DNA of 64,000 nucleotides from Acidobacteriota bacterium (GTDB taxonomy: Bacteria > Acidobacteriota > Vicinamibacteria > Vicinamibacterales > JAFNAJ01), in contig JAHDVP010000014.1 of assembly GCA_023384575.1 (NCBI GenBank), positions 1 through 64,000 of the forward strand, written 5' to 3'. Within the stretch, counting starts at the first letter, position 1. Every line of letters starts with the position of its first letter. A program made the translations under genes and the position numbers. Below the pieces are notes generated by a model that did no database searches, was not told the origin of the DNA, and saw only the letters and a program-made list of their open reading frames with translations. Shown in pieces: positions 1 through 64,000 of the stretch.

Positions 1-73
1 CCAGTGCGCGAAATGGGGCTCCCCGACCCTAACCGACGCCGGCGGCGTCTACAATGGAAGGGTCGCTGCCCAT

Positions 74-1027
74 ATGCCGATGAGCTTCTTACCACTCGTC
101 GCTCGGACACCCATTCGTTGGTGCGTGTCCTTCGCCCTGGCTGCCCTGGTTGCCGTCGCTCCTCCGGCGACGGCGGTCGCCTTAGGGGACAACGGCGCCG
201 CACGCGGGTCGTCCGCCTCCCTGCCGGAGCGCGAGCCGTTTCTGGCGAAGGTTCGTGAGAACCTGCTGCGCGACCGCACGGTCGAGAGCCAGTACACCTA
301 CCTCGAGACGCGACGCAAGCTGGAAACCGACCACAGTGGACGCCGCGTGCTGAAGGAAGAGCGTGTCCACGAGGTCTATCCCGGCACCGGCCCGCGCGAC
401 TACTACCGGCGCCTCGTCGCCGTCGACGGGCGCCCCGTGCCCGCCGACGAACTCGACAAGCAGGACCGCAAGCGGCGCGAAGAGATCCAGAAGGCCCGGC
501 GCGAGCTGGCGTCCGAGTCCCCTGCGACCCGTGCCCGTCGCGAGCGGAAGGAGGCCGACGAGCGGCGCAAGGATCAGGAGGAGCTCGACGACGCCTTGAG
601 CATGATCGAGGTCACGATCGCCGGGCGGACGACGGTCGACGGCCGCTCGATGATCGTGCTCGACCTGCGCCCGAAGGACGACCCGCCGCGACCGAGGACC
701 CGGATGGGGCGGATCATGCGCAATTTCACCGGCCAGGCCCTGATCAGCGAAGCCGACCACGAGCTCGTCCGGGTCGAGCTCGAGGCCCTCGACACGATTT
801 CGATCGGCTGGGGGGTCATCGCGCGCATCCACAAGGGCAGCCGGGCCAGTTTCGAGCGCAAGCTCGTCAACGGCGAGGTGTGGCTGCCCGCGACCGCCCA
901 CGTTCAGGCCACGGGGCGAGCCGCGCTCGTCAAGGGCATTCGCGTCGACACCGAGACGGTCTACTCCGACTATCGCAAGTTCACGGCCGACGCGCAGATC
1001 ACGTCGATCGGCTCGCCGAGGCCGTAG
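74..1027 (+). CDS. Secreted protein of unknown function
   Basis: The product has 317 residues. An N-terminal signal peptide is visible: a basic start, then a hydrophobic run through about residue 35 ending near an Ala-x-Ala site. The mature part has a highly charged Arg/Glu/Lys helix at about residues 130-170 and otherwise looks beta-rich. The overall pattern (strands, an E-x-Y-T-Y-like N-terminal segment, 'wlPata' near the end) resembles the LolA/outer-membrane lipoprotein-sorting-like secreted proteins common in Acidobacteria, but I cannot assign a function. The ATG at 74 was chosen because it directly precedes the signal peptide. A TACAAT hexamer lies at 50-55. The gene is followed by 140 bp before the toxin-antitoxin pair and is probably monocistronic. 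Confidence 0.75.
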   Translation: MPMSFLPLVARTPIRWCVSFALAALVAVAPPATAVALGDNGAARGSSASLPEREPFLAKVRENLLRDRTVESQYTYLETRRKLETDHSGRRVLKEERVHEVYPGTGPRDYYRRLVAVDGRPVPADELDKQDRKRREEIQKARRELASESPATRARRERKEADERRKDQEELDDALSMIEVTIAGRTTVDGRSMIVLDLRPKDDPPRPRTRMGRIMRNFTGQALISEADHELVRVELEALDTISIGWGVIARIHKGSRASFERKLVNGEVWLPATAHVQATGRAALVKGIRVDTETVYSDYRKFTADAQITSIGSPRP

Positions 1028-1134
1028 GACAGGTCGGGCTTGGCCCCAGGGTCGCCGCGCCCCGTGTGCACACTCGCCGCCAGGGTTTTCCAGGCGGCGA
1101 TCCGGTGGCGGGGGCACACGGTGGCACACGGTCG

Positions 1135-1163
1135 TTGACCATCACGCAGTATGGCCATACCAT
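1135..1163 (+). promoter_or_regulatory. Predicted promoter with palindromic operator of the toxin-antitoxin operon
   Basis: GTATGGCCATAC at 1149-1160 is a perfect 12-bp palindrome. It sits between a TTGACC hexamer (1135-1140) and a TACCAT hexamer (1158-1163) spaced by 17 bp. Ribbon-helix-helix antitoxins are known to bind such palindromes over their own promoter. The predicted transcription start falls at about 1170, next to the ATG at 1171, so the mRNA could be leaderless. The palindrome is seen directly; the promoter and operator roles are inferred. Confidence 0.5.
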
Positions 1164-1170
1164 GGGCTTC

Positions 1171-1446
1171 ATGGCCGCCACGGTCGTGCGAACGACCTAC
1201 GCACTCGACGCAGACACGGTCCGCCGCCTTGAAGGACTGGCCCGAGAGTGGAACGTCTCGAAGTCGGAGGCGCTGCGTCGCGCCATTCGCGCAGCGACGG
1301 CATCACCCGCCCCTGATGAGCGCGTGCGCGCGCTCGATGAGCTGCAGGCGTCAATGCGTCTGACACGAGAAAGTGCCCAGGCGTGGGTTCGTGCGGTGGG
1401 CGCGGAGCGACGCCGGAGCACGAACCGCCGCGTCGCCAGGCGATGA
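1171..1446 (+). CDS. Ribbon-helix-helix antitoxin (VapB-like)
   Basis: The product has 91 residues. The N-terminus shows a beta strand (VRTTYALD) followed by two helices (TVRRLEGLAREW and SKSEALRRAIRAA), the layout of a CopG/Arc-type ribbon-helix-helix DNA-binding domain. The basic C-terminal tail probably wraps the toxin. The gene overlaps the PIN toxin by 4 nt (ATGA at 1443-1446), typical of translationally coupled toxin-antitoxin pairs. Its expected role is to neutralise the toxin and repress the operon through the palindrome just upstream. An in-frame ATG at 1162 is an alternative start. Neither start has a clear Shine-Dalgarno sequence, and the promoter geometry favours 1171. Confidence 0.8.
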   Translation: MAATVVRTTYALDADTVRRLEGLAREWNVSKSEALRRAIRAATASPAPDERVRALDELQASMRLTRESAQAWVRAVGAERRRSTNRRVARR

Positions 1447-1886
1447 GCGTCGTGCCGACGGCCGGGACCGACGCGCCACGACGCCCGGTGCGGGACAGCG
1501 CGACGTCTCCCGTGCATCTCGATACGAGCTTTCTCATCAACGCGCTCGTTGTAGACACGTGGGAAAGCCGACGGCTTCGTCGGTGGCTGCAGCAGGACAC
1601 GAGGATCGCTGTGAGCGCCGTGGCCTGGGCGGAGTTCCTGTGCGGACCGGTTTCGGCGGAGGACCGGCAACGCGCGAGGACCGTGGTGGGCATGCCACTT
1701 CCGCTCGTCGAGGCGGAGGCCGCGCGGGCGGCGGAGCTGTTCAACATGGGTGGACGGCGACGAGGCACCCTGCCGGACGCCCTGATTGCGGCCGCCGCGT
1801 TGGCGGCTGGAGCTGCGCTCGCCACGAGCAACGCCGCGGACTTCGGGCGATTCGAGCGCGAGGGCCTCACGGTCATCGCCGAGTGA
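1443..1886 (+). CDS. PIN-domain ribonuclease toxin (VapC-like)
   Basis: The product has 147 residues. The PIN-domain acidic set is visible: Asp27 (HLDTSFLIN), Glu64 (WAEF), Asp112 (LPDALIAA) and Asp133 (NAADF). These residues coordinate Mg/Mn for RNA cleavage in VapC toxins. About 20 residues precede the PIN core, slightly longer than usual, but the 4-nt ATGA overlap with the antitoxin fixes the ATG at 1443 as the likely start. The RNA target cannot be read from the sequence. The pair stands alone between unrelated chromosomal genes, as horizontally moving type II modules often do. Confidence 0.88.
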   Translation: MSVVPTAGTDAPRRPVRDSATSPVHLDTSFLINALVVDTWESRRLRRWLQQDTRIAVSAVAWAEFLCGPVSAEDRQRARTVVGMPLPLVEAEAARAAELFNMGGRRRGTLPDALIAAAALAAGAALATSNAADFGRFEREGLTVIAE

Positions 1887-2077
1887 GGTCCGCCGGCCCC
1901 CTTCGGCAGCAGACGGCGGGCCGGAGACCTGTGCGCTGCGCACGACGGTCACGAAGACGCCGCGTACGACAGGCGTGGTGCCCGTTCGGTGTCAGGGCAG
2001 CGATCGACGCCCTGGACGCGAGGCCTGACCGGCGCGCCCTTGAACTGAGAAGGCCCGACGGCGGATGATGAGCCGAG

Positions 2078-3154
2078 ATGACTCTGTCTCGACGCTCGTT
2101 GCTCACCTCTCTTCCCGCTGCGACCCTTGCCGCCGCCGCCGCGCCTCTCATCGCCAGCGGCCTCCCGGCCGCGTCCACGCACCAGACCGATAACCGTTCC
2201 ACGCGCCTCGTCCGACCCCCACGCCTGCGGCCTGGTGACGTCGTGGGCCTCGTGGATCCGGCGAGCGCCACGTGGGAGCCCGTCGACGCCGAGATCGCCG
2301 TCGAGTCGCTTGCCGCGCTGGGCCTGAAGGCGAAGCGGGGCGAGCATCTGCTCGATCGCCGCGGGTATTTCGCGGGCCCTGACGAGAACCGCGCGAAGGA
2401 CCTCAATCGCATGTTCGCCGACCCTGAAGTGAAGGCGATTCACTGCCTCCGCGGCGGCTGGGGATCGGCGCGGCTGCTGCCGCTCATCGACTTCGACGCC
2501 ATCGCCCGTTCGCCGAAGATCCTGCTCGGCTACAGCGACATCACGGCGCTCGTGCTGTCGATGCACGCGCGCACGGGGCTCGTGACGTTTCACGGACCGA
2601 ACGGCGCCTCACAGTGGAACCCGTTCAACGTGAGCTGGTTCACGCGCGTGCTCATGGACGGCGACGCAGTGACCTTCGAGAACATCCGCGAGGTCACCGA
2701 GAAGCACCTTACACAGGTCGAGCACCGCGTGCAGACGATCACGCCCGGCGTGGCGCGGGGCCGCCTGCTCGGCGGCAACCTCACGGTGCTGACGACCATC
2801 CTGGGATCGGACTACCTGCCCGACTGGCGCGACGCCGTCCTGTTTCTCGAGGACGTGAACGAAGCGCCCTACCGCGTCGACCGCATGCTGACGCAGCTCG
2901 GGCTCGCCGGCGTCCTGGCCCAGGCAAAGGCCGTGATCTGGGGGACGTGCGCGAAGTGCACGCCTGGCGAGGGGTACGGGTCGCTCACGATCACCGACGT
3001 GCTCGACGACCACGTGAAAACGCTCGGCGTGCCCGCGTGGCAGGGCGCCATGATCGGCCACATCGACCGGCAGTTCACGCTGCCGATCGGAGTGGAGGTC
3101 GAAGTCGACGCCACCGCAGGGACGATCCGGATGCTCGAACCGGCCGTCAGCTGA
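2078..3154 (+). CDS. Tat-exported LD-carboxypeptidase (peptidase S66)
   Basis: The product has 358 residues. It begins with a twin-arginine signal (SRRSLL followed by a hydrophobic Ala-rich stretch to about residue 30), so export is expected. The S66 hallmarks are visible: a CLRGGWGS segment, the GYSDITAL nucleophile motif, a downstream acidic motif in FLEDVNEAPYRVDR and a C-terminal His in GHIDRQFTLPIG. S66 enzymes cleave the L,D bond of murein tetrapeptides (LdcA, cytoplasmic) or related peptides; an exported form suggests cell-wall turnover or scavenging. It ends only 9 bp from the convergent HEAT-cyclophilin gene. The 191 bp upstream contain nothing I can name. Confidence 0.9.
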   Translation: MTLSRRSLLTSLPAATLAAAAAPLIASGLPAASTHQTDNRSTRLVRPPRLRPGDVVGLVDPASATWEPVDAEIAVESLAALGLKAKRGEHLLDRRGYFAGPDENRAKDLNRMFADPEVKAIHCLRGGWGSARLLPLIDFDAIARSPKILLGYSDITALVLSMHARTGLVTFHGPNGASQWNPFNVSWFTRVLMDGDAVTFENIREVTEKHLTQVEHRVQTITPGVARGRLLGGNLTVLTTILGSDYLPDWRDAVLFLEDVNEAPYRVDRMLTQLGLAGVLAQAKAVIWGTCAKCTPGEGYGSLTITDVLDDHVKTLGVPAWQGAMIGHIDRQFTLPIGVEVEVDATAGTIRMLEPAVS

Positions 3155-3163
3155 CCGAGGGGA

Positions 3164-5395
3164 TCACGGCGCGGCCGCCGGATCGGCCTCCATCACCTCG
3201 ACCCGCTCGATGCGCTCGCCCTCGAGGAAGCCGTCGACGTGTTCCATCCCGCTCACGACCTCGGCGAACACGGTGTAGTCGTCGTCGAGGCGGACGTTGT
3301 CGACCAGGTTGATGTAGAACTGCGCGTCGCCGGTGTCGCGACCCCGCGTCGACAGGCCGACGGTGCCGCGCAGGTTGGAACGGCCGACCTCGTCGCGCGA
3401 GAACGGGCCATCGCCCCAGTACTCGTTGGCCCCCGGGCTCCCCCCCTGGACGACGAAGCCGGGGACGACGCGATGAAAGGTGAGGCCGTCGTAGTAACCG
3501 GCCTCGGCGAGGCGAAGGAAGCGGAAGGCGTTGAGCGGCGCCTCATCCGGCAGCAGCCGCAGCGCGACTCGCGCACCCGATGACATGTGCAAGGTGACGC
3601 TCACGTCCGCCATCCGGCGCAGGTCGGCGGCCGTGGGCAGCGGGCTGCGCGGTAACGGCTGCGGGCGCGGCTGCTGCGACTCGCCCGTCCAGGCCGAGAG
3701 CGTGTCGGCCGCCCTCGCAGCGACCAGCGGATCGAAGTCCCCGAGATAGGGGCGAAGCCAGTCGGCCCGTGGCGGTCCGGCGTGCTGTTTCAGGGCATCG
3801 ACGAGCGCGAGCCGGATGTCACGCGACGTCTCGCGCTTCAGGCCCGTAACGCGGTCAAGGGCTTCGGCGAGGCCATCGGCCAGCCGCGGGTCGGCCGGCA
3901 GGGGCTCGACGAGCCGCGCAGTGGTGAGGACGAGCTGCGGGTCGTCACGGCCAAGCGCCGCGAGCAGAGTGGGCAGCGCCCCGGCGCCTCGCAGGTCGAG
4001 CAGCGGCCGAAGGGCCGCCTCTTGGACGTTGTCGACCGGGTCGCTGGCGAGGCGCTCGAGCGTGTCCCCGTCGCCAAGCGTCGCGGCGGCTCGTACGGCG
4101 GCCACGCGCACCTGCCAGACCTCGTCGCCCGCGAACGCCGCGAGTCTGTCGCGTGCCGTGTCGGGGTCGAGCGCAGCAAGCGAGGTGAACGCCCGGGCCC
4201 GGCGATGCCAACTGGGCGGCACGGGCGCCGCGGCGTCGGCCACCTCGACGGGGCTCGGGGCGAGTGGCGGGGCAGTCCACGCGGCAAGACGACCAGCCGT
4301 CTCCGGGTCGCCCTCACAGAGGGTCGCGACGGCGTCGATGGCGGCGAGCGCCACGTGGGCGACCGGGTCGTCGAGCACCGGTCTGACCAAGGCACACGGC
4401 ACCTCCGAGGGCCGGCGGACAGCCGACGCGAGGGTCTCCAAACGGACGAGCCACGCTCCGTCGGCCAGGCCACGGCGGATGACGGGCACCGGATCCACGA
4501 GTGTGCCGATGACCGCGCGGTACGCCAGTCGCCTGACCTGGTCGTCCGGGTCGTCGAGTGCGTCGACCAGCACGGAGTCCAGCCGAGCCGAGGTCGCGAG
4601 GGCAGCCACCGCCAGGCGACGAACCCGGCGGGCGGGCGCGGGCGGCTCGACGCTGTTCAGCACACGGCCTTCGTCCGCGCGGCCGAGCCCGGCGGCTTGG
4701 CGCAGAAACTCCTGCGAAATCTCTGTTATATGACCTAAAGACGCGTGGCGCCTGGCCAACGATTCGAGGCCGCGGGTTAGCGGCAGCACGAGAACTGGGG
4801 AGGCCGCGGGCTCTCGAACGACCATCGCGCTGAGGATGTCGCGCTCGGCGGCGGCGATACCCTCTGTGGTGGTATGGGTCAAACGACCAATTGACTCCGC
4901 GATCGCTGCCCGTACTTCGAGGACGGTCTCCACTTGAAGACGGGTCAGGAGCTCCCGGCGGGCGTCGGCCGCTCCCGCCCGCCGGGCGCTTTGAGCCAGC
5001 GCCCGCGCGGTAGCCACCCGCACGGCAACGTTGGTCGATTCAAATCCAAGGACGATCTGCGGTGCCAGGGCCGACCGCTCCAGGCGTCCGAGCGCACGAA
5101 CCGCTGCTCCCTGCAGCGCCGCATCCCTCTGGGCCAGCCCCTGGAGAAACGGCAGCAGATCCTCCGGGCCGTCGACCCTCGCGTCCTCGGCCGCGAGCAT
5201 CCGGAGCCGAAGGTCAGACGACACGTCAGTTTCTGCTGTTTGACCAAATGCTGGCATGGCCAGCACGCTGACCACCAGGGCCGTGGCCGCCGCGATGCAC
5301 CCGAGCGGTCGCCCTGACGACTCAGCGACGGGTCGTGGCGGCCGAATAGCGAAGCATCTGCGTCGTGAGGTCGAGCGGGTAGGAAATGTGCACAT
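3164..5395 (-). CDS. HEAT-repeat protein with C-terminal cyclophilin peptidyl-prolyl isomerase domain
   Basis: From the chosen ATG (5395) the product has 743 residues. A signal-peptide-like hydrophobic segment (ALVVSVLAMPAFG) is followed by many HEAT-like helical repeats (about residues 60-560) rich in 'DPDDQVRRLAYRAV'-type units. The C-terminal 145 residues form a cyclophilin domain with FHRVVPGFVVQGG, GTVGLS and DAQFYINLVDN, which carry the usual active-site Arg, Phe and Gln. The likely role is an exported folding helper in which the HEAT solenoid binds clients. The start is uncertain: the reading frame is open far upstream, no good ribosome site exists, and the chosen start overlaps the M49 gene by about 74 nt. 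It is the last gene of a three-gene minus-strand operon. Confidence 0.8.
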   Translation of the reverse strand: MCTFPTRSTSRRRCFAIRPPRPVAESSGRPLGCIAAATALVVSVLAMPAFGQTAETDVSSDLRLRMLAAEDARVDGPEDLLPFLQGLAQRDAALQGAAVRALGRLERSALAPQIVLGFESTNVAVRVATARALAQSARRAGAADARRELLTRLQVETVLEVRAAIAESIGRLTHTTTEGIAAAERDILSAMVVREPAASPVLVLPLTRGLESLARRHASLGHITEISQEFLRQAAGLGRADEGRVLNSVEPPAPARRVRRLAVAALATSARLDSVLVDALDDPDDQVRRLAYRAVIGTLVDPVPVIRRGLADGAWLVRLETLASAVRRPSEVPCALVRPVLDDPVAHVALAAIDAVATLCEGDPETAGRLAAWTAPPLAPSPVEVADAAAPVPPSWHRRARAFTSLAALDPDTARDRLAAFAGDEVWQVRVAAVRAAATLGDGDTLERLASDPVDNVQEAALRPLLDLRGAGALPTLLAALGRDDPQLVLTTARLVEPLPADPRLADGLAEALDRVTGLKRETSRDIRLALVDALKQHAGPPRADWLRPYLGDFDPLVAARAADTLSAWTGESQQPRPQPLPRSPLPTAADLRRMADVSVTLHMSSGARVALRLLPDEAPLNAFRFLRLAEAGYYDGLTFHRVVPGFVVQGGSPGANEYWGDGPFSRDEVGRSNLRGTVGLSTRGRDTGDAQFYINLVDNVRLDDDYTVFAEVVSGMEHVDGFLEGERIERVEVMEADPAAAP

Positions 5396-7307
5396 CGGTG
5401 ATGGTGCCCGACTCGTCGTAGACGGGCGCGAGGTCCGGCATGACGAACCCCGTGTACGACGGAAGGCGCAGGGCGTCGACCCGCGCGACGACCTCGTCGC
5501 GCAGGGCGGCGTCGAAGTGAATGCCATACGCCTCGAAGAACGAACGCGCCGCGTCGTAATCGCCCTCCGACTTCATGCGCTGCACGTCGACGAGCAGACG
5601 GCCCACGCCCTCCCGGAACGCGTCGCGGTCGGTCATGACCCAATAGGTCTTGCCCTCGCGCCGCCGTACGTCGATGGCGGACGTGTGCGCCATCAGCCAC
5701 CGGACGATGGCCTGACGGTTCCTCATGTGGTCTTCTTCGATGAGCGTCCCCGTCCGGATCCGGCGCAGTTGGACGAGGGCGTTGCGAACGTACCCCTCGT
5801 ATTCGGCCTGAACGACCTCGTGACGATAGCTCTCTGTCAAAAGACCTAATTCGACCATGACCGGGTCGGCCACGAAGTACAAGGCCACGAGATCGGCCCG
5901 GGTCTCCTCGAGCGCGGAGTAGTGCTCCCTCAGGTAGACCTGAGGCGTCCCGTTCAGCCGCGGCGCCAGACGGCCCGACCCGTGACCGATGACCTCGTGC
6001 AGGTTGGTCGTCAACTCGCCGGCAAGGCTGCTCCAGCGCTCGGCACGCTCGGCTTCCTCCGTGGTCCAGGAGAACTCTCGCCGGAACTCGGTCGGCAGGG
6101 AACGATCGTAGGCGAGCACCACGTTCGAGAGCGAGACCGACTTGCTCCCTTGCACCTCGCGAATGCACTCGTCGTTGGGCAGGTTGATGCCGATCGGGGT
6201 CATCGGCCCCGAGTCGCCGGTCTCGATAACGACGTCGATGGCCCGGGCGGTCACACCCTGGACGTCGAGGCGCCTGTACTCGTCGGCGTAGGGCATGTGC
6301 CCTTCAAACCACGGGGCGTGGCGGGCGATGGCCTCGATGTCGCGGGTCTTCTCCTGGTTCGTGTAGTAGACGAGCGCCTCCCAGGCCCCCTTTCGCCCAC
6401 GTGGGTCGAGGTAGACCTCGACGAACCCGTTGATGGTGTCGACGGGCGAGTCCTTGTCGGCCACCCACGCGATGTCGTAGGCGCGCCGGTCGTCCTCGTC
6501 ACCGGTCCGATACCACCGGATGAGGGCCCGCAGCGCCGCGCCCATCGCGTCCGTGGCATAGGGCACGGCGGCCTCAAGGTGCCCGACGATGCGCTCGATG
6601 GCGTCGCCGTAGAGGCCGCCGACCCGGTAGACCTCCTCGACGAGCCGGCCGTCGCGTTTCACCAGGCGCGAGTTGAGCGGGTGCCGCTCGTCGAACCCGT
6701 CGAGGTCGGCCAGCGTGACGCCGGCGTAGAGGTTGTTGGCGCTCGCTTCGAGGATGTCGCGGCCCTCGCCGGGCGTCTTGCTGGTCACGACGGCGTCGAC
6801 GTCGGGGTCGAGAAACCAGGGGGCGACCCGCGCCGCGTACTGGACGACCGTCTCGGCGTCGCCGAGCGGCAGGTGCGCGCCGTCGGCAGCGACCGCGGCG
6901 AGCGCCCCGGCGAAGGTGGCGGCGTCGAGGGTCATCACGAACTTGCGCGCGGTCAGGGTGTTGTGCGGACCGGTATTCAGCCAGAACAGCTTCGTGTATC
7001 GAGTAAACTCGTCCCGCACGCCGGAGGCGAGCGCAAATCCGTGCCGCAAGACTTCTTCGAGCACCGCCCGCATCTCGAGCCCGTGGGCGTACCGCTGGTC
7101 GTAGTAGATGTCGCGTCCGGCAATCGCAGCCTGCGCCAGGTGCCACACGAGCGTCTTCTCGCGGAGGGGCAGGGCCTCGAACCCGTCGGCGTACAACTGG
7201 ACGATCGCGGCGTCGTCGACCTGCTCGAGCAGGTACGGTCGCGTGTCGGCGGGCGCCGTGACGGAGGTCGAGCCACCCGTTGCGCCAGACCCGCGGCCGC
7301 GGCTCAC
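5322..7307 (-). CDS. Dipeptidyl peptidase III family metallopeptidase (M49)
   Basis: The product has 661 residues and a GTG start. The M49 zinc signature HEVIGHG is at His437-Glu438-His442, and a second motif EETRAD (Glu468 as probable third ligand) follows. M49 enzymes remove dipeptides from peptide N-termini. No signal peptide is seen, so a cytoplasmic location is likely. The GTG start overlaps the stop of the upstream MBL gene as GTGA, indicating translational coupling; the cyclophilin gene follows. The spacing between the two zinc motifs is shorter than in eukaryotic DPP III, which fits bacterial members. Confidence 0.88.
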   Translation of the reverse strand: MSRGRGSGATGGSTSVTAPADTRPYLLEQVDDAAIVQLYADGFEALPLREKTLVWHLAQAAIAGRDIYYDQRYAHGLEMRAVLEEVLRHGFALASGVRDEFTRYTKLFWLNTGPHNTLTARKFVMTLDAATFAGALAAVAADGAHLPLGDAETVVQYAARVAPWFLDPDVDAVVTSKTPGEGRDILEASANNLYAGVTLADLDGFDERHPLNSRLVKRDGRLVEEVYRVGGLYGDAIERIVGHLEAAVPYATDAMGAALRALIRWYRTGDEDDRRAYDIAWVADKDSPVDTINGFVEVYLDPRGRKGAWEALVYYTNQEKTRDIEAIARHAPWFEGHMPYADEYRRLDVQGVTARAIDVVIETGDSGPMTPIGINLPNDECIREVQGSKSVSLSNVVLAYDRSLPTEFRREFSWTTEEAERAERWSSLAGELTTNLHEVIGHGSGRLAPRLNGTPQVYLREHYSALEETRADLVALYFVADPVMVELGLLTESYRHEVVQAEYEGYVRNALVQLRRIRTGTLIEEDHMRNRQAIVRWLMAHTSAIDVRRREGKTYWVMTDRDAFREGVGRLLVDVQRMKSEGDYDAARSFFEAYGIHFDAALRDEVVARVDALRLPSYTGFVMPDLAPVYDESGTITDVHISYPLDLTTQMLRYSAATTRR

Positions 7308-8686
7308 AGTTCCACTCGATCGAGGTACGCGGGAATCTCGACCGTCCAGCCGAGCGTCGATTCGACCTGGCTCTTCAAGGTCGCCATCGGCTCGGGTTCA
7401 CCGTGTACCAGGAAAGTGCGGCGGGGCGGCGCCTCGAAGCCGCGCAGCCAGCGCAGGATCTCGGACTGATCGGCGTGCGCCGACATCGAATCGATCTTGG
7501 CGATCCTCGCCCGCACGGGCACCATCTGCCCGTGCATCTTCACCTCCGCGGCGCCGTCGACCAGGCTGCGTCCCCGAGTGCCGGCGGCCTGGTAGCCGAC
7601 AAACAGCACCGTGTACCGCGGGTCGGGCAGCGCCGCCACCAGGTGGTGCAACACGCGCCCCCCCGTCGCCATGCCGCTCGACGAGATGACGATGGCGGTG
7701 GTTTTCGAGCGGGTGAGCTCCTTCGACTGCTGCGTGGAGTTGACCGTCTGGAAGCGGGCCGTGCAGAACCCGCACACGTCCCTCGTGCCGCCCTGCACGT
7801 CGGGGTCGAGCTCGTTGGCGCGGGCCCTGTAGTAGTTGAGGGCCTCGATGGCCATCGGGCTGTCCAGGTAGACGGGCAGCACGGGAATCCGCTTCGCATC
7901 CTCCAGCCGTTTGATCCAGTACAGCAGCTCCTCGACCCGGCCGATGGCAAACGACGGGATGATCAACTTGCCGCCTCGATTGACGGTCTCGTTGATGATG
8001 CCGGCGAGCTCCTGCCCGTCGTCGTTCGGGTGATGCAGGCGGTCGCCGTAGGTCGATTCGAGCAGCAGGACATCGGCCCGCGGCACCGGCGTCGGGTCGG
8101 GGAGCACCGGGCGATCGTAGCGGCCGAGGTCGCCGCCGAAGAGCACGTCGATGTCCGAGCCGTGATCCACCGTCATCTTCACGAAGGCCGAGCCCAGCAG
8201 GTGACCGGCGTTGATGAACTCGACGTCGATGCCCTCCGCGATGCGGAGCCGCCGCTCGAACCCCACGGGCTGGAACTGCGAGAGCGCGCGGTAGGCGTCG
8301 GCCTCGGTGAACAGCGGCTGCGCGGGATCGTGCCTGGTGTACCCGTGCTTGTTCGCCTGGCGCGCGTCCTCTTCCTGAAGGCGGCCGCCGTCGGGCAGCA
8401 CCACCCGGCACAGGTCGAAGGTCGCGGGCGTGCAGAAGATGCGCCCGCGGAAGCCGCCGGCCACCAGCCGGGGCAACGACCCCGAGTGGTCCATGTGCGC
8501 GTGGGTCAGGACGACGGCGTCGAGACTGGCCGGGTCGACCGGCAGAGGGTCCCAGTTGCGTCGACGGAGTTCTCGCAGCCCCTGGAAGAGGCCGCAGTCG
8601 ACGAGCACGCGGCGGTCGCCGGCCTCGACGAGGTACTTGGAGCCGGTGACGGTCTGAGCGGCGCCGAGAAAGGTGACGAGCGGCAC
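7304..8686 (-). CDS. Beta-CASP metallo-beta-lactamase-fold RNase-like protein
   Basis: The product has 460 residues. It contains the metallo-beta-lactamase motif THAHMDHSG (His62, His64, Asp66, His67), a beta-CASP central region and a C-terminal RNA-specificity (RMMBL) part with SMSAHADQSEIL and FLVHGEPE. Homologues are related to the CPSF-73/Ysh1 group and act as metal-dependent RNA endo/exonucleases. The GTG start at 8686 is supported by a strong GGGAGGAA Shine-Dalgarno sequence six bases upstream. It is the first gene of the operon with M49 and HEAT-cyclophilin and is divergent from the S9 peptidase. The exact RNA substrate is unknown. Confidence 0.9.
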   Translation of the reverse strand: MPLVTFLGAAQTVTGSKYLVEAGDRRVLVDCGLFQGLRELRRRNWDPLPVDPASLDAVVLTHAHMDHSGSLPRLVAGGFRGRIFCTPATFDLCRVVLPDGGRLQEEDARQANKHGYTRHDPAQPLFTEADAYRALSQFQPVGFERRLRIAEGIDVEFINAGHLLGSAFVKMTVDHGSDIDVLFGGDLGRYDRPVLPDPTPVPRADVLLLESTYGDRLHHPNDDGQELAGIINETVNRGGKLIIPSFAIGRVEELLYWIKRLEDAKRIPVLPVYLDSPMAIEALNYYRARANELDPDVQGGTRDVCGFCTARFQTVNSTQQSKELTRSKTTAIVISSSGMATGGRVLHHLVAALPDPRYTVLFVGYQAAGTRGRSLVDGAAEVKMHGQMVPVRARIAKIDSMSAHADQSEILRWLRGFEAPPRRTFLVHGEPEPMATLKSQVESTLGWTVEIPAYLDRVEL

Positions 8687-8802
8687 GGGCAGTTCCTCCC
8701 GACACGGCCGACAGTGGCCGCAGGGCGACTTTACCAGAATCGAATCACGTGACTCCGGTGTAAGCTGGCGCCGCCCCCCGAATTCTTCCGCGGAGACCCG
8801 CC

Positions 8803-11043
8803 ATGCTTCAGCTTCCTGCCGGCGCGCGACGCGCCCTGACGGCTCTCGCCCTCATCGCCCTGCTGCCGGGCGGGCTCGCCGCCCAGCAGCGCGCGATCAC
8901 GATCGACGACCTGTACGACCCCGATCGCCGCGCGGATCTCGCCGGCTCGCAACCAACGGGGCTCGCCTGGCTCGACGACGCGTCGTACGTCTGGCCGCGC
9001 CCGGCAGACGACGCGGGCGTGGCCTGGACGGTGGTCGACGCGACGAGGGGCACCATGCGGCCGCTGTTCGACGCCGCGAAGATGGAGGCAGCCGTTGCGG
9101 CGTTGCCAGGGATCGGGCCAGAAGAGGCGGCCCGCCTGCCCGGCCAGCGCCGCCTGCAGATGAACCCCGCCAGAACGGCAGCGCTCGTCGCCGTCGCCGG
9201 CGACCTCTATCACTACGACTTCTCCGCCGGGCGCGCCACTCGACTGACGACGACCCCTGAAGAAGAGCTCGACCCGAGCTTCAGCCCGGACGGACGTCTC
9301 GTCGCCTTCACCCGGGCCAACGACCTGTTCGTCGTCGAAGTGGGATCGGGCCGCGAGCGCCGGCTGACCACCGATGGCAGCCCCAAGCGGCTCAACGGTC
9401 GGCTCGACTGGGTGTACCAGGAAGAGATCTATGGCCGCGGCAACTACCGGGCGTTCTGGTGGAGCCCCGACTCGCGCCGCCTGGCGTTCCTGCAGCTCGA
9501 CGAGACGGCTGTGCCGACGTTCACGCTCGTCGACCACATCCCGCTGCGTCAGGACGTCGAGGTGTTCGAGTATCCCAAGCCGGGCGATCCCAATCCGGCC
9601 GTTCGACTCGGCACCGTGGGCGTGGCCGGCGGGCCCGTCCAGTGGGTCGACACGAGCGCGTACTCGGCTGTTGACCACCTCATCGTCAACGTCGCGTGGA
9701 CGCCCGACTCGACGCGCGTGGTCTACTCGGTTCAGGACCGCGAGCAGACCTGGCTCGACCTGCGCCAGGCGCAGGCATCGACCGGGGCGGGGCGCACCGT
9801 GTTGCGCGAGACGACGAAGGCCTGGGTCGACAACCACGGCGACCCGAAGTGGCTCGCCGACGGGTCGTTCCTCTGGTTCAGCGAGCGCAGCGGGTGGAAG
9901 CACCTCTACCACTACCAGGCCGACGGCTCACTCGTGCGGCAGGTCACCGACGGGCGGTGGGAAGTGCGCACCTTGTACGGGGTCGACGAGCGCGGCGGGT
10001 GGATCTACTTCGCCGGGACCGAACGCAGCCACATCGGCAGCGACGTGTACCGCGTGCAGATCGACGGGTCGGACCTGACGCGCCTGTCGCAGCCCGCAGG
10101 CACGCACTCGGCGCTCTTCAACCCGTCGTTCTCGCTCTACATCGGCACGCGCAGCGACATCGCCACCCCGCCTCAGACGCGGCTGCACCGGGCCGACGGC
10201 ACCGAACTGCGCGTGATCGACGAGAACCAGATCACCGCGCTCTCGGCCTTCCGACTCGTGACGCCAGAGTTCCTCCAGGTCAAGACCCGTGACGGCTTCG
10301 AGATGGAGGCGATGCTCATCAAGCCGCCAGACTTCGATCCCGCGCGGCGGTACCCCGTCTTCCAGCACACCTACGCGGGCCCGCATGCGCCGCAGGTCCG
10401 GAACGCCTGGGGAGGCGTCGGGCACCTCTACCTGCAGATGCTCGCACAGCAGGGCATCGTCGTCTGGGTGTGCGACAACCGGTCGGCGAGCGGAAAGGGG
10501 GCCGAGTCGGCGTGGCACGCCTACCTGCGGCTGGGAATCACCGAACTCGAGGACATCGAGGACGGGCTGGCCTGGCTGAGGGCTCAGCCGTGGGTCGACG
10601 CATCCCGGATCGGCATCAACGGCTGGAGCTACGGCGGGTTCATGACCAGCTTCGCGCTCACGCACAGCACGAGCTTCGCGATGGGCATCGCGGGCGGATC
10701 GGTCACCGACTGGACGCTGTACGACTCGATCTACACCGAACGCTTCATGCGCATGCCGCAGCACAACGCGGAGGGGTACGAGAAGACGTCCGTCGTGCGT
10801 GCGGCGAAGGACCTGCACGGCGCGCTGCTGCTCATCCACGGCACGATGGACGACAACGTGCACGTGCAGAACACCGTCGCGCTGGCTTACGAACTGCAGA
10901 GGGCGGGAAAGCCGTTCGAGCTGATGCTCTACCCGAAGTCACGCCATGGCGTCACCGACCCCAGGCTGGTGAAGCACATGCGGCAGGCGATGTTCGACTT
11001 CACGATGAAGCACCTGCGGCCCGAGGGTGCCACGACGCAGTAA
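8803..11043 (+). CDS. Secreted dipeptidyl peptidase IV-type serine peptidase (S9)
   Basis: The product has 746 residues. A signal peptide (hydrophobic to about residue 27, ending GLAAQ) leads into an N-terminal beta-propeller (about 30-480) and a C-terminal alpha/beta hydrolase. The catalytic triad is visible: Ser609 in GWSYGG, Asp683/684 in GTMDDNVH and His715 in SRHGV. A two-Glu helix (YQEEIYG) in the propeller matches the dipeptide-anchoring feature of DPP IV. It should release X-Pro/X-Ala dipeptides in the periplasm. It is divergent from the MBL operon across 116 bp and convergent with the diguanylate cyclase gene. Confidence 0.93.
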   Translation: MLQLPAGARRALTALALIALLPGGLAAQQRAITIDDLYDPDRRADLAGSQPTGLAWLDDASYVWPRPADDAGVAWTVVDATRGTMRPLFDAAKMEAAVAALPGIGPEEAARLPGQRRLQMNPARTAALVAVAGDLYHYDFSAGRATRLTTTPEEELDPSFSPDGRLVAFTRANDLFVVEVGSGRERRLTTDGSPKRLNGRLDWVYQEEIYGRGNYRAFWWSPDSRRLAFLQLDETAVPTFTLVDHIPLRQDVEVFEYPKPGDPNPAVRLGTVGVAGGPVQWVDTSAYSAVDHLIVNVAWTPDSTRVVYSVQDREQTWLDLRQAQASTGAGRTVLRETTKAWVDNHGDPKWLADGSFLWFSERSGWKHLYHYQADGSLVRQVTDGRWEVRTLYGVDERGGWIYFAGTERSHIGSDVYRVQIDGSDLTRLSQPAGTHSALFNPSFSLYIGTRSDIATPPQTRLHRADGTELRVIDENQITALSAFRLVTPEFLQVKTRDGFEMEAMLIKPPDFDPARRYPVFQHTYAGPHAPQVRNAWGGVGHLYLQMLAQQGIVVWVCDNRSASGKGAESAWHAYLRLGITELEDIEDGLAWLRAQPWVDASRIGINGWSYGGFMTSFALTHSTSFAMGIAGGSVTDWTLYDSIYTERFMRMPQHNAEGYEKTSVVRAAKDLHGALLLIHGTMDDNVHVQNTVALAYELQRAGKPFELMLYPKSRHGVTDPRLVKHMRQAMFDFTMKHLRPEGATTQ

Positions 11044-11166
11044 CGACAGAACTCGAGCCGCGATCTTCCCGCCACGTTGTGGGAGGGGGTCGATCAGGCA
11101 CGTATCGCCGAACGTCTGCGTGCCGGCCGGCAGCCGGTCGCCGACAGCCGCAAGCCGGATGTCGCA

Positions 11167-13494
11167 TCACGTCTGGCCTGTCTGATAGTCGACGATCGAT
11201 TCCCCGAACAGGCCGCCGGCGCGATTCACCGCGACACGGTCTCGACCGCGGGCCTTCGCTTCGTACAGCGCGGCGTCGGCGGCGCGGAGCAGGGCGTCGG
11301 CCGACGGGCCGTGATCGGGAAACACGGCGACGCCCGCCGACAGGGTGAGCGGACCGATGACCTGCCGGTGGAACGGCACCCGCAGGGCGCGCGCCGACTG
11401 CCTGATCGACTCGGCGCGCGAGGCCGCGTCGTCGAGCGTCACCTCGGGCAGGATCAGCACGAACTCCTCGCCGCCGTACCGGCAGGCGATGTCCTCGGCG
11501 CGGATGCTGCGCTGGAGCACGCCGGCCGCCGCCCTGAGCATCTCGTCGCCGGCGGCATGCCCCCACGTGTCGTTGAGCGGCTTGAAGTGGTCGAGATCGA
11601 GCATGATGACGCCGACGGTGTGCCCTCCGCGCCGTGCCCGGCGCAGTTCGCGTTCGAGTGACTCCTCCATGTAGCGCCGGTTGAAGAGCCCCGTGAGCGG
11701 GTCACGAATCGACTGGCTCTGCAGCGTCTCGCGCAGCTTCAGGTTGGCCACGGCGAGGGCCACGTGCTCGGCGACCGTCATCGCCAGCCGGCGCCGGGCC
11801 TCGTCGAGCCGGCCCGGGTCGTGAACGCCGAGCGTGAGCACGCCGAGCAGTTCACCGTGCGCCATCATGGGCACGCACAGCGCGCCGCGCAGTCCCCGGC
11901 CGGCGAGATGGCGACACAGGGGTCCGCTCGCCGCCTCGTCGACGAGGTGCGGGCGCCCGCGGCGCAGGGCCCAGCAGTCGTCGGCGTGGAACGTGGCGCT
12001 CTCACGCTCCTCGCCCCAGCGGGCGACCGTGTCGACGAGCCCGCCATTTGGCGCCGTCGCGCTCACGCAGCCCACCGCGTCCGGAAAGAGCCTGACCCCG
12101 ATCGGCCCGACCACCTCGTACGCCTCGTCGACCGTCCGGCAGGCCTGGAGCATATCGCCCATCTCGCTCAGCAGCCCGATCTCGCGCGTCCGCTGTTCGA
12201 GCTCGTGGACCCACACCGAGAGCCGCCGGTTCGACTCGCGCAGCTCCTCTTCGGCCTGTTTCCGCTCGGTGACGTTCTGGAGGATGGACAGGCAGAACGA
12301 GGGCGCGCCCGAGGCATCGCGCACCAGCGACACCGAGACGTCGGCCCAGAACACGCGGCCGCCCTTGCCCAGGTACCGGCGCTCGGCCCGGTACGAGTCT
12401 CGTTGGCCCGAGACGAGTTCGAGGAACTCGCCGCGGCCTCTGTCGAGGTCGTCCGGGTGGGCCAGGTCCGAGAGCGACCTCCCGCACAGCTCCTCCCGCG
12501 GCAGGCCGCTCATGACGACGACCGCGTGGTTGACGTCGATGACCCGGCCGCTGAGGTCGACCGACGCCACGCCCACGAGCGCCGATTCGAACACCGCCCG
12601 AAACCGCTCTTCGCTCTCCTGGAGCGCCTGTTCCGCCCGCCGTCGTGCGGAAATGTCCCGGTAGTTCACGACGACCGCACCGATGGCGGGATCGTCGAGG
12701 CGGCTCACCATGGCCGCCTCGAGGTGCAGCCACCGATCGTCCTTGTGCCGGAAGCGGAACTCCGCGGTCTGCGCCATCCCTGGCCGATCGAGGCACGACG
12801 CGTAGACCCACGACACGCGCTCGCGATCGTCCGGATGCACGAAGTCGAACACCCTGTGGCCGACCACTTCGTCGAGCGCGTAGCCGAGAAGGCGCGTCAC
12901 CGGACGACTCGCGTAGAAGATCAGGGCGTCGGCGGCGAGCAGCCAGATCCCGTCGTTGCTGTTCTCGACCAGAAGCCTGAAGCGCTCTTCACTCTGCCGG
13001 AGCGCATCCTCGCCCTGCTTGCGGTCGCTGATGTCGCGGGCGATGCCCTGCACGCCGACCGGCTGCCCCTCGCGGCGGATCAGGCGCGTGCTCACCTCGA
13101 GCCAGACCCGTCGGCCGTCGCTCGCGACAATCGGCAGTTCGTACAGCGTCCGCTCTTCCCCCGAGAGCTTGCGGGCGAGCATCTGGCGCGCGAGCGGCAG
13201 CCATTCGGGAGCGACGACCTCCGTGATGGTCATCCGGAGCAGCTCGTCGCGGCTGTAGCCAGTGACCCGCTCGCCTGCCCGGTTGACCGCGACGAACCGA
13301 CCCTCGAGATCGTGCGCGTAGACGATGTCGTTGGCGTCCTCGACGAGCCACCGGTAGTGCTCGTCCGGGTCGACGCCGTCGGTCGTCAGCCACGCCAGGG
13401 CGCGGGAGGACGTCGGCCCCGTCGCCGGCGTGCCGGGCGGCGGAGCGTCGATCTGTAGATCGGTCGCCGTAGGACTTGACGGAAGGTCGTTCAT
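11167..13494 (-). CDS. PAS-PAS-PAS-GAF-GGDEF diguanylate cyclase
   Basis: From the ATG at 13494 the product has 775 residues. Three PAS domains occupy about 40-155, 165-285 and 290-410, each introduced by an 'EERFR'-type PAC/PAS linker; a GAF domain lies at about 440-590 and a GGDEF domain at 600-765. The active site reads GGEEF (about 673-677). An RAED I-site lies exactly five residues before it, so product inhibition by c-di-GMP is expected. No transmembrane segment is seen, so it is a soluble sensor making c-di-GMP in response to unidentified ligands. The reading frame is open 56 codons further upstream, but the PAS start and the proposed promoter fit 13494. Confidence 0.9.
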   Translation of the reverse strand: MNDLPSSPTATDLQIDAPPPGTPATGPTSSRALAWLTTDGVDPDEHYRWLVEDANDIVYAHDLEGRFVAVNRAGERVTGYSRDELLRMTITEVVAPEWLPLARQMLARKLSGEERTLYELPIVASDGRRVWLEVSTRLIRREGQPVGVQGIARDISDRKQGEDALRQSEERFRLLVENSNDGIWLLAADALIFYASRPVTRLLGYALDEVVGHRVFDFVHPDDRERVSWVYASCLDRPGMAQTAEFRFRHKDDRWLHLEAAMVSRLDDPAIGAVVVNYRDISARRRAEQALQESEERFRAVFESALVGVASVDLSGRVIDVNHAVVVMSGLPREELCGRSLSDLAHPDDLDRGRGEFLELVSGQRDSYRAERRYLGKGGRVFWADVSVSLVRDASGAPSFCLSILQNVTERKQAEEELRESNRRLSVWVHELEQRTREIGLLSEMGDMLQACRTVDEAYEVVGPIGVRLFPDAVGCVSATAPNGGLVDTVARWGEERESATFHADDCWALRRGRPHLVDEAASGPLCRHLAGRGLRGALCVPMMAHGELLGVLTLGVHDPGRLDEARRRLAMTVAEHVALAVANLKLRETLQSQSIRDPLTGLFNRRYMEESLERELRRARRGGHTVGVIMLDLDHFKPLNDTWGHAAGDEMLRAAAGVLQRSIRAEDIACRYGGEEFVLILPEVTLDDAASRAESIRQSARALRVPFHRQVIGPLTLSAGVAVFPDHGPSADALLRAADAALYEAKARGRDRVAVNRAGGLFGESIVDYQTGQT

Positions 13495-13540
13495 CGAGGC
13501 CCGCGCAGTGCCCGCCGCCTGAGTGAGTGCTGGCCTCGAT

Positions 13541-13550
13541 ATTGTATACT
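13541..13550. promoter_or_regulatory. Possible overlapping divergent -10 elements
   Basis: ATTGTATACT at 13541-13550 reads TATACT on the plus strand (towards the DUF4412 operon) and TACAAT on the minus strand (towards the diguanylate cyclase). It is an AT-rich island in GC-rich DNA. No convincing -35 hexamer is seen in either direction, so this is a weak call. Confidence 0.3.
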
Positions 13551-13691
13551 TGAAGGTCCCGTCCGTGGCCCCGTCCTGGCGCGATCGCTCGACTGCCCGC
13601 AAGCGGGCCGGCTCGACGTGGCGCGTGACTGCCGCCCTCGCGCGACACGAGGCACGCGCCACCTGTCACAGCTAGAAGGAGAGTTCAGACG

Positions 13692-14471
13692 ATGCGACGT
13701 TTGATGACTGGTATCCTGTTGGCAGTTCTGGCCGCCGCCCCGGCGTCGGCCGACCTCACCCTCACCTCGTCGACGGCCGGCAAGGGCCTCGGGATGCGTG
13801 GGGACGCCGAGGGCGTGACCTACATCAAGGGCCACAGGATGCGCTCGGACGTCACCCTCCGCGGAGAGAACCTGTCGACCATCATCGACCTCGACGAGCA
13901 GAAGTTCTACTCGGTCAACCACAAGAAGAAGGAAGTCGAGGTCTGGAACATGGCCGACTTCTCGGCCGAGCTCTCGAAGATCACCGACGCCGACATCTCG
14001 GTCGACATGTCGCCCACCGGGCAGACGAAGGAGCTCCTCGGGCAGACGTGCGACGAGTACTCGATGCGCGTCGCGGTGGCCTTCGCGCCCGGCGGCGCGG
14101 GCGATCGCGTGAACGTCGTGATGGCGGGCCCGGTGTGGGTGGCGAAGAACAGCCCCGGGGCCGCCGACTACCAGGCGTTCTATCGCGCGGCGGTCGAGCG
14201 GGGCCTGTTCTTCACCGATCCGCGCGTGGCGAAAGCACAGCCCGGACAGGCGAAGGGCATGGCCGAGCTGTACCGCCGCATGGCCGATGCCGGCGTGGCC
14301 TACGCCACCGACATCCAGGTCAAGTTCGAGGGCTCGGGCATGCTGGGCGCCATGATGAGCAAGATGGGCGGGTCGTCGATCTCGACGACCGTCACCAAAG
14401 TCTCCACCGACACGTTGAGCGACGACGTGTTCGCCGTCCCGGCCGGTTACAAGGTCAAGCCGCAGAAGTGA
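13692..14471 (+). CDS. DUF4412-type secreted protein
   Basis: The product has 259 residues with a clear signal peptide (residues 1-20, cleavage after ASA). The mature protein has the DUF4412 look: short strands, a YIKGHRMRSD segment and 'IIDLDEQKFYSVNHKKKEVEVW' type text describing a beta-sheet protein, with a C-terminal Met/Gly-rich helix. The function of the family is unknown. A Shine-Dalgarno sequence (AAGGAG) lies upstream. The stop overlaps the GTG of the MTHFR-like gene (GTGA), so this secreted protein is, unexpectedly, the first gene of a four-gene coupled operon with cytoplasmic enzymes. Confidence 0.8.
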   Translation: MRRLMTGILLAVLAAAPASADLTLTSSTAGKGLGMRGDAEGVTYIKGHRMRSDVTLRGENLSTIIDLDEQKFYSVNHKKKEVEVWNMADFSAELSKITDADISVDMSPTGQTKELLGQTCDEYSMRVAVAFAPGGAGDRVNVVMAGPVWVAKNSPGAADYQAFYRAAVERGLFFTDPRVAKAQPGQAKGMAELYRRMADAGVAYATDIQVKFEGSGMLGAMMSKMGGSSISTTVTKVSTDTLSDDVFAVPAGYKVKPQK

Positions 14472-15325
14472 CCTCGAGCGTCGTCGACGCCCTCAGGGGC
14501 GATGGGCCGGTCGTCGCGGTGGAGCTCCGCCCTCCGCGCGCCACGCTCGGTGCCAGGGCCGGCATGGACGCGTGGATCGACACCTATCACAGCGTCCGCG
14601 GCCTGACCCGACAGGGTCGCTTCGTCTTCCTCACCGACAGCGCCGTCGGCACGCGCGAGGAGGACAACCTCCGCCATCTCGTGATCAATCTCGGGAGCGA
14701 CGCGCCACGGTCGCGCGTCGTCCCGTTTCTCACGTCGAAGCACACCCTCGACGAGTGCCTGTCGTATGCGGATCGCGCGGCGCACCACGGGTTCCCCGCC
14801 CTGGTCGTGCTCGGTGGCGACACCCGTGTCGGGCCGCCGCGGTGCGTCGAGCACGCCTGGCAGCTGCGCGCCGTGATCCGCGCGCGGCAGCCCGGGCTGG
14901 TCCTCGGCGGCTGGTCCAACCCGCACGCGGCCGAGGACAGGCAGATCGACTACCTCCTCGCCCGCGAGCACACGGCCGAGTTCTTTCTCACCCAGATCGT
15001 CTCGCACCACCACGCCGGCCAGGTGGAGCGGTTCGTCACCGAAGGCGTGAGACGTGGCCTGACCCTGCCGGGGCTGTTCGGCGTGTTCTACTACCGTAGC
15101 GCCAGTCCGACGACGCTCGCGGCCCTGTCGGAGTTCCTGCCGGTGCCGGCGGAGGCCCTGCGCGCCGAGTTCGCCGACGGGGCGAGCGCCGACGAGATCT
15201 GCGCCCGCACGCTGCGGACGCTGATGAACGCCGGCGCGCGCCATTTCTACATCAGCAACCTGCCGATCGTCGGAACGAGCGCCAGACTGGCGTCGGTCCT
15301 CGAGCTGGCCGGACTTGGCCCGTAA
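14468..15325 (+). CDS. Methylenetetrahydrofolate reductase-like protein
   Basis: The product has 285 residues from a GTG that overlaps the preceding stop. It shows an MTHFR-type TIM barrel: an early acidic AVELRPPR segment (Glu in the position of the catalytic MetF Glu), ALVVLGGD, and AEFFLTQIVS, which resembles the MetF 'nFFiTQ' folate/FAD region. It is about the length of bacterial MetF. Without a search I cannot tell true MetF from a paralogue. Neighbours (secreted DUF4412 protein, nucleotidyltransferase, sugar kinase) are not one-carbon genes, which hints at a diverged role. The following gene starts inside its last codons. Confidence 0.65.
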   Translation: MTSSVVDALRGDGPVVAVELRPPRATLGARAGMDAWIDTYHSVRGLTRQGRFVFLTDSAVGTREEDNLRHLVINLGSDAPRSRVVPFLTSKHTLDECLSYADRAAHHGFPALVVLGGDTRVGPPRCVEHAWQLRAVIRARQPGLVLGGWSNPHAAEDRQIDYLLAREHTAEFFLTQIVSHHHAGQVERFVTEGVRRGLTLPGLFGVFYYRSASPTTLAALSEFLPVPAEALRAEFADGASADEICARTLRTLMNAGARHFYISNLPIVGTSARLASVLELAGLGP

Positions 15326-16157
15326 CAGACCGACGGTTCGGGCCCGCTGCCACACGGGGGTCGTGCTCGCGGCCGGCCGCGGCACCCGCATGCAGCGGCC
15401 GGAGCCCGACCTTCGCCTCACGCGGGACCAGTCGACGTGGGCAGACGAGGGCCTCAAGGCCCTGGTGCCGTTCCACGGCTGGCCGTTCATCGCCTACACG
15501 CTCTCGGCGCTCGCCGCGGCTGGCATCGACGACGTGTGCGTCGTCGTCAGGCCGGGTCGCGACCCGGTGCGCTCGATGGTCGGGCGACTCGCGACGCGGC
15601 GGCTTCGCGTGTCGTTCGCCGAGCAGGTCGTGGCTCGCGGCACCGCCGACGCGCTGCGGTCGGCCGAGTCGCTGGTCGGCGAGACGGACTTCCTCGTGAT
15701 CAACGGCGACAACTATTACGCGCCGGTCACGCTGGCACGCATGGCTCGCGCGCCGATTCCGTCGATGGCGGGCTTCCTCCCGGCGACCGTTGCCGGCGCA
15801 CGGCCCGATGGCGCCGCGAGGTTGGCCAACTACGCGCTGGCCCGGGCCGACGCGCGCGGCCGCCTCGCCGGGTTCGTCGAGAAACCGGCCGTCGACCCCC
15901 AGGTCGTGTCCGCCCCACGCACGTACGTCAGCATGCAGTGCTGGCGCCTCGATGCCTCGGTGTTCGACGCGTGCCGCACGCTGCCGCCCTCGCCGCGCGG
16001 CGAACTCGAGCTGCCGGACGCGGTCCTGGCCGCCGCCCGGGCAACCGGCCGCCCCGTGCACGTCGTACCGGTCGGCGAGGACGTGCTCGACCTGTCGACT
16101 CGCCGGGACATCCCGTTGGTCGAACGCGCCCTCGTCGGCGTGGAGATCGCCCTGTGA
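15315..16157 (+). CDS. Sugar-phosphate nucleotidyltransferase
   Basis: The product has 280 residues with a probable TTG start overlapping the previous gene by 11 nt. The nucleotidyltransferase signature VVLAAGRGTRM is at residues 16-26, a KALVPF segment follows, and a metal-binding INGDNYY (Asp) lies near 135. Such enzymes activate sugar-1-phosphates to NDP-sugars. A roughly 15-residue insertion separates the GxGTRM loop from the substrate lysine segment. The stop overlaps the GTG of the GHMP kinase (GTGA). Kinase plus nucleotidyltransferase side by side suggests a salvage route: sugar, then sugar-1-P, then NDP-sugar. The substrate cannot be read from the sequence. Confidence 0.82.
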   Translation: MARNRPTVRARCHTGVVLAAGRGTRMQRPEPDLRLTRDQSTWADEGLKALVPFHGWPFIAYTLSALAAAGIDDVCVVVRPGRDPVRSMVGRLATRRLRVSFAEQVVARGTADALRSAESLVGETDFLVINGDNYYAPVTLARMARAPIPSMAGFLPATVAGARPDGAARLANYALARADARGRLAGFVEKPAVDPQVVSAPRTYVSMQCWRLDASVFDACRTLPPSPRGELELPDAVLAAARATGRPVHVVPVGEDVLDLSTRRDIPLVERALVGVEIAL

Positions 16158-17566
16158 GGGCGATGGGCCGGCTGCTCACCAGCGCGGCCGTCGGCGAGAC
16201 GATCGCGCGACTCACCGACGAGGCGTGCTGTGCCGACGGACTTCGACGCGCGGGCGTGGGCCCCGTCCGGGCGACCGCGCTCGGCCGTCGTGTGGCCCGC
16301 TCTGCGGCCCGGCTCCTCGAGCTCGGTGGTCGTCGCTCTGCCGAGGCGTGCGCGTTCGTCGTGCCCGGCCGCATCGAGGTGCTCGGCAAGCACACCGACT
16401 ATGGCGGTGGACGGAGCCTGCTCGCCGCGACCGAGCAGGCCGCGGTCGTGGTCGCCGCCCGGCGTGCCGATCGACGGCTCGTCATCGACGACGTCGGCCT
16501 CGGTCGCCACGCGAGCGTCGAGCTGGCGCCAGACCTCGAGAGAGCGCCCGGCGAGTGGTCGAACTACCTGCGGGTGCCGGCGGCGTGGCTGGCGACGCAC
16601 TTCCCGAGCGAGGTGTCTGGCGTCTCGATGGTCTTCGAGAGCGATCTCCCGAGGGCCGCGGGCCTCAGCAGCTCGAGCGTGCTCGTGACGAGCGCCTTCC
16701 TGGCGCTGTCGAGTCTGGGGGCGTTCAACCGCTCGGAGCGATTCGTCTCGGCCGTGCCCGACCGGCTCGCCCTCGCCGAGTGCCTCGCCGCCATCGAGGC
16801 CGGCCGGCCGTACGGCCGGTTCGACGAGAACGATGGTGTCGGCACGCTCGGAGGCAGCGAGGATCACACCGCGATTGTCGCCGCCGTCGACGGGCACCTG
16901 GCTCAGTACGCGTTCGGGCCGATCCGCTTCGAACGTGCCGTCGCGGCTCCCGCCGATCACCTGTTCGTCGTGGCGGCCAGCGGCGTCGAGGCCTCGAAGA
17001 CCGGCGCCCAGCGTGACGCGTACAACGCCCTCTCGGGCCGCCTGCGATCGATCGAGCGCGTCTTGCAGGACCTCGATCCGCATCTGCCACGTTCGCTCGG
17101 GATGGCCATCGAGCAGGCGCCCGGCCTCGTGGGCGAGATCCGGGCGTTGCTCGATCGCGAACCTGCCGGGCGTCGCGAGTCGCTGCTCGCCCGCTTCGAT
17201 CAGTTCGTCGCCGAGACCCTGGAACTCGTGTCCGGCGCGGCCGACGCGCTCGACGCGGGGAACCTTCCCCTGTTCGGCGCGCTGGTCGATCGGTCGCAGG
17301 CCCTGGCCGAGCGGGGGCTGGGCAATCAGGTCGCCGAGACGGTCTCTCTCCAGCGGCTGGCGCGCGCGGCGGGCGCCGTCGCGGCGTCGGCGTTCGGTGC
17401 CGGGTTCGGCGGCAGCGTGTGGGCGCTCGTGCACGCGTCGGATGTCGACCGGCTCGAACGCGACTGGCGCGCGGCGTACCTTCGCGCACACCCCGAGCGG
17501 GCAGCGACGGCGACGTTCTTTCGCACGCGCGCATCGATGCCGGCGATCCGCCTCGAGCTCGCGTGA
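16154..17566 (+). CDS. Galactokinase-like GHMP sugar kinase
   Basis: The product has 470 residues from a GTG overlapping the previous stop; an ATG at 16163 is an alternative. All three GHMP motifs are visible: the galactokinase-type signature PGRIEVLGKHTDYGGG (71-86), the ATP loop DLPRAAGLSSSS (164-175) and the C-terminal GAGFGGSVW (from about 415). The usual Glu of the 'GEHTDY' motif is Lys here, so substrate specificity may differ from galactose. It is the last gene of the coupled operon and is followed by a large palindrome. Confidence 0.85.
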   Translation: MRAMGRLLTSAAVGETIARLTDEACCADGLRRAGVGPVRATALGRRVARSAARLLELGGRRSAEACAFVVPGRIEVLGKHTDYGGGRSLLAATEQAAVVVAARRADRRLVIDDVGLGRHASVELAPDLERAPGEWSNYLRVPAAWLATHFPSEVSGVSMVFESDLPRAAGLSSSSVLVTSAFLALSSLGAFNRSERFVSAVPDRLALAECLAAIEAGRPYGRFDENDGVGTLGGSEDHTAIVAAVDGHLAQYAFGPIRFERAVAAPADHLFVVAASGVEASKTGAQRDAYNALSGRLRSIERVLQDLDPHLPRSLGMAIEQAPGLVGEIRALLDREPAGRRESLLARFDQFVAETLELVSGAADALDAGNLPLFGALVDRSQALAERGLGNQVAETVSLQRLARAAGAVAASAFGAGFGGSVWALVHASDVDRLERDWRAAYLRAHPERAATATFFRTRASMPAIRLELA

Positions 17567-17617
17567 GCCGGCCGCCTTCGGCAAGGCGGACCGCCGCAAC
17601 TGGGGATGTCGTAGCGG

Positions 17618-17783
17618 CTGGTCCCCTGGAATCGTGAGGCCTGGTAGAAGTCCCGGAGCGCGGCGCCCGCTTGGCAAGGCGTGACGACCGAGAATACCGG
17701 GAGTATTCGAGGGAGGAGCAACGCCGCCAGGCGGGATGCCCCGCCCGGGAATTCTGCGAGGAATCACGGTTCCAGGGGACCAG
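17618..17783. repeat. 166-bp imperfect palindromic element
   Basis: The outer arms CTGGTCCCCTGGAATCGTGA (17618-17637) and 17764-17783 are inverted copies with one mismatch. The interior continues as an imperfect inverted repeat down to an apex hairpin GAATACCGGGAGTATTC (17692-17708). Flanking DNA at 17790-17820 carries a second short inverted motif (CCTGAGCGGAGCCTGA). The element fills the gap between the convergent kinase and dehydrogenase genes. It could be a non-autonomous mobile element, a REP/BIME-like repeat or a bidirectional terminator. It has no coding capacity. Confidence 0.7.
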
Positions 17784-17838
17784 AGCTTCGCCTGGCCTGA
17801 GCGGAGCCTGAACGCCTCAGGCGCTCGGCCTGCCAGGA

Positions 17839-18579
17839 TCAGCGCACGTGCCGGCCACCGTCGACGCGGATGGTCTCGCCCGTGATGAAGTCGGTATCGA
17901 CGAGCGCCAGAACGGCCTTGGCAATCTCCGCCTCGCCGCCCCAGCGTCCGAGGGGCGTAGCGCGCTCCACCTCGCGGATCTCCTCGTCCGAGGTCCCGGG
18001 CGGCGCGACAATGGGGCCGGGCGCGACGGCGTTGACGAGAATGCCGTCGGCGGCGAGCTCGAGCGCGAGCACCTGCGTCAGGCCGATTACGCCCATCTTC
18101 GCTACGTAATAGGGAGCGTACCCGGTATAGCGGGGCCGGCCGCTGGCGGCCACCCAGTCGGTGAAGTTGATGATCCGGCCGCCCCCGGCGCGGCGCATGT
18201 GCGGCACGGCCGCGCGGCTGCACGACCAGGCGGTGCCGAGGTCGATGGCCAGGCTCAGGTCCCAGTCGTCGTCGGTCAGCTCGTCGAACGCCTTCTGAAC
18301 GTACATCGACGCCATGTTGACGAGGACGTCGACGCGGCCGAGCGTCGCCGCCGCGTGATCCACCAGCCGGCGACACTCGTCGGGCGACCTGAGATCGGCC
18401 TGAACGGCCGTCGCCCGCCGGCCGAGCGCTTCAATCCGCGCGACGGCCTCGCGCGCCTCGGCCGCCGATCGGTTGTAGCTGATTGCGACGTCGGCGCCGC
18501 GCGCGGCAAGCTCGCAGGCCACGACGAGGCCGATGCGTTTGGCGCCCGTCACGAGGGCGACCCGATCCGTGAGCGTCAT
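17839..18579 (-). CDS. Short-chain dehydrogenase/reductase (pteridine-reductase-like)
   Basis: The product has 246 residues. The Rossmann dinucleotide motif (VTGAKRIG) is near residue 9, the active-site YYVAK follows a Ser/Thr region (IINFTDW) and the C-terminus has the typical ITGETIRVDGG. The 'TGAKRIG' form and 'NM-AS' spacing resemble pteridine reductases/FolM, but a general SDR reductase is equally possible. It is the last gene of the minus-strand run that begins with the molybdenum oxidoreductase, separated from DUF1326 by 80 bp filled with a GCAGAG-type repeat that ends at the ATG. Cytoplasmic. Confidence 0.82.
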   Translation of the reverse strand: MTLTDRVALVTGAKRIGLVVACELAARGADVAISYNRSAAEAREAVARIEALGRRATAVQADLRSPDECRRLVDHAAATLGRVDVLVNMASMYVQKAFDELTDDDWDLSLAIDLGTAWSCSRAAVPHMRRAGGGRIINFTDWVAASGRPRYTGYAPYYVAKMGVIGLTQVLALELAADGILVNAVAPGPIVAPPGTSDEEIREVERATPLGRWGGEAEIAKAVLALVDTDFITGETIRVDGGRHVR

Positions 18580-18659
18580 CCTGTCTCTGCGCGTCTCTGC
18601 GTCTTTGCGCCTCTGCGGTGCCTTCTCCGCGCCCTCTGCTCCCTCTGCGCCCTCGACGG
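18580..18659. repeat. Degenerate GCAGAGG/GCAAAGA tandem repeat
   Basis: The minus strand reads as repeated units of the type GCAGAGG, GCAAAGA, GCAGAGA and AGGGAGCAGAGG over about 80 bp, filling the whole gap between the DUF1326 and dehydrogenase genes. The repeat supplies the purine-rich tract just before the dehydrogenase ATG. Units are imperfect. I see no coding function. Confidence 0.6.
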
Positions 18660-19322
18660 TCAGTAGGCGAACGTCCCGACGAACGCCGATTTCTTGCCGG
18701 CCTGGCGCCACCGCTTCCCGAGCGCGTCGCCCCAGTAGGCGTGGGTCTTCGTCAGGCCGACCTTCGTCCCGGCCGTTGTCCCCAGGGGGCTGAACCAGAG
18801 CATCGCGCCGCAACTGACGTCGTGGGGCACGTTGGTCTCGACGGTGAGCGTGGCGGCACCCGCCGCGACGTCGACGAGGCTGCCGTGCCGCGTGAAGACG
18901 ACGGGCGCCACGTCGACGCTCACGATCTCGCCCAGAAGTCCGTCGGTCATCGTCCGCGCGAAATCGACGAGGGCGGCCCGCTGCGGCAGCGTGGCGCGCT
19001 CGTCGACCACGATGGCCGTGCGGACGCGTGTCGGCGCCTCGCCGCCCATCTCGCGCATGCCGAGGTTGCGGTCGCCGGCCAATGCCGCGACGACCGTCAG
19101 GCCGTCGAGGGGGACGCCGCCGAAGGTGCCCTGGTCGACCCGCCATGCCATCACGGCTTCGCGGCCGAGCGTCTCGGCCTCGCTGTTCATGATGCACCCG
19201 CCGGTGAAGACCTCGGCGGTGCGCACCTCGACGTAGTCGCCGGTCAAGACGGGCGCGCGGTCTGACCCGAGCACCGGCAAGGCGACAAGCGACAGGGCAA
19301 CGACGAGAGGGGCGATCTTCAT
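18660..19322 (-). CDS. DUF1326-type secreted protein
   Basis: The product has 220 residues with a signal peptide (1-19). The N-terminal GDYVEVRTAEVFTGGCIMNSE is close to the DUF1326 pattern, including its conserved Cys, and a second Cys lies in VSCGAMLWF. The family function is unknown, though members are often near metal or redox genes. Spacing of 27 bp from the Cys-rich mini-protein upstream and the same strand as the molybdenum oxidoreductase imply co-transcription. A Shine-Dalgarno-like AAAGGAA precedes the ATG. Confidence 0.8.
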   Translation of the reverse strand: MKIAPLVVALSLVALPVLGSDRAPVLTGDYVEVRTAEVFTGGCIMNSEAETLGREAVMAWRVDQGTFGGVPLDGLTVVAALAGDRNLGMREMGGEAPTRVRTAIVVDERATLPQRAALVDFARTMTDGLLGEIVSVDVAPVVFTRHGSLVDVAAGAATLTVETNVPHDVSCGAMLWFSPLGTTAGTKVGLTKTHAYWGDALGKRWRQAGKKSAFVGTFAY

Positions 19323-19349
19323 GGGTCGTTCCTTTCGTGACGGAGCCGG

Positions 19350-19583
19350 TCACCCGGCGCAACACGCGCGGCCGCTGCCCGGATGGCAGCGGTCGGCGGC
19401 CACGGGCTGCCCGTCGGGCCCGAGAGCCTTCTGCGTGCACGTGCACCAGTAGGACGTCGCGTGGTACGAGTCGGCGACTGCCGCATCGGCGGCTTCGAGC
19501 GACGTGACGTACATGCCCTTGTGTCGCAGGTGTGCGCAGTGCGCTCCGTACACCAGACGCGACGAAGGGGTGGGATGGTTCAT
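19350..19583 (-). CDS. Cys-rich mini-protein, unknown function
   Basis: The product has 77 residues. Cysteines occur at the N-terminal GAHCAH, at YWCTCTQ and in the tail DRCHPGSGRACCAG, seven in all, with a 'GPDG-x-V' segment between them. The spacing suggests a metal-binding or disulfide-stabilised domain. A good Shine-Dalgarno sequence (GAGGAG, 7 nt before ATG) and tight spacing (28 bp after the FAD subunit gene, 27 bp before DUF1326) support it as a real gene. No signal peptide is seen. I do not recognise an assigned function. Confidence 0.7.
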   Translation of the reverse strand: MNHPTPSSRLVYGAHCAHLRHKGMYVTSLEAADAAVADSYHATSYWCTCTQKALGPDGQPVAADRCHPGSGRACCAG

Positions 19584-19611
19584 CTGCGTGCTCCTCGTGT
19601 CTCGTGCCGGG

Positions 19612-20592
19612 TCAGGCCAGCAATCCGGCCGCGCGGAGAACGGCGCGCTTCACCGCGGTGCGTGCGACCTGCACCTTGTACGCGTTGCCGCTCATTGGCT
19701 GCGCGTCGCGCACGGCCGCGTCGGCGGCCCGTGAGGCGATCGCTTCGTCGACGACCTGGCCGCCCAGCACCGCCTCGGCCGCCGGCGAAGGCCACGGCAC
19801 CGGCGCGACGGCGCCCAGCACGACACGGGCCGACGCCACCCGGCTGCCATCCATCGTGAGCGCCACCGTGGCGAACGCCATCGGCCAGTCGGTCGACTGC
19901 TTGTAGCGCACCTCGTAGTGGCCGCTTCGCACGTTCTTCAGCGCCGGCAGGCGGACAGCCGTGATCAACTCGTTCGGCCCGAGCACCGTCTCGCCGAAGA
20001 GGTTCCGGTCGGGCATCTGGAAGAAGTCAGCGGCCGGCCATTCGCGCGGCCCCGACGGCCCCGCCGTCTCGACGATCGCGCCGTACGCCAGCAACGGCAC
20101 CGCGAGGCTCGAAGGATGGACGATGTGGCAGGGCCCGTCGCCGAAAATCGCGTGGAACTGGTTCTCGCCGTCGACGGCATAGCACCGGGGTCCACCCTTC
20201 TTCAGGCAGCGGAACTCCTCGTTCCGGAAGTACCAGCAGCGGGGCCGCTGGCACAGGTTGCCACCCACGGTCCCGATGTTGCGGATCTGCGGCGTCCCCA
20301 CCTCGTCGGCGGCGTGGGCCAGGGCCGGGTACGCCGAGCGGAGACCCTCGTGGCGGGCGAGGTCGGCCAGCCGCACGGCGGCGCCGACGCGCCATCCGCC
20401 GCCATCCGCCTCGGCGACCGTCTGGTCGAGACGCTTGACGTTGACGAGCCGGTCGGGCTGGAGGACGTAGTCCTTCATCAGCGCGAGCAGGTCCTGGCCG
20501 CCGGCAATCGCCAAGGCACGGCCGCGCGAGGGCGAGAGCGCTCCGAGCGCCTGCGTGAGGTTCGTCGGGTCGACGTACTCGAACGCTTTCAC
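19612..20592 (-). CDS. FAD-binding subunit of PaoABC-type aldehyde oxidoreductase
   Basis: The product has 326 residues from a GTG overlapping the molybdenum subunit stop (GTGA). It has the CO-dehydrogenase flavoprotein fold, with AIAGGQDLL as a pyrophosphate loop and IRNIGTVGGNL in the FAD region. Cysteines at 114, 119, 129 and 137 (CQRPRCWYF through GGPRC) match the extra [4Fe-4S] site known from E. coli PaoB (YagS). It passes electrons from the 2Fe-2S subunit. Gene order (2Fe-2S, Moco, FAD) differs from E. coli paoABC. Confidence 0.88.
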   Translation of the reverse strand: MKAFEYVDPTNLTQALGALSPSRGRALAIAGGQDLLALMKDYVLQPDRLVNVKRLDQTVAEADGGGWRVGAAVRLADLARHEGLRSAYPALAHAADEVGTPQIRNIGTVGGNLCQRPRCWYFRNEEFRCLKKGGPRCYAVDGENQFHAIFGDGPCHIVHPSSLAVPLLAYGAIVETAGPSGPREWPAADFFQMPDRNLFGETVLGPNELITAVRLPALKNVRSGHYEVRYKQSTDWPMAFATVALTMDGSRVASARVVLGAVAPVPWPSPAAEAVLGGQVVDEAIASRAADAAVRDAQPMSGNAYKVQVARTAVKRAVLRAAGLLA

Positions 20593-22775
20593 TCCGTGCC
20601 TCCTGCTCTGTCGGTGCGCAAGGCCGCGAGCACCCGGTCGGGCGTGATGGGCAGGCTGCGCACGCGCGCCCCTATCGCGTTGGCCACCGCGTTGGCCACC
20701 GCGGCTGCCGTCGAGATCGCTGGCGGCTCGCCGATGCCGATGACACCACGGCCCGGCTGATCGACGAGCGTCACCTGGATGTCGGGGATGTCCGACAGCC
20801 CGGGGACCAGGTACCATTCCATGTTCGGGTTGACCATCTGTGCCGTGTTCGGGTCGAGGAGCCGGTGCTCGAACAGCGCGAACCCGATGCCCCCGATGAT
20901 GCCCCCGAGGCACTGGGACTCGGCCGCCATCCTGTTGACGATGAGGCCGCAGTCCTGCACGCACAGCACGCGGGTGACGCGGGTGATGCCGGTCTCGATG
21001 TCGACTTCGACCTCGGCCATCTGCACGCCGCTCGTGCCCGACGCCGAGAGCCCGGCTTCCCACTCGCCGTCGACCGACACGGGCTCGGTGCCCAGCCGCT
21101 GGCAGGCCTCGCGCCACGTCAGGCTCGTCGAGGGCGACGCCGTGGAGCGCACGCGCCCGTCGCGCGCCACGATGGACTCCGGTGCAACGCCGAGACCGGG
21201 CGCGATCCGTGCCGCGAGGGCCTCGAGCGCCTTCGACGCCGTCACGCGAATGGCCGGCGACACCGAGGGCGCCGTGGTGCTGCCGCCTGACCCGCCACTG
21301 AAAGGATAGTTGCTGTCGCCGAGCTCGACGCGGACGGCGTCGACCGGCAGACCCAGCGTCTCGGCGGTGATGATCGCCATCAGCGTCTTCGTGCCGACGC
21401 CGAGATCCTGCGTCCCCGATCGCATGACGACCGAGCCGTCGGGCAGGATCTCGCACTGCGCGCGCGTGCCGCGCCCGCCGCCGCCCCATCGGTTGGCGGC
21501 ACAGCCGAAGCCGCGTTTGATCGGGCCTGGCGTGACGTCGCCGGTGGCGTGCCGGCGGCTCCAGCCGAACTGCGCGGCCGCCATCTCGAAGTACCGCCGC
21601 CACATGGCGTTCGGGGCCTCGGCGGGCAGGTTCTTGAGGCGAAACGCCACCGGGTCCATGCGCACCCGGTCGGCGATCTCGTCCATCAGGACTTCGGTGA
21701 TGAAGCAGCCCTGCGGGTGTCCGGGCGCGCGCATGGCGCGTTGCGGGCCGGCGTTCGTGTAGACGTCGGTGTGAACCACGCGACGGTTGGGAAAGACGTA
21801 GATGTAGGGGAGCGGGAAGCCCGCGCCCTGGCCGGCGCCGCCCGTGCCCCAGGTCTGTGCGTCGAACGCGGTGAGCGCGCCGTCGGCCGCGGCGCCAGCG
21901 CGGATCCGCGCGTAGGCCGACGGCCGGTTCCCGCCCGCGAGGTGCTCGTCCTTGCGGTCGAGCATGAGCTTCACGGGCGCGTTCGCCGCCTTCGCCAGCC
22001 GGGCGCACGCCAGGCCCTGGGCGTCGGGGCCGAACTTGCTGCCGAACCCGCCACCCATGTACTCGCAGATGACCCGCACGTTCGACTGCGGGATACCGAG
22101 CGACTGCGCGAAGCCCTCGCGCGTGCCGTGCACGGCCTGCGTCGACACCCACGCCGTGAGTCGATCGCCGTCCCACTCGCACACGCACCCGTGCGTCTCG
22201 AGGCAGACGTGCGTCTGCACCTGGGTCGAATAGAGCCCCTCGACGACGTGGGTGGCGGCGGCAAAGCCAGCCTCGAGGTCGCCTTCTTCCTGCACGTCGC
22301 TCGTGCGGGTGTTCCCGCCCTCGAAGACGACCGGCGCCTCCGGTCGCATGGCCTGCTCGACCGTCGCGAGGTGCGGCAGCACCTCGTAGTCGACCTTGAT
22401 GGCGCGCAAGGCGTCGCGCGCGGTGTCTTCCGAGGTCGCCGCCAGAGCGGCCACCTCGTCGCCCTGGTACATGACCTTGGCACCGGGCTCGGCGATGACC
22501 AGTGTGGCGCGGACGCCCGGGGCGGCCGCCGCCGCCGAGAGATCGATGGAGCGGACGCGCGCGTGCGCGTGCGGCGAGCGGAGGATCAGCCCGTGCAGCA
22601 GGCCCGGGCGGTTGATGTCGTACGTGTACTTCGCCGCGCCGCGTGCCTTCGCGGGGCCGTCGACGCGGCGCACCTCGGTGCCGAGGACGCGGCGTTCGGC
22701 CGGCCAGGCGTACTTGCTGCCGCTCGCCGTGGCCGGGGCCTGCACCTCGGGAACCTGGCCCATGTCGTCAGCCAC
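20589..22775 (-). CDS. Molybdopterin-binding subunit of PaoABC-type aldehyde oxidoreductase
   Basis: The product has 728 residues with xanthine-oxidase-family domains: an N-terminal 'a/b hammerhead' (about 30-140) and the two-part molybdopterin-binding region. Motifs seen include GGGFGSKFG, MRAPGHPQG and the C-terminal GIGEPPAIS, whose Glu is the expected catalytic base. Related enzymes oxidise aldehydes or aromatic/heterocyclic substrates. There is no own signal peptide, so it would be co-exported with the Tat-bearing 2Fe-2S subunit. It overlaps both neighbours. No XdhC/PaoD maturation gene is in the window. Confidence 0.9.
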   Translation of the reverse strand: MADDMGQVPEVQAPATASGSKYAWPAERRVLGTEVRRVDGPAKARGAAKYTYDINRPGLLHGLILRSPHAHARVRSIDLSAAAAAPGVRATLVIAEPGAKVMYQGDEVAALAATSEDTARDALRAIKVDYEVLPHLATVEQAMRPEAPVVFEGGNTRTSDVQEEGDLEAGFAAATHVVEGLYSTQVQTHVCLETHGCVCEWDGDRLTAWVSTQAVHGTREGFAQSLGIPQSNVRVICEYMGGGFGSKFGPDAQGLACARLAKAANAPVKLMLDRKDEHLAGGNRPSAYARIRAGAAADGALTAFDAQTWGTGGAGQGAGFPLPYIYVFPNRRVVHTDVYTNAGPQRAMRAPGHPQGCFITEVLMDEIADRVRMDPVAFRLKNLPAEAPNAMWRRYFEMAAAQFGWSRRHATGDVTPGPIKRGFGCAANRWGGGGRGTRAQCEILPDGSVVMRSGTQDLGVGTKTLMAIITAETLGLPVDAVRVELGDSNYPFSGGSGGSTTAPSVSPAIRVTASKALEALAARIAPGLGVAPESIVARDGRVRSTASPSTSLTWREACQRLGTEPVSVDGEWEAGLSASGTSGVQMAEVEVDIETGITRVTRVLCVQDCGLIVNRMAAESQCLGGIIGGIGFALFEHRLLDPNTAQMVNPNMEWYLVPGLSDIPDIQVTLVDQPGRGVIGIGEPPAISTAAAVANAVANAIGARVRSLPITPDRVLAALRTDRAGGTE

Positions 22776-23427
22776 GGCGCACCCCCTTCGCCGTCAACGC
22801 CGCCTCGAGCACGCCCTTGTAGGTGCCGCACCGGCAGATGTTCCCGTCGAGGGCTCTCCGTGCCTCGTCGGCCGTTGGTGTCGGGTTCGCCTCGAGCAGC
22901 GCCACGGTGGCCATCACGAAGCCCGGCGTGCAGAACCCGCACATGAGGCCGTCGTGCTCGCAGAAGGCCTCCTGCACCGGGTGCAGCACCGTGCCGTTGG
23001 TGAGGCCTTCCACCGTGCGGATGTCTGCGCCCTGCGCCTCGATGGCCAGCATCGAACAGGCGTAGATCGTGCGGCCGTCGACGAGCATCGTGCAGGCGCC
23101 GCAGGCGCCTCGATCGCAGACGCGCTTCTGGCCGGTCAGGTCGAGGCGGTCGCGGATCGCGTCGAGCAGCGTCACGCGCGGCTCGACGCTCAGCGCGTGG
23201 CGATGGCCGTTGATGGTGAGCTCGATCGGGACGGCTGCCGGCCCGACCGGGTTGGCCACGGCCTGTGCGTCGGCGGTCCGCGCGGCGACCACGCTCGCCG
23301 CGAGCGGCCCGACACCGACAGTCTTCAGGAAATTGCGGCGGCTGAAGTCGAGGCGGGACTCCCCTTCGGGGAGAGGCTCGGCGTCCGGCGGGCGAGCGCC
23401 GGGCCGGGGGGGCTCGTGTGAAGCCAT
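22768..23427 (-). CDS. Tat-exported 2Fe-2S subunit of PaoABC-type aldehyde oxidoreductase
   Basis: The product has 219 residues. A twin-arginine signal (SRRNFLK, 29-35) with a hydrophobic stretch marks export of the whole complex. The plant-type 2Fe-2S ligands are Cys104, 109, 112 and 124, and the second cluster ligands are Cys163, 166, 198 and 200 (CGFC and CRCG). The ATG at 23427 has a strong GGAGG six bases upstream, so the longer open frame is not used. It is the first gene of a probable six-gene minus-strand operon. Confidence 0.92.
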   Translation of the reverse strand: MASHEPPRPGARPPDAEPLPEGESRLDFSRRNFLKTVGVGPLAASVVAARTADAQAVANPVGPAAVPIELTINGHRHALSVEPRVTLLDAIRDRLDLTGQKRVCDRGACGACTMLVDGRTIYACSMLAIEAQGADIRTVEGLTNGTVLHPVQEAFCEHDGLMCGFCTPGFVMATVALLEANPTPTADEARRALDGNICRCGTYKGVLEAALTAKGVRRG

Positions 23428-23478
23428 CCGGGTCCTCCGGTCGAGTGCTGACGGCGTGCGAGGGGTGATCGAAACGCT

Positions 23479-23507
23479 AGGGTACTCTGGGCGGCACGAA
23501 CCTGCAA
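23479..23507 (-). promoter_or_regulatory. Possible housekeeping promoter of the oxidoreductase operon
   Basis: On the minus strand TTGCAG (23507-23502) and TACCCT (23484-23479) are spaced by 17 bp, about 50 bp before the ATG of the 2Fe-2S subunit. The -35 is good; the -10 matches TATAAT only partly. No other feature was recognised in the rest of the 23428-23757 gap. Confidence 0.3.
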
Positions 23508-23757
23508 GCGAAGGGTGCTCGAGGGGTGTCCTCACTGGCGGTGAAGCGAAGGCCCGTCGTTCAATCGCTGAGGGTCTCCAACCAGGCCACCAGCCTGTAG
23601 CCACCAGCCAGCTTGGCAAGGAAGGGCTAATCTGTCGCTTCGAGCGCGTCACTCAAGAACTAAAGTCAGATCCAGGGATGACTATGCGGAGGAATCCGTG
23701 GTCGGTGGCTGACTCTAAAAGATTGATAAATAACGATCTGTAACGTGTGGTCGACAA

Positions 23758-23773
23758 TGGATCGGTGTTTGCT
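23758..23773 (+). promoter_or_regulatory. Sigma-54-like -24/-12 promoter of PEP-CTERM gene 1
   Basis: TGGATCGGTGTTTGCT keeps the invariant GG and GC with the required 10-bp spacing and the TTTGCT end of the -12 box. It lies 75 bp before the ATG of the PEP-CTERM gene. PEP-CTERM genes are known in other bacteria to be under sigma-54 control. The match is by eye. Confidence 0.55.
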
Positions 23774-23848
23774 ATTTTGGTCGCTACTTGCCCTGTCGCT
23801 GGGGCGCCGCGTCTGTAAGTGTGACCATTGTGGAGATGGTGGGGTGAC

Positions 23849-24448
23849 ATGAAGAAGATTCTTCTAGCGGCGTTGGCCGCCCTGGTTCTGACGGCGGTGC
23901 CTGCACAGGCGCTGATGTTGACGCCCACGACCTCTGGGATGCTCAGCGGGAATCTCGGTGCCGCCAACTGTGAGCCCGGTTGTGTGTACGACGCCTTCGG
24001 GTTGCTGAACGACGGCTCGCTGAGCCTGCTGTACAAGGCAGACGTTGGGCGAGACGACAACGACCCGCGGGGTCCGGCGCCGACCGCTTACAGCGGCACG
24101 TTCGCCGGCTCGTATACGACTGTCTTCTCCAACACCGAGTTCGACCCGTCGAACGCCACCATCTCGTACGTCGCCCCGATGCCCGCCATCGTCTGCGGCA
24201 CCTGCTACCTCGTCATCAAAGACGGCAACCAGACGCCCTCTTACTACTTCTACAACCTCAGCCTGGCGCCCGGTTGGAATGGCACCGACGACATCATCAT
24301 GAGCGGCTTCTGGCCTGGGGCGGGCGCCATTTCCCATGTCGCGATTTGGGGTGCGTCCACGGCGTCCGTTTCCGAGCCTGGGCTGCTGGCGCTGATGGGG
24401 CTCGGCCTGACGGGCATGGGAATCGGCCTGCGGCGTCGGTCGTCCTGA
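23849..24448 (+). CDS. PEP-CTERM sorting-signal protein 1
   Basis: The product has 199 residues. It has an N-terminal signal peptide (MKKILLAALAALVLTAVPAQA) and a C-terminal sorting tripartite tail: SVSEPGLLALMGLGL, a hydrophobic segment and a basic RRRSS end. Such proteins are cleaved by an exosortase and delivered to the surface or extracellular polymer. The mature part is Ser/Thr/Tyr-rich with paired Cys (CEPGC, CGTC). The start at 23849 follows a GGTGGGG purine tract. It is monocistronic, with a sigma-54-like promoter upstream and a terminator hairpin downstream. No exosortase gene lies in the window. Confidence 0.85.
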   Translation: MKKILLAALAALVLTAVPAQALMLTPTTSGMLSGNLGAANCEPGCVYDAFGLLNDGSLSLLYKADVGRDDNDPRGPAPTAYSGTFAGSYTTVFSNTEFDPSNATISYVAPMPAIVCGTCYLVIKDGNQTPSYYFYNLSLAPGWNGTDDIIMSGFWPGAGAISHVAIWGASTASVSEPGLLALMGLGLTGMGIGLRRRSS

Positions 24449-24482
24449 CCATTCCCGTCGTCTCCCCGCCTTCTCGATGAAT

Positions 24483-24512
24483 GACCCGGCCTTCGCGCCG
24501 GGTCTTCGTTTG
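24483..24512 (+). terminator. Rho-independent-like terminator after PEP-CTERM gene 1
   Basis: GACCCGGC (24483-24490) and GCCGGGTC (24497-24504) form a perfect 8-bp stem with a 6-nt loop, followed by TTCGTTTG. It lies 35 bp after the stop of PEP-CTERM gene 1. Confidence 0.7.
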
Positions 24513-24665
24513 TACCGCCTGACCCTCCGCCGTTCGGCGCAGTCGTCAACCGAACGGCGATCCTGCATGGCCTCACGCACAAGGGCCGGCGCCTCGGTCG
24601 GCATGCGAATGAGCCGGTCAGGTCGCAGGCGGGACATTCTTAACGCCCCAGGACAACCCGATCCT

Positions 24666-25226
24666 TCAGTTCCGCCGGCGCAGTCGCCGGCCGGCGAAGA
24701 CGAGGCCCGTTCCGAGCAGCACCAGGGTGGCGGGTTCCGGGACGCTCGCCGTTTGGGTCGTCCAGAAACTGAGGTGCGAGGTGGCCGGCTGGTTCCTGCC
24801 GTTCGGTGTGAGAAGCCCGGCGGTCGAGTACCACCCCTCACTCGAGGGTGGCGCGAGGTGGTAGAGCGCGAACTCCAGGGCCCCCTTGACGGTGAAGTAG
24901 TGGATCAGGGTGCCGTCGATCACGCGCCACTCGCCGGAGAACGAGCCGTCGGGGTCTTCCGGGGAGAACTCGAACAGCGGCGCATCGTCGTCGCTCTTCC
25001 CGTAGAGGGTGATGGTGACCACCATGCCTGTGGCGTCGAGGATGGCCTGCTCGACCGCGCCGTGTGAGTCGTTGCCGGGGGCACGGCAGCCGTCGTTGAC
25101 GAGGTCGATGCCGGGGCCGGACGAGCAGAAGGCGAGCGGCTCAGCCTGTCCTGTAGCACTTCCGACCATCAGCAGTGCCGCGACGACGAGACCGAAACCG
25201 AAGTGTCTGCTCGAGCTGATTCCCAC
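24666..25226 (-). CDS. PEP-CTERM sorting-signal protein 2
   Basis: The product has 186 residues from a GTG at 25226 with GGAGG five bases upstream; the frame is open further up but has no better site. A signal-peptide-like hydrophobic stretch (FGFGLVVAALLMVGSATG) precedes the mature part. The C-terminus is a textbook PEP-CTERM: SVPEPATLVLLGTGL, hydrophobic, then RRLRRRN. The middle is acidic and aromatic. It is convergent with PEP-CTERM gene 1, and the two form an island of surface-protein genes. A sigma-54-like element precedes it. Confidence 0.85.
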   Translation of the reverse strand: MGISSSRHFGFGLVVAALLMVGSATGQAEPLAFCSSGPGIDLVNDGCRAPGNDSHGAVEQAILDATGMVVTITLYGKSDDDAPLFEFSPEDPDGSFSGEWRVIDGTLIHYFTVKGALEFALYHLAPPSSEGWYSTAGLLTPNGRNQPATSHLSFWTTQTASVPEPATLVLLGTGLVFAGRRLRRRN

Positions 25227-25286
25227 GATGGCCTCCACGGGGTGTGCCTGCAGGGGGGTCACCACGACCACCCTGGTCCATGGAGA

Positions 25287-25302
25287 GGCAAGAGGGGATC
25301 CA
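25287..25302 (-). promoter_or_regulatory. Sigma-54-like -24/-12 promoter of PEP-CTERM gene 2
   Basis: The minus strand reads TGGATCCCCTCTTGCC, with GG and GC at 10-bp spacing and the same TGGATC half as the element before PEP-CTERM gene 1. It lies about 60 bp before the GTG start. Confidence 0.5.
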
Positions 25303-25460
25303 GGTTGGCGGCCTGTCGGCGGCCGACACGCCAACCTGTTCTACTGATGGGAGATAGGTGTTTCTAATGAGTGGCGGGTCTGAGGTGGGCGGTCCATAAA
25401 GTCCAATAATAAGAAGACTATTATCTCTATTGTTAGATAGAAAACAAAAGTCTTCCTCTT

Positions 25461-25934
25461 TTAAACCTTGCCTGCCCGCAGCCGCGCCCGGCCCGCCTCC
25501 TGCTCCGCACGGTCACGCTCTCGGCGCTCGTCGATCGACAACGCACCAGGCCCGGTCAGGGCCAGACTCACCAGCCCCGCCAGCAGCGCCAGCGCGTACT
25601 CCACCCCGTGGCCCCGCCCCGGCTCGATGGTCCAGTTCAGGAAGAAGCCAAACGGCCAGTGCACCGTCCAGATGGCGACCGCCATCACGCCCGCCAGCGC
25701 CAGCGCGGCCCACCGCGCACACCACCCCAGGATCAGCGCCGCGCCCCCGATCACCTCGACCGCGCCAGCCAGCATCGCTAGAACGAGCGGCGGCCAGAGG
25801 CCGAGACCTTCGAACGCCAGCGCGGTGCCGAACACCCCGCCGGCGTCACCGACCGGGACGAGTTTCGGCACGCCGTGCGCGATGAAGATCGTCCCCCAGA
25901 CGACACGTTGGACCGCGGGGCCCCAGGCTCGCAA
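25461..25934 (-). CDS. DoxX-family membrane protein
   Basis: The product has 157 residues with four predicted transmembrane helices (about 8-25, 45-70, 72-92, 105-125). The GTIFIAHGVPKL start and later Glu/Gly pattern (AGAVEVIGGAALILG) are typical of DoxX/YphA proteins, inner-membrane proteins linked to thiol or oxidative homeostasis in some bacteria. The start is a TTG at 25934 with AGGAG about 11 bases upstream, so it is less certain. The C-terminal tail is basic and soluble. It is divergent from the Tat aminotransferase gene. Confidence 0.82.
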   Translation of the reverse strand: MRAWGPAVQRVVWGTIFIAHGVPKLVPVGDAGGVFGTALAFEGLGLWPPLVLAMLAGAVEVIGGAALILGWCARWAALALAGVMAVAIWTVHWPFGFFLNWTIEPGRGHGVEYALALLAGLVSLALTGPGALSIDERRERDRAEQEAGRARLRAGKV

Positions 25935-26082
25935 CTCAGTCTCAGCTCCTGTTGGTTCATTGTGCCACCAAGTGCGCTATACTCCGCGCGATTTCGGGCC
26001 TGTTCACGCTCACGAGGCCGGGCGACCGTCGCGTGGGCCGCTTCGAAGCGGACGCGGCACGACCCGACAGGAGGCCGCCGCC

Positions 26083-27393
26083 ATGATCTCCCGTCGCGAT
26101 TTCCTGCGCAGCGCGAGCGCCGCCCCCATCGGACCCGCCGTGCTGGCCAGCTTCCTCCCGGCCGCGCTCCCTCGGCTCGTCGAGGCGACCACCGCCGTGA
26201 CCAGCCGGTCGCCGGACGAGGTCGCCCGAGACGAGGACTTCTGGCGCGAGGTGCAGCAGGCGTTCACCCTCGACCGGACGATCATCAACCTCAACAACGG
26301 CGGTGTCTGTCCGAGCCCGCGGGTCGTCCACGACGCGCTCAAGCGGTACCTCGACATCTCGAACCAGGCGCCGGTCTACCACATGTGGCAGGTCCTCGAG
26401 CCGAACATCGAGTCGGTGCGGCGCCGCCTCGCGGCCGACATCGGCTGCGACCCCGAAGAACTGGCCATCACGCGCAACGCGTCCGAGGCCCTGCAGATCG
26501 CGCAGCTCGGCCTCGACCTCGCGCCGGGCGACGAGGTGCTCACCACCAACCAGGACTACCCGCGCATGCTCGACACGTGGGAGCAGCGGGTGCGGCGCGA
26601 TGGCCTCCGGCTCACGAAGATCTCCTTCCCCGTGCCGGCCACGAGCCTCGCCGACCTCACCGCCCGCATCGAGCGGGCCATCACGCCCCGCACGAAGGTC
26701 ATCCACTTCTGCCACATCACCAACCTCACGGGCCAGATCTTCCCCGTGCGCGACATCTGCCGCCTCGCCCGCGCGCGCGGCATCCGGACCATCGTCGACG
26801 GCGCCCACGCCTACGCGCACTTCCCCTTCTCGATGGCCGATCTCGAGTGCGACTACTACGGCACGAGCCTGCACAAGTGGCTGCTCGCGCCCATCGGCAC
26901 GGGCTTCCTCTACGTGCGGCGCGAGTTGATCGACAGCCTGTGGCCGCTCACGCCAGCGCACGAGTCGAAGGCGAAGGACATCAGGAAGTTCGAGGAGATC
27001 GGCACGCACCCGGCGGCCCACCACAACGCCATTGCCGAGGCGCTGACCTTCCACGAAACGATTGGCGCGGAGCGCAAGGCGGCGCGGCTGCGCTACCTGA
27101 AGAACCGGTGGGCGGAACGGCTGCGCTCGCACGCCCGCGTGCGCATCCACACGAGCTTCGACCCCGCGCAGTCGTGCGGGCTGGCGAACGTCGGCATCGA
27201 CGGCATCGACCCGGCGACGCTCACCACGTACCTCTGGGACCGGCACCGGATCCTGGTCACGGCGATCAAGCACGCGGAGTACGAGGGCATCCGCGTGACG
27301 CCGAACGTCTACACGACGCTCGGCGAGATCGACACGTTCGTCGAGGTGATGGAGCGCGTGATCGCCGACGGGCTGCCAGGCAAGACCGCCTGA
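26083..27393 (+). CDS. Tat-exported class V aminotransferase-fold protein
   Basis: The product has 436 residues. It begins with a twin-arginine signal (SRRDFLRSAS), so it is a PLP enzyme predicted to be exported after folding. The PLP lysine is in SLHKWLLAP (Lys265), and the Asp of DGAHAYAHF binds the pyridine nitrogen. Overall similarity is to isopenicillin-N-epimerase/cysteine-desulfurase-like proteins. The start has AGGAGG nine bases upstream. A TATACT hexamer at 25978-25983 may be its -10. The substrate is unknown; an exported class V enzyme could act as a racemase or lyase on amino acids in the periplasm. Confidence 0.85.
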   Translation: MISRRDFLRSASAAPIGPAVLASFLPAALPRLVEATTAVTSRSPDEVARDEDFWREVQQAFTLDRTIINLNNGGVCPSPRVVHDALKRYLDISNQAPVYHMWQVLEPNIESVRRRLAADIGCDPEELAITRNASEALQIAQLGLDLAPGDEVLTTNQDYPRMLDTWEQRVRRDGLRLTKISFPVPATSLADLTARIERAITPRTKVIHFCHITNLTGQIFPVRDICRLARARGIRTIVDGAHAYAHFPFSMADLECDYYGTSLHKWLLAPIGTGFLYVRRELIDSLWPLTPAHESKAKDIRKFEEIGTHPAAHHNAIAEALTFHETIGAERKAARLRYLKNRWAERLRSHARVRIHTSFDPAQSCGLANVGIDGIDPATLTTYLWDRHRILVTAIKHAEYEGIRVTPNVYTTLGEIDTFVEVMERVIADGLPGKTA

Positions 27394-27400
27394 CGAGAAC

Positions 27401-28753
27401 TTACGACTCCTCGCGGAGGTCGATCCCGAACCGCTCGGCCATCCGGTACAACGTCCGCCGGTCGATGCCGAGCACCTCGGCCGCGCGCGTCCGGTTACCT
27501 CCAACGGCATCGAGCACGTGGCGCAGGTAGCGCCGTTCGATCTCGTCGAGCGACGGCAGGTCCTGGAACAGGCTCTCGTGCAGGTCGCGCACCCCGCCAC
27601 GCAGCGTCGGCGGCAGATCGGCCACGTCGATGGTCGTCCCCCGGCTGAACACCACCAGACGCTCGATCGTGTTCTCGAGCTCCCGCACGTTGCCGGGCCA
27701 GTCGTAGGCCTGGAGCGCCGCGAGCGCCGGGGCGGCGATCTCCACGTGCCGCTGCGCCCGGCTGCACGCGTTCGCCAGAAATCGCGCCACGAGCAGCGGG
27801 ATGTCCTCACGGCGCTCGCGCAGCACCGGCATCTGAATCGTGATCACGCCGAGCCGGTAGTAGAGATCGGGGCGAAACCGCTGCTCGGCCACCGCCTTCT
27901 CGAGATCGATGTTCGTCGCCGCGATGATCCGGAGGTCGACCCGCACGGTCCGCGAGCTGCCGACCGGCCGGACCTCGCCCTCCTCGAGCACGCGCAGCAA
28001 CTTGACCTGCAGGCCGGGCGAGGTCTCACCGATCTCGTCGAGGAACACCGACCCGGTGTGCGCCTGCTCGAAGAGCCCCTTCGTATCGGCGATGGCCCCG
28101 GTGAACGCCCCGCGCGTGTGTCCGAAGATCTCCGACTCGAGCAGCGTCTCGGCGATGGCTCCGCAGTTGACCGCCACGAACGGCCGCGCGGCACGCGGGC
28201 CGTTCTGATGAATCGCCCGCGCCACGAGCTCCTTGCCGGTCCCGCTCTCGCCGGCAATCAGCACGGGCGCGGTGGTCTGCGCCGCCCGCGCCACCTGCTT
28301 GTACACCGCCAGCATGGCCGGGCTCCGTCCGACGAGGCCCGCCGGCTGCGCGTCGCGCGGTGGTCGCACGGCGCCCTCGTCGGCGTGCGCGCGCTGGGCG
28401 AGCGCGCGTTCCACGGTCGCCTTGATCTCGCCGATGTCGAAGGGCTTGCTGATGAAGTCGAAGGCCCCGTTCCGCGTGGCGTCGATGGCGGTCTCGAGCG
28501 ACCCGAAACCGCTGATGAGCACCACCTGCGTGTCGGGGCTCTGGTGCTTGAAGGTGCGGAGCAGGTCGAGGCCGTTCTGCCGCGCGTCGAGGTGGATGTC
28601 GGAGATCACGAGGTCGAACGCGGTCGCCGCCGCGAGGGCGAGCGCCCGGTCTGGATGGTGCGCCACCTCGATCTCGCGCCCTGGCAGCGCGAGCAGCTCG
28701 CGCATGAAGCGGCACGTCTCCGGGTCGTCGTCCACGATGAGGATGCGAGGCAC
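27401..28753 (-). CDS. NtrC-type sigma-54-dependent response regulator
   Basis: The product has 450 residues: receiver domain (1-120, phospho-acceptor Asp52), AAA+ ATPase (about 140-370) with Walker A GESGTGKE (168-175) and the sigma-54 contact loop GAFTGA (215-220), and a C-terminal Fis-type helix-turn-helix (GNRTRAAEVLGIDRRTLYR). It activates RpoN promoters after phosphorylation. It follows the histidine kinase gene with a 3-nt gap. The two PEP-CTERM genes with sigma-54-like promoters lie 2-4 kb away, making them candidate targets (inference). Confidence 0.95.
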   Translation of the reverse strand: MPRILIVDDDPETCRFMRELLALPGREIEVAHHPDRALALAAATAFDLVISDIHLDARQNGLDLLRTFKHQSPDTQVVLISGFGSLETAIDATRNGAFDFISKPFDIGEIKATVERALAQRAHADEGAVRPPRDAQPAGLVGRSPAMLAVYKQVARAAQTTAPVLIAGESGTGKELVARAIHQNGPRAARPFVAVNCGAIAETLLESEIFGHTRGAFTGAIADTKGLFEQAHTGSVFLDEIGETSPGLQVKLLRVLEEGEVRPVGSSRTVRVDLRIIAATNIDLEKAVAEQRFRPDLYYRLGVITIQMPVLRERREDIPLLVARFLANACSRAQRHVEIAAPALAALQAYDWPGNVRELENTIERLVVFSRGTTIDVADLPPTLRGGVRDLHESLFQDLPSLDEIERRYLRHVLDAVGGNRTRAAEVLGIDRRTLYRMAERFGIDLREES

Positions 28754-28756
28754 GCG

Positions 28757-30346
28757 TCAGGCCTCCTGAAGCGCCGGCGCGCCGGCCTTGCCCGGCAGCT
28801 CGATGACGAACACGGTCCCCTCGCCGGGAGCGCTTCGCACGCCGATCGCGCCACCGTGAGCGACGACGACATCGCGGGTGATGGCGAGGCCGAGCCCCGT
28901 GCCCTGCCCGGCGGGTTTCGTCGTCACCCACGGGTCGAAGATGCGAGGCAGCAGGTCCTCGGGGATACCGTGCCCCGTGTCGGAGATCTCGATGTGGCTC
29001 GTGAGCCCCCGGGCGGCGGCGCGGATGTGGATGGTCCCGCCGTCGGGCATCGCGTCGAGGCTGTTGTTGACGAGATTGAGCAGCGCCAGTTCGAGCTGCA
29101 CCACGTCGCCGAGCATCCAGGGCAGGTCATCGGTGACGTCGAGGTCGAGCGCGATGCCGGCGGCGGCGAGCCGGGGCCGTGCCACCTCCGAGATACGGCG
29201 CAGCACCTCGGTCGGGAACACGGGTTCCGACCGCACGACCGGGTTGCGCACCGCCTCGAGCGTCGCCCGGACGAAAGAGGTGACCTTGCGGATCTGCTCC
29301 TCGACGTTGCGCAGCCGCTCGAGGCTGCGTGGCTCGCGCCCCGCGTTCTCCTCGATCATCATCTGGACGTAACCCGAGATCAGGTTGAGCGGGGTCCCGA
29401 TCTGGTGTGCGAGGTTCGCGGCGGTCTGACCGGCCGCGGCCGTCTGCTCGGCCCGCGCCAGCGCCTCGCGCAAGGCGAACGTCCGCTCGTAGCTCGCCAC
29501 GAGGTCGTCGTTGCGCCTGCGCAGCGTCTCGGTCGCCTCGTCCACGCGCTCCTGCAGCGAGTCGTGCAGCTGCTGCATCCGGTCGAGCATGTCATTGAGC
29601 CCGGTAGCCACGGTGCCCAGTTCGTCGCGGCGCGCGATGGCGGCGCGCGCGGCGAGGTCGCCCTCGCCGACCCGTCGCATCGTGGCGAGCAGCGTGGCGA
29701 TCGGCCGGTGCACGAGCGGCCGCGCGAGCGCGTCGACGAGCAGCGTCAGCAGCAGGACGGTGGCCGCCGTGAACCAGAACGCGATGAGCCGGCCGCGCCG
29801 CCGCATCTGGAGCACCGGGTCGAGCGAGACGGTGACCGCGACCGCGCCCAGGGTTCGCTCCTCGAACTGCACCGGCATCGCGACGGTCTGGTACGGCCCC
29901 TGGCCCCTTCCCCAGACGACGGCGTTCTGGCGGAACGCCGCGCGGGCCAGGGCGATTTCCTCGTCGCGCGGGGTGGTCGACGTGCTCGCCTGCCAGTCGG
30001 GCGTCGGCGGCTCGAGCGCCAGGACGGTCGCGCTCTGAACGGGCGACAGGTCGACGTACTGCTGGAGCTGCGCGTTGAGGTGGGCGGGTGTCGGCAGCGT
30101 CCCCTGCACCTCGATGTCGTCGGCGATGCCCTGCGCCGCCAGGTGCGCCGCCTGCCGCAGGTCCTGCTCGACCTGCCGTTCGAACACCCGCAGCTGGATG
30201 TAGAACCCCGACCCCACGACCGACGCCACGACCACCGCGACGAGCATCGCCAGTCGCGCGCGCAGCGACAGCGCGCTCGGCGAAACCGCCACAGTGGGGA
30301 CGTTTGGCCGGGGCGATTCCATGGGCGCGGCGTCTGGCGAGGTCAC
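28757..30346 (-). CDS. Membrane histidine kinase, partner of the NtrC-type regulator
   Basis: The product has 529 residues from a GTG at 30346 with AGGAG five bases upstream. Domains: TM1 (about 30-50), extracytoplasmic sensor to about 185, TM2, HAMP (DELGTVATGLNDM region), a coiled coil, an H-box with His314 in NLAHQIGTPLN, and an ATPase with NNSLDAMPDGG, DTGHGIPE and GTGLGLAI. It should phosphorylate the adjacent NtrC-type regulator. The sensed signal is unknown. Confidence 0.92.
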   Translation of the reverse strand: MTSPDAAPMESPRPNVPTVAVSPSALSLRARLAMLVAVVVASVVGSGFYIQLRVFERQVEQDLRQAAHLAAQGIADDIEVQGTLPTPAHLNAQLQQYVDLSPVQSATVLALEPPTPDWQASTSTTPRDEEIALARAAFRQNAVVWGRGQGPYQTVAMPVQFEERTLGAVAVTVSLDPVLQMRRRGRLIAFWFTAATVLLLTLLVDALARPLVHRPIATLLATMRRVGEGDLAARAAIARRDELGTVATGLNDMLDRMQQLHDSLQERVDEATETLRRRNDDLVASYERTFALREALARAEQTAAAGQTAANLAHQIGTPLNLISGYVQMMIEENAGREPRSLERLRNVEEQIRKVTSFVRATLEAVRNPVVRSEPVFPTEVLRRISEVARPRLAAAGIALDLDVTDDLPWMLGDVVQLELALLNLVNNSLDAMPDGGTIHIRAAARGLTSHIEISDTGHGIPEDLLPRIFDPWVTTKPAGQGTGLGLAITRDVVVAHGGAIGVRSAPGEGTVFVIELPGKAGAPALQEA

Positions 30347-30428
30347 GAAAGCTCCTGGGTCCGTTCGACCACCGGATCTTATCGCGCGAGGCGACAGTCG
30401 GCACGAGGTTTGAATATTCGGGTGTCGA

Positions 30429-30809
30429 ATGACCGCACCCTCGCAGACCGGTGTCGCTCCGCTCGGCGCCAAGCTGCTCGCGCTGCCGCTCATCGTCGGC
30501 GTGCTCGCGGCCCTGCAGGTCGACTCGAAGCCCTCGGCCTTCGAGCCGTCGGCCGTGGTCGGCGAGGTCACGGGCTACGACGCCATCAGCCGCGAGCTCG
30601 TCGTCGAGACGCGCGACGGCGAGGCCCGGTTCGTCGTGGCGAGCAACGCCCTCGTCCGGCAGGGGGCGCGGCTCGTGGGTACCGATGCGCTCGAGCGGGC
30701 GCACGGTCTCAACGCCAAGGTCCGCTACGGGCGCGTGCACCAGGACGCGGTCGCGTCGCACATCGTGCTGGCACGAGCCCTGGCGCCCGCAGCGGCGCTC
30801 ACCCGCTGA
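30429..30809 (+). CDS. Small secreted or membrane-anchored protein, unknown function
   Basis: The product has 126 residues. A hydrophobic segment at about 15-30 (LLALPLIVGVLAALQV) acts as signal peptide or anchor. The rest is a small beta-rich domain (VVGEVTGYDAISRELVVET) that resembles an OB-like or SH3-like barrel, followed by an Ala-rich tail. It is divergent from the histidine kinase gene, 82 bp apart. I do not recognise the family. Expression as a target of the adjacent two-component system is possible but not shown. Confidence 0.6.
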   Translation: MTAPSQTGVAPLGAKLLALPLIVGVLAALQVDSKPSAFEPSAVVGEVTGYDAISRELVVETRDGEARFVVASNALVRQGARLVGTDALERAHGLNAKVRYGRVHQDAVASHIVLARALAPAAALTR

Positions 30810-30843
30810 CCCGCCGTCTGGTCGTCGCGGGAGGCCGCCCGTC

Positions 30844-31536
30844 CTATCCCACGAACTTGTAGCCGAGGCCGTGCACGGTGAGCAGGTGCTGGGGATGCCG
30901 CGGGTTCGGCTCGATCTTCTGGCGCAGCCAGGCCACGTGCACGTCGACGGTGCGCGTCGACGGCATGGCGCGATACCCCCAGACCTCGTTCAGCAGCTCG
31001 TCGCGCGAGAGCGTGGCCCCGCGATGCTCCAGGAAGTAGCGCAACAGCTGGAACTCGCGCGCCGACAGGTCGAGGGCCACGCCACCCCGGGTCGCTTCCG
31101 CCCGCCGCACGTCGACCCGTACGTCGCCGAAGACGTGCACGTCGGGTGACGTCGCAGCCGGCGAGGCCGGCGTCGTCGCCCGTCGCACCCGGGCTTCGAT
31201 GCGCGCGAGCAGCTCCGCCATCTCGAACGGCTTGGCGAGATAGTCGTCGGCCCCGAGCTTCAACCCGACCACCTTGTCGACGAGCTGTCCCCGTGCCGTG
31301 AGCATGATGATGGGCGTGTCGATCCCTCGCTGGCGCAGGTCCCGACAGACGTCGAACCCGTTCCGCTGCGGCAGGCCGACGTCGAGCAGGATGAGATCGA
31401 AGGGCTCCTTCGAGGCCCGCTCGAGACCCGCCGGGCCATCGGCCGCGGTCTCGACGACGTAGCCCTCGCGACCCAGGCGGTCGGTGAGCGTCAGCACGAG
31501 CCCCGGCTCGTCCTCGACGAGCAGCACTCGCTTCAT
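30844..31536 (-). CDS. OmpR/PhoB-type response regulator
   Basis: The product has 230 residues: receiver domain with Asp52 (LILLDVGLP), conserved Thr in MLTARGQ and Lys in LAKPF; then an OmpR winged helix with LSAREFQLLRYF and the recognition region TRTVDVHVAWLRQKI. Its ATG overlaps the stop of the kinase gene (ATGA at 31533-31536), so the pair is translationally coupled. A likely binding site is the 11-bp direct repeat array between this operon and the TonB receptor operon. Confidence 0.94.
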   Translation of the reverse strand: MKRVLLVEDEPGLVLTLTDRLGREGYVVETAADGPAGLERASKEPFDLILLDVGLPQRNGFDVCRDLRQRGIDTPIIMLTARGQLVDKVVGLKLGADDYLAKPFEMAELLARIEARVRRATTPASPAATSPDVHVFGDVRVDVRRAEATRGGVALDLSAREFQLLRYFLEHRGATLSRDELLNEVWGYRAMPSTRTVDVHVAWLRQKIEPNPRHPQHLLTVHGLGYKFVG

Positions 31537-33479
31537 TGGACCGTGACGCCATCTCGAGGCGTTGGATCGGTCGACGCCTCGGGCCCCACGCGCCGCGTCG
31601 ACGCGGCGGGCAGGTAGATGGTGAACGCGCTGCCGTGCGAGACCTCGGACCGCACGGCCACCCGGCCGCCATGCGCGTCGACGATGCGCTTGACGAGGCT
31701 GAGGCCGAGGCCGTTGCCGTGGACCTGGGCCGCGAGCGCCTGGGCGCCCCGGAAGAACGGCTCGAAGAGACGCCGCTGCTCGTCGGGCGGGATGCCGGGC
31801 CCGCGGTCGGCCACCTCGACGGCGACCTCGGGCCGCCCGGGCGTGCCCGCGCGCGACACCGCCACGCCGACCCAGCCACCCGAGGGGGCGTACTTGGTCG
31901 CGTTGGCGAGCAGGTTGTCGACCGCGCGGGCGAGCGCCTCGGGATCGCCAACGACATCGGGCACGCCCTGATCCACGCGAACTTCGACCTCCACGCCCGC
32001 GTCGGTCAGTGCCTCGGATGCCGACGCCACGGCGCGTTCGACCAGGGCGCCGACGCGAACGATCGAGCGGTCGCGCGGCAGGCGACCGCCCTCGAGGCCG
32101 GCGAACTCCATCACCTGCTCGACCATGTCGGTCAGCCTGCGACCCTCTCTGGCCACCAGCGCGCCGTACGTCCTCACCTGCGCCGGGTCGGAGACCACGC
32201 CGTCGGCGAGGTTCTCCCCGGCCGAGCGAATGACGGCGAGCGGCGTCCGCAGTTCGTGCGACACCCCGGCGACGAATTCGACCTGCTGGCGGGCGAGCCG
32301 CTCGGCCTGCCGCGAGGAGACGAGCACGAGCCCGATGCTCGCGGCAAGCAGCGCCAGCACGCCGAAGCTCAACGCGAGGTGACCCCGGCGCGTCGAAGCG
32401 ACGGCCGCCTCGAGCGATCCGGCGCGGTGGGTCAGCAGCAACCGCCAGGCCCCCGGCTCGCGCTCGGCGGCGCGGCCGGCGAGCACCAGCGTCGAGAGAC
32501 GATCCTGCCCCCGCGGGGCCTCGCCGCGACGCACGAAACCCGATACACCTCCCGGCGGCGGCCCCGGGGCCCGCCAGTCCGGACCCGTCAAGGAAGGCGC
32601 CGGTTCCGTGGTCGCTTCCGGCGCCGGGCCGCCACCCGTCGCACTCTCGCGCCGCTCGAGCCGCGTCTGCACCAGGAACCGATTGAATTCCTCGAAGCGC
32701 ACGGCGAAGAGGCCGACCTCGGCATCCGGAGCGGACGGGAGGCCCGCGGCCGGCGTCGTCGCATAGACGATGTCGGACGTTGCACGGTCGATGAGCGTCA
32801 GGTCGAATGCGAAGTCCCCGTCACTGGGAAAGTAGCTCCTCTGCAGCGCGGGCAGCAGGGTCTGGCGAAGGTAGGCGACGTCGAGGACGGCCACGAGCGC
32901 GCCCGTCGCCGCGTCGAGGGGGATGCGGACGGATCCTTCGTCGGCGTGAAAGACGCGGAACAGAGGATGGGGGATGAAGAGCGCTGGCACCTCGTTCAGG
33001 ACTGGAGGCACCGCCGCGCGCCACGGTGCGGCGGACGGGCGGCGGCTGTCCCCTTCGAGACGCGTCCTGAGCGGCAGCAGCGACGGCGGCCACTCACGTT
33101 CCACGAAGCGGTCGTGGTCGCGATCGTATTCGACGAGCTGCAGCGTCCCGTCGCCCGCGCGGCGCACATCGAAGACGGCCGACACCATCCCGGCGTGCGG
33201 GGCCTGCTCGAACCAGCGGCGCAGTCGGGCCGTCGACTCGATGTCTGGCGTGGTACCCGGCTGCAAGGGCTCGACCTGGAGCCAGGCATACGCCCGTGTC
33301 AGTTCGCGATCGAAATCGCGGCCGAAGTCGTCGGCACGTGCGCGCAGCGTCGCCTGCATGCGCTCGCGTTCGGCGGCCGCCACCTGCCCGGCCCACCGGT
33401 ACTGGAGGATCGCGAGCGTCAGGAGCAGCGCGCCGAGCAGCACGGCGATCGCGAGCGCCCGACCCGACTGTCGCCCCAT
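31533..33479 (-). CDS. Membrane histidine kinase with large extracytoplasmic sensor
   Basis: The product has 648 residues from ATG 33479 (an in-frame GTG at 33488 is an alternative). TM1 is at about 10-28, then about 340 residues of extracytoplasmic sensor, TM2 (HLALSFGVLALLAASIGLVLV), an H-box with His408 in GVSHELRTPLAV and an ATPase with NLLANATKYAPSGG, DRGPGIPP and GNGLGLSL. There is no HAMP domain. A Pro/Gly-rich stretch lies in the sensor near residue 300. It pairs with the OmpR-type regulator downstream. Divergent neighbours suggest it may sense something related to the TonB receptor cargo. Confidence 0.92.
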   Translation of the reverse strand: MGRQSGRALAIAVLLGALLLTLAILQYRWAGQVAAAERERMQATLRARADDFGRDFDRELTRAYAWLQVEPLQPGTTPDIESTARLRRWFEQAPHAGMVSAVFDVRRAGDGTLQLVEYDRDHDRFVEREWPPSLLPLRTRLEGDSRRPSAAPWRAAVPPVLNEVPALFIPHPLFRVFHADEGSVRIPLDAATGALVAVLDVAYLRQTLLPALQRSYFPSDGDFAFDLTLIDRATSDIVYATTPAAGLPSAPDAEVGLFAVRFEEFNRFLVQTRLERRESATGGGPAPEATTEPAPSLTGPDWRAPGPPPGGVSGFVRRGEAPRGQDRLSTLVLAGRAAEREPGAWRLLLTHRAGSLEAAVASTRRGHLALSFGVLALLAASIGLVLVSSRQAERLARQQVEFVAGVSHELRTPLAVIRSAGENLADGVVSDPAQVRTYGALVAREGRRLTDMVEQVMEFAGLEGGRLPRDRSIVRVGALVERAVASASEALTDAGVEVEVRVDQGVPDVVGDPEALARAVDNLLANATKYAPSGGWVGVAVSRAGTPGRPEVAVEVADRGPGIPPDEQRRLFEPFFRGAQALAAQVHGNGLGLSLVKRIVDAHGGRVAVRSEVSHGSAFTIYLPAASTRRVGPEASTDPTPRDGVTVQ

Positions 33480-33537
33480 CTCGCCCACTCTAGCACCCTG
33501 ATTGTCCGGTCGGTCCCGGGCGTCCGCACGTTTTACG

Positions 33538-33570
33538 TTCTTAACGAATTCTTTGCCTGCTCTTAAACAT
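33538..33570. promoter_or_regulatory. Three 11-bp direct repeats, candidate response-regulator binding site
   Basis: TTCTTAACGAA (33538-33548), TTCTTTGCCTG (33549-33559) and CTCTTAAACAT (33560-33570) are phased at 11 bp in the gap between the OmpR-type two-component operon and the secreted-protein/TonB-receptor operon. OmpR/PhoB regulators bind such head-to-tail 11-bp repeats. The site is AT-rich compared with its surroundings. Binding is inferred. Confidence 0.5.
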
Positions 33571-33658
33571 TCGCCCGGGGAATCCGCCCATGCTGATCGT
33601 CGAAGTTCTTCGGGTGGAGGCGTGACGCTCCGCTCGCGAACCGAAGAGGGGAGGCGAC

Positions 33659-34591
33659 ATGCGACGACTCGTGATTCTGCCGGCACTCGTGCTCGCGGCC
33701 TTGGCCGCCGGCGGCACCGCGGCGGGGGCCGGTGCGGCGGCCGATACCGACATCAACGAACTGCTCGGCCGCGTGCGCGCGGCGATCGGCGGCGCGAGGC
33801 TCGGCCACCTGCAGTCGCTCTCGCTCTCGGGCACGTACCGACGAGTGCTCGGCGAGCGCGAGATGAACGGCGACGTCGAGCTCGCCTTTGCTTTCCCGGA
33901 CCGCTTCCTCCGGACCGAGACGCTGGCCTTCGGCGATCCCACCAACCCCCTGCGGCGCTTCTCGGGGTTTGCGGGAGACACGGCGATCGAACGCACCACG
34001 GGTGGGGGCGGCATGATGATGATCCGCGCGGGTGGGCCTGGCGGCGGCAGCGAGGAGCAGCGGCAGGCGCGGCTGATGCGAGTGCAGCAGCGCGATTTCG
34101 GCCGGCTGGTGGTGGGCCTGCTCGCCGTGTCGCCCGAGGCGTTTCCCGTCGAGTTCGTCTACGCCGGCGAGGCCGAGGCGCCGGACGGGCGCGCGTGGGT
34201 GATCGACGTCACGGGCGCCGACCGGTTCACGGCACAGCTCTTCGTCGACCAGGTCACGCACCTGCCGCTCATGCTGGCGTACCGCGACGTCGCGCCGCGC
34301 ATCATGACGTTCGGCGGCCCCGGGGGGCCTGGCGGCGGGCCCGGCGGCCGACGCCCCGGGGCGCCTCCGAGCCTGGACGAGATCGAGCGGCAGATCCGCG
34401 AGCGCGAAGCCGAAGGCCCGCCGCCGATGGCCGACTTCCAGATCTACTTCTCGGACCATCGTGAGGTCGCCGGCCTCGTCCTCCCGCACCGGATTCAGCG
34501 TGCCCTCGATGGCCAGGTGAACGAGGAGTGGGAGCTGACCCGGATTCAGGTCGATCCCGCGTTCCCGGGCGACAAGTTCGCCACCAAGTGA
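33659..34591 (+). CDS. Secreted protein with Gly/Met-rich loop, unknown function
   Basis: The product has 310 residues with a signal peptide (1-28). The mature part resembles a LolA/LppX-type lipoprotein-binding half-barrel (repeated strands, MNGDVELAFAFPDRFLRTE). Two low-complexity loops are notable: a Gly/Met run around 118-130 and a Pro/Gly run at about 219-240. A GGGAGG sequence precedes the ATG. The TonB-dependent receptor begins 7 bp after the stop, so the two are co-transcribed, and the protein may act with the receptor at the outer membrane. Its function is not known. Confidence 0.75.
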   Translation: MRRLVILPALVLAALAAGGTAAGAGAAADTDINELLGRVRAAIGGARLGHLQSLSLSGTYRRVLGEREMNGDVELAFAFPDRFLRTETLAFGDPTNPLRRFSGFAGDTAIERTTGGGGMMMIRAGGPGGGSEEQRQARLMRVQQRDFGRLVVGLLAVSPEAFPVEFVYAGEAEAPDGRAWVIDVTGADRFTAQLFVDQVTHLPLMLAYRDVAPRIMTFGGPGGPGGGPGGRRPGAPPSLDEIERQIREREAEGPPPMADFQIYFSDHREVAGLVLPHRIQRALDGQVNEEWELTRIQVDPAFPGDKFATK

Positions 34592-34598
34592 GGCCGTG

Positions 34599-37223
34599 AT
34601 GGTCGCGAGACGACGGGCCCTCGTCCCGCTCGTGCTCCTGCTCGCCCTCCCATGGATCGCCGCCGCGCAGCCGGCAACGCGCTCCGGCGAGCTCCGTATC
34701 ACGGTGGTCGACCCGAGTGGGGCGGTCATCCTGGGTGCGAAGGTCGAGGCCGTCGACACGGCCGGCACCGTGGTCGAGGCGGCGACGAACGAACGCGGCG
34801 AAGCCATCTTCACGGGCCTCGCCGGCGGGACGTGGCAGGCCTCGGCGAGCGCCGAGGGGTTCGACACGGTGGCGATCGAGAACGTGCGCGTGCGGTCGGG
34901 GACGACACGGCGCCGGATTGCGTTGCCGATTGCGGCGGTTTACGAGGACCTGACTGTCGGCCGCGACGCGCGGACGACGGCCACCGACCCGCGGGGCGAC
35001 GCGTTCTCGACGGTTCTGACGGCCGACGACCTCGACGCCCTGCCGGACGACCCCGAGGAGCTCGAACAGGCACTGCAGCAGATGGCCGGGCCGGGTGCGG
35101 TGCTGCGCGTCAACGGATTTCGCGGTGGGTCGTTGCCGCCGAAGTCACAGATTCGCGAGATCCGCTTCCGCCGCAACATGTACGCGGCCGATTCCCACGA
35201 GTCGGCCTTCATGTCGGTCGACATCTTCACCAAGCCAGGGCTCGGCGGGTGGCGAGGCAGCGCCGGCTTCGGGTTCCGTGACGACTCGCTCAACGCGCGT
35301 CATGCGTTCGCGCCGACACGAGGACCCGAACAGCAGCGGCGGTTCACCTTCTCGCTCGACGGTCCACTGGTGAGGGAGAAGACGTCGCTCTCGATCGCCC
35401 TCGACGGCCTGTCGTCGTACGACTCGAAGACGATCGTGGCCGCCGGCCTCGCCGGGGCGTTCAACGACGTCGTTCGCCAGCCGCTCGACCGGGTCAGCGT
35501 GACGACGCGGCTCGAGCACGGGTTCGGCCGGACGCATGCGCTGCGCGCGGAGTTCCAGCGCGGCACGATCGACGCGACGTCGCTTGGCGTCGGCGACTTC
35601 GATCTCCCCGAGCGGGCGTTCAGCCGGACGACCACCAGCCAGGTACTGCGACTGTCGGACTCGGGCATGGTGTCGAAGACGCTCCTGAACGAAGTGCGCG
35701 TCCAGGTGCGGTGGCAACAGGTCGAGACCACGCCCGAAGTGCTCGCGCCGACCGTGCGCGTGCTCGACGCCTTCACGAGCGGCGGCGCGCAGATCGATGG
35801 CACACGCGAGTCGCGGCTCGTCGAGATCGGCGACAACCTCGACTACGCCGTCGGCCGCCATGCGCTGCGGTTCGGCGTCCTCTTCGAATGGGGCCGGCAC
35901 GAGACCGCCGTGGCGCAGAACGCCCTCGGCACGTTCACCTTCGCGAGCCTCGACGACTACGCGGCAGGACGGCCCGTCAACTTCACGCAGCGAGTCGGCG
36001 ACCCGCGCGTCGGCTACTCGACCGGCGAGTTCGCGTGGTACGTCCAGGACGACATCCGCCTGCGACAGGACCTGACGGTGTCTCTGGGGCTGCGACACGA
36101 GTGGCAGCAGCACGTGGACCGGGCGTGGAACCTTGCACCGCGTGCCGGGTTCGCGTGGTCGCCGTTCAAGGACGGGAAGACCACGTTTCGAGGGGGGGCC
36201 GGCCTGTTCTTCGACTGGCTCGATGCGACGACCTACGAACAGACGTTGCAGGTCGACGGCCTGCGCATGCAGGACGTCGTCGTGCAGCAGCCGGGGTATC
36301 CGGATCCGTTCGGCGGCGGGCAGAGCCTCATCCTGCCGCCGTCACGGCTGCAGCTCGGCGACGAGATCGTGCTGCCGTCGGTGCGGCAGGCGTCGTTCGG
36401 CATCGAGCGGCTGCTCACCGGACGGGCGCGAGTGAACGCGACGTACACGTGGCGCCGGGGCACCAGCCTGCTCCGTGGCCGGAACGTGAACGCGCCGGGC
36501 CCTGACGGCGCGCGGCCCGATACGAGGTTCGGCAACGTCATCGAGACGTCGGCGACGGGACGATCGCAGGAGCACGCGCTCCAGGTCGGGACCAACCTGG
36601 GGCTCGACTGGCACCGCCTCTTCCTGGGCTCGTTCTACGGGCTGGCGCGCGCACGTGACGATGGCGACGGCGCGTTCTCGCTGCCCGCCGACAGCGTGCG
36701 GCCCGACGAGTGGGGCCCGTCGCGGGCCGACGTGCGCCATCGACTCGGCGCCTTCTTCAACATGGAGCTCGTCAAGGGGCTTCGGTTGGGCGCGAACCTG
36801 CGGGCGGAATCGGGACGACCCTACAACATCACGACGGGGCGCGACGACAACGGCGACGATGCGTTCACGGATCGACCGGGCGGCATCGGCCGCAACGCCG
36901 GCCGCGGCGACGGGATGGTCGACCTCGGTCTTCGGCTGTCATGGCGGTTCGGCGTGGGCGAGCGGGCGGAGCCGGGCCCGTCGGGCGGCGGCGGACCGCA
37001 GGTCGTGCGAATTGGTCCGGATGGCGATGCGCTCGGCTCGATGCCGATGATGGGCGGGGCCGACAAGCGGGTGAACGCCGAGCTGTACGTGCAGGCCTCG
37101 AACGTGCTCAATCGCACGAATCTCACCGGGTACAGCGGCGTCGCGACGTCGCCGTTCTTCGGCGTCGCGACATCGGCCCAGCCACCGCGACGGATCGAGA
37201 TCGGCACGCGGGTGACGTTCTGA
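34599..37223 (+). CDS. Oar-like TonB-dependent outer-membrane receptor
   Basis: The product has 874 residues (a GTG one codon earlier is possible). After the signal peptide (to about 22) comes a carboxypeptidase-regulatory-like beta sandwich ([18 protein letters not shown], about 28-105), a plug-like region ([20 protein letters not shown] onwards) and a long beta-barrel ending in [11 protein letters not shown] with C-terminal Phe, the outer-membrane insertion signal. No clear TonB box is seen. Such receptors import large ligands or export/assemble surface material in Acidobacteria. It is co-transcribed with the secreted protein upstream and likely controlled by the divergent two-component system. 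Confidence 0.88.
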
Positions 37224-37265
37224 GGCCGCGTGCGACGAGCCGGCCGCCTGCGGGCTGCCGCGATT

Positions 37266-37649
37266 TCACAGTCCGGCGGCAGCCGCGGCACGCTGTGCGT
37301 CGGCGACGCCGATGATGATCGCGGCCATCTGGCCACCCTCGACGGCCGCGCCGTACGCGTAGTCGACGTTGATGCCGGCCTCGGAGACGAGCCGCGCGAC
37401 GCGGGCCAGCGCCCCGGGGGCGTTTGGCGCGACGACGTAGAGCACGTCGCGCTCGTCGACGTGCTGGTCGGCTTCGCGAAGCGCGCCAGCCGCGTGGAGC
37501 GGATTGTCCACGATCAACCGGAGGCGGCCGCTGCTCTCGAGATGCAGGGCGAGCAGGTTGATGCGTGCCTCGCCAAGGATCTCGGCCACGCGGCCGAGCG
37601 CGCCCGGGCTGTTGGGGAGTCGGAGGGACAGTTCCGTCCGGATGGCCAT
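37266..37649 (-). CDS. Tandem ACT-domain regulatory protein
   Basis: The product has 127 residues made of two ACT domains (about 1-62 and 66-127): LSLRLPNSPGALGRVAEIL and YVVAPNAPGALARVARLV each show the PGAL ligand-binding turn. ACT pairs bind amino acids and usually regulate amino-acid metabolism. The ATG at 37649 was chosen because it starts exactly at the first ACT strand; the frame is open upstream but is not protein-like. It is convergent with the TonB receptor gene. The partner enzyme is unknown. Confidence 0.85.
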   Translation of the reverse strand: MAIRTELSLRLPNSPGALGRVAEILGEARINLLALHLESSGRLRLIVDNPLHAAGALREADQHVDERDVLYVVAPNAPGALARVARLVSEAGINVDYAYGAAVEGGQMAAIIIGVADAQRAAAAAGL

Positions 37650-37799
37650 CCCTGCACTGTACACCAAGGGACACTCGAGGCGAGGAGTGCCAAGTCCAAC
37701 CTCGATTGCTCTGATGGCACCGCGATTCGCCGCCAGCCAGATGCTCCGAGGGGCACGCCCGGCAGAGGACGGCCGCCGTGGCGGCGGCCAGGGTGTGCC

Positions 37800-37929
37800 G
37801 TGCCGGGTGAGGGTGACAGGAGACCGGCGGACCGCCCTGCGAAGTGCGAATCGAGACCGGCGGGTGGCCGACACCGCCAACGCGGCATCGGCCACCCGGA
37901 TGAGTACCCCTGTCACCCTCGCCCGGCAC
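37800..37929. repeat. Inverted repeat with internal hairpin in intergenic DNA
   Basis: The outer arms 37800-37820 and 37909-37929 are inverted copies of 21 bp with one mismatch (core GAGGGTGACAGG). Inside, CGGGTGGCCGA (37861-37871) and TCGGCCACCCG (37888-37898) form a perfect 11-bp stem. The 348-bp gap between the ACT gene and the OmpA gene is otherwise featureless. It may be a decayed mobile element or structured untranslated RNA. Confidence 0.5.
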
Positions 37930-37953
37930 GGGCACCGCGGCCGGGTGGGGGCT

Positions 37954-37977
37954 CCGCCGGGGCCAGCGCCCCGGCGG
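37954..37977 (-). terminator. Strong GC hairpin after the OmpA gene
   Basis: CCGCCGGGGC (37954-37963) pairs perfectly with GCCCCGGCGG (37968-37977) around a 4-nt loop, about 20 bp downstream of the OmpA stop on the minus strand. There is no U tract, so termination is uncertain. Confidence 0.4.
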
Positions 37978-37997
37978 GCGTCAGCGAGAAGCGAGGC

Positions 37998-38660
37998 TCA
38001 CGACAGGACGCGAACGACGACGCGGCGGTTCTGCGCGCGGCCGTCGCGCGTGTTGTTCGGGGCGACCGGCTTCCGCGGCCCGTAGCTGATCGTGTTCATC
38101 TTGTGCAGCGGAATGTTGTGCTTCTCGTAGAGGTACTGCTTCACCGATTCCGCGCGCTTCAGTCCCAGCTGTTCGTTCATCGAGGCCGATCCCGTCGAAT
38201 CGGTGTGCCCCTCGATTTCGATCCAGACGTTGCGAGGATCGGCGGTGAGGGCCTCGACGACCCGGTCGAGTTCGGTCTGGGCCTCGGGCGAGAGCCTGGC
38301 CTGGCCGAGCGCGAACCGGCTCTTGTCGTCGGTGAGCACGACCTCGAAAATCAGTTTGCGACTGGCCCGGTCGAGCTCCTCAGCCTTGGCCGCGGCCGCA
38401 TCGGCCGCAGAGCGGGCGTCAGCCGCCCGCTGGCCCGCCGCTTCGGCTCTCTGGCCTGCCGCGTCGGCCTTCTGATCGACCTCGCCAATCCGCTGCTCGT
38501 TGCGGCGCGTGCGCTCCTGCGTCTCTTCGACGGTCCCGGAGAGCGTGGTCACCTTGTCGTTGACCTCGCCGACCTGCGTGTTGACGTACTTCTTCGACGC
38601 GCACGCGGCGGAACCAGCGCCGAGCACGACCACCGACATGACCAACACCAACTTGCGCAT
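37998..38660 (-). CDS. OmpA-family peptidoglycan-associated lipoprotein
   Basis: The product has 220 residues. A lipobox (GSAAC, Cys20) indicates outer-membrane lipidation. A coiled-coil of heptad-like Ala/Glu/Arg repeats (about 30-95) leads into a C-terminal OmpA domain with IEIEGHTDSTGSASMNEQLG and the NRRVVV end, which bind peptidoglycan diaminopimelate. The layout is Pal/LppA-like with a long stalk. A strong AGGAGGG Shine-Dalgarno sequence precedes the ATG. It follows the VWA gene by 36 bp, and the two are probably co-transcribed. Confidence 0.9.
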   Translation of the reverse strand: MRKLVLVMSVVVLGAGSAACASKKYVNTQVGEVNDKVTTLSGTVEETQERTRRNEQRIGEVDQKADAAGQRAEAAGQRAADARSAADAAAAKAEELDRASRKLIFEVVLTDDKSRFALGQARLSPEAQTELDRVVEALTADPRNVWIEIEGHTDSTGSASMNEQLGLKRAESVKQYLYEKHNIPLHKMNTISYGPRKPVAPNNTRDGRAQNRRVVVRVLS

Positions 38661-38696
38661 GGAGTGACTCCCTCCTGATGGAAAACCGACGCTGGA

Positions 38697-39656
38697 TCAA
38701 CCGAGCGTTCGCAGAGGCGTCCAGTAGTACGCGCTCCGCGCGCGGATACTGAGATCGGCCCGGCGCAACCGCACGTCGAGCGTGCGCCACCCTGGCGCGC
38801 CGCTCGATTCGAAGGCCAGCAGGTACTGGTGCCGCAGTTCGGCCACCATGGTCCGCGCGGCGACGCTGGCCTGACCCGCGGTGCTGACGATGAACAGGTT
38901 GCCTCCCGACCACCAGGCCAGGTGCCCGAGCGGGCCCGCGGCGTTCACCGCTTCGGGACCGCCGAGCGCCATCCGTCGATGAGGCTGGTCGAGCGACGAG
39001 ACGAGCGTGACGACGTAGACCGGCACGTCGCTTCGCGAGGCGATCGCCGAGACGTCTTCCGGCGTCAGGCGGCTCGCGTTGTCGAGCCCGTCGGTGAGCA
39101 CCACCACCGCGCGGCGTCGCGCGTCACGCGACGCGACCCGTTCGGCAGTTTCACCGACCGCGTCGTAGAGCGACGTGACGCCAAAGGCCTCGATGCCCGC
39201 CATCGCGCCTCGAAGCGCCGCCACGTCCGAGGTGAACCCGTGCTCCTCGTACAGCTTCGCGTCGAACGTGAAGAGCGCCGCCTCGTCGCGGCTGGGATCG
39301 AGCCAGGCGAGGAGGTGATCGAGCATGCCGCGTGCGGCGTCGTTGGCACGTGACATCCGCATGCTTCCACTGACGTCGAGCAGGAACGCGACGCTGATCG
39401 GGCCGTCTTCGCCGGGAGCGAACTCGACAATGCGGCGACGGACGCCGTTGTCGTAGACCTCGAAGTCGCCGGCGTCGAGGTCGCGGACGACGTGGCCGCG
39501 TCGATCGCGGACGACCGCCGCCACCGACACGAGGTCCACGCCCGACCGAAACACCAGCGCGGGGTCGGCGGGCACCTGCCCGCCGAGCTGGTGCTGCTGC
39601 GCGAGCAGAATCAGGGCCGTCGTTCCAGCGGCGACGAGCGGCGAGGTCAGGCGCAT
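38697..39656 (-). CDS. VWFA-related secreted protein of the acidobacterial type
   Basis: The product has 319 residues from ATG 39656, with a signal-like hydrophobic stretch at 8-24. FRSGVDLVSVAAVVRDRRG and the following 'DFEVYDNG' are the pattern of the VWFA-related domain that is expanded in Acidobacteria. The MIDAS metal motif DVSGSM is intact, with a later TDG (VVLTDGLDN). It probably mediates protein-protein contacts outside the cell; no enzymatic role is expected. It is the first gene of a two-gene unit with the OmpA lipoprotein. Confidence 0.87.
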   Translation of the reverse strand: MRLTSPLVAAGTTALILLAQQHQLGGQVPADPALVFRSGVDLVSVAAVVRDRRGHVVRDLDAGDFEVYDNGVRRRIVEFAPGEDGPISVAFLLDVSGSMRMSRANDAARGMLDHLLAWLDPSRDEAALFTFDAKLYEEHGFTSDVAALRGAMAGIEAFGVTSLYDAVGETAERVASRDARRRAVVVLTDGLDNASRLTPEDVSAIASRSDVPVYVVTLVSSLDQPHRRMALGGPEAVNAAGPLGHLAWWSGGNLFIVSTAGQASVAARTMVAELRHQYLLAFESSGAPGWRTLDVRLRRADLSIRARSAYYWTPLRTLG

Positions 39657-39859
39657 GCCTTTCGAGTGATCAAGACTCCTGCCAGATCTGGTGAAGCGCC
39701 GTGTGGACAGCATGTTAGGTGGATTCTCGGCACCAGCGGACCTGACCGACAGGGTCCGAAACCGCGTCAGATCGAGTAAATCTTGCTCATCGGCGACCTC
39801 TGCCGTGTAAGAGACTCAGCGCCCTCGCCGACACGCCTGCCGTGCGGTAGAATCCGGCC

Positions 39860-41074
39860 ATGACCACGACCTCTTCGTCGGCGGTTCCCGTCGCGCGCCG
39901 CGTCCACGGCTTCAGCTACGCCATCCGCAACATCGTGGCCGAAGCCAAGAAGGTGGAGGCCACGGGACGGACGGTGCGGTATCTCAACATCGGGGATCCG
40001 ATCTCGTTCGGGTTCACGACTCCGCCCCACCTGGTCGAGGCCGTCGCCCGGGCCATGCGCAACGGGCTGAACGGGTACACGCCTTCGCCGGGCATCCTCG
40101 CCGCGCGTGAGGCCGTCGCGGCCGACTTCGCACGGCGGGGCGTCCCGACGGCCGCCGACAGGGTCCTCCTCACGTCGGGCACGTCGGAGGGTATCGAGCT
40201 CACGCTCGGCGCGCTCGTCGACGAGGGCGACGAGGTGCTCGTGCCCACGCCGACCTACCCGCTGTACAGCGCCGTGCTGGCGAAGATCGGCGCGACGACG
40301 GTCTACTACCAGACCGACCCCGACCAGGGCTGGCAGCCCGACCTCGACGATCTGGCGCGAAAGATGTCCTCGAAGACCCGTGCGCTCGTCGTCATCGACC
40401 CGAACAACCCGACCGGAGCGATCTACCCGGACGCAACCAGGCGCGCGCTCATCGAGTTGGCCGAGACGCACGGCGTTCCGATCCTGGCCGACGAGGTGTA
40501 CGGCGATCTCGTCTACGACGGCCCGGTGCCGCCCTTGGCCAGCCTCGCGCCCGACGCGGCGATCATCTCGTTCTCGTCGCTGTCGAAAGCCTACCTGGCC
40601 CCGGGATGGCGCGCCGGCTGGCTGGCGGTCGGCCAGACGCCGCGACTCGACGAGGCGCTGGCCGCCATCAAGAAGCTGGCCGATGGGCGGCTCTGCAGCC
40701 CGGGCCCGATGCAGCACGCCATCACGGCCGCCCTCACCGGCGACCGGTCGCACATCGACGTGCTGCGCCGCAGCCTGCGGGCGCGGGCCGAGGTCACCGT
40801 CTCGCGCCTCAATGCGATCGCCGGCATGCGCTGCGTGGCGCCACGCGGCGCCTTCTACGCCATGCCCCAGGTGTCGCTGCCGCCGGGCCGAACGGACGAG
40901 GATTTCGTGCTCGGCCTGCTGCGTGAGACCGGGATCCTGTGCGTCTACGGGTCGGGGTTCGGTACCGACCCGGCCGGTGGATTCTTCCGCGTGGTCTTTC
41001 TCGCCTCACCGGAGGAACTCACCGCGGTGTACGACGAGATCGCGGCCTTTACGCCCGCCTTCCTCGGGCGTTGA
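39860..41074 (+). CDS. Class I aminotransferase (alanine/aspartate aminotransferase-like)
   Basis: The product has 404 residues. Fold-type I PLP features are clear: LTSGTSEGIEL, DPNNPTGAIY (Asn), ADEVYGDLVYDG (Asp/Tyr) and the PLP lysine Lys243 in SSLSKAYLAPGWRAGW. Length and motifs fit AlaA-type transaminases that interconvert alanine and 2-oxoglutarate, but aspartate or broad specificity is possible. A TAGAAT hexamer ends only 6 bp before the ATG, so the transcript may be leaderless. Cytoplasmic and monocistronic. Confidence 0.9.
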   Translation: MTTTSSSAVPVARRVHGFSYAIRNIVAEAKKVEATGRTVRYLNIGDPISFGFTTPPHLVEAVARAMRNGLNGYTPSPGILAAREAVAADFARRGVPTAADRVLLTSGTSEGIELTLGALVDEGDEVLVPTPTYPLYSAVLAKIGATTVYYQTDPDQGWQPDLDDLARKMSSKTRALVVIDPNNPTGAIYPDATRRALIELAETHGVPILADEVYGDLVYDGPVPPLASLAPDAAIISFSSLSKAYLAPGWRAGWLAVGQTPRLDEALAAIKKLADGRLCSPGPMQHAITAALTGDRSHIDVLRRSLRARAEVTVSRLNAIAGMRCVAPRGAFYAMPQVSLPPGRTDEDFVLGLLRETGILCVYGSGFGTDPAGGFFRVVFLASPEELTAVYDEIAAFTPAFLGR

Positions 41075-41235
41075 GCCGCGCTCGCCCCACAGCCAGGCGG
41101 TCGCCCGGCCGCCTGGCGGCGTTCATGCGCCTGATCCTGCCGGCCTTCCCCGGGTGAAGCCCAGACGCCCCGACCCCGCCCTCACCGCCGGCATCCGCCC
41201 ACCTGACATCGCCCGGTCCTCCCCACCCCTGAACT

Positions 41236-41251
41236 GGCACGCACGTTGAAG
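41236..41251 (+). promoter_or_regulatory. Sigma-54-like element before the DUF5658 gene
   Basis: TGGCACGCACGTTGAA has a perfect TGGCACG -24 half and TTG at the right spacing, but the invariant C of the -12 GC is A. It lies 66 bp before the ATG. Confidence 0.35.
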
Positions 41252-41316
41252 TTGTTCAGTCAGAACGGCTTATTTGCCGCTCTTGACGCTCGATTGTTTC
41301 CTCTTGGGATGACTTT

Positions 41317-41649
41317 ATGTTGTCTTCAGGGAGATATTTAAACAACCGGCGGGCCCTCTTTGGCGATGTCGCCATCGTCGTGTTCCTGATCTGTCAGGTG
41401 CTCGATGGCGCCTTCACCTACATCGGGGTCCAGCAGTACGGTCGCGCCATCGAAGCCAACCCGCTGCTCTCGTGGTTGATGGCGACAATGGGTGACGGCG
41501 CGGCGCTCGCCACGGCCAAGGCCGTGGCCACGGTCCTCGGCGGCTTCCTCCACCTCGCGGCCGTCCACTCGATCGTCGCCGCACTGACCGGGCTCTACCT
41601 GGCGGCCGCGGTGCTGCCCTGGGTGCATCTGCTCTTCCTGATGTCGTGA
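41317..41649 (+). CDS. DUF5658-type small membrane protein
   Basis: The product has 110 residues with three hydrophobic segments (about 16-38, 58-80, 84-106). The DGAFTYIGV, IEANPLLSWLM and Gly/Ala-rich middle match the DUF5658 pattern (D..xTY...E.NP). The function is unknown. The upstream DNA is unusually AT-rich for this genome and carries a near-perfect sigma-54 -24 box. Confidence 0.75.
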   Translation: MLSSGRYLNNRRALFGDVAIVVFLICQVLDGAFTYIGVQQYGRAIEANPLLSWLMATMGDGAALATAKAVATVLGGFLHLAAVHSIVAALTGLYLAAAVLPWVHLLFLMS

Positions 41650-41781
41650 CGCACGAGTGAGGCGCCGGGGCGCGGGCGAGACTCGCGACGAGACGGCGGG
41701 GCCGACTGAGACCCGGGCGAGGGCAGCCGTGCACCCTTTCGAGGAACCCGCGGGTCGCCCCTGCCGTCGAACGGGGTGACG

Positions 41782-42972
41782 ATGGCCCGTCGAACCAGCC
41801 GCGCGACGTCGCGCCCCTCCGAGTTCTTCGCGACCTACACCCGCGACGTCACGGCCGAGGACCTGCAGCGTCTCTTCACGCACGACGCCCGCGACGCGTA
41901 CCGGTTCTTCTCTCGCGGCATCGATCGGCAGGCCCTCGACAGGCTGCCCTGGCATCGTCGGCTGCCCGCGCACCTGCGCCTGCTCTTTCTCGGCTTCACC
42001 CTGAAGCTCTCGCCGGCCCGACGCGTCATCTACGGCATCGCCCTCCTGGCGGCTGCGCTCGGCCTGCTCGAGTTGTTCACTGGGTTCGGATGGCTGCGCC
42101 TGCCGGCCGGCATCGTCGTGGTCCCGGTCGTGGTACCGCGCTGGGAGGACGGCACGATCCTGTTGCTCACCGGCTTCGTCCTGATGAACCTGCTGGTGCT
42201 GCTCGAGGTAGCCGACCGGCTGTCGCTCAAGAACGACCTCGAAATTGCCCGCGAGATCCAGCTCGCGATGCTGCCGCACGCAACCTACCGGGCGCCGGGG
42301 CTCGAGACGCACGGGGAGACCAAGCCCGCAAACACGGTTGGCGGGGATTTCTACGAGATCCTGCCGCTCGACGACGGGCGGGTCGTCGTGGCGGTCGGGG
42401 ACGTCGCGGGCAAGGGCAGCCCGGCCGCGCTCCTGATGGCCCTGCTGCTCGCCATGTTGCGCACGCTGCTCGACGAAGGCCTCGAACCCCCGGAACTCAT
42501 CGATCGGCTCAACTGGCAGATCGTGCGCCACGCGCCGAGGTCACGGTTCGTCACGCTCTACCTGGCCGTGTACACACCGTCCACGGGACGCCTCGTGTAT
42601 GTCAACGCCGGGCACCTGCCGCCGCTCGTCCGGCGCGCAGCCGGCAGCTTCGGCACGCTCGAGGGCGCGGAACCTGCCCTCGGACTGTCGGACGCGACCC
42701 GCTACGTGGCTCGCGAGGCGACTCTCGAGCAGGGCGACCTCCTGGTGCTGTACAGTGATGGCATCACGGAGGCGGAGGATCCGGACGGGCGTCCGTTCGA
42801 CGAAGCCGGCCTCGAGCAGACGATTGAATCGCGTCGGGATGCCACCGCCCCCGATCTGTGCCAGGCGGTCCTGGCGGCGGTCGCCTCGCACGTTCGCGAC
42901 AAGCGGTTCGCCGACGATCTGACGGTCCTGGCGCTTCGCCGCCTCCCGCCGATTCCCGTGACCGCCGGCTGA
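41782..42972 (+). CDS. Membrane-anchored SpoIIE-type PP2C phosphatase
   Basis: The product has 396 residues (a GTG at 41776 is an alternative start). The N-terminal 75 residues are soluble, two transmembrane helices follow (about 76-96 and 112-135), then a helix (LSLKNDLEIAREIQLAMLP) and a SpoIIE PP2C domain with GGDFYEI, VGDVAGKG, YVNAGHLPP and YSDGITEA. The metal-binding Asp residues are present. Such enzymes dephosphorylate anti-anti-sigma factors in partner-switching systems. No anti-sigma partner is adjacent. Confidence 0.9.
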   Translation: MARRTSRATSRPSEFFATYTRDVTAEDLQRLFTHDARDAYRFFSRGIDRQALDRLPWHRRLPAHLRLLFLGFTLKLSPARRVIYGIALLAAALGLLELFTGFGWLRLPAGIVVVPVVVPRWEDGTILLLTGFVLMNLLVLLEVADRLSLKNDLEIAREIQLAMLPHATYRAPGLETHGETKPANTVGGDFYEILPLDDGRVVVAVGDVAGKGSPAALLMALLLAMLRTLLDEGLEPPELIDRLNWQIVRHAPRSRFVTLYLAVYTPSTGRLVYVNAGHLPPLVRRAAGSFGTLEGAEPALGLSDATRYVAREATLEQGDLLVLYSDGITEAEDPDGRPFDEAGLEQTIESRRDATAPDLCQAVLAAVASHVRDKRFADDLTVLALRRLPPIPVTAG

Positions 42973-42993
42973 ACGCCGGCGTCATCCCCTGTG

Positions 42994-45768
42994 ATGGCGC
43001 ACAAGCTGTGGCCCGTCGTGATCGCGTGGCTCGCGCTCGGAGTCGCGGCACCGGCCGCGGTGCGCGCGCAGGCCGCCCCCGACACCTCGCTCGACGCCTT
43101 CGTCCTCGCCCTCGAAGCGGCGCTCCAATCGGGGAGCACCGAGGCCTACCGGAGCCTGGTGTCGACCAGTCTCTCCGAGGACACAGCCGCGGCGTTCGCT
43201 GACGACCTCGTGCATCCCGACACGACCCGGGCGGTCGTGCGGGAGCGCGACCGCGTCGCCCTCGACGACGGCGGGGTCCGGTTGCTCGTCGAGGTCTTCG
43301 TCGAGGTTGGACGGCGGGGCCGCGTGGCCACCGTCGGGATCGAGCTCCTCCGCGAAGGCGCTGCGCCAGACGACGCGTGGCGCATCCGCCAGCAGGAACG
43401 GCTGACGTCGGTCGACGGCCTGTACCGGCTGGCGCTCGACGAATCGAGGCAGTTCGCGGTCCGCGACCTCGTCGTGCGGGCCGAGGATCTGACGCTCAGC
43501 CTGCCGCGCGGGGTCGTGTTCGTGGCCGAGGCCGACGGAGGCCGGACGGCGCTGGTGCTGCTCGGTGAGGGCCGCATGCTGTTTACGCCGCGTCCCCCTG
43601 CCGAGCGGGTCCAGGTCCGGATCTTCTCGGGGAAGGAGACGCTCGATACCCCGTTCACCGCCGCCTTCATCCGGCTCAATCCCATCGATTTCCCCGGCCG
43701 GGTCTCGTCGGTGGCCTTCGAGGAGGTGACGGTCGACCGCCGGGCGCTGGCGCGGGCGCGAGACATCTTCGAGCAGGACGCCGGCAAGTCGTTCTCGCTC
43801 GATCTCGGCGACCTCAGTCGCGAGCCGTGGTCGCTCGTTCCCGGGGTGGGCGACTTCCTCGCCGAGGTCCGCACCCGGCGCCACCGGACGCTCACGTATG
43901 CGCGGTCGAGCAGCGAGCCCGAGGACATCACGCTCTTCGATCGGCAGCGCCGTCGCAACATCTCGGTGTACCCGTCGCTTCGGCGGCTGCAGTCGCGCGG
44001 CCCCTTCTACAACGAGGACGACCTCGCCGACTTCGAGGTGCTCGATTACCACATCGACGCCGCGTACTCGCCCGAGCGCTTCTGGCTCGACGGCCGGGCG
44101 CAGCTGAGGATCCGGGTCAAGTCGTTCGCGCTGACGACGCTGACCCTGCGCTTTGCCGAGTCGCTCACGCCACAGTCGGTCGTGTCCGACCGTCACGGAC
44201 GGCTGCTGTCGATTCGGGTGCGCGGCCAGAACTCGCTGCTCGTCAGCCTGCCGACCGCCGAGTCACGGGGGACGGTCTTCCACGTCGTGGTCCGCTACAG
44301 CGGCCGGCTCGAGCCGCCACCGCCCGATCGCGAGGTGGTGGCGCTCGAAGCCGGACAGGCGAACCAGTCGATCCTGGCCGACGCGCCGCTGATCGTCCCG
44401 GAAGCCCGCTGGCTGCTGACCAACCGCAGCCACTGGTACCCGCAGTCCTCGTCGGGTAACTACGCGACCGGGCGGCTTCGGCTCACCGTGCCTGCCGGGT
44501 ACGACGTGGTGGCCAGCGGCGCCCCCGCCACGTCGAACCCCGAGCTGCTGCCGGCCACCGAGACCGGCGAGCGGGAGTCGAGGCGGTTCGTGTTCGTGGC
44601 CGGGCAGCCGCTCAGGTACTTCTCGTGGCTCATCACCCGGCTCGTGCCGTCGACGTCGGCGACCGTCGAGCTGTCGCCGGCCGCGACCGCCGCGGGGGCC
44701 GCGCACCGAAGCGCCCTCGACGCCCCGTCGGACGGCGACGGGCCCTTCCGGATGACCGTCAACGAGCTGCCTGAGGGGCCCCGAGGCGTGTACTACACCA
44801 GTACCGACGTCTCGGTGGTCGCCAATGGGCGGCAGGTGGGTCGCGGTCGCGCGCTCGTCGGCCCCCTCACCGAGATCCTCAGTTTCTACGGCGATCTCGT
44901 CGGCGACCTGCCGTTTCCGACCTTCACGCTGGCCCTCGTCGACGCCGAACTGCCTGGAGGCCACAGCCCCGGCTACTTCGCGGTGCTCAACCAGCCGCTG
45001 CCCACCTCGCCGTTCTTCTGGCGGAACGATCCGGTGTACTTCGACTCGTATCCGCACTTCTTCCTGGCGCACGAGTTGGCCCACCAGTTCTGGGGGCAGG
45101 CGGTCGGGTGGAAGAACTATCACGAGCAGTGGCTGAGCGAGGGCTTCGCGCAGTACTTCGCGTTCCTCTACGCCGAGGCGCACCGCGACCCCGGCGTCGC
45201 CCGGGACATCCTGCGCCGGATGAACCGGTCGGCGACGACGGCCGGCAACCAGGGGCCGATCTGGCTCGGCTATCGTCTGGGTCACATCAAGGGCGACAGC
45301 CGGATCTTCCGGTCCGTGGTCTACAACAAAGGGGCGCTCGTCCTGCACATGCTGCGGCGCCTGGTCGGCGACGGGCGCTTCTTCGAGGCGCTCGGCCGCT
45401 TCTATCACGAGTCGCGGTTCCGCAAGGTGGGTACCGACGACCTGCAGCGGACCTTCGAAGGCGTGACCGGGTGGTCGCTCGAGCGCTTCTTCGAGCGGTG
45501 GGTGTTCGACCAGGGAACGCCCACGGTGTTCTACCGGTGGGCGGTCGCCGACGGGGGCGCGTCGCTCTCGGTCACCTTCGAGCAGCGGGGGGCGGTCTAC
45601 GACGTGCCGGTGACGGTCACCTTGACGCTGGCCTCGGGCGGGGAAGTCGAGCACGTGGTCCCGCTCACCGAGGCGACGACGGTGTGGACCGTCGCCATCG
45701 ACGGCCCCGTGCGCCAGGTGTCGGTCAACGCCGACCACGCCGCGCTCGGCAGTTTCGAGCGCCGGTGA
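42994..45768 (+). CDS. M1-like zinc aminopeptidase
   Basis: The product has 924 residues with a signal peptide (1-25). The zinc motif is HELAHQFWG (His693, His697) with the third ligand Glu in WLSEGFAQYFA 18 residues later. The GAMEN-type exopeptidase motif of classical M1 is not obvious; PGGHSPGYFAVL sits where it would be, so substrate handling may differ. The first 300 residues, with beta-sandwich features, lack clear family matches. Periplasmic peptide degradation is the likely role. The gene starts 19 bp after the phosphatase stop. Confidence 0.82.
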   Translation: MAHKLWPVVIAWLALGVAAPAAVRAQAAPDTSLDAFVLALEAALQSGSTEAYRSLVSTSLSEDTAAAFADDLVHPDTTRAVVRERDRVALDDGGVRLLVEVFVEVGRRGRVATVGIELLREGAAPDDAWRIRQQERLTSVDGLYRLALDESRQFAVRDLVVRAEDLTLSLPRGVVFVAEADGGRTALVLLGEGRMLFTPRPPAERVQVRIFSGKETLDTPFTAAFIRLNPIDFPGRVSSVAFEEVTVDRRALARARDIFEQDAGKSFSLDLGDLSREPWSLVPGVGDFLAEVRTRRHRTLTYARSSSEPEDITLFDRQRRRNISVYPSLRRLQSRGPFYNEDDLADFEVLDYHIDAAYSPERFWLDGRAQLRIRVKSFALTTLTLRFAESLTPQSVVSDRHGRLLSIRVRGQNSLLVSLPTAESRGTVFHVVVRYSGRLEPPPPDREVVALEAGQANQSILADAPLIVPEARWLLTNRSHWYPQSSSGNYATGRLRLTVPAGYDVVASGAPATSNPELLPATETGERESRRFVFVAGQPLRYFSWLITRLVPSTSATVELSPAATAAGAAHRSALDAPSDGDGPFRMTVNELPEGPRGVYYTSTDVSVVANGRQVGRGRALVGPLTEILSFYGDLVGDLPFPTFTLALVDAELPGGHSPGYFAVLNQPLPTSPFFWRNDPVYFDSYPHFFLAHELAHQFWGQAVGWKNYHEQWLSEGFAQYFAFLYAEAHRDPGVARDILRRMNRSATTAGNQGPIWLGYRLGHIKGDSRIFRSVVYNKGALVLHMLRRLVGDGRFFEALGRFYHESRFRKVGTDDLQRTFEGVTGWSLERFFERWVFDQGTPTVFYRWAVADGGASLSVTFEQRGAVYDVPVTVTLTLASGGEVEHVVPLTEATTVWTVAIDGPVRQVSVNADHAALGSFERR

Positions 45769-45817
45769 CGACCTGCGCCTCGGACGGGCGCGGGCCGGGC
45801 CGGTGGGGTCGGACCGG

Positions 45818-45870
45818 TGGGGTCAGGTCTGGAAACGAGCAAAAATGCCATGATTCAAGACCTGACCCCA
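45818..45870. repeat. REP-like palindrome before NuoG
   Basis: TGGGGTCAGGTCT (45818-45830) and AGACCTGACCCCA (45858-45870) are perfect 13-bp inverted arms around a 27-nt spacer. A partial copy of the left arm (GGTGGGGTCGGA) sits directly upstream. The element ends 18 bp before the NuoG start. It resembles dispersed extragenic palindromes mobilised by Y1 transposases; no transposase is present here. Confidence 0.65.
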
Positions 45871-45888
45871 AGGTATGATCGAAAGTCT

Positions 45889-47682
45889 ATGGAGACGGTC
45901 ACCTTCACGGTCGACGGCCGCGAGATCACGGTCCCCAAGGGCACGACAGTGCTCCAGGCGGCGATCCAGCACGGCATCAAGATTCCGTACTACTGCTACC
46001 ACCCCGGCCTCGGCGTCGACGGGTCGTGCCGCGTCTGCCTCGTGAAGGTCGAGCGCATGCCGAAGCTGCAGGTCTCGTGCTCGGTGACGGCAACCGACGG
46101 CATGGTGGTGCACACGGCGGCACCCGAGGTCATCGAGGCGCGCGCCGGCGTGTTCGAGTTCCTGCTCATCAACCACCCGCTCGACTGTCCCGTGTGCGAC
46201 AAGGGCGGGGAGTGTCCGTTGCAGGACTTCTCGTACAGCTACGGCCCGAAAGCGAGCCGGATGGAGTTCCCGCGCCGGACGTTCGACGGCGAGGGCGTGA
46301 AGGCCGACGTCGACTTCGGCCCGACGCTCATGCTGAACCGCAACCGCTGCATCCTCTGCACGCGGTGCGTGCGTTTCATGCGCGAGGTCGACGGCGACGC
46401 GCAGATCGGCATCGTCGATCGTGGCTACGGCAGCGAGATCGCCACCTTCGAGGAACAGGGCGTGCATTCGCTGCTGTCGGGCAACCTGATGGACGTGTGC
46501 CCCGTCGGCGCGATCACGACGCGCGACTACCGGTTCAAGTCTCGTCCGTGGGACAACCCGAACGCGGTCGACACCGTGTGCACCTTCTGCGAGAAGGGCT
46601 GCCACACGACGGTGTGGATCAAGGCCAAGCCGGAGTGGGCGAAGGGCTCGCAGCTCGTCCGGGTGACGCCGCGGTTCAACCCGGACGTCAACGGCTACTG
46701 GATGTGCGACATCGGCCGGTTCGAGTATCACTGGGTCGAGAGCGACGCGCGCCTCGCGCACCCGGTCGTCCGCGACAAGACGGGCGCCCATCGGGAGGTG
46801 ACCTGGGCCGACGCGCTCGCGCGGATCAGTGGCCAGCTCACTTCGGCGAACAAGCCGGCCTGGCGCTTCCTCGCCTCGGCGCACGCCTCGCACGAGGAGC
46901 TGTTCGTGCTCGCCCGGACCGCGCAGGAACTGCTCGGCGCCGCGGGACGCCACGCGCTCTCGGTGGCCTGGACGACGAGCGCGAAGGCGCAGCCGGACGC
47001 CACCAGGTTCGTCGTGCCGGCCGTCGACGCACCGAACGTGGCGGGGGCCCGGGCCCTCGGCCTGACCACGGCAGGTCCTGGCGAGCCCTGCGACCTCGCC
47101 GCCCTGCGCCGCGAGGTCGAGGCCGGAGCGGTGGCCGTGCTCTTCGTCCTCGACCCCGGCCCGCCGGGTTCGCTGGGCGACATCGACTGGATCGTCGACG
47201 CCCGCCGCAAGGGCACGCTGCCCTTCCTCGCCGTCCAGACGGTGGTCCGCGGCCCGCTGGTGGACGCGGCCGATGTCGTCCTCCCGGGCACGGCGTGGGT
47301 CGAGAAGGACGCCGCCTACACGAACGCCCGGGGCGACCTGCAGGCGGCGAGTCAGGCGATCCTGCCGCCCGGCGAGGCACAGGCCGACTGGCGCATCCTC
47401 GTGAACGTGGCCCGGGCGCTTGGCATCGTGCTCGGGTTCGACTCGATCGCCCAGGTCCGCCAGGCGATCGTCCAGATCCTGCCCGACGAGGCCACCTTCG
47501 CCGGACTCGACGCACTCAGGCAGGCCCGGCCGCAGACGGCAGAGCACTGGCTGCAGACCTCGAACCCGGTCGAGCGGTGGAAGTGGGAGTTCATGTTCCA
47601 GGATCTGCCGCCCTTCAAGTTCCAGGAGACGCACGATCCGGGCCCGCGCGCCGCGGTGATTCCGCTCAAGAAGGTCGAGTAG
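45889..47682 (+). CDS. nuoG: NADH-quinone oxidoreductase subunit G
   Basis: The product has 597 residues. Cluster ligands are visible in order: 2Fe-2S Cys36, 47, 50, 64; His-coordinated [4Fe-4S] His96, Cys100, 103, 109; [4Fe-4S] Cys154, 157, 160, 204; and a further CTFCEKGC set (Cys231, 234, 238, 273), which matches the N7 site found in some bacterial NuoG. The rest is a molybdopterin-oxidoreductase-like fold, shortened compared with E. coli NuoG. It acts in the peripheral arm of complex I. No other nuo gene is near; neighbours are a peptidase and CcdA. TATGAT at 45874-45879 may be a -10. Confidence 0.88.
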   Translation: METVTFTVDGREITVPKGTTVLQAAIQHGIKIPYYCYHPGLGVDGSCRVCLVKVERMPKLQVSCSVTATDGMVVHTAAPEVIEARAGVFEFLLINHPLDCPVCDKGGECPLQDFSYSYGPKASRMEFPRRTFDGEGVKADVDFGPTLMLNRNRCILCTRCVRFMREVDGDAQIGIVDRGYGSEIATFEEQGVHSLLSGNLMDVCPVGAITTRDYRFKSRPWDNPNAVDTVCTFCEKGCHTTVWIKAKPEWAKGSQLVRVTPRFNPDVNGYWMCDIGRFEYHWVESDARLAHPVVRDKTGAHREVTWADALARISGQLTSANKPAWRFLASAHASHEELFVLARTAQELLGAAGRHALSVAWTTSAKAQPDATRFVVPAVDAPNVAGARALGLTTAGPGEPCDLAALRREVEAGAVAVLFVLDPGPPGSLGDIDWIVDARRKGTLPFLAVQTVVRGPLVDAADVVLPGTAWVEKDAAYTNARGDLQAASQAILPPGEAQADWRILVNVARALGIVLGFDSIAQVRQAIVQILPDEATFAGLDALRQARPQTAEHWLQTSNPVERWKWEFMFQDLPPFKFQETHDPGPRAAVIPLKKVE

Positions 47683-47688
47683 ACGCTC

Positions 47689-48420
47689 GTGGAGAACGTC
47701 TCGCTCCTCGCCGCGTTCGTCGCCGGAGTGCTGTCGTTCATCTCGCCGTGCGTGCTGCCGCTCGTGCCCGGATACCTGTCGTTCGTGTCGGGGGTGTCGC
47801 TCGAGGAGATGCGCGGTCGCTCGGATGCCGACGCGGCGCGCGCCGGACGGCGGAAGGTCTTCATCGCCTCGCTGGCCTTCGTGGTCGGCTTCTCGCTCGT
47901 GTTCATCTCGCTTGGCGCCTCGGCGAGCGTGATCGGCCGGTTCCTGATGGAGCGGCTGACGCTGCTCGGGAAGGTCGCCGGCGTGGTCCTGGTGATCTTC
48001 GGCCTCCACACGATGGGCGTGTTCAAGATCGGGGCGCTCTACTCCGAGAAGCGCATCCAGACGAACCGCGCGCCGGCGGGTCCGCTCGGCGCGCTGCTCG
48101 TCGGCATCGCGTTCGCGTTCGGCTGGACACCCTGCATCGGACCGATCCTCGCCGCCATCCTGGCGGTGGCCGCCGCGCAGCACACGATCGGGCAGGGCGT
48201 GCTGCTGCTCGCGGTCTACTCGGCCGGCCTCGGCATCCCGTTTCTCGCGACGTCGCTCGGCGTGAACCAGTTCTTCGCGGCCTTCGCGAAGGTCCGGCGC
48301 TACTACAAGGCGATCGAGGTGACGGCCGGCGCGCTCATGATCGTCATCGGCGTGCTCATCTTCACCAACCGCTTCACGCTGATCGCGCAGTACCTCACGC
48401 CGTACCTGCCGACGTTCTGA
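47689..48420 (+). CDS. ccdA: Cytochrome c biogenesis protein CcdA
   Basis: The product has 243 residues from a GTG six bases after the NuoG stop, so it is likely co-transcribed. Six transmembrane helices are predicted. The two redox cysteines lie in SPCVLPLVPG and GWTPCIGPIL, the CcdA/DsbD-type pair that carries electrons from cytoplasmic thioredoxin to periplasmic thiols, as needed for cytochrome c maturation. There is a long cytoplasmic loop between TM1 and TM2. No thioredoxin-like partner gene is adjacent. Confidence 0.92.
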   Translation: MENVSLLAAFVAGVLSFISPCVLPLVPGYLSFVSGVSLEEMRGRSDADAARAGRRKVFIASLAFVVGFSLVFISLGASASVIGRFLMERLTLLGKVAGVVLVIFGLHTMGVFKIGALYSEKRIQTNRAPAGPLGALLVGIAFAFGWTPCIGPILAAILAVAAAQHTIGQGVLLLAVYSAGLGIPFLATSLGVNQFFAAFAKVRRYYKAIEVTAGALMIVIGVLIFTNRFTLIAQYLTPYLPTF

Positions 48421-48444
48421 CGGGCTCGCGGCTGGCGGACCCGA

Positions 48445-49227
48445 CTACCGTCTGACCGCCACGAACACCAGGTCTCCGGGATACGTCGCGCCGTACGGGG
48501 TCCTGTCGTAGTCGGCGTAGACCGACTCGACGGCGAAGCCCTCACGCTCGAGCAGGTGCTCGGCCTCGAACCGAAAGAGATATCTCAGGCGCGTGACGTC
48601 GGTGTGGCGCTCGGTGCGGCCGTCCGGCCACGTGACCTCGTGCACGAGCTCCACCGTCTGCACCTGCTCGAGCCAGTCGCGCGCCACGATCCGCAGGGTG
48701 CGCACGAGCCGGCGGCCGTCGGGCAGGGTCACCTCGGGCTCGACGAGCGGCGTCGCGAGCCAGCGCTCGTCGCCGAGCAGCGGCAGCGAGGGGTTGAAGA
48801 GGTCGAGCACGAACCGCCCGCCCGGCGCGACGTGCCGGCGGATTCGCTGGAGCGCGCACCGCTGGTCGTCGACCGTGAGCAGGTGCTGGAACCCGCGGAA
48901 CGGCACCGTCACAAGGGAGAAGACCTGGCCGAGGTCGAAAGTCCGCATGTCGCCCTCGTGCAGCGTCACCCGGGCGCGAACCTCCTCTGGTTCGTGTCGC
49001 AGCCGCTTGCGGCAGACATCGAGCATGCCTCGCGAGAGGTCGAGGCCGGTGACCCTGGCCCCGGCGCGGGCCGACGGAATCAGGACGCGGCCGGTGCCGC
49101 AGGCCACCTCGAGCACCTCGCCGCTCGCGCGCGCGAGGTCGACGAAGAAGGCGACGTCGGGTCGATCGCGGTACGGGAGGACGTGGTCGTAGAACTCGGC
49201 GAAGTGATCGTACTCCGGGCAGCTCAC
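48445..49227 (-). CDS. Class I SAM-dependent methyltransferase
   Basis: The product has 260 residues from a GTG that overlaps the stop of the lipid-kinase-like gene (GTGA). The SAM motif VLEVACGTGRVL is at about 38-49, followed by GLDLSRGML and HEGDMRTFDL. The C-terminal half has strands with acidic/aromatic residues. The substrate is not recognisable. It is coupled with the diacylglycerol-kinase-like gene, so a lipid or small-molecule target is possible. Confidence 0.85.
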   Translation of the reverse strand: MSCPEYDHFAEFYDHVLPYRDRPDVAFFVDLARASGEVLEVACGTGRVLIPSARAGARVTGLDLSRGMLDVCRKRLRHEPEEVRARVTLHEGDMRTFDLGQVFSLVTVPFRGFQHLLTVDDQRCALQRIRRHVAPGGRFVLDLFNPSLPLLGDERWLATPLVEPEVTLPDGRRLVRTLRIVARDWLEQVQTVELVHEVTWPDGRTERHTDVTRLRYLFRFEAEHLLEREGFAVESVYADYDRTPYGATYPGDLVFVAVRR

Positions 49228-50117
49228 GGGCGCCCCCCTTTCACCACGAGCGCGCCCGCGTGCACGCGGGCGTCGAGGCGCCCGGCGGCGTCGAGCGGCT
49301 CACCGTCGACGTGAACGTGCAGGAGGCCGTGTGCCGTGAGGCGGACGCGCCGCACCCTCCGCATCGTCACGCCACGCTCGTCGGCGATCCGTCCATCGAA
49401 CAGGCGTCTCGCGCGCCACAGCGTGGCCAGCGGACCCGCCGCGCGCACCACGACGAGGTCAAGCCAGCCGTCGTCCGGACGGGCGTCGGGCGCGACGCGT
49501 GCGCCATTGCCGTACTGCGCCGAGTTGGCGAGGGCGACGAGCGTCGCCCGTTCGTCGAGCGTCTCGTCGTCGAGCTCGATCGTGTACCGGCTGGCGTCGT
49601 AGCGACAGACCTCGAGCACCGACAGCCACGCATAGGTGGCGAGGCCGTGAGTCCGCCCGCGCCGCGCGTTGAAGGCACGAGCGATTGCGGCGTCGAGTCC
49701 GACCCCCGCGAGGTTCGCGAAGAGCCGCCCCCCGATCTCACCCACGTCGAGCACCTGGGATGGCGCCTCGAGGGCCTGCGCGAAGGCCCGCGCCGGCTGG
49801 GCCGCGATCCCGAGCTCGCGGGCGAAGCCGTTGCCCGATCCGGCCGGCACGACGGCGAGCGGGACGCCAGTGAACGCGAGGGCCTGCACGGCCTCGTTGA
49901 CGGTGCCATCGCCACCCCAGACCACGACGAGATCGACGCCTCGGTTCACGGCGTCACGCGCGAGGGTCGTCGCGTGTCCGGGTCGCTCGGTGACCCTGAC
50001 GTCGGCGGTGGCCCTGGTCGCGAGCGCACGTTCGGCGAGCGCCTGCTGCCGCCGTACCCGATCGCGGTCGACGCGACGTGAGCCGGCAGCTGGATTGATG
50101 ATGACCAGGGCGTGCAT
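49224..50117 (-). CDS. Diacylglycerol/sphingosine kinase-like lipid kinase
   Basis: The product has 297 residues. The ATP-binding VVWGGDGTVNEAV (Gly68-Glu75 core) and AVVPAGSGNGFARELG are the classic DAGK catalytic motifs, and the C-terminal beta-sandwich follows. YegS/DgkB-type enzymes phosphorylate diacylglycerol or related lipids in the membrane. The ATG at 50117 sits exactly at the first strand (ALVIINPAAG); the open frame upstream is not protein-like. It is divergent from the GAF sensor gene across an AT-rich TATAGT patch at 50163. Confidence 0.88.
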   Translation of the reverse strand: MHALVIINPAAGSRRVDRDRVRRQQALAERALATRATADVRVTERPGHATTLARDAVNRGVDLVVVWGGDGTVNEAVQALAFTGVPLAVVPAGSGNGFARELGIAAQPARAFAQALEAPSQVLDVGEIGGRLFANLAGVGLDAAIARAFNARRGRTHGLATYAWLSVLEVCRYDASRYTIELDDETLDERATLVALANSAQYGNGARVAPDARPDDGWLDLVVVRAAGPLATLWRARRLFDGRIADERGVTMRRVRRVRLTAHGLLHVHVDGEPLDAAGRLDARVHAGALVVKGGRP

Positions 50118-50238
50118 CGAGTGGGTGCGCTCGAGCGAGGAAAGGGGTGTCGGAGCGCGTGCTATAGTACCGCGGATCGTCGAACCGGGCATGCCGATCT
50201 TCGCACGGTCCGGGTGGAGGTCCGAGGGAGTCTCGCCC

Positions 50239-51513
50239 ATGAAGCGTCGTGCCGTCCGCCTCGCGTTGTTCGTGCTGCTCGCCGCGGTCTCGGTGTCCGC
50301 CGGCGTCCGGCTGTGGCAGGCGGAACTGGTGGCGCGCGCCGAGCGCACGGCCGCCGCGGAATTCACGTCGCTTGCCGAGAGCGCGCAGCACGCAATCGCG
50401 GAGGCACGGGGCGCCCTGCAGGCCACCGTCGCCATCGCCCAGAACGAGGAGTTCTGGCGGACCCGTGCGAACCGTGCGATCGAGCGCGCCCGCCTCGACC
50501 TCGTCGAGCTGAAACGGCGCGCGTCGCACCCGGACGCGCTGAACGACCTCGATGCGGCCGCCGCCGAACTCGACGCGTTCGCCGAAGCGGCGGCCCAGGC
50601 CGCCCGCCTCTCGGCCGGCGATCAGCGGACGCAGGCGTCGCTCGTCGTGTTCAGTGACGGCCTCGAGCGAGCGGAAGGCGTCGCAACCCGCATCCGTGCT
50701 GCGAGAGAGAGCCAGGCAGGCGCCACCGCGCTCGCCGTCGAGGCACGCCGGAGCGTCGAGCTCTCGGCGGCGATGGCCCTCGCCGTGGCGTGCCTGCTCG
50801 TCGTCGGCCTGCTCGTGCCAATGGGCGCGAAGCATGAACCCGTGGCTTCGGGAGAGGTCGAGCCCGATCGAGACCCGGCGTCGGCGGACGCCGGTCGGCC
50901 GGATGCCGCGCTCGACCCGCCCCGCGCGCTCGACACGGCTCCTCCGGCGGCGCCCGAGCCGGTCGCCCTGCCATCCCCGGCTCAGACCGTCGCGGCGGAC
51001 GCACCACCCCGCGATCGACGGAAGGCCCCTGAGCTGCGGGCGACCGCCGACCTGTGCAGCGACTTCGCCCGGCTGATCGATCCGCAGGAACTCCCGGCCC
51101 TGCTCGAGCGCGCCGCCCGGCTCATCGACGCGTCCGGCCTGATCGTCTGGGTCGCCGACCCGGAAACGTCGGCGCTGCGCCCCGCGCTCGCCTACGGGTA
51201 TCCGCCGAAGGCCGTCGAGCGCATGCCGGCCATCGCGCGCTCGGCCGACAACGCCACGGCGGCCGCCTACCGTCACGCCGAGCTGCAGGTCGTGAAGACC
51301 AACGGCATGTCGCCAGGCGCCCTCGTCGTGCCGCTCGTCAACGCGTCTGGCTGCATCGGCGTTGTCGCGGCGGAGGTGCGCCACGGCCGCGAGTCGAGCG
51401 AATCGGCTCGCGCCCTCGCACGGATCATCGCTGCGCAACTCTCCGGCGTCGTCGCCGTGGCCCCCGCGCTCGAGCACGGCGTGACGCACCACAGCGAGAC
51501 CGCGCTCGGGTAG
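50239..51513 (+). CDS. Membrane sensor with C-terminal GAF domain, no output domain
   Basis: The product has 424 residues. TM1 is at about 5-22, then about 155 residues of helical, Ala/Glu/Arg-rich extracytoplasmic coiled coil (chemoreceptor/kinase sensor-like), TM2 (AAMALAVACLLVVGLLVPMG, about 175-194), a Pro/Ala-rich linker and a GAF domain (about 275-410). There is no kinase, GGDEF, HAMP or methyl-accepting module. It may signal by protein contact or ligand binding only. GAGGGAG precedes the ATG. The partner is unknown. Confidence 0.7.
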   Translation: MKRRAVRLALFVLLAAVSVSAGVRLWQAELVARAERTAAAEFTSLAESAQHAIAEARGALQATVAIAQNEEFWRTRANRAIERARLDLVELKRRASHPDALNDLDAAAAELDAFAEAAAQAARLSAGDQRTQASLVVFSDGLERAEGVATRIRAARESQAGATALAVEARRSVELSAAMALAVACLLVVGLLVPMGAKHEPVASGEVEPDRDPASADAGRPDAALDPPRALDTAPPAAPEPVALPSPAQTVAADAPPRDRRKAPELRATADLCSDFARLIDPQELPALLERAARLIDASGLIVWVADPETSALRPALAYGYPPKAVERMPAIARSADNATAAAYRHAELQVVKTNGMSPGALVVPLVNASGCIGVVAAEVRHGRESSESARALARIIAAQLSGVVAVAPALEHGVTHHSETALG

Positions 51514-51552
51514 AGGACGTCGCCCGGCGACCTCTTCAGCAACGAGACGACA

Positions 51553-52452
51553 TCACATCGTCCAGCGGCGCCGGAGCGGCGCTTCGCGTGCCGGCGGTGG
51601 TTCGACCGACACGGTCACCGTCTGCGGCTGCTTCGCGCGAACGAGGCCCACGACGATCTCGGTCGCCTGCGGGTCGTGCCACAGCCGGGCCCTGAGCTTC
51701 GCCACCGTGTCGATGGCCTCGCCGTCGACCGTGGTGATGACGTCTCCGACGCGAATTCCCGCACGGCCGGCCGGCGAGTCGTCGCGGACGGCGCTCACGA
51801 TCACGCCGCCCGTGGCGCCGAAGTGGGCTGCCAGTTCCGGGGTCAGGTCCTGGACGCTGACCCCGAGCCGCCCGTACCGCCCCATCCCTCCAAGTTGGGC
51901 CCGAAGGTCGTCGAGTCCCTTCAGCTCCGGCATCTCGAAGACGAACTCCTCGCGCCCCGGCCCCTCTGGCCTTGGAAGGAAGAACGCGCGCGCCCTTGCT
52001 CCGGGAACGTTCTGCCGGGGCGTGATCTGCAGCTCCGACCGCGCGCCCCCCCTGAGCACGGTCATCGTCGATTGGCGACCTGCGGGAGTCTCTTCGACGA
52101 CCCGCCGCAGCTGCCGGGCGCTGCGAACGGTCTCGCCATCGAAGGCCACGATCACGTCGCCCTCGCGGACGCCCGCCTCCGCGGCCGGCCCGTCTTCGTT
52201 CACGGCGTCGACGTAAGCACCCGACGGCGACGGCAGCCCCGCGGCCTTCGCCTCGTCTGCGGTCACGTCACGCACGCTGACGCCGATGGCGGGGCCGCCT
52301 CGCATCATCACCTCGAGATGGCGCGCCTGCTCGATCGGGTCGACCTGCTCCGGCCGCGTCTGGCCGTGGGTCGTCTGTGCCAGCACTGCCAGGCCGAGCG
52401 CCACGCACACGCCCAGACCAGCGGCGGCTCCCCAGAATCCTGCTCGCTTCAT
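51553..52452 (-). CDS. Periplasmic tandem PDZ-domain protein
   Basis: The product has 299 residues with an N-terminal signal or anchor (to about 30). Two PDZ domains lie at about 55-145 (AGVREGDVIVAFDGETV) and 195-285 (AGIRVGDVITTVDGEAI). There is no trypsin-like protease domain, unlike DegP/HtrA, so this is a PDZ-only adaptor. It may present peptide C-termini to a protease elsewhere. It is divergent from glutamine synthetase across 255 bp and convergent with the GAF sensor. Confidence 0.85.
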   Translation of the reverse strand: MKRAGFWGAAAGLGVCVALGLAVLAQTTHGQTRPEQVDPIEQARHLEVMMRGGPAIGVSVRDVTADEAKAAGLPSPSGAYVDAVNEDGPAAEAGVREGDVIVAFDGETVRSARQLRRVVEETPAGRQSTMTVLRGGARSELQITPRQNVPGARARAFFLPRPEGPGREEFVFEMPELKGLDDLRAQLGGMGRYGRLGVSVQDLTPELAAHFGATGGVIVSAVRDDSPAGRAGIRVGDVITTVDGEAIDTVAKLRARLWHDPQATEIVVGLVRAKQPQTVTVSVEPPPAREAPLRRRWTM

Positions 52453-52634
52453 CGGACTGCCTCCGTCGATGTCCGCGCCGGCCCCAGGGTCGGACGCGGA
52501 GAGTCGCACGCGGCGGGCTCGAGCCGGCCGCCGAGTGCCGCCTACCCGTCGCGACGGGTCCACGCGATCAGACGCCAGGTGCGCCGATTCGGCCGGACAC
52601 CGAGGTTCCGGGTCGGCCCCCGGCCCTCGTCTCA

Positions 52635-52650
52635 TGGACCACGCTTTGCG
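52635..52650 (+). promoter_or_regulatory. Sigma-54-like -24/-12 promoter of the glutamine synthetase gene
   Basis: TGGACCACGCTTTGCG has GG and GC at exact 10-bp spacing and a TTTGC -12 half, with mismatches in the CACG part. It lies 57 bp before the GTG. Sigma-54 control of glnA is established in enterobacteria. A TACACT hexamer (52652-52657) directly after could be a housekeeping -10. Confidence 0.45.
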
Positions 52651-52707
52651 GTACACTCGGCGGACGGGCGCCCGCGCGGGGACCAGGCGCGGCCCGAAGG
52701 AGCTGAC

Positions 52708-54078
52708 GTGAGCACGCCCTCGCTGCCGTCCGACCCGGCCGACCTCGGCACCGCCGACCCGCGCAGCCGTGTGCTCGAACTCGCCGACCGGCTGGGCGTG
52801 AAGTTCCTGCGCCTGCAGTTCACCGACATCTTCGGCGTCACCAAGAACGTGGAAGTCCCCGACAAGCGGTTCGCCGAGGCGCTCGACGGGCGGATCATGT
52901 TCGACGGCTCGTCGATCGAGGGCTTCGTCCGCGTCGAAGAGTCGGACATGCGCCTGCAGCCCGACCTGAAGACCTTTCGCGTCTTCCCGTGGACCCACCA
53001 GTCGGGAGAGAAGGTGGCCCGGGTCATCTGCGACATCCACAATCCCGACGGCACGCCCTTCGAGGGCTGCCCACGCCAGACGCTGAAACGCGCCCTCGTG
53101 CACGCCGCGTCCCGCGGCGTCACCTTCGGCGTGGGACCGGAAATCGAGTTCTTCCTCTTCCAGACCCGGGGCGGGCAGCCGACGACCGACACCCACGACG
53201 GCGGCGGCTACTTCGATCTGATGCCGGTCGATCAGGGCGAGGACGTCCGCCGGCAGATCGTGCTGGCGCTCGAGGCCATGGGCCTGCACGTCGAGGCGGC
53301 GCATCACGAGGTGGCGGCAGGACAGCACGAGATCGACTTCCGCTCCGACGACGCGCTGGCCAGCGCCGACCACATCAGCACCTTCCGCCTCGTCGTGAAG
53401 AACATCGCGGCGCAGAACGGCCTGCACGCGACGTTCATGCCCAAGCCCATCTTCGGCGTGAACGGGTCGGGCATGCACACCCACCTCGCCCTCTTCGCGG
53501 AGGGTCGAAACCTGTTCTTCGACCCCGAGGGCCCGTGGCAGCTGAGCGAGACGTGCCTTCACTGCATCGGCGGGTGGCTACGCCACGCGAAGGCCCTCTG
53601 TGCCATCACGAACCCGCTCGTCAATTCGTACAAGCGGCTCGTCCCAGGCTACGAAGCGCCAACGAGCATCGCCTGGTCGGAGCGCAACCGGAGCCCGCTC
53701 GTCCGCGTGCCGGCTGGCCGGGGTCACGACACGCGCGTCGAGATGCGTCTGCCCGACCCGTCGTGCAACCCGTATCTGGCGTTGTCGGTCATGCTGCGCG
53801 CGGGCCTCGACGGCATCGATCAGCGGCTCGATCCCGGTCCGCCGGTGAACAAGAACATCTACGCGCTCAGCCGCCGGGAGCGCCGGCACCTGAAGATCGA
53901 CGACCTGCCGAGCACCCTGAGCGACGCGCTCGACGCGCTCGAGCGGAACGATCTCCTGCGCGATACGCTCGGCGACCACGTCTTCCACCACTTCCTGGAA
54001 GCCAAGCGCGAGGAATGGGACGACTACCTGCGCCGCGTCAGCGCGTGGGAGCTCGACCGATACCTCAAGACCTACTGA
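52708..54078 (+). CDS. glnA: Type I glutamine synthetase
   Basis: The product has 456 residues from a GTG with AAGGAG five bases upstream. GS hallmarks: FDGSSIEGF, GPEIEFFLF (metal Glu), GSGMHTHLAL, KRLVPGYEAP and RVEMRLPDPSCNPYLA. Length is that of the short GSI-alpha type. A Tyr is present in NKNIYALS, but the surrounding adenylylation-loop sequence differs from E. coli, so adenylylation is doubtful. It makes glutamine from glutamate, ammonia and ATP in the cytoplasm. A CheY-like regulator follows after 56 bp. Confidence 0.94.
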   Translation: MSTPSLPSDPADLGTADPRSRVLELADRLGVKFLRLQFTDIFGVTKNVEVPDKRFAEALDGRIMFDGSSIEGFVRVEESDMRLQPDLKTFRVFPWTHQSGEKVARVICDIHNPDGTPFEGCPRQTLKRALVHAASRGVTFGVGPEIEFFLFQTRGGQPTTDTHDGGGYFDLMPVDQGEDVRRQIVLALEAMGLHVEAAHHEVAAGQHEIDFRSDDALASADHISTFRLVVKNIAAQNGLHATFMPKPIFGVNGSGMHTHLALFAEGRNLFFDPEGPWQLSETCLHCIGGWLRHAKALCAITNPLVNSYKRLVPGYEAPTSIAWSERNRSPLVRVPAGRGHDTRVEMRLPDPSCNPYLALSVMLRAGLDGIDQRLDPGPPVNKNIYALSRRERRHLKIDDLPSTLSDALDALERNDLLRDTLGDHVFHHFLEAKREEWDDYLRRVSAWELDRYLKTY

Positions 54079-54134
54079 GTCCTGAGCGGACGAAACGTTC
54101 TCGTATTCGTCAGTCGAAGGACTGAGCGCGACCT

Positions 54135-54503
54135 ATGCCACTCCGGGCCCTCATTGCCGAAGACGATCGTGACATCAGGCTCGTGGCACGGCTCGCCCTG
54201 CGTCGGGCCGGCTTCGACGTCACGGCGGTCGACGATGGTGAAGCGCTGCTGGCCGTGGTCCACGACGAACGTCCGGACGTGATCCTGCTCGATTGGATGA
54301 TGCCGGTGCTCGACGGCCCGGACACCTGCGCCCGCCTGAAGGCCGACCCCGCGACGGCCGCCATCCCGGTGGTGTTCCTCACCGCGAAGACCCAGCAGGC
54401 CGAAGTGGAGCGGGGGTTGGCGCTCGGCGCCGCCGGGTACATCGCCAAGCCCTTCGACGCGCTCACCCTCGGCGACCAGGTTCGCGCGCTGATCGGCTGC
54501 TGA
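54135..54503 (+). CDS. Single-domain CheY-like response regulator
   Basis: The product has 122 residues, a receiver domain only: acidic pair Asp10/Asp11, phospho-acceptor Asp53 (ILLDWMMP), Thr83 and Lys105 (AKPF). There is no output domain, so it acts by protein contact. It lies 56 bp after glnA and could be read from the same promoter. No cognate kinase is adjacent. Confidence 0.9.
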   Translation: MPLRALIAEDDRDIRLVARLALRRAGFDVTAVDDGEALLAVVHDERPDVILLDWMMPVLDGPDTCARLKADPATAAIPVVFLTAKTQQAEVERGLALGAAGYIAKPFDALTLGDQVRALIGC

Positions 54504-54539
54504 CACCCGGTCCGACGGTCCGGCTGGCAGCGACGGGCG

Positions 54540-56015
54540 TCAGACCGGCGAGGGTTCGCCGTAGCGTGCGAGATACGCCTTCACGCGCAGCTTGCGCGCG
54601 GTGTTCTCGGAGCTCATGTACCTGACCGACCCGAAGATCGGACGCTCCGGCGCCCAGGGCCGGTCGTACCGGCCCAGCACCCAGAAGATGCCGCTGTAGG
54701 AGTTCGGATCGCGGCCGTCGAGCGCGTACCGGTTGTTCAGCTCGATCATCGTGGCGAGCGCGTCGCGCGGCGAGGGCGACCACTCGAGGATCTTCTTCCC
54801 CCACAACATCCGCAGGTAGTTCTGGAGGCGCCCTTCGAGGCGCAGTTGCCGCTGCGCGGCGTTCCACAGGCGATCGTGGGTGCGCGCATCGGCGAGTTCG
54901 TCCAGCGTGTAGACGTAGGGTCGCGGATCGTCGGCGTGCGTGTCGAGCGTGGCCTGCGCCCAGGCCGGTAACGACTCGTAGCGATCGTAGTCCTCGCGGT
55001 GCTGGCACATGTTGTAGCCGAGTTCGCGCCAGGTGATCAGCTCGTCGAGAAACGACTCGGCCGCGGGCGACGCGCCCCACCAGCCATCACGCTGGCCGCT
55101 CGCCCGCGCGCCAAGCGCTCTCGTCGTCCACACCTCGCGGCTCATGATGGCGTCGAACACCTCGTGAACCGAGATGTGACCGAAGTGCAGGTAAGGTGAC
55201 AGCCCGCTCGCCACGTCGGCGTCGGGCTGGGCGCGTTCGTCGCGGTAGCGGTAGAGCCGCTGCGCCAGGAACCGTTCCAGAACCCGCCCGGCCTCCTCAG
55301 CCCCCCCGACGAGCGGCGAGGCGGCGACCCCGTGGTCGATCGGCAGCCCCGAGAGGGCCTCCGGGTGCGCGGCCAGCAGGTCGCCGGTCGCCCTGGACCA
55401 CCGCATCACGATGTCCGGGGGCAGGGAGTCGAGGCGCGGCAGGTCGGCACCGACCAGAGGATTGGCCGCCGGGAAGGCCGCCAGGTGCCCGCGAAGGGTC
55501 TTCTGCAGGTGGATCCTGAAGACGTAGGCCGAGGGAAACGCCTTCGGGGTGGCCGAGAGCGGCACGATGCCGTTCGAGTCGACGACCTCGAGTCTGACGT
55601 CGAGCTGCGCCGCCGCCGCCGTGACCATGCGCCGGAGGAAGAACGCCGGAAAGTCGTCGGTCACGACGACCGCAGCCCGGCGCGCCAGCGCCGCGAGCAG
55701 CCCCCGGCCGGCGCCTGGTTCGGGCTCGACGTACGGGTAGTAGCCAACGCCCCACTCGGCGAACGCCCGCTCGTTGTCGGCCATCCCCTGCAGGATGAAC
55801 GCGTGCAGGCGATCGCTGGCCCACGGGTAGCCCGCTCGGAGCGGCTCGAAGACGAGCAGGGGCTTTCGCAGGCGTGCCGCCCACTCGGTGGCCCGCTCGA
55901 GCGCGAAATTCGAGCGTGCGCGTCGCGCGGACACCATCCAATAGAGCACGTGGTCGCGTTCCGGCACGATCGGAGCGGAGTTCACGTCCCGGACTCGCTG
56001 TGGTGGCACGCTCAC
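54540..56015 (-). CDS. Deoxyribodipyrimidine photolyase (class II-like)
   Basis: The product has 491 residues from a GTG. The N-terminal alpha/beta domain (antenna binding) is followed by the FAD-binding helical domain with LSPYLHFGHIS, ELITWRELGYN, WNAAQRQLRLEGRLQNY and LDGRDPNSYSG. The 'DGRDPN-x-Y' form and overall arrangement resemble class II CPD photolyases, which repair UV cyclobutane dimers using light. It is convergent with the CheY-like gene. Confidence 0.88.
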   Translation of the reverse strand: MSVPPQRVRDVNSAPIVPERDHVLYWMVSARRARSNFALERATEWAARLRKPLLVFEPLRAGYPWASDRLHAFILQGMADNERAFAEWGVGYYPYVEPEPGAGRGLLAALARRAAVVVTDDFPAFFLRRMVTAAAAQLDVRLEVVDSNGIVPLSATPKAFPSAYVFRIHLQKTLRGHLAAFPAANPLVGADLPRLDSLPPDIVMRWSRATGDLLAAHPEALSGLPIDHGVAASPLVGGAEEAGRVLERFLAQRLYRYRDERAQPDADVASGLSPYLHFGHISVHEVFDAIMSREVWTTRALGARASGQRDGWWGASPAAESFLDELITWRELGYNMCQHREDYDRYESLPAWAQATLDTHADDPRPYVYTLDELADARTHDRLWNAAQRQLRLEGRLQNYLRMLWGKKILEWSPSPRDALATMIELNNRYALDGRDPNSYSGIFWVLGRYDRPWAPERPIFGSVRYMSSENTARKLRVKAYLARYGEPSPV

Positions 56016-56402
56016 GATGGTTCACGCTCCCGACCCGGCCGGTCGCACCCGGCTGGCTCCCGTTCTGCCTTACGACGTCGACTGGCGACGCTCAGGTTCG
56101 ACCCGAGTCCCCTTCAGAGGTCGGCCGGCGTCTGCGGAAGTGGACGCCGAACCCCCGGTCCGTGTCAATTGCCCACGAATCGGCGCATTCACGGGCGGCA
56201 CGACCTTTGATCCTCTTCCGAGCAAGACCGCGACGGGTCAACGGGGGGCGTCAATTACTCAGGCAGGCGCTGGCATCAACGCCTCTCGTCTTCGTCATGT
56301 GGGCGACCCGTTCGCGGTCGACGTTTTTTGCGGCGTCTCGTCGTGCCCGCGCCCCGCGCCGGGGCCTGGCCCCGCAGCCGGCAGGAGTTACAGGAGCAGC
56401 CG
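56016..56402. other. 387-bp intergenic region without recognised features
   Basis: The region lies between the divergent photolyase and lipoprotein genes and would hold both promoters. It contains only a short T-rich patch near 56325. I see no repeat, RNA gene or convincing promoter. Confidence 0.5.
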
Positions 56403-56762
56403 ATGCGTCGTTCTCTCGCCTGGTTCGTCGTGCTCGCGCTCGCTTCGGCCGTCACCGCATGTGCGGCGCGCGGCGCGCGGATTGCCGACGTGCAGCACCA
56501 ACCGGGACGGTACTACGACCGGTCGGTCCGGCTCGAGGGCACGGTCACCGAGTCGTGGAGCATGCCGCTCGTCCCCTTCGGCCTCTACAAGATCGCCGAC
56601 GGCACCGGCGAACTGACGGTCGTCTCGCGGTCGTCGCGGGCCCCGACGCGGGGCGCGCGGGTGCGCGTCACCGGGGAGGTGGGCGAATTGGCGGTGTTCG
56701 GCGGGAGGTCGGTTGGCCTGCACCTTCGGGAGCGACGACTCGACGTGCTCCGACGACGCTGA
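56403..56762 (+). CDS. OB-fold-like lipoprotein
   Basis: The product has 119 residues with a lipobox ending TAC at Cys20, so it is a predicted lipoprotein. The rest is a small beta-barrel with VRLEGTVTESW, YKIADGTGELTVVS and RVRVTGEVGE, the pattern of an OB-fold (tRNA-anticodon-like/'BOF'). Ligand unknown. AGGAG lies eight bases before the ATG. It ends 28 bp before the M24 peptidase gene. Confidence 0.78.
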   Translation: MRRSLAWFVVLALASAVTACAARGARIADVQHQPGRYYDRSVRLEGTVTESWSMPLVPFGLYKIADGTGELTVVSRSSRAPTRGARVRVTGEVGELAVFGGRSVGLHLRERRLDVLRRR

Positions 56763-56790
56763 TCGAAGGGCGTGGTGATATGGTGTCGCC

Positions 56791-58161
56791 ATGCCGAACC
56801 CAGCCGTTCTGGCCGGCGTGCTCGCGCTGGCCGCCACTGTCTTCCTTCCCCAACCCTCGAGGGCCCAGGGCCCTGCTCAGGGCCGTGTCATCCCGGCCGC
56901 CGATCAGCACGTGCTCTCGCAGCGCGAGCGCCCTGCGGTCGTCAACCGGATGCTTCGCGACCGGCTCGACACGCTGCTGCCCGCGCTGATGCGCGAGGCC
57001 GGGCTCGACATGTGGCTCGTCATCAACCGCGAGTACATGGAAGACCCGGTCTACCTGACGCTCGTGCCCGAGCCGGTGTTCGCTGCGCGACGCACGACCA
57101 TCCTCGTGTTCTTCGACCGGGGCGCTGAGCGGGGCGTCGAGCGCCTGACGGTCAGCCGGTATCCCATTGCCGGCTTCTACGAGTCGGTCTGGGAGGGCGG
57201 CGACCCGGCCGAGCAATGGCGCCGGCTCGCCGAGGTCATCGCCGAGCGCGACCCGAAGCGGATCGGCATCAACGTCAGTCGTCAGTGGGCGTTTGGCGAC
57301 GGCCTGTCGGCGGGGCTTCGCGAGGAACTGGAAGAGGCGCTGCCGCCGAAGCTCCGCTCCCGCCTGACGGGCGCGGAGGAGCTCGCCATCCGGTGGCTCG
57401 AGACGCGCAGCGCGCTCGAGCTCCAGGTCTATCCGCAGATCGTCGCCCTCGCACGCGGGGTGATCTCGGAGGCCTTCTCGTCTCGGGTGATCACGCCCGG
57501 GGTCACGACGACCGACGACGTGGCGTGGTACATCCGGCAGCGGTACGCCGACCTCGACCTGCCGGTCTGGTTCATGCCGTACGTGAACCTGCAGCGCCCG
57601 GGGACCCCGTGTGACACCGACACCGCCTTCTGCGGCGTCGGCGGCGTCATCGAACGCGGCGACGTGATCCACACGGACGTCGGCATCACCTACCTGCGCC
57701 TCAACACCGACACGCAGGAGATGGGCTACGTGCTCGAGGCGGGCGAGACCGACGTCCCCGAAGGGTTGCGGCGCGCGCTCGCGACCGGCAACCGGTGGCA
57801 GGATCTCGTGACCGGGGCGTACGCCTCGGGCCGCACCGGCAACGAGGTGCTGGCCCTGGTCGACAAGGCGGCACGGGCGGAAGGCCTCGAGCACAACACC
57901 TACTCGCATCCCATCGGCTTCTTCGGACACGCACCCGGACCCGCCGTCGGCATGTGGGACCTGCCGGCCGACGTCCCGGTCGTCGGTGAGCGACGGCTGT
58001 ACCCGAACACGGCACACTCGATCGAGGGCAACGTGAAGGTGGCGCTGCCGGAGTGGGGCGGGCAGAAGGTGCAGATCAAGCTCGAGCAGAGCGCGGTCTT
58101 CGATGGCGAGCGGGTGGTCTACCTCGCGGGCCGTCAGACCAGGTGGCACGTGGTGCACTGA
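56791..58161 (+). CDS. Secreted M24-family metallopeptidase (Xaa-Pro peptidase-like)
   Basis: The product has 456 residues with a signal peptide (to about 26). An N-terminal creatinase-like domain precedes the pita-bread M24 domain, in which metal ligands are suggested in HTDVGITYLRL and LNTDTQ (Asp), HPIGFFGH (His), IEGNVKV (Glu) and the C-terminal IKLEQSAVF (Glu). The usual first Asp motif is modified, so activity should be confirmed. It likely acts on proline-containing dipeptides in the periplasm. A TATGGT hexamer ends 6 bp before the ATG. Confidence 0.85.
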   Translation: MPNPAVLAGVLALAATVFLPQPSRAQGPAQGRVIPAADQHVLSQRERPAVVNRMLRDRLDTLLPALMREAGLDMWLVINREYMEDPVYLTLVPEPVFAARRTTILVFFDRGAERGVERLTVSRYPIAGFYESVWEGGDPAEQWRRLAEVIAERDPKRIGINVSRQWAFGDGLSAGLREELEEALPPKLRSRLTGAEELAIRWLETRSALELQVYPQIVALARGVISEAFSSRVITPGVTTTDDVAWYIRQRYADLDLPVWFMPYVNLQRPGTPCDTDTAFCGVGGVIERGDVIHTDVGITYLRLNTDTQEMGYVLEAGETDVPEGLRRALATGNRWQDLVTGAYASGRTGNEVLALVDKAARAEGLEHNTYSHPIGFFGHAPGPAVGMWDLPADVPVVGERRLYPNTAHSIEGNVKVALPEWGGQKVQIKLEQSAVFDGERVVYLAGRQTRWHVVH

Positions 58162-58189
58162 TTCCACGCCGGGGGGCTCGAATGATCGT

Positions 58190-58504
58190 GTGGTGCCTCC
58201 GAGCCGTGCTCGCGTTGGCCTGGTGCTCGTCGTCGCTGGCGCGACCCTGGTCGGCTACTTCGATCGCTACTTCGACACGTGGATCGCGGTCGACGCGTCC
58301 GCCCCCGCGTGGATCGAGGCCCCGCACGACCCGAGGGAATCGGTCCTCTACCGGAGTGACGACCTCGTGGCGCGCGCCGAGGCAGGGCGCGACGCTGGCC
58401 TTCGGCTGTTCTTCCCGGGCGTGCTGCTGGGGCTGGCCGGGGGCGGCGGCCTGTGGTTCGTCGGGTGGCGATCGCGGCGACGCCCGCTCGTGCGTTCTGA
58501 GTGA
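58190..58504 (+). CDS. Small two-helix membrane protein, unknown function
   Basis: From a GTG at 58190 the product has 104 residues with two hydrophobic helices (about 8-22 and 75-95) separated by an acidic/aromatic loop (YFDRYFDTWIAVD). It ends 3 bp before the convergent beta-lactamase-like gene stop and starts 28 bp after the M24 gene. The Shine-Dalgarno sequence is weak (GGGGGG). It may be a real accessory membrane protein, but the start is uncertain. Confidence 0.45.
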   Translation: MVPPSRARVGLVLVVAGATLVGYFDRYFDTWIAVDASAPAWIEAPHDPRESVLYRSDDLVARAEAGRDAGLRLFFPGVLLGLAGGGGLWFVGWRSRRRPLVRSE

Positions 58505-58507
58505 CCG

Positions 58508-59464
58508 TCAGGGCGGCAGCAGCCGTCCGTACGCACCACCTTGCGCGAGGCGTCGGAAGTAGTGGAACGCCGCGCGCGACATCTCTTCGATCACGCGGTC
58601 GGCGGCCGTCTCGTCGGCGAGGTACGCCCCCATCACGACGATGATGAACGGCCGTCCGTCGACGGTGACGTAGCCTGCGTCGACGCGCACGCCCTCGAGG
58701 CCTCCAGGCTTGCTCGCCACCGCGACGCCCGGCGGGACGGCGCGCGTCAGCGGCGTGGACTTCCGTTTGCGCAGGATGTCGAGCAGCGCCGCGCGACTCG
58801 TCGGATTGAGGCCCTCGCCCCGCCGGATCGCCTCGAGCAGCGAGGCGAGGTCGGCCGCGGTGGCCACGTTCTCGTCGCCACGCCTGGCCGCCTCGAGGTC
58901 GATCATGCGGCGGCGCAGCCTGATACCCGTCAGCCCGAGGCCCTCCATCCGTCGTGTGACGTTGTCCATCCCGACGGCGTCGATCACGGCGTTGGTGGCG
59001 GTGTTGTCGCTGAGGACGATCATCAGCGTGGCCAGGTCGCGCAGCGACAGCACCGGCGAGCGCAGCTCCTGGAGGATGCCCGCCCCGCCGGCCCGGGCGG
59101 ACGGGGAGAGCGGCTGCGGGTCGTCGAGCGCGATCCGGCCTTCTTCGGACTGCCGGAACAGCTCGTAGAGGATGGCGATCTTGATGGTCGACGCCGTGGG
59201 GAGCAGCACGGTGTCGAGGCGCGCGAAGCGGTCGCCGGTCGAGACGTCGACGACCGTGTAGCTGAGGACGCCGTCGACGCCGTCGGCCAGGGTCTGGAGC
59301 TGGCTGGCGAAGGCGGTCTTGAGCTGAGTCTGAACGGGCCCCGATAGCGTGGCGGACGGCGCCGCGACCGGCTGCCCGGCAGCGTCCCGTGGTGGACCGG
59401 CGAGCCAGGTCGCCGCGGCGGCGAACAGTGCCGTCGCGACTGGACGAAACCAGCGTCGTGTCAT
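58508..59464 (-). CDS. Class A beta-lactamase-like serine hydrolase
   Basis: The product has 318 residues with a signal peptide (to about 30). The SxxK motif is STIK (Ser92, Lys95), SDN is intact (152-154), and the third motif is KPG (Lys252) instead of KTG/KSG. The omega loop lacks a clear E166-x-x-L-N; Glu191 or Glu198 are the candidates. These changes suggest a diverged hydrolase rather than a typical antibiotic-degrading enzyme. It lies 10 bp after the GAF-PP2C gene, so they form an operon. Confidence 0.82.
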   Translation of the reverse strand: MTRRWFRPVATALFAAAATWLAGPPRDAAGQPVAAPSATLSGPVQTQLKTAFASQLQTLADGVDGVLSYTVVDVSTGDRFARLDTVLLPTASTIKIAILYELFRQSEEGRIALDDPQPLSPSARAGGAGILQELRSPVLSLRDLATLMIVLSDNTATNAVIDAVGMDNVTRRMEGLGLTGIRLRRRMIDLEAARRGDENVATAADLASLLEAIRRGEGLNPTSRAALLDILRKRKSTPLTRAVPPGVAVASKPGGLEGVRVDAGYVTVDGRPFIIVVMGAYLADETAADRVIEEMSRAAFHYFRRLAQGGAYGRLLPP

Positions 59465-59474
59465 CGCGGGATCC

Positions 59475-61262
59475 TCAGGCCGTGACCCTGAGCGCCACGG
59501 CGGTCATGTCGTCGCCCTGGGGGGCGTCGTCGCGAAAGGCGTCGACCGCGCCGAACAGGGCGTCGACGATCTGCTGCGCGGTCTCGCCGGCGTGGGCGCG
59601 GACCACCTCGATCACGCGACCGGCACCGAACTCCTCGCCATCGTCGCGCATCGCGTCGAAGAGGCCGTCGCTCGCGAAGACGAACACGTCCCCGGGCGCG
59701 AGGTCGAAGGTCAGCTCGTCGTAGGTCGACCCCGCGAACGACCCCAGCGGGACGCCGGGAATCACGATCTGCGCCGCGTCGCTGCCCCTCACCCGAACGG
59801 GATAGGGCAGGCCGGAGTTCGACATCGTCAGCACCTTCCGCTTGAGGTCGAAGACGGCGTAACAGAGCGTGCAGTAGTAGCCCTCGAGGTCGCGCTCGTG
59901 GAGGATGGTGTTGATCGAGGCGAGCACGGCCGGGGGCGACGTCCGCTCCGTCGTGTAGCGGCGCCGGTAGGTCCTCGACCGCACGAGCTCTCCGGCGAAC
60001 GTCCCGTAGAGCGCGGCGGGGACGCCCTTGCCCGACACGTCGCCCACGGCGACGATCAGGGTGTGGGCGTCGGGTGACAGCAGATCGTAGAGGTCGCCGC
60101 CGAGCTCGCTCGCCGGGGCGAAGCGGCCGGCGACATCGACGCCCCGGAGGCGCTTTGGCGAACCCGCGGGCAAGAGCGCCATCTGCACGCGCTGCGCGAA
60201 GCGGACCTCGCGGTCGAGCCGTTCCTCGTTGGCCCGCAGCTCTTCGTAGAGCCGCGCGTTCTCGATGGCCACGGCCGCATGACTGGCGAGGAGCGTCAGC
60301 ACCTCGACGTGCCACTTGTCGAACGCGTCGAGCTCGGGGCTCTCGAGATCGAAGACGCCAATCGCCCGGTCCTTGTAGATCAGGGGAATGACGAGCTCCG
60401 ACCGGACGTCGGCAACGACCCTGATGTAGCGCGGATCCTGCGCGACGTCCGGCACGTAGACCGGCTGTTTGTGCAGGGCGGCGTAGCCGACGAGGCCATC
60501 GCCGAGGCCGACGCGAGGCAGGTCCACTCGCTCGCCATATTGAAGGGCGAGGCGCATCTCCAGCTCGCCGGCCTCTTCGTTGAGGAGCATGATCCCGAAG
60601 GTACGATAGTCGACGAGGCGCCGCGTGAACTGGGCCACGCGCATCAGCAGTTCGTCGAGGTCGAGGATCGAGGCGAGGTCCCGGCCGATGCTCGCCAGCG
60701 TCTCGAACACCTCGGCGACCGTCCGCTCCTTGTCGAAGAGGCGCGCATTCTCGAGGGCGACGGCGACGTGCACGCCGAACTGGCGCACCATCAGCGCGTC
60801 GCTCTCGCCGAAGACATCGGCCGAGCGGCTGAGAATGCTCAGGGCGCCGATCGGCCGCCCCTTGTAGATCAACGGCGCGACGACCTGCGCGCGCATGTCC
60901 GGCACGACCTCGACGTAGCGCGGCTCGCGTGAGAGGTCGTTGGCCACGAGCGGCGCCCGCTCGACGATCGAGAGCCCGACGAGTCCCTCGCCGACCTTCA
61001 ACCGGACCCGCTCGGCGGCCTCGTCCGGATAACCGACCGAGTAGGCGATCCGCAGCTCCCGCCGCCGCTCGTCGAGCAGGTAAATGGCGAACGCATCGAA
61101 GCTGATGATGCGGGCGATCAGATCCGGAATCGTGACGAGCAGTTCGTCGAGGTCGAGCACCGACGTGACCCGACGGCCGAGGTCGAAGAGCGTCGCGAGC
61201 TTCTCCTGCTCGGTCGCGCGGCCCGCCCCGCTGGGGCGGTCCGATGGCGTGGGAAGGGTCAC
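59475..61262 (-). CDS. GAF-GAF-SpoIIE PP2C phosphatase
   Basis: The product has 595 residues from a GTG. Two GAF domains (about 20-175 and 190-350), each with the FGxYL/LxYKGRPIGAL core, lead via a helix (RFAQRVQMALLPAG) to a SpoIIE PP2C domain with GGDLYDLL, AVGDVSGKGVPAA, SNSGLPYP and ASDGLFDAM. It is soluble and probably dephosphorylates an anti-anti-sigma factor when the GAF domains bind ligand. It is operonic with the beta-lactamase-like gene and divergent from gamma-glutamyltransferase. Confidence 0.92.
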   Translation of the reverse strand: MTLPTPSDRPSGAGRATEQEKLATLFDLGRRVTSVLDLDELLVTIPDLIARIISFDAFAIYLLDERRRELRIAYSVGYPDEAAERVRLKVGEGLVGLSIVERAPLVANDLSREPRYVEVVPDMRAQVVAPLIYKGRPIGALSILSRSADVFGESDALMVRQFGVHVAVALENARLFDKERTVAEVFETLASIGRDLASILDLDELLMRVAQFTRRLVDYRTFGIMLLNEEAGELEMRLALQYGERVDLPRVGLGDGLVGYAALHKQPVYVPDVAQDPRYIRVVADVRSELVIPLIYKDRAIGVFDLESPELDAFDKWHVEVLTLLASHAAVAIENARLYEELRANEERLDREVRFAQRVQMALLPAGSPKRLRGVDVAGRFAPASELGGDLYDLLSPDAHTLIVAVGDVSGKGVPAALYGTFAGELVRSRTYRRRYTTERTSPPAVLASINTILHERDLEGYYCTLCYAVFDLKRKVLTMSNSGLPYPVRVRGSDAAQIVIPGVPLGSFAGSTYDELTFDLAPGDVFVFASDGLFDAMRDDGEEFGAGRVIEVVRAHAGETAQQIVDALFGAVDAFRDDAPQGDDMTAVALRVTA

Positions 61263-61342
61263 TCGGTGGTCCTTTTCTCCGGTGTGGGGAGGCTCGGCCC
61301 GCCTTCGGATTATACTGACTCGCCCTCGATCGAACGAACACC

Positions 61343-63109
61343 ATGCGCACGCCTTCCCTTCGTCGCGACGATCGCCCGGGCCTCCAGGACCTGCGTCCCC
61401 CTGCCCGGTACCGCCCCGCCTTCCGTCTGGGCGTGCTGACGCTGGCGGCGGTGGTGCTGTGGTCGGCCTGGCCGGAGTCGGCCTCGAGGGCCCCCGTGCG
61501 GGCGCGACAGGGGATGGTCGGCTCGACCGAAGAGCACGCGAGCCGCGCCGGCATCGAGATCCTCCAGCAGGGCGGCAACGCCATCGACGCCGCGGTCGCC
61601 GTCGGCTTCGCGCTCGCGGTGACGCACCCGGCCGCTGGCAATCTCGGCGGCGGCGGGTTCATGCTGATTCGGTTCGCCGACGGCCGGACCACGGCCATCG
61701 ATTACCGGGAGGTGGCGCCGGCCGCGGCGCACCGTGACATGTTCCTCGGCCCGGACGGAAACCCGATCGTCGAGCGGAGCCTGGTTGGCCCGCTCGCCGC
61801 GGGCGTCCCGGGATCGGTGGCCGGGATGGCGTTCGCGCAGCGCAAGTACGGACGCCTGCCGCTCGCGGCCGTCGTCCGGCCGGCGATCCGGCTGGCACGC
61901 GACGGCTTCGTCGTGAGCCACGCCCTGGCCGACTCGTTGGCGAGGGCCGGCGACCTGCTCGGTCGCTTCCCGGCGAGCACGCGCGTGTTCACGAAGCAGG
62001 GCACGCCATGGCAGGCGGGCGATCGCCTGACGCAGGAAGATCTGGCGACGACACTGCAGTTGATTGCCGACCAGGGACCGGAGGCGTTCTATCGCGGCCC
62101 GATCGCCGAGCTCCTCGTCGCCGAGATGGAGCGCACGGGTGGCCTGATCACGAAAGCCGATCTCGCGGCGTACGCGCCCGTGGAGCGCACACCGCTCATC
62201 GGATCGTACCGCGATTACGAGATCGTCGGCATGCCCCCGGTCAGCTCCGGTGGCATCGCGCTGATGCAGTCGCTGAACATCCTCGAGGGCTGGCCGATCG
62301 GGGAGTACGGACACAACTCGTCGAAGACGATTCATCTCGTCGCCGAGGCCACGCGCCGCGTGTACGCCGACCGTTCCGAGTGGCTGGGCGATCCGGCGTT
62401 CTTCGACGTGCCCGTGAACGGGCTGCTGTCGAAACGCTACGCCGGGATGCTTCGCGCGCAGATCGATCCCAATCGCGCCACGCCGTCGAACGAGGTCCGG
62501 CCGGGGCGCCCGGCCGACTTCGGCTCCGACCAGACGACCCACTACTCGGTGGTCGATGCCGAGGGCACCGCCGTGTCGACCACGACGACCATCAACGGCA
62601 GCTACGGCAACGGCCAGGTCGTGACCGGCGCGGGGTTCCTCCTGAACAACGAAATGGACGATTTCAGCGTGAAGCCGGGGTCGCCGAACATGTTCGGGCT
62701 CGTGGGGGGTGTCGCCAATCAGGTCGAGCCCGGCAAGCGCATGCTCAGCTCGATGACGCCCACGATCGTGGCCAGGGACGGCAGGACGTTCCTCGTGGTG
62801 GGCTCGCCAGGGGGGTCGCGCATCATCACGACGGTGCTGCAGGTCGTGATGAACGTGATCGACCACGGCATGGACGTGCAGGAAGCCGTCGACGCCCCGC
62901 GGTTCCATCACCAGTGGCTCCCGGACCAGATCCGGATCGAGCGGCAGGGGTTCCCGCTCGACGTCGTGCGGAATCTCGAGGCCATGGGCCACACGGTGTC
63001 ACGTCAGGCCGACATGGGCGACGTGCACGCCATCCTGATCGACCCGAAGACTGGCCTGCGCCTCGGCGCCTCCGACCCTCGCCTCGACGGCCGGACGCTC
63101 GGATACTGA
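61343..63109 (+). CDS. ggt: Gamma-glutamyltransferase
   Basis: The product has 588 residues with an N-terminal hydrophobic signal or anchor (about 27-45). The autoprocessing site is DQTTHYSVVD, with Thr398 as the nucleophile that becomes the N-terminus of the small subunit. GNLGGGGFML and SSMTPTIV match conserved GGT segments. It hydrolyses or transfers the gamma-glutamyl group of glutathione and related peptides outside the cytoplasm. TATACT at 61311-61316 may be its -10. Confidence 0.93.
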   Translation: MRTPSLRRDDRPGLQDLRPPARYRPAFRLGVLTLAAVVLWSAWPESASRAPVRARQGMVGSTEEHASRAGIEILQQGGNAIDAAVAVGFALAVTHPAAGNLGGGGFMLIRFADGRTTAIDYREVAPAAAHRDMFLGPDGNPIVERSLVGPLAAGVPGSVAGMAFAQRKYGRLPLAAVVRPAIRLARDGFVVSHALADSLARAGDLLGRFPASTRVFTKQGTPWQAGDRLTQEDLATTLQLIADQGPEAFYRGPIAELLVAEMERTGGLITKADLAAYAPVERTPLIGSYRDYEIVGMPPVSSGGIALMQSLNILEGWPIGEYGHNSSKTIHLVAEATRRVYADRSEWLGDPAFFDVPVNGLLSKRYAGMLRAQIDPNRATPSNEVRPGRPADFGSDQTTHYSVVDAEGTAVSTTTTINGSYGNGQVVTGAGFLLNNEMDDFSVKPGSPNMFGLVGGVANQVEPGKRMLSSMTPTIVARDGRTFLVVGSPGGSRIITTVLQVVMNVIDHGMDVQEAVDAPRFHHQWLPDQIRIERQGFPLDVVRNLEAMGHTVSRQADMGDVHAILIDPKTGLRLGASDPRLDGRTLGY

Positions 63110-63125
63110 CCGGAACACCGACCCG

Positions 63126-63590
63126 ATGGAACCGCTGACCCTGCCGCTCGACTACAAGGCCATCGAGCGGATCCTCCCGCACCGCTTCCCGTTCCTGCTC
63201 GTCGACCGCATCACCGAGTTCGAGGTCGACAGACGGATCGTCGGCATCAAGAACGTGTCGGAGAGCGACCACCTCCTGTGGCGGTCGCCCGGTGAGCGCC
63301 CGGTGCTGCCGCCCACGATCCTCACGGAGGCCGTCGCGCAGGTCGGCGCCATCATGATCCTCGTCAAGCCGGAGAACCGTGAGAAGCTCATCTTCTTCAT
63401 GGGCATCGAGCGGGTGCGCTACCGCCGCCCCGTCCATCCAGGCGACGTCGTCGAGATCGAGGCGCGCGTCGTCCGGCTGAAGTCGCGCATGGGCGTGCTG
63501 AGCGGCATCGCGCGCGTCGGCGGCGAGATCGCTGCCGAGGGCCGCATGACCTTCGCCCTCGGTCCGCGGCCGGAGGGGTTTCCGCCCTAG
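63126..63590 (+). CDS. fabZ: 3-hydroxyacyl-ACP dehydratase FabZ
   Basis: The product has 154 residues with a hot-dog fold. The motif ILPHRFPFLLVDRI carries the catalytic His, and LTEAVAQVGA carries the catalytic Glu. The usual F-P-x-x-P-V-M-P-G segment is changed to SPGERPVLPPT, an unusual variant. It dehydrates 3-hydroxyacyl-ACP in fatty acid synthesis. It starts 16 bp after ggt and may be co-transcribed with it; no other fab or lpx gene is near. Confidence 0.85.
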   Translation: MEPLTLPLDYKAIERILPHRFPFLLVDRITEFEVDRRIVGIKNVSESDHLLWRSPGERPVLPPTILTEAVAQVGAIMILVKPENREKLIFFMGIERVRYRRPVHPGDVVEIEARVVRLKSRMGVLSGIARVGGEIAAEGRMTFALGPRPEGFPP

Positions 63591-63605
63591 CCGCCACGGG
63601 CCGTC

Positions 63606-64000
63606 TCACGCGCGCGGCTTCAGCAACACGCGCTTCAGGCGGGGATTGTACGCCGTGAACTCGCCGTCGTTGTCGTCGGCGGCGACATGCCGGCGGACCT
63701 GGTGCAGCTTGGCATCGAGATCGTCGGCCATCGCGAGAACGAACGCCTCCACCGTCATCGGCTCGACGGGCGATCCCAACTCGCGCGAGCCGTGGTGCGA
63801 CGCGACGAGATGCTCGACCTCCTGACGCCGCTCCTCCGACAGGCCCTGGAGGCCGGCGGCCGCCTCGCGCACCATCATGAGACCGATCGCGATGTGGCCC
63901 ACGAGATTGCCCTCACGCGAGTAGGTCGGGGCCACGTCGTACTCCAGTTCCCGCAGTTTCCCGATGTCGTGCAGCACCGCGCCGGCGAAGAGCAGGTCGG
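63606..64000 (-). CDS. HD-domain phosphohydrolase/exoribonuclease-like protein (partial)
   Basis: This gene runs off the window end, so only the C-terminal 131 residues are seen. An HD motif (VLHDIGKL) is followed by GHIAIGLMM (His), HHGSRELGSP (His-His) and a conserved ADDLDAK (Asp). The HHGxxExGSP block is typical of YhaM-like 3'-5' exoribonucleases, which have an N-terminal OB domain (not visible here). The stop lies 12 bp from the convergent fabZ stop. Confidence 0.75.
   Translation of the reverse strand, partial: DLLFAGAVLHDIGKLRELEYDVAPTYSREGNLVGHIAIGLMMVREAAAGLQGLSEERRQEVEHLVASHHGSRELGSPVEPMTVEAFVLAMADDLDAKLHQVRRHVAADDNDGEFTAYNPRLKRVLLKPRA

Follow-up and report, generated by a model that had tools for sequence, protein, structure and literature searches.

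The window, the whole stretch of DNA analysed here, covers the initial 64 kb of contig C14 in an acidobacterial genome of 5.89 Mb in 112 contigs, rated 100% complete. Two genes for PEP-CTERM surface proteins, gene 1 and gene 2, are located in this window in a convergent, tail-to-tail orientation (Table 1). The start of gene 2 was taken as a GTG codon, the most plausible choice, with GGAGG just upstream and a signal peptide downstream. Both proteins passed the TIGR02595 PEP-CTERM cut-off of 16 bits (17.7 and 22.9 bits). When the two products were compared by BLAST, the match was confined to the last ~39 residues, and the proteins are thus otherwise different, as had been described earlier, though both weakly matched the same EDSAP-1/THxN PEP-CTERM families.

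Table 1. Features of the PEP-CTERM locus and of the neighbouring regulatory genes (positions in the window).
Feature	Position	Strand	Remarks
Palindrome of gene 1	23664-23683	.	AGTC-AGATCCAGGGAT-GACT; perfect; 75 bp before the promoter GG
Predicted sigma-54 -24/-12 promoter of gene 1	23758-23773	+	TGGATCGGTGTTTGCT; 17.3 bits; ranks third of about 120
Gene 1, PEP-CTERM surface protein	23849-24448	+	199 aa
Gene 2, PEP-CTERM surface protein	24666-25226	-	about 186 aa from GTG 25226
Predicted sigma-54 -24/-12 promoter of gene 2	25287-25302	-	TGGATCCCCTCTTGCC; 11.8 bits
Palindrome of gene 2	25400-25419	.	AGTC-TTCTTATTATTG-GACT (minus-strand reading); perfect; 98 bp before the promoter GG
NtrC-type response regulator of the earlier note	27401-28753	-	adjacent gene; not considered the dedicated activator
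HAMP histidine kinase, partner of the regulator	28757-30571	-	not PrsK

An earlier note on this DNA had described a sigma-54-like promoter 60-75 bp before each of the two genes, with an NtrC-type regulator and its kinase nearby. Both elements were found as described, with GG-N10-GC kept in each; the distance from the end of the element to the start codon is 75 bp for gene 1 (ATG) and 60 bp for gene 2 (GTG), and the regulator and kinase are present as claimed. Since a loose GG-N10-GC is common, occurring on average in 96 of 119 shuffled upstream regions, the two elements could be taken for chance matches in a GC-rich genome. For an evaluation of the elements, 126 PEP-CTERM genes of this bacterium and of ten relatives were collected, and their starts were picked by signal peptide and ribosome-binding site. 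A sigma-54 promoter was expected to have GG and GC ten bases apart, with the consensus TGGCAC-N5-TTGC. Within 200 nt upstream of the starts, GG-N8-TTGC was found for 51 of 119 PEP-CTERM genes; shuffles gave 7.1 and the opposite strand gave 5. The enrichment was limited to a GG-TTGC spacing of 8, and the spacings of 3-7 and 9-15 yielded 5-12. A de novo matrix iterated from the GG-N8-TTGC sites gave YGGCACG-N4-TTGCW, which is the canonical sigma-54 -24/-12 consensus. With this matrix, sites above 9.5 bits were observed on the sense strand of 73 of 118 PEP-CTERM genes and on the antisense strand of 4, a count for which part of the set had served in training and which is guarded by the antisense control and the held-out genomes. 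The scores were bimodal, and in the 73 promoters the -12 GC lay a median of 80 bp from the start codon. The exact spacing, the strand bias, the bimodal scores and the de novo consensus contradict chance, as do the perfect palindrome that each gene has at the expected distance and the recurrence in unseen genomes, both described below. Chance matches are hardly credible as an explanation, and the view of the earlier note that the two elements are sigma-54-type promoters of a PEP-CTERM regulon is supported.

In the genome of the window (G000), 7 of the 12 PEP-CTERM genes had a site above the threshold, i.e., gene 1, gene 2, and the genes on contigs C36, C9, C20, C1 and C11. The C1 and C9 sites deviate from the -12 GC and are weaker than their scores imply. 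The background was 98 sites above 9.5 bits per 427 kb, nearly all of it from this genome and with both strands counted, or 0.029 per 250-nt upstream region; at this rate, the binomial probability of 7 in 12 genes is about 1e-8. The earlier note had proposed a genome scan for the TGGATC form shared by the two window elements. A lack of enrichment before other PEP-CTERM genes had been named there as the refuting outcome. The general -24/-12 element was enriched before such genes and thus escaped this refutation, but the exact form was not enriched: TGGATC-N5-TTGC occurs in five copies in the 5.9-Mb genome, two of which are the window elements, and none of the other three precedes a PEP-CTERM gene. 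The exact form was therefore rejected as the signature of the regulon; TGGATC is a local variant, and the signature is the general -24/-12 consensus. As judged from about 30 sigma-54-activator domains, the genome probably contains rpoN. A search for the RpoN box in stretches of this genome, a small part of the whole, returned none.

A convincing promoter site was absent in 45 of the 118 PEP-CTERM genes. Both promoter and palindrome were lacking at the conserved PEP-CTERM genes G000:C7:127603 and C7:160941 and at their counterparts G003:C57:35468 and C57:2133. Since these genes have neither signal in either genome, part of the PEP-CTERM set seems to be under other control. Besides, the TGGATCGACTCTTGC element at G000:C19:63740 (L018:1501) is identical to one before a PEP-CTERM gene of G012; it is located ~100 bp before an ATG that was not recognised as the start of a PEP-CTERM gene, and no palindrome pair was found there.

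A palindrome, AAGTC-NNCC-N4-GGNN-GACTT, located 40-110 bp upstream of the promoters, had been overlooked in the earlier note. AGTC-N12-GACT was the most enriched 4+4 dyad upstream of the promoters (16 of 73, compared to a shuffle maximum of 9). When one mismatch was allowed, the palindrome was found at 40-110 bp for 40 of the 73 promoters, whereas 23 control palindromes of the same letters gave 0-8, mostly 0-4. Furthermore, the symmetric inner CC...GG emerged in the logo although it had not been selected for. In the genome of the window, the palindrome accompanied 6 of the 7 PEP-CTERM promoters; in 427 kb, nearly all of it from this genome, nine promoter-plus-palindrome pairs were found, seven of which are exactly PEP-CTERM promoters, compared to 0-4 pairs with control palindromes. 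A relative of gene 1 in G003 (35% identity) was also preceded by the promoter and by the palindrome with one mismatch, and the remaining upstream DNA was unalignable. Sigma-54 promoters are further expected to have an activator-binding site upstream, in most cases no more than about 200 bp away, and the perfect palindromes of both window genes, at 75 and 98 bp, lie in this range. Judged from sequence, it is very probable that both window elements represent sigma-54 promoters and that each has its own matching activator site. The region 25400-25480 around the palindrome of gene 2 is strikingly AT-rich in this GC-rich genome, and an extra AGTC half-site is located at 25449. The proteobacterial TTTACA box was rejected as the upstream motif, since TTTACA/TGTAAA was found at only 2 of the 73 promoters and at none of those in this genome.

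Since the NtrC-type regulator and its kinase lie 2-4 kb from the PEP-CTERM genes, and a linked gene is a reasonable guess, the earlier note had proposed this pair as the local PrsK/PrsR; the regulator would then bind the palindrome. The regulator is indeed an intact sigma-54 activator with a receiver and a Fis-type helix-turn-helix (HTH) domain. Nevertheless, it scored 371 bits against the PrsR model TIGR02915, the cut-off of which is 502.6, and ranked 18th among the activators of this genome, none of which passed (best, 441 bits). The kinase scored 83 bits for PrsK, with a match covering the generic kinase core only, and no protein of this genome passed the TIGR02916 cut-off of 300 (best, 99 bits). 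In the tree, the regulator fell into a clade of its own and did not group with the two relatives' proteins that passed the PrsR cut-off. Orthologues of the regulator (63-77% identity) were found in G001, G002, G013, G019, G005, G007 and G014, the last three of which had no PEP-CTERM hits. In contrast, they were missing from G003, G006 and G018 despite 27, 19 and 29 PEP-CTERM genes, respectively, and the PEP-CTERM promoters of these three genomes carry the AGTC palindrome. No association was seen between the presence of the orthologue and that of PEP-CTERM genes (Fisher p 0.36-0.67). Moreover, neither a promoter-plus-palindrome pair nor an exact palindrome was found around the regulator and its seven orthologues, and no such kinase-regulator pair was found in 20 kb of G003 around the gene 1 relative. 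The regulator was rejected as PrsR on model score, phylogeny and distribution, and it is very improbable that the adjacent pair is the local PrsK/PrsR and reads the palindrome.

Among the genomes compared, just two, G006 and G018, had a protein over the PrsR cut-off. Both are single-contig genomes of the order to which this bacterium belongs, and their own PEP-CTERM promoters use the AGTC palindrome. The two response regulators concerned (G006:C1:7375707-7377035, L224; G018:C1:6389780-6391105, L223) are located near PEP-CTERM clusters. Since PrsR is missing from most of the palindrome-using genomes, it cannot be the general reader of the palindrome and was rejected as its binder.

Four genomes, G170, G178, G232 and G270, had no role in motif discovery and were held out; their sequence was taken around the candidate activator described below and the exosortase. 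In the 339 kb of these genomes, 13 promoter-plus-palindrome pairs were found, compared to 0-6 with control palindromes, so that lone one-mismatch cases can be chance. Pairs were located before 3 of the 7 PEP-CTERM open reading frames detected by the C-terminal model, upstream of the exosortase gene in both G170 and G232, and before an XrtA-system-like amidotransferase and a glycosyltransferase. An operon encoding PilZ proteins and the candidate activator was preceded by a pair in G170 and also, outside the held-out set, in G003, in the latter with a perfect palindrome. Upstream of the same operon in the genome of the window, there was a promoter-like site of 13.5 bits (L150:17729) and no clear palindrome. 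By these sequence comparisons, the window promoters very probably belong to a surface-protein and exopolysaccharide (EPS) regulon common to the relatives. In G170, one perfect palindrome is located between divergent sigma-54-type promoters of the exosortase and of a receiver-PAS-GGDEF-EAL protein (L392:12547-12688), and this shared palindrome suggests a link to cyclic di-GMP.

In the genome of the window, 11 PEP-CTERM genes passed the Pfam cut-off, and there is one exosortase, at C64:4205-5716, which is of type W (NF038142; 452 bits, compared to a cut-off of 425). The locus contains genes for UDP-glucose dehydrogenase, an ATPase, export, Wzz, a kinase, a deacetylase and the exosortase. The deacetylase passed its XrtA-system cut-off, and the Wzz, export, kinase and ATPase genes are related to that system. 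Beside these genes, behind two PilZ proteins, a receiver-less sigma-54 activator of 355 aa is encoded (C64:15697-16761). Its orthologues, 69-87% identical, are located beside EPS genes in G001, G003, G006, G008, G012 and G018. Within the order, in the phylum-wide sample, 9 genomes had both the activator family and an exosortase, 3 had the activator only, none had the exosortase only and 18 had neither (p 1.5e-5). Among the order genomes newly examined, an exosortase was found in 5 of 7 activator carriers and in 0 of 12 non-carriers (p 0.002). Both co-occurrence tests ignore shared ancestry. Elsewhere in the phylum, exosortases mostly occur without the activator family, which confines the link to the order. 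A scan for named relatives of the activator, made with generic AAA+ peptides, recovered ordinary activators and is uninformative on the distribution of the family. There are exceptions to the co-occurrence. In G013 and G019, which have the palindrome, the family is represented only by a divergent member (53-56%), and in G009, which lacks a member, one promoter carries the palindrome. Members were also seen in G005 and G011, which gave no PEP-CTERM hit, and in G008, G120 and G194, in which no exosortase was detected. The family includes several paralogues.

By its location, its co-occurrence with exosortases and its apparent autoregulation, the exosortase-locus receiver-less activator, or a member of its small family, is most likely the activator of the regulon, and it is predicted to bind the palindrome. 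Another, unprofiled enhancer-binding protein could instead activate the regulon, e.g., a two-component regulator with a Fis-type HTH. The genome has about 30 sigma-54-activator proteins, of which few were profiled, and Fis-type activators bind palindromes of the size of AGTC-N12-GACT. However, neither the exosortase locus nor the sequence behind the palindrome yielded another activator, and the receiver-less family tracks the exosortases, with the palindrome before its operon in two genomes. We thus consider an unprofiled activator unlikely, though clearly less so than the adjacent NtrC-type pair.

The best explanation overall, to which we give a probability of about 0.7, combines the sigma-54 promoters, the palindrome module and the exosortase-locus activator. 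Both PEP-CTERM genes would be transcribed by sigma-54 RNA polymerase from the -24/-12 promoters, and a dimeric enhancer-binding protein at the palindrome, ~40-110 bp upstream, would activate each promoter. The same promoter-plus-palindrome module may also drive other PEP-CTERM genes of this genome and, in the relatives, exosortase genes, EPS genes and the PilZ operon encoding the activator. Through this common module, the surface proteins would be expressed together with the machinery for their sorting and embedding. The activator would be the receiver-less C64 protein or a member of its family. An input of cyclic di-GMP may be provided via the PilZ proteins; RxxxR...DxSxxG is the signature expected of cyclic di-GMP binders, and one of the PilZ proteins carries it. 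Of this explanation, the promoters, the palindrome with its regulon and the link of the activator family to exosortases are shown by sequence statistics, from which the use of sigma-54 in vivo, the binding of the palindrome by this activator and the cyclic di-GMP input are deduced. More tentatively, and at less than even odds, we speculate that the whole exosortase, EPS and PEP-CTERM programme of the order is one sigma-54 regulon, in which an autoregulated receiver- and sensor-less activator is controlled by cyclic di-GMP via the co-transcribed PilZ proteins and not by a PrsK-type kinase.

A sigma-54 PEP-CTERM motif and PrsK/PrsR were reported only in Proteobacteria by Haft et al. 2006 (PMC1569441), who noted that further regulators and motifs were still to be found. 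Since the published regulon is proteobacterial only, the acidobacterial regulon would be a new version. As in the PrsK-PrsR-PrsT regulon (PMC1569441), a -24/-12 promoter is located ~70-80 bp before the PEP-CTERM start, with an activator motif upstream and a regulator near the exosortase and EPS genes; the proteobacterial promoter-to-start distance of 71 nt is close to the acidobacterial median. However, the proteobacterial motif is of 17 nt and ends with TTTACA (PMC1569441), whereas the acidobacterial one is the 20-nt AGTC-N12-GACT, and the candidate activator here is receiver-less and lies behind PilZ proteins, with no PrsR or PrsK over the cut-offs in the genome of the window. The pepA gene of Aquincola tertiaricarbonis has an experimentally mapped, RpoN1-dependent -24/-12 promoter, TGGCAC / CTGCTT (PMC9850573). 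The mechanism, a PEP-CTERM gene under a sigma-54 promoter, is thus real elsewhere; yet Aquincola belongs to the Proteobacteria and has PrsK/PrsR as well as the enhancer sequence predicted earlier for that group (PMC9850573). The families of exosortase W (NF038142) and the XrtA system concern the sorting and EPS machinery and say nothing of how it is regulated. Our literature search, of incomplete coverage, returned no paper in which PEP-CTERM, exosortase and Acidobacteria are mentioned together, which is a weak negative. The candidate promoter, operator, regulon and activator provide a concrete case from another phylum, suggesting that PEP-CTERM genes came under sigma-54 control either before the PrsK/PrsR pair existed or on more than one occasion. 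The promoter-plus-palindrome pair may also serve as a DNA-level marker of surface-matrix genes in soil Acidobacteriota that have been little studied.

Pfam found no HTH in the candidate activator. Its structure model was confident (pLDDT 88.6) and all-helical, and a structure search with the C-terminal domain gave weak matches only, to the HTH-containing KorB, FixJ and NadR, which were not counted as evidence. A paralogue of the activator in the genome of the window is encoded divergently from a TIGR03790-family gene with PrsT-like TPR repeats (L260:441-2710, on contig C32), upstream of which a sigma-54-type promoter and the palindrome are located. Outside the order, in G143, G089, G027, G042, G214 and others, the unusual C-terminal domain of the activator occurs in open frames of 1,650-1,841 codons, which are perhaps fusions with sensor or kinase modules.
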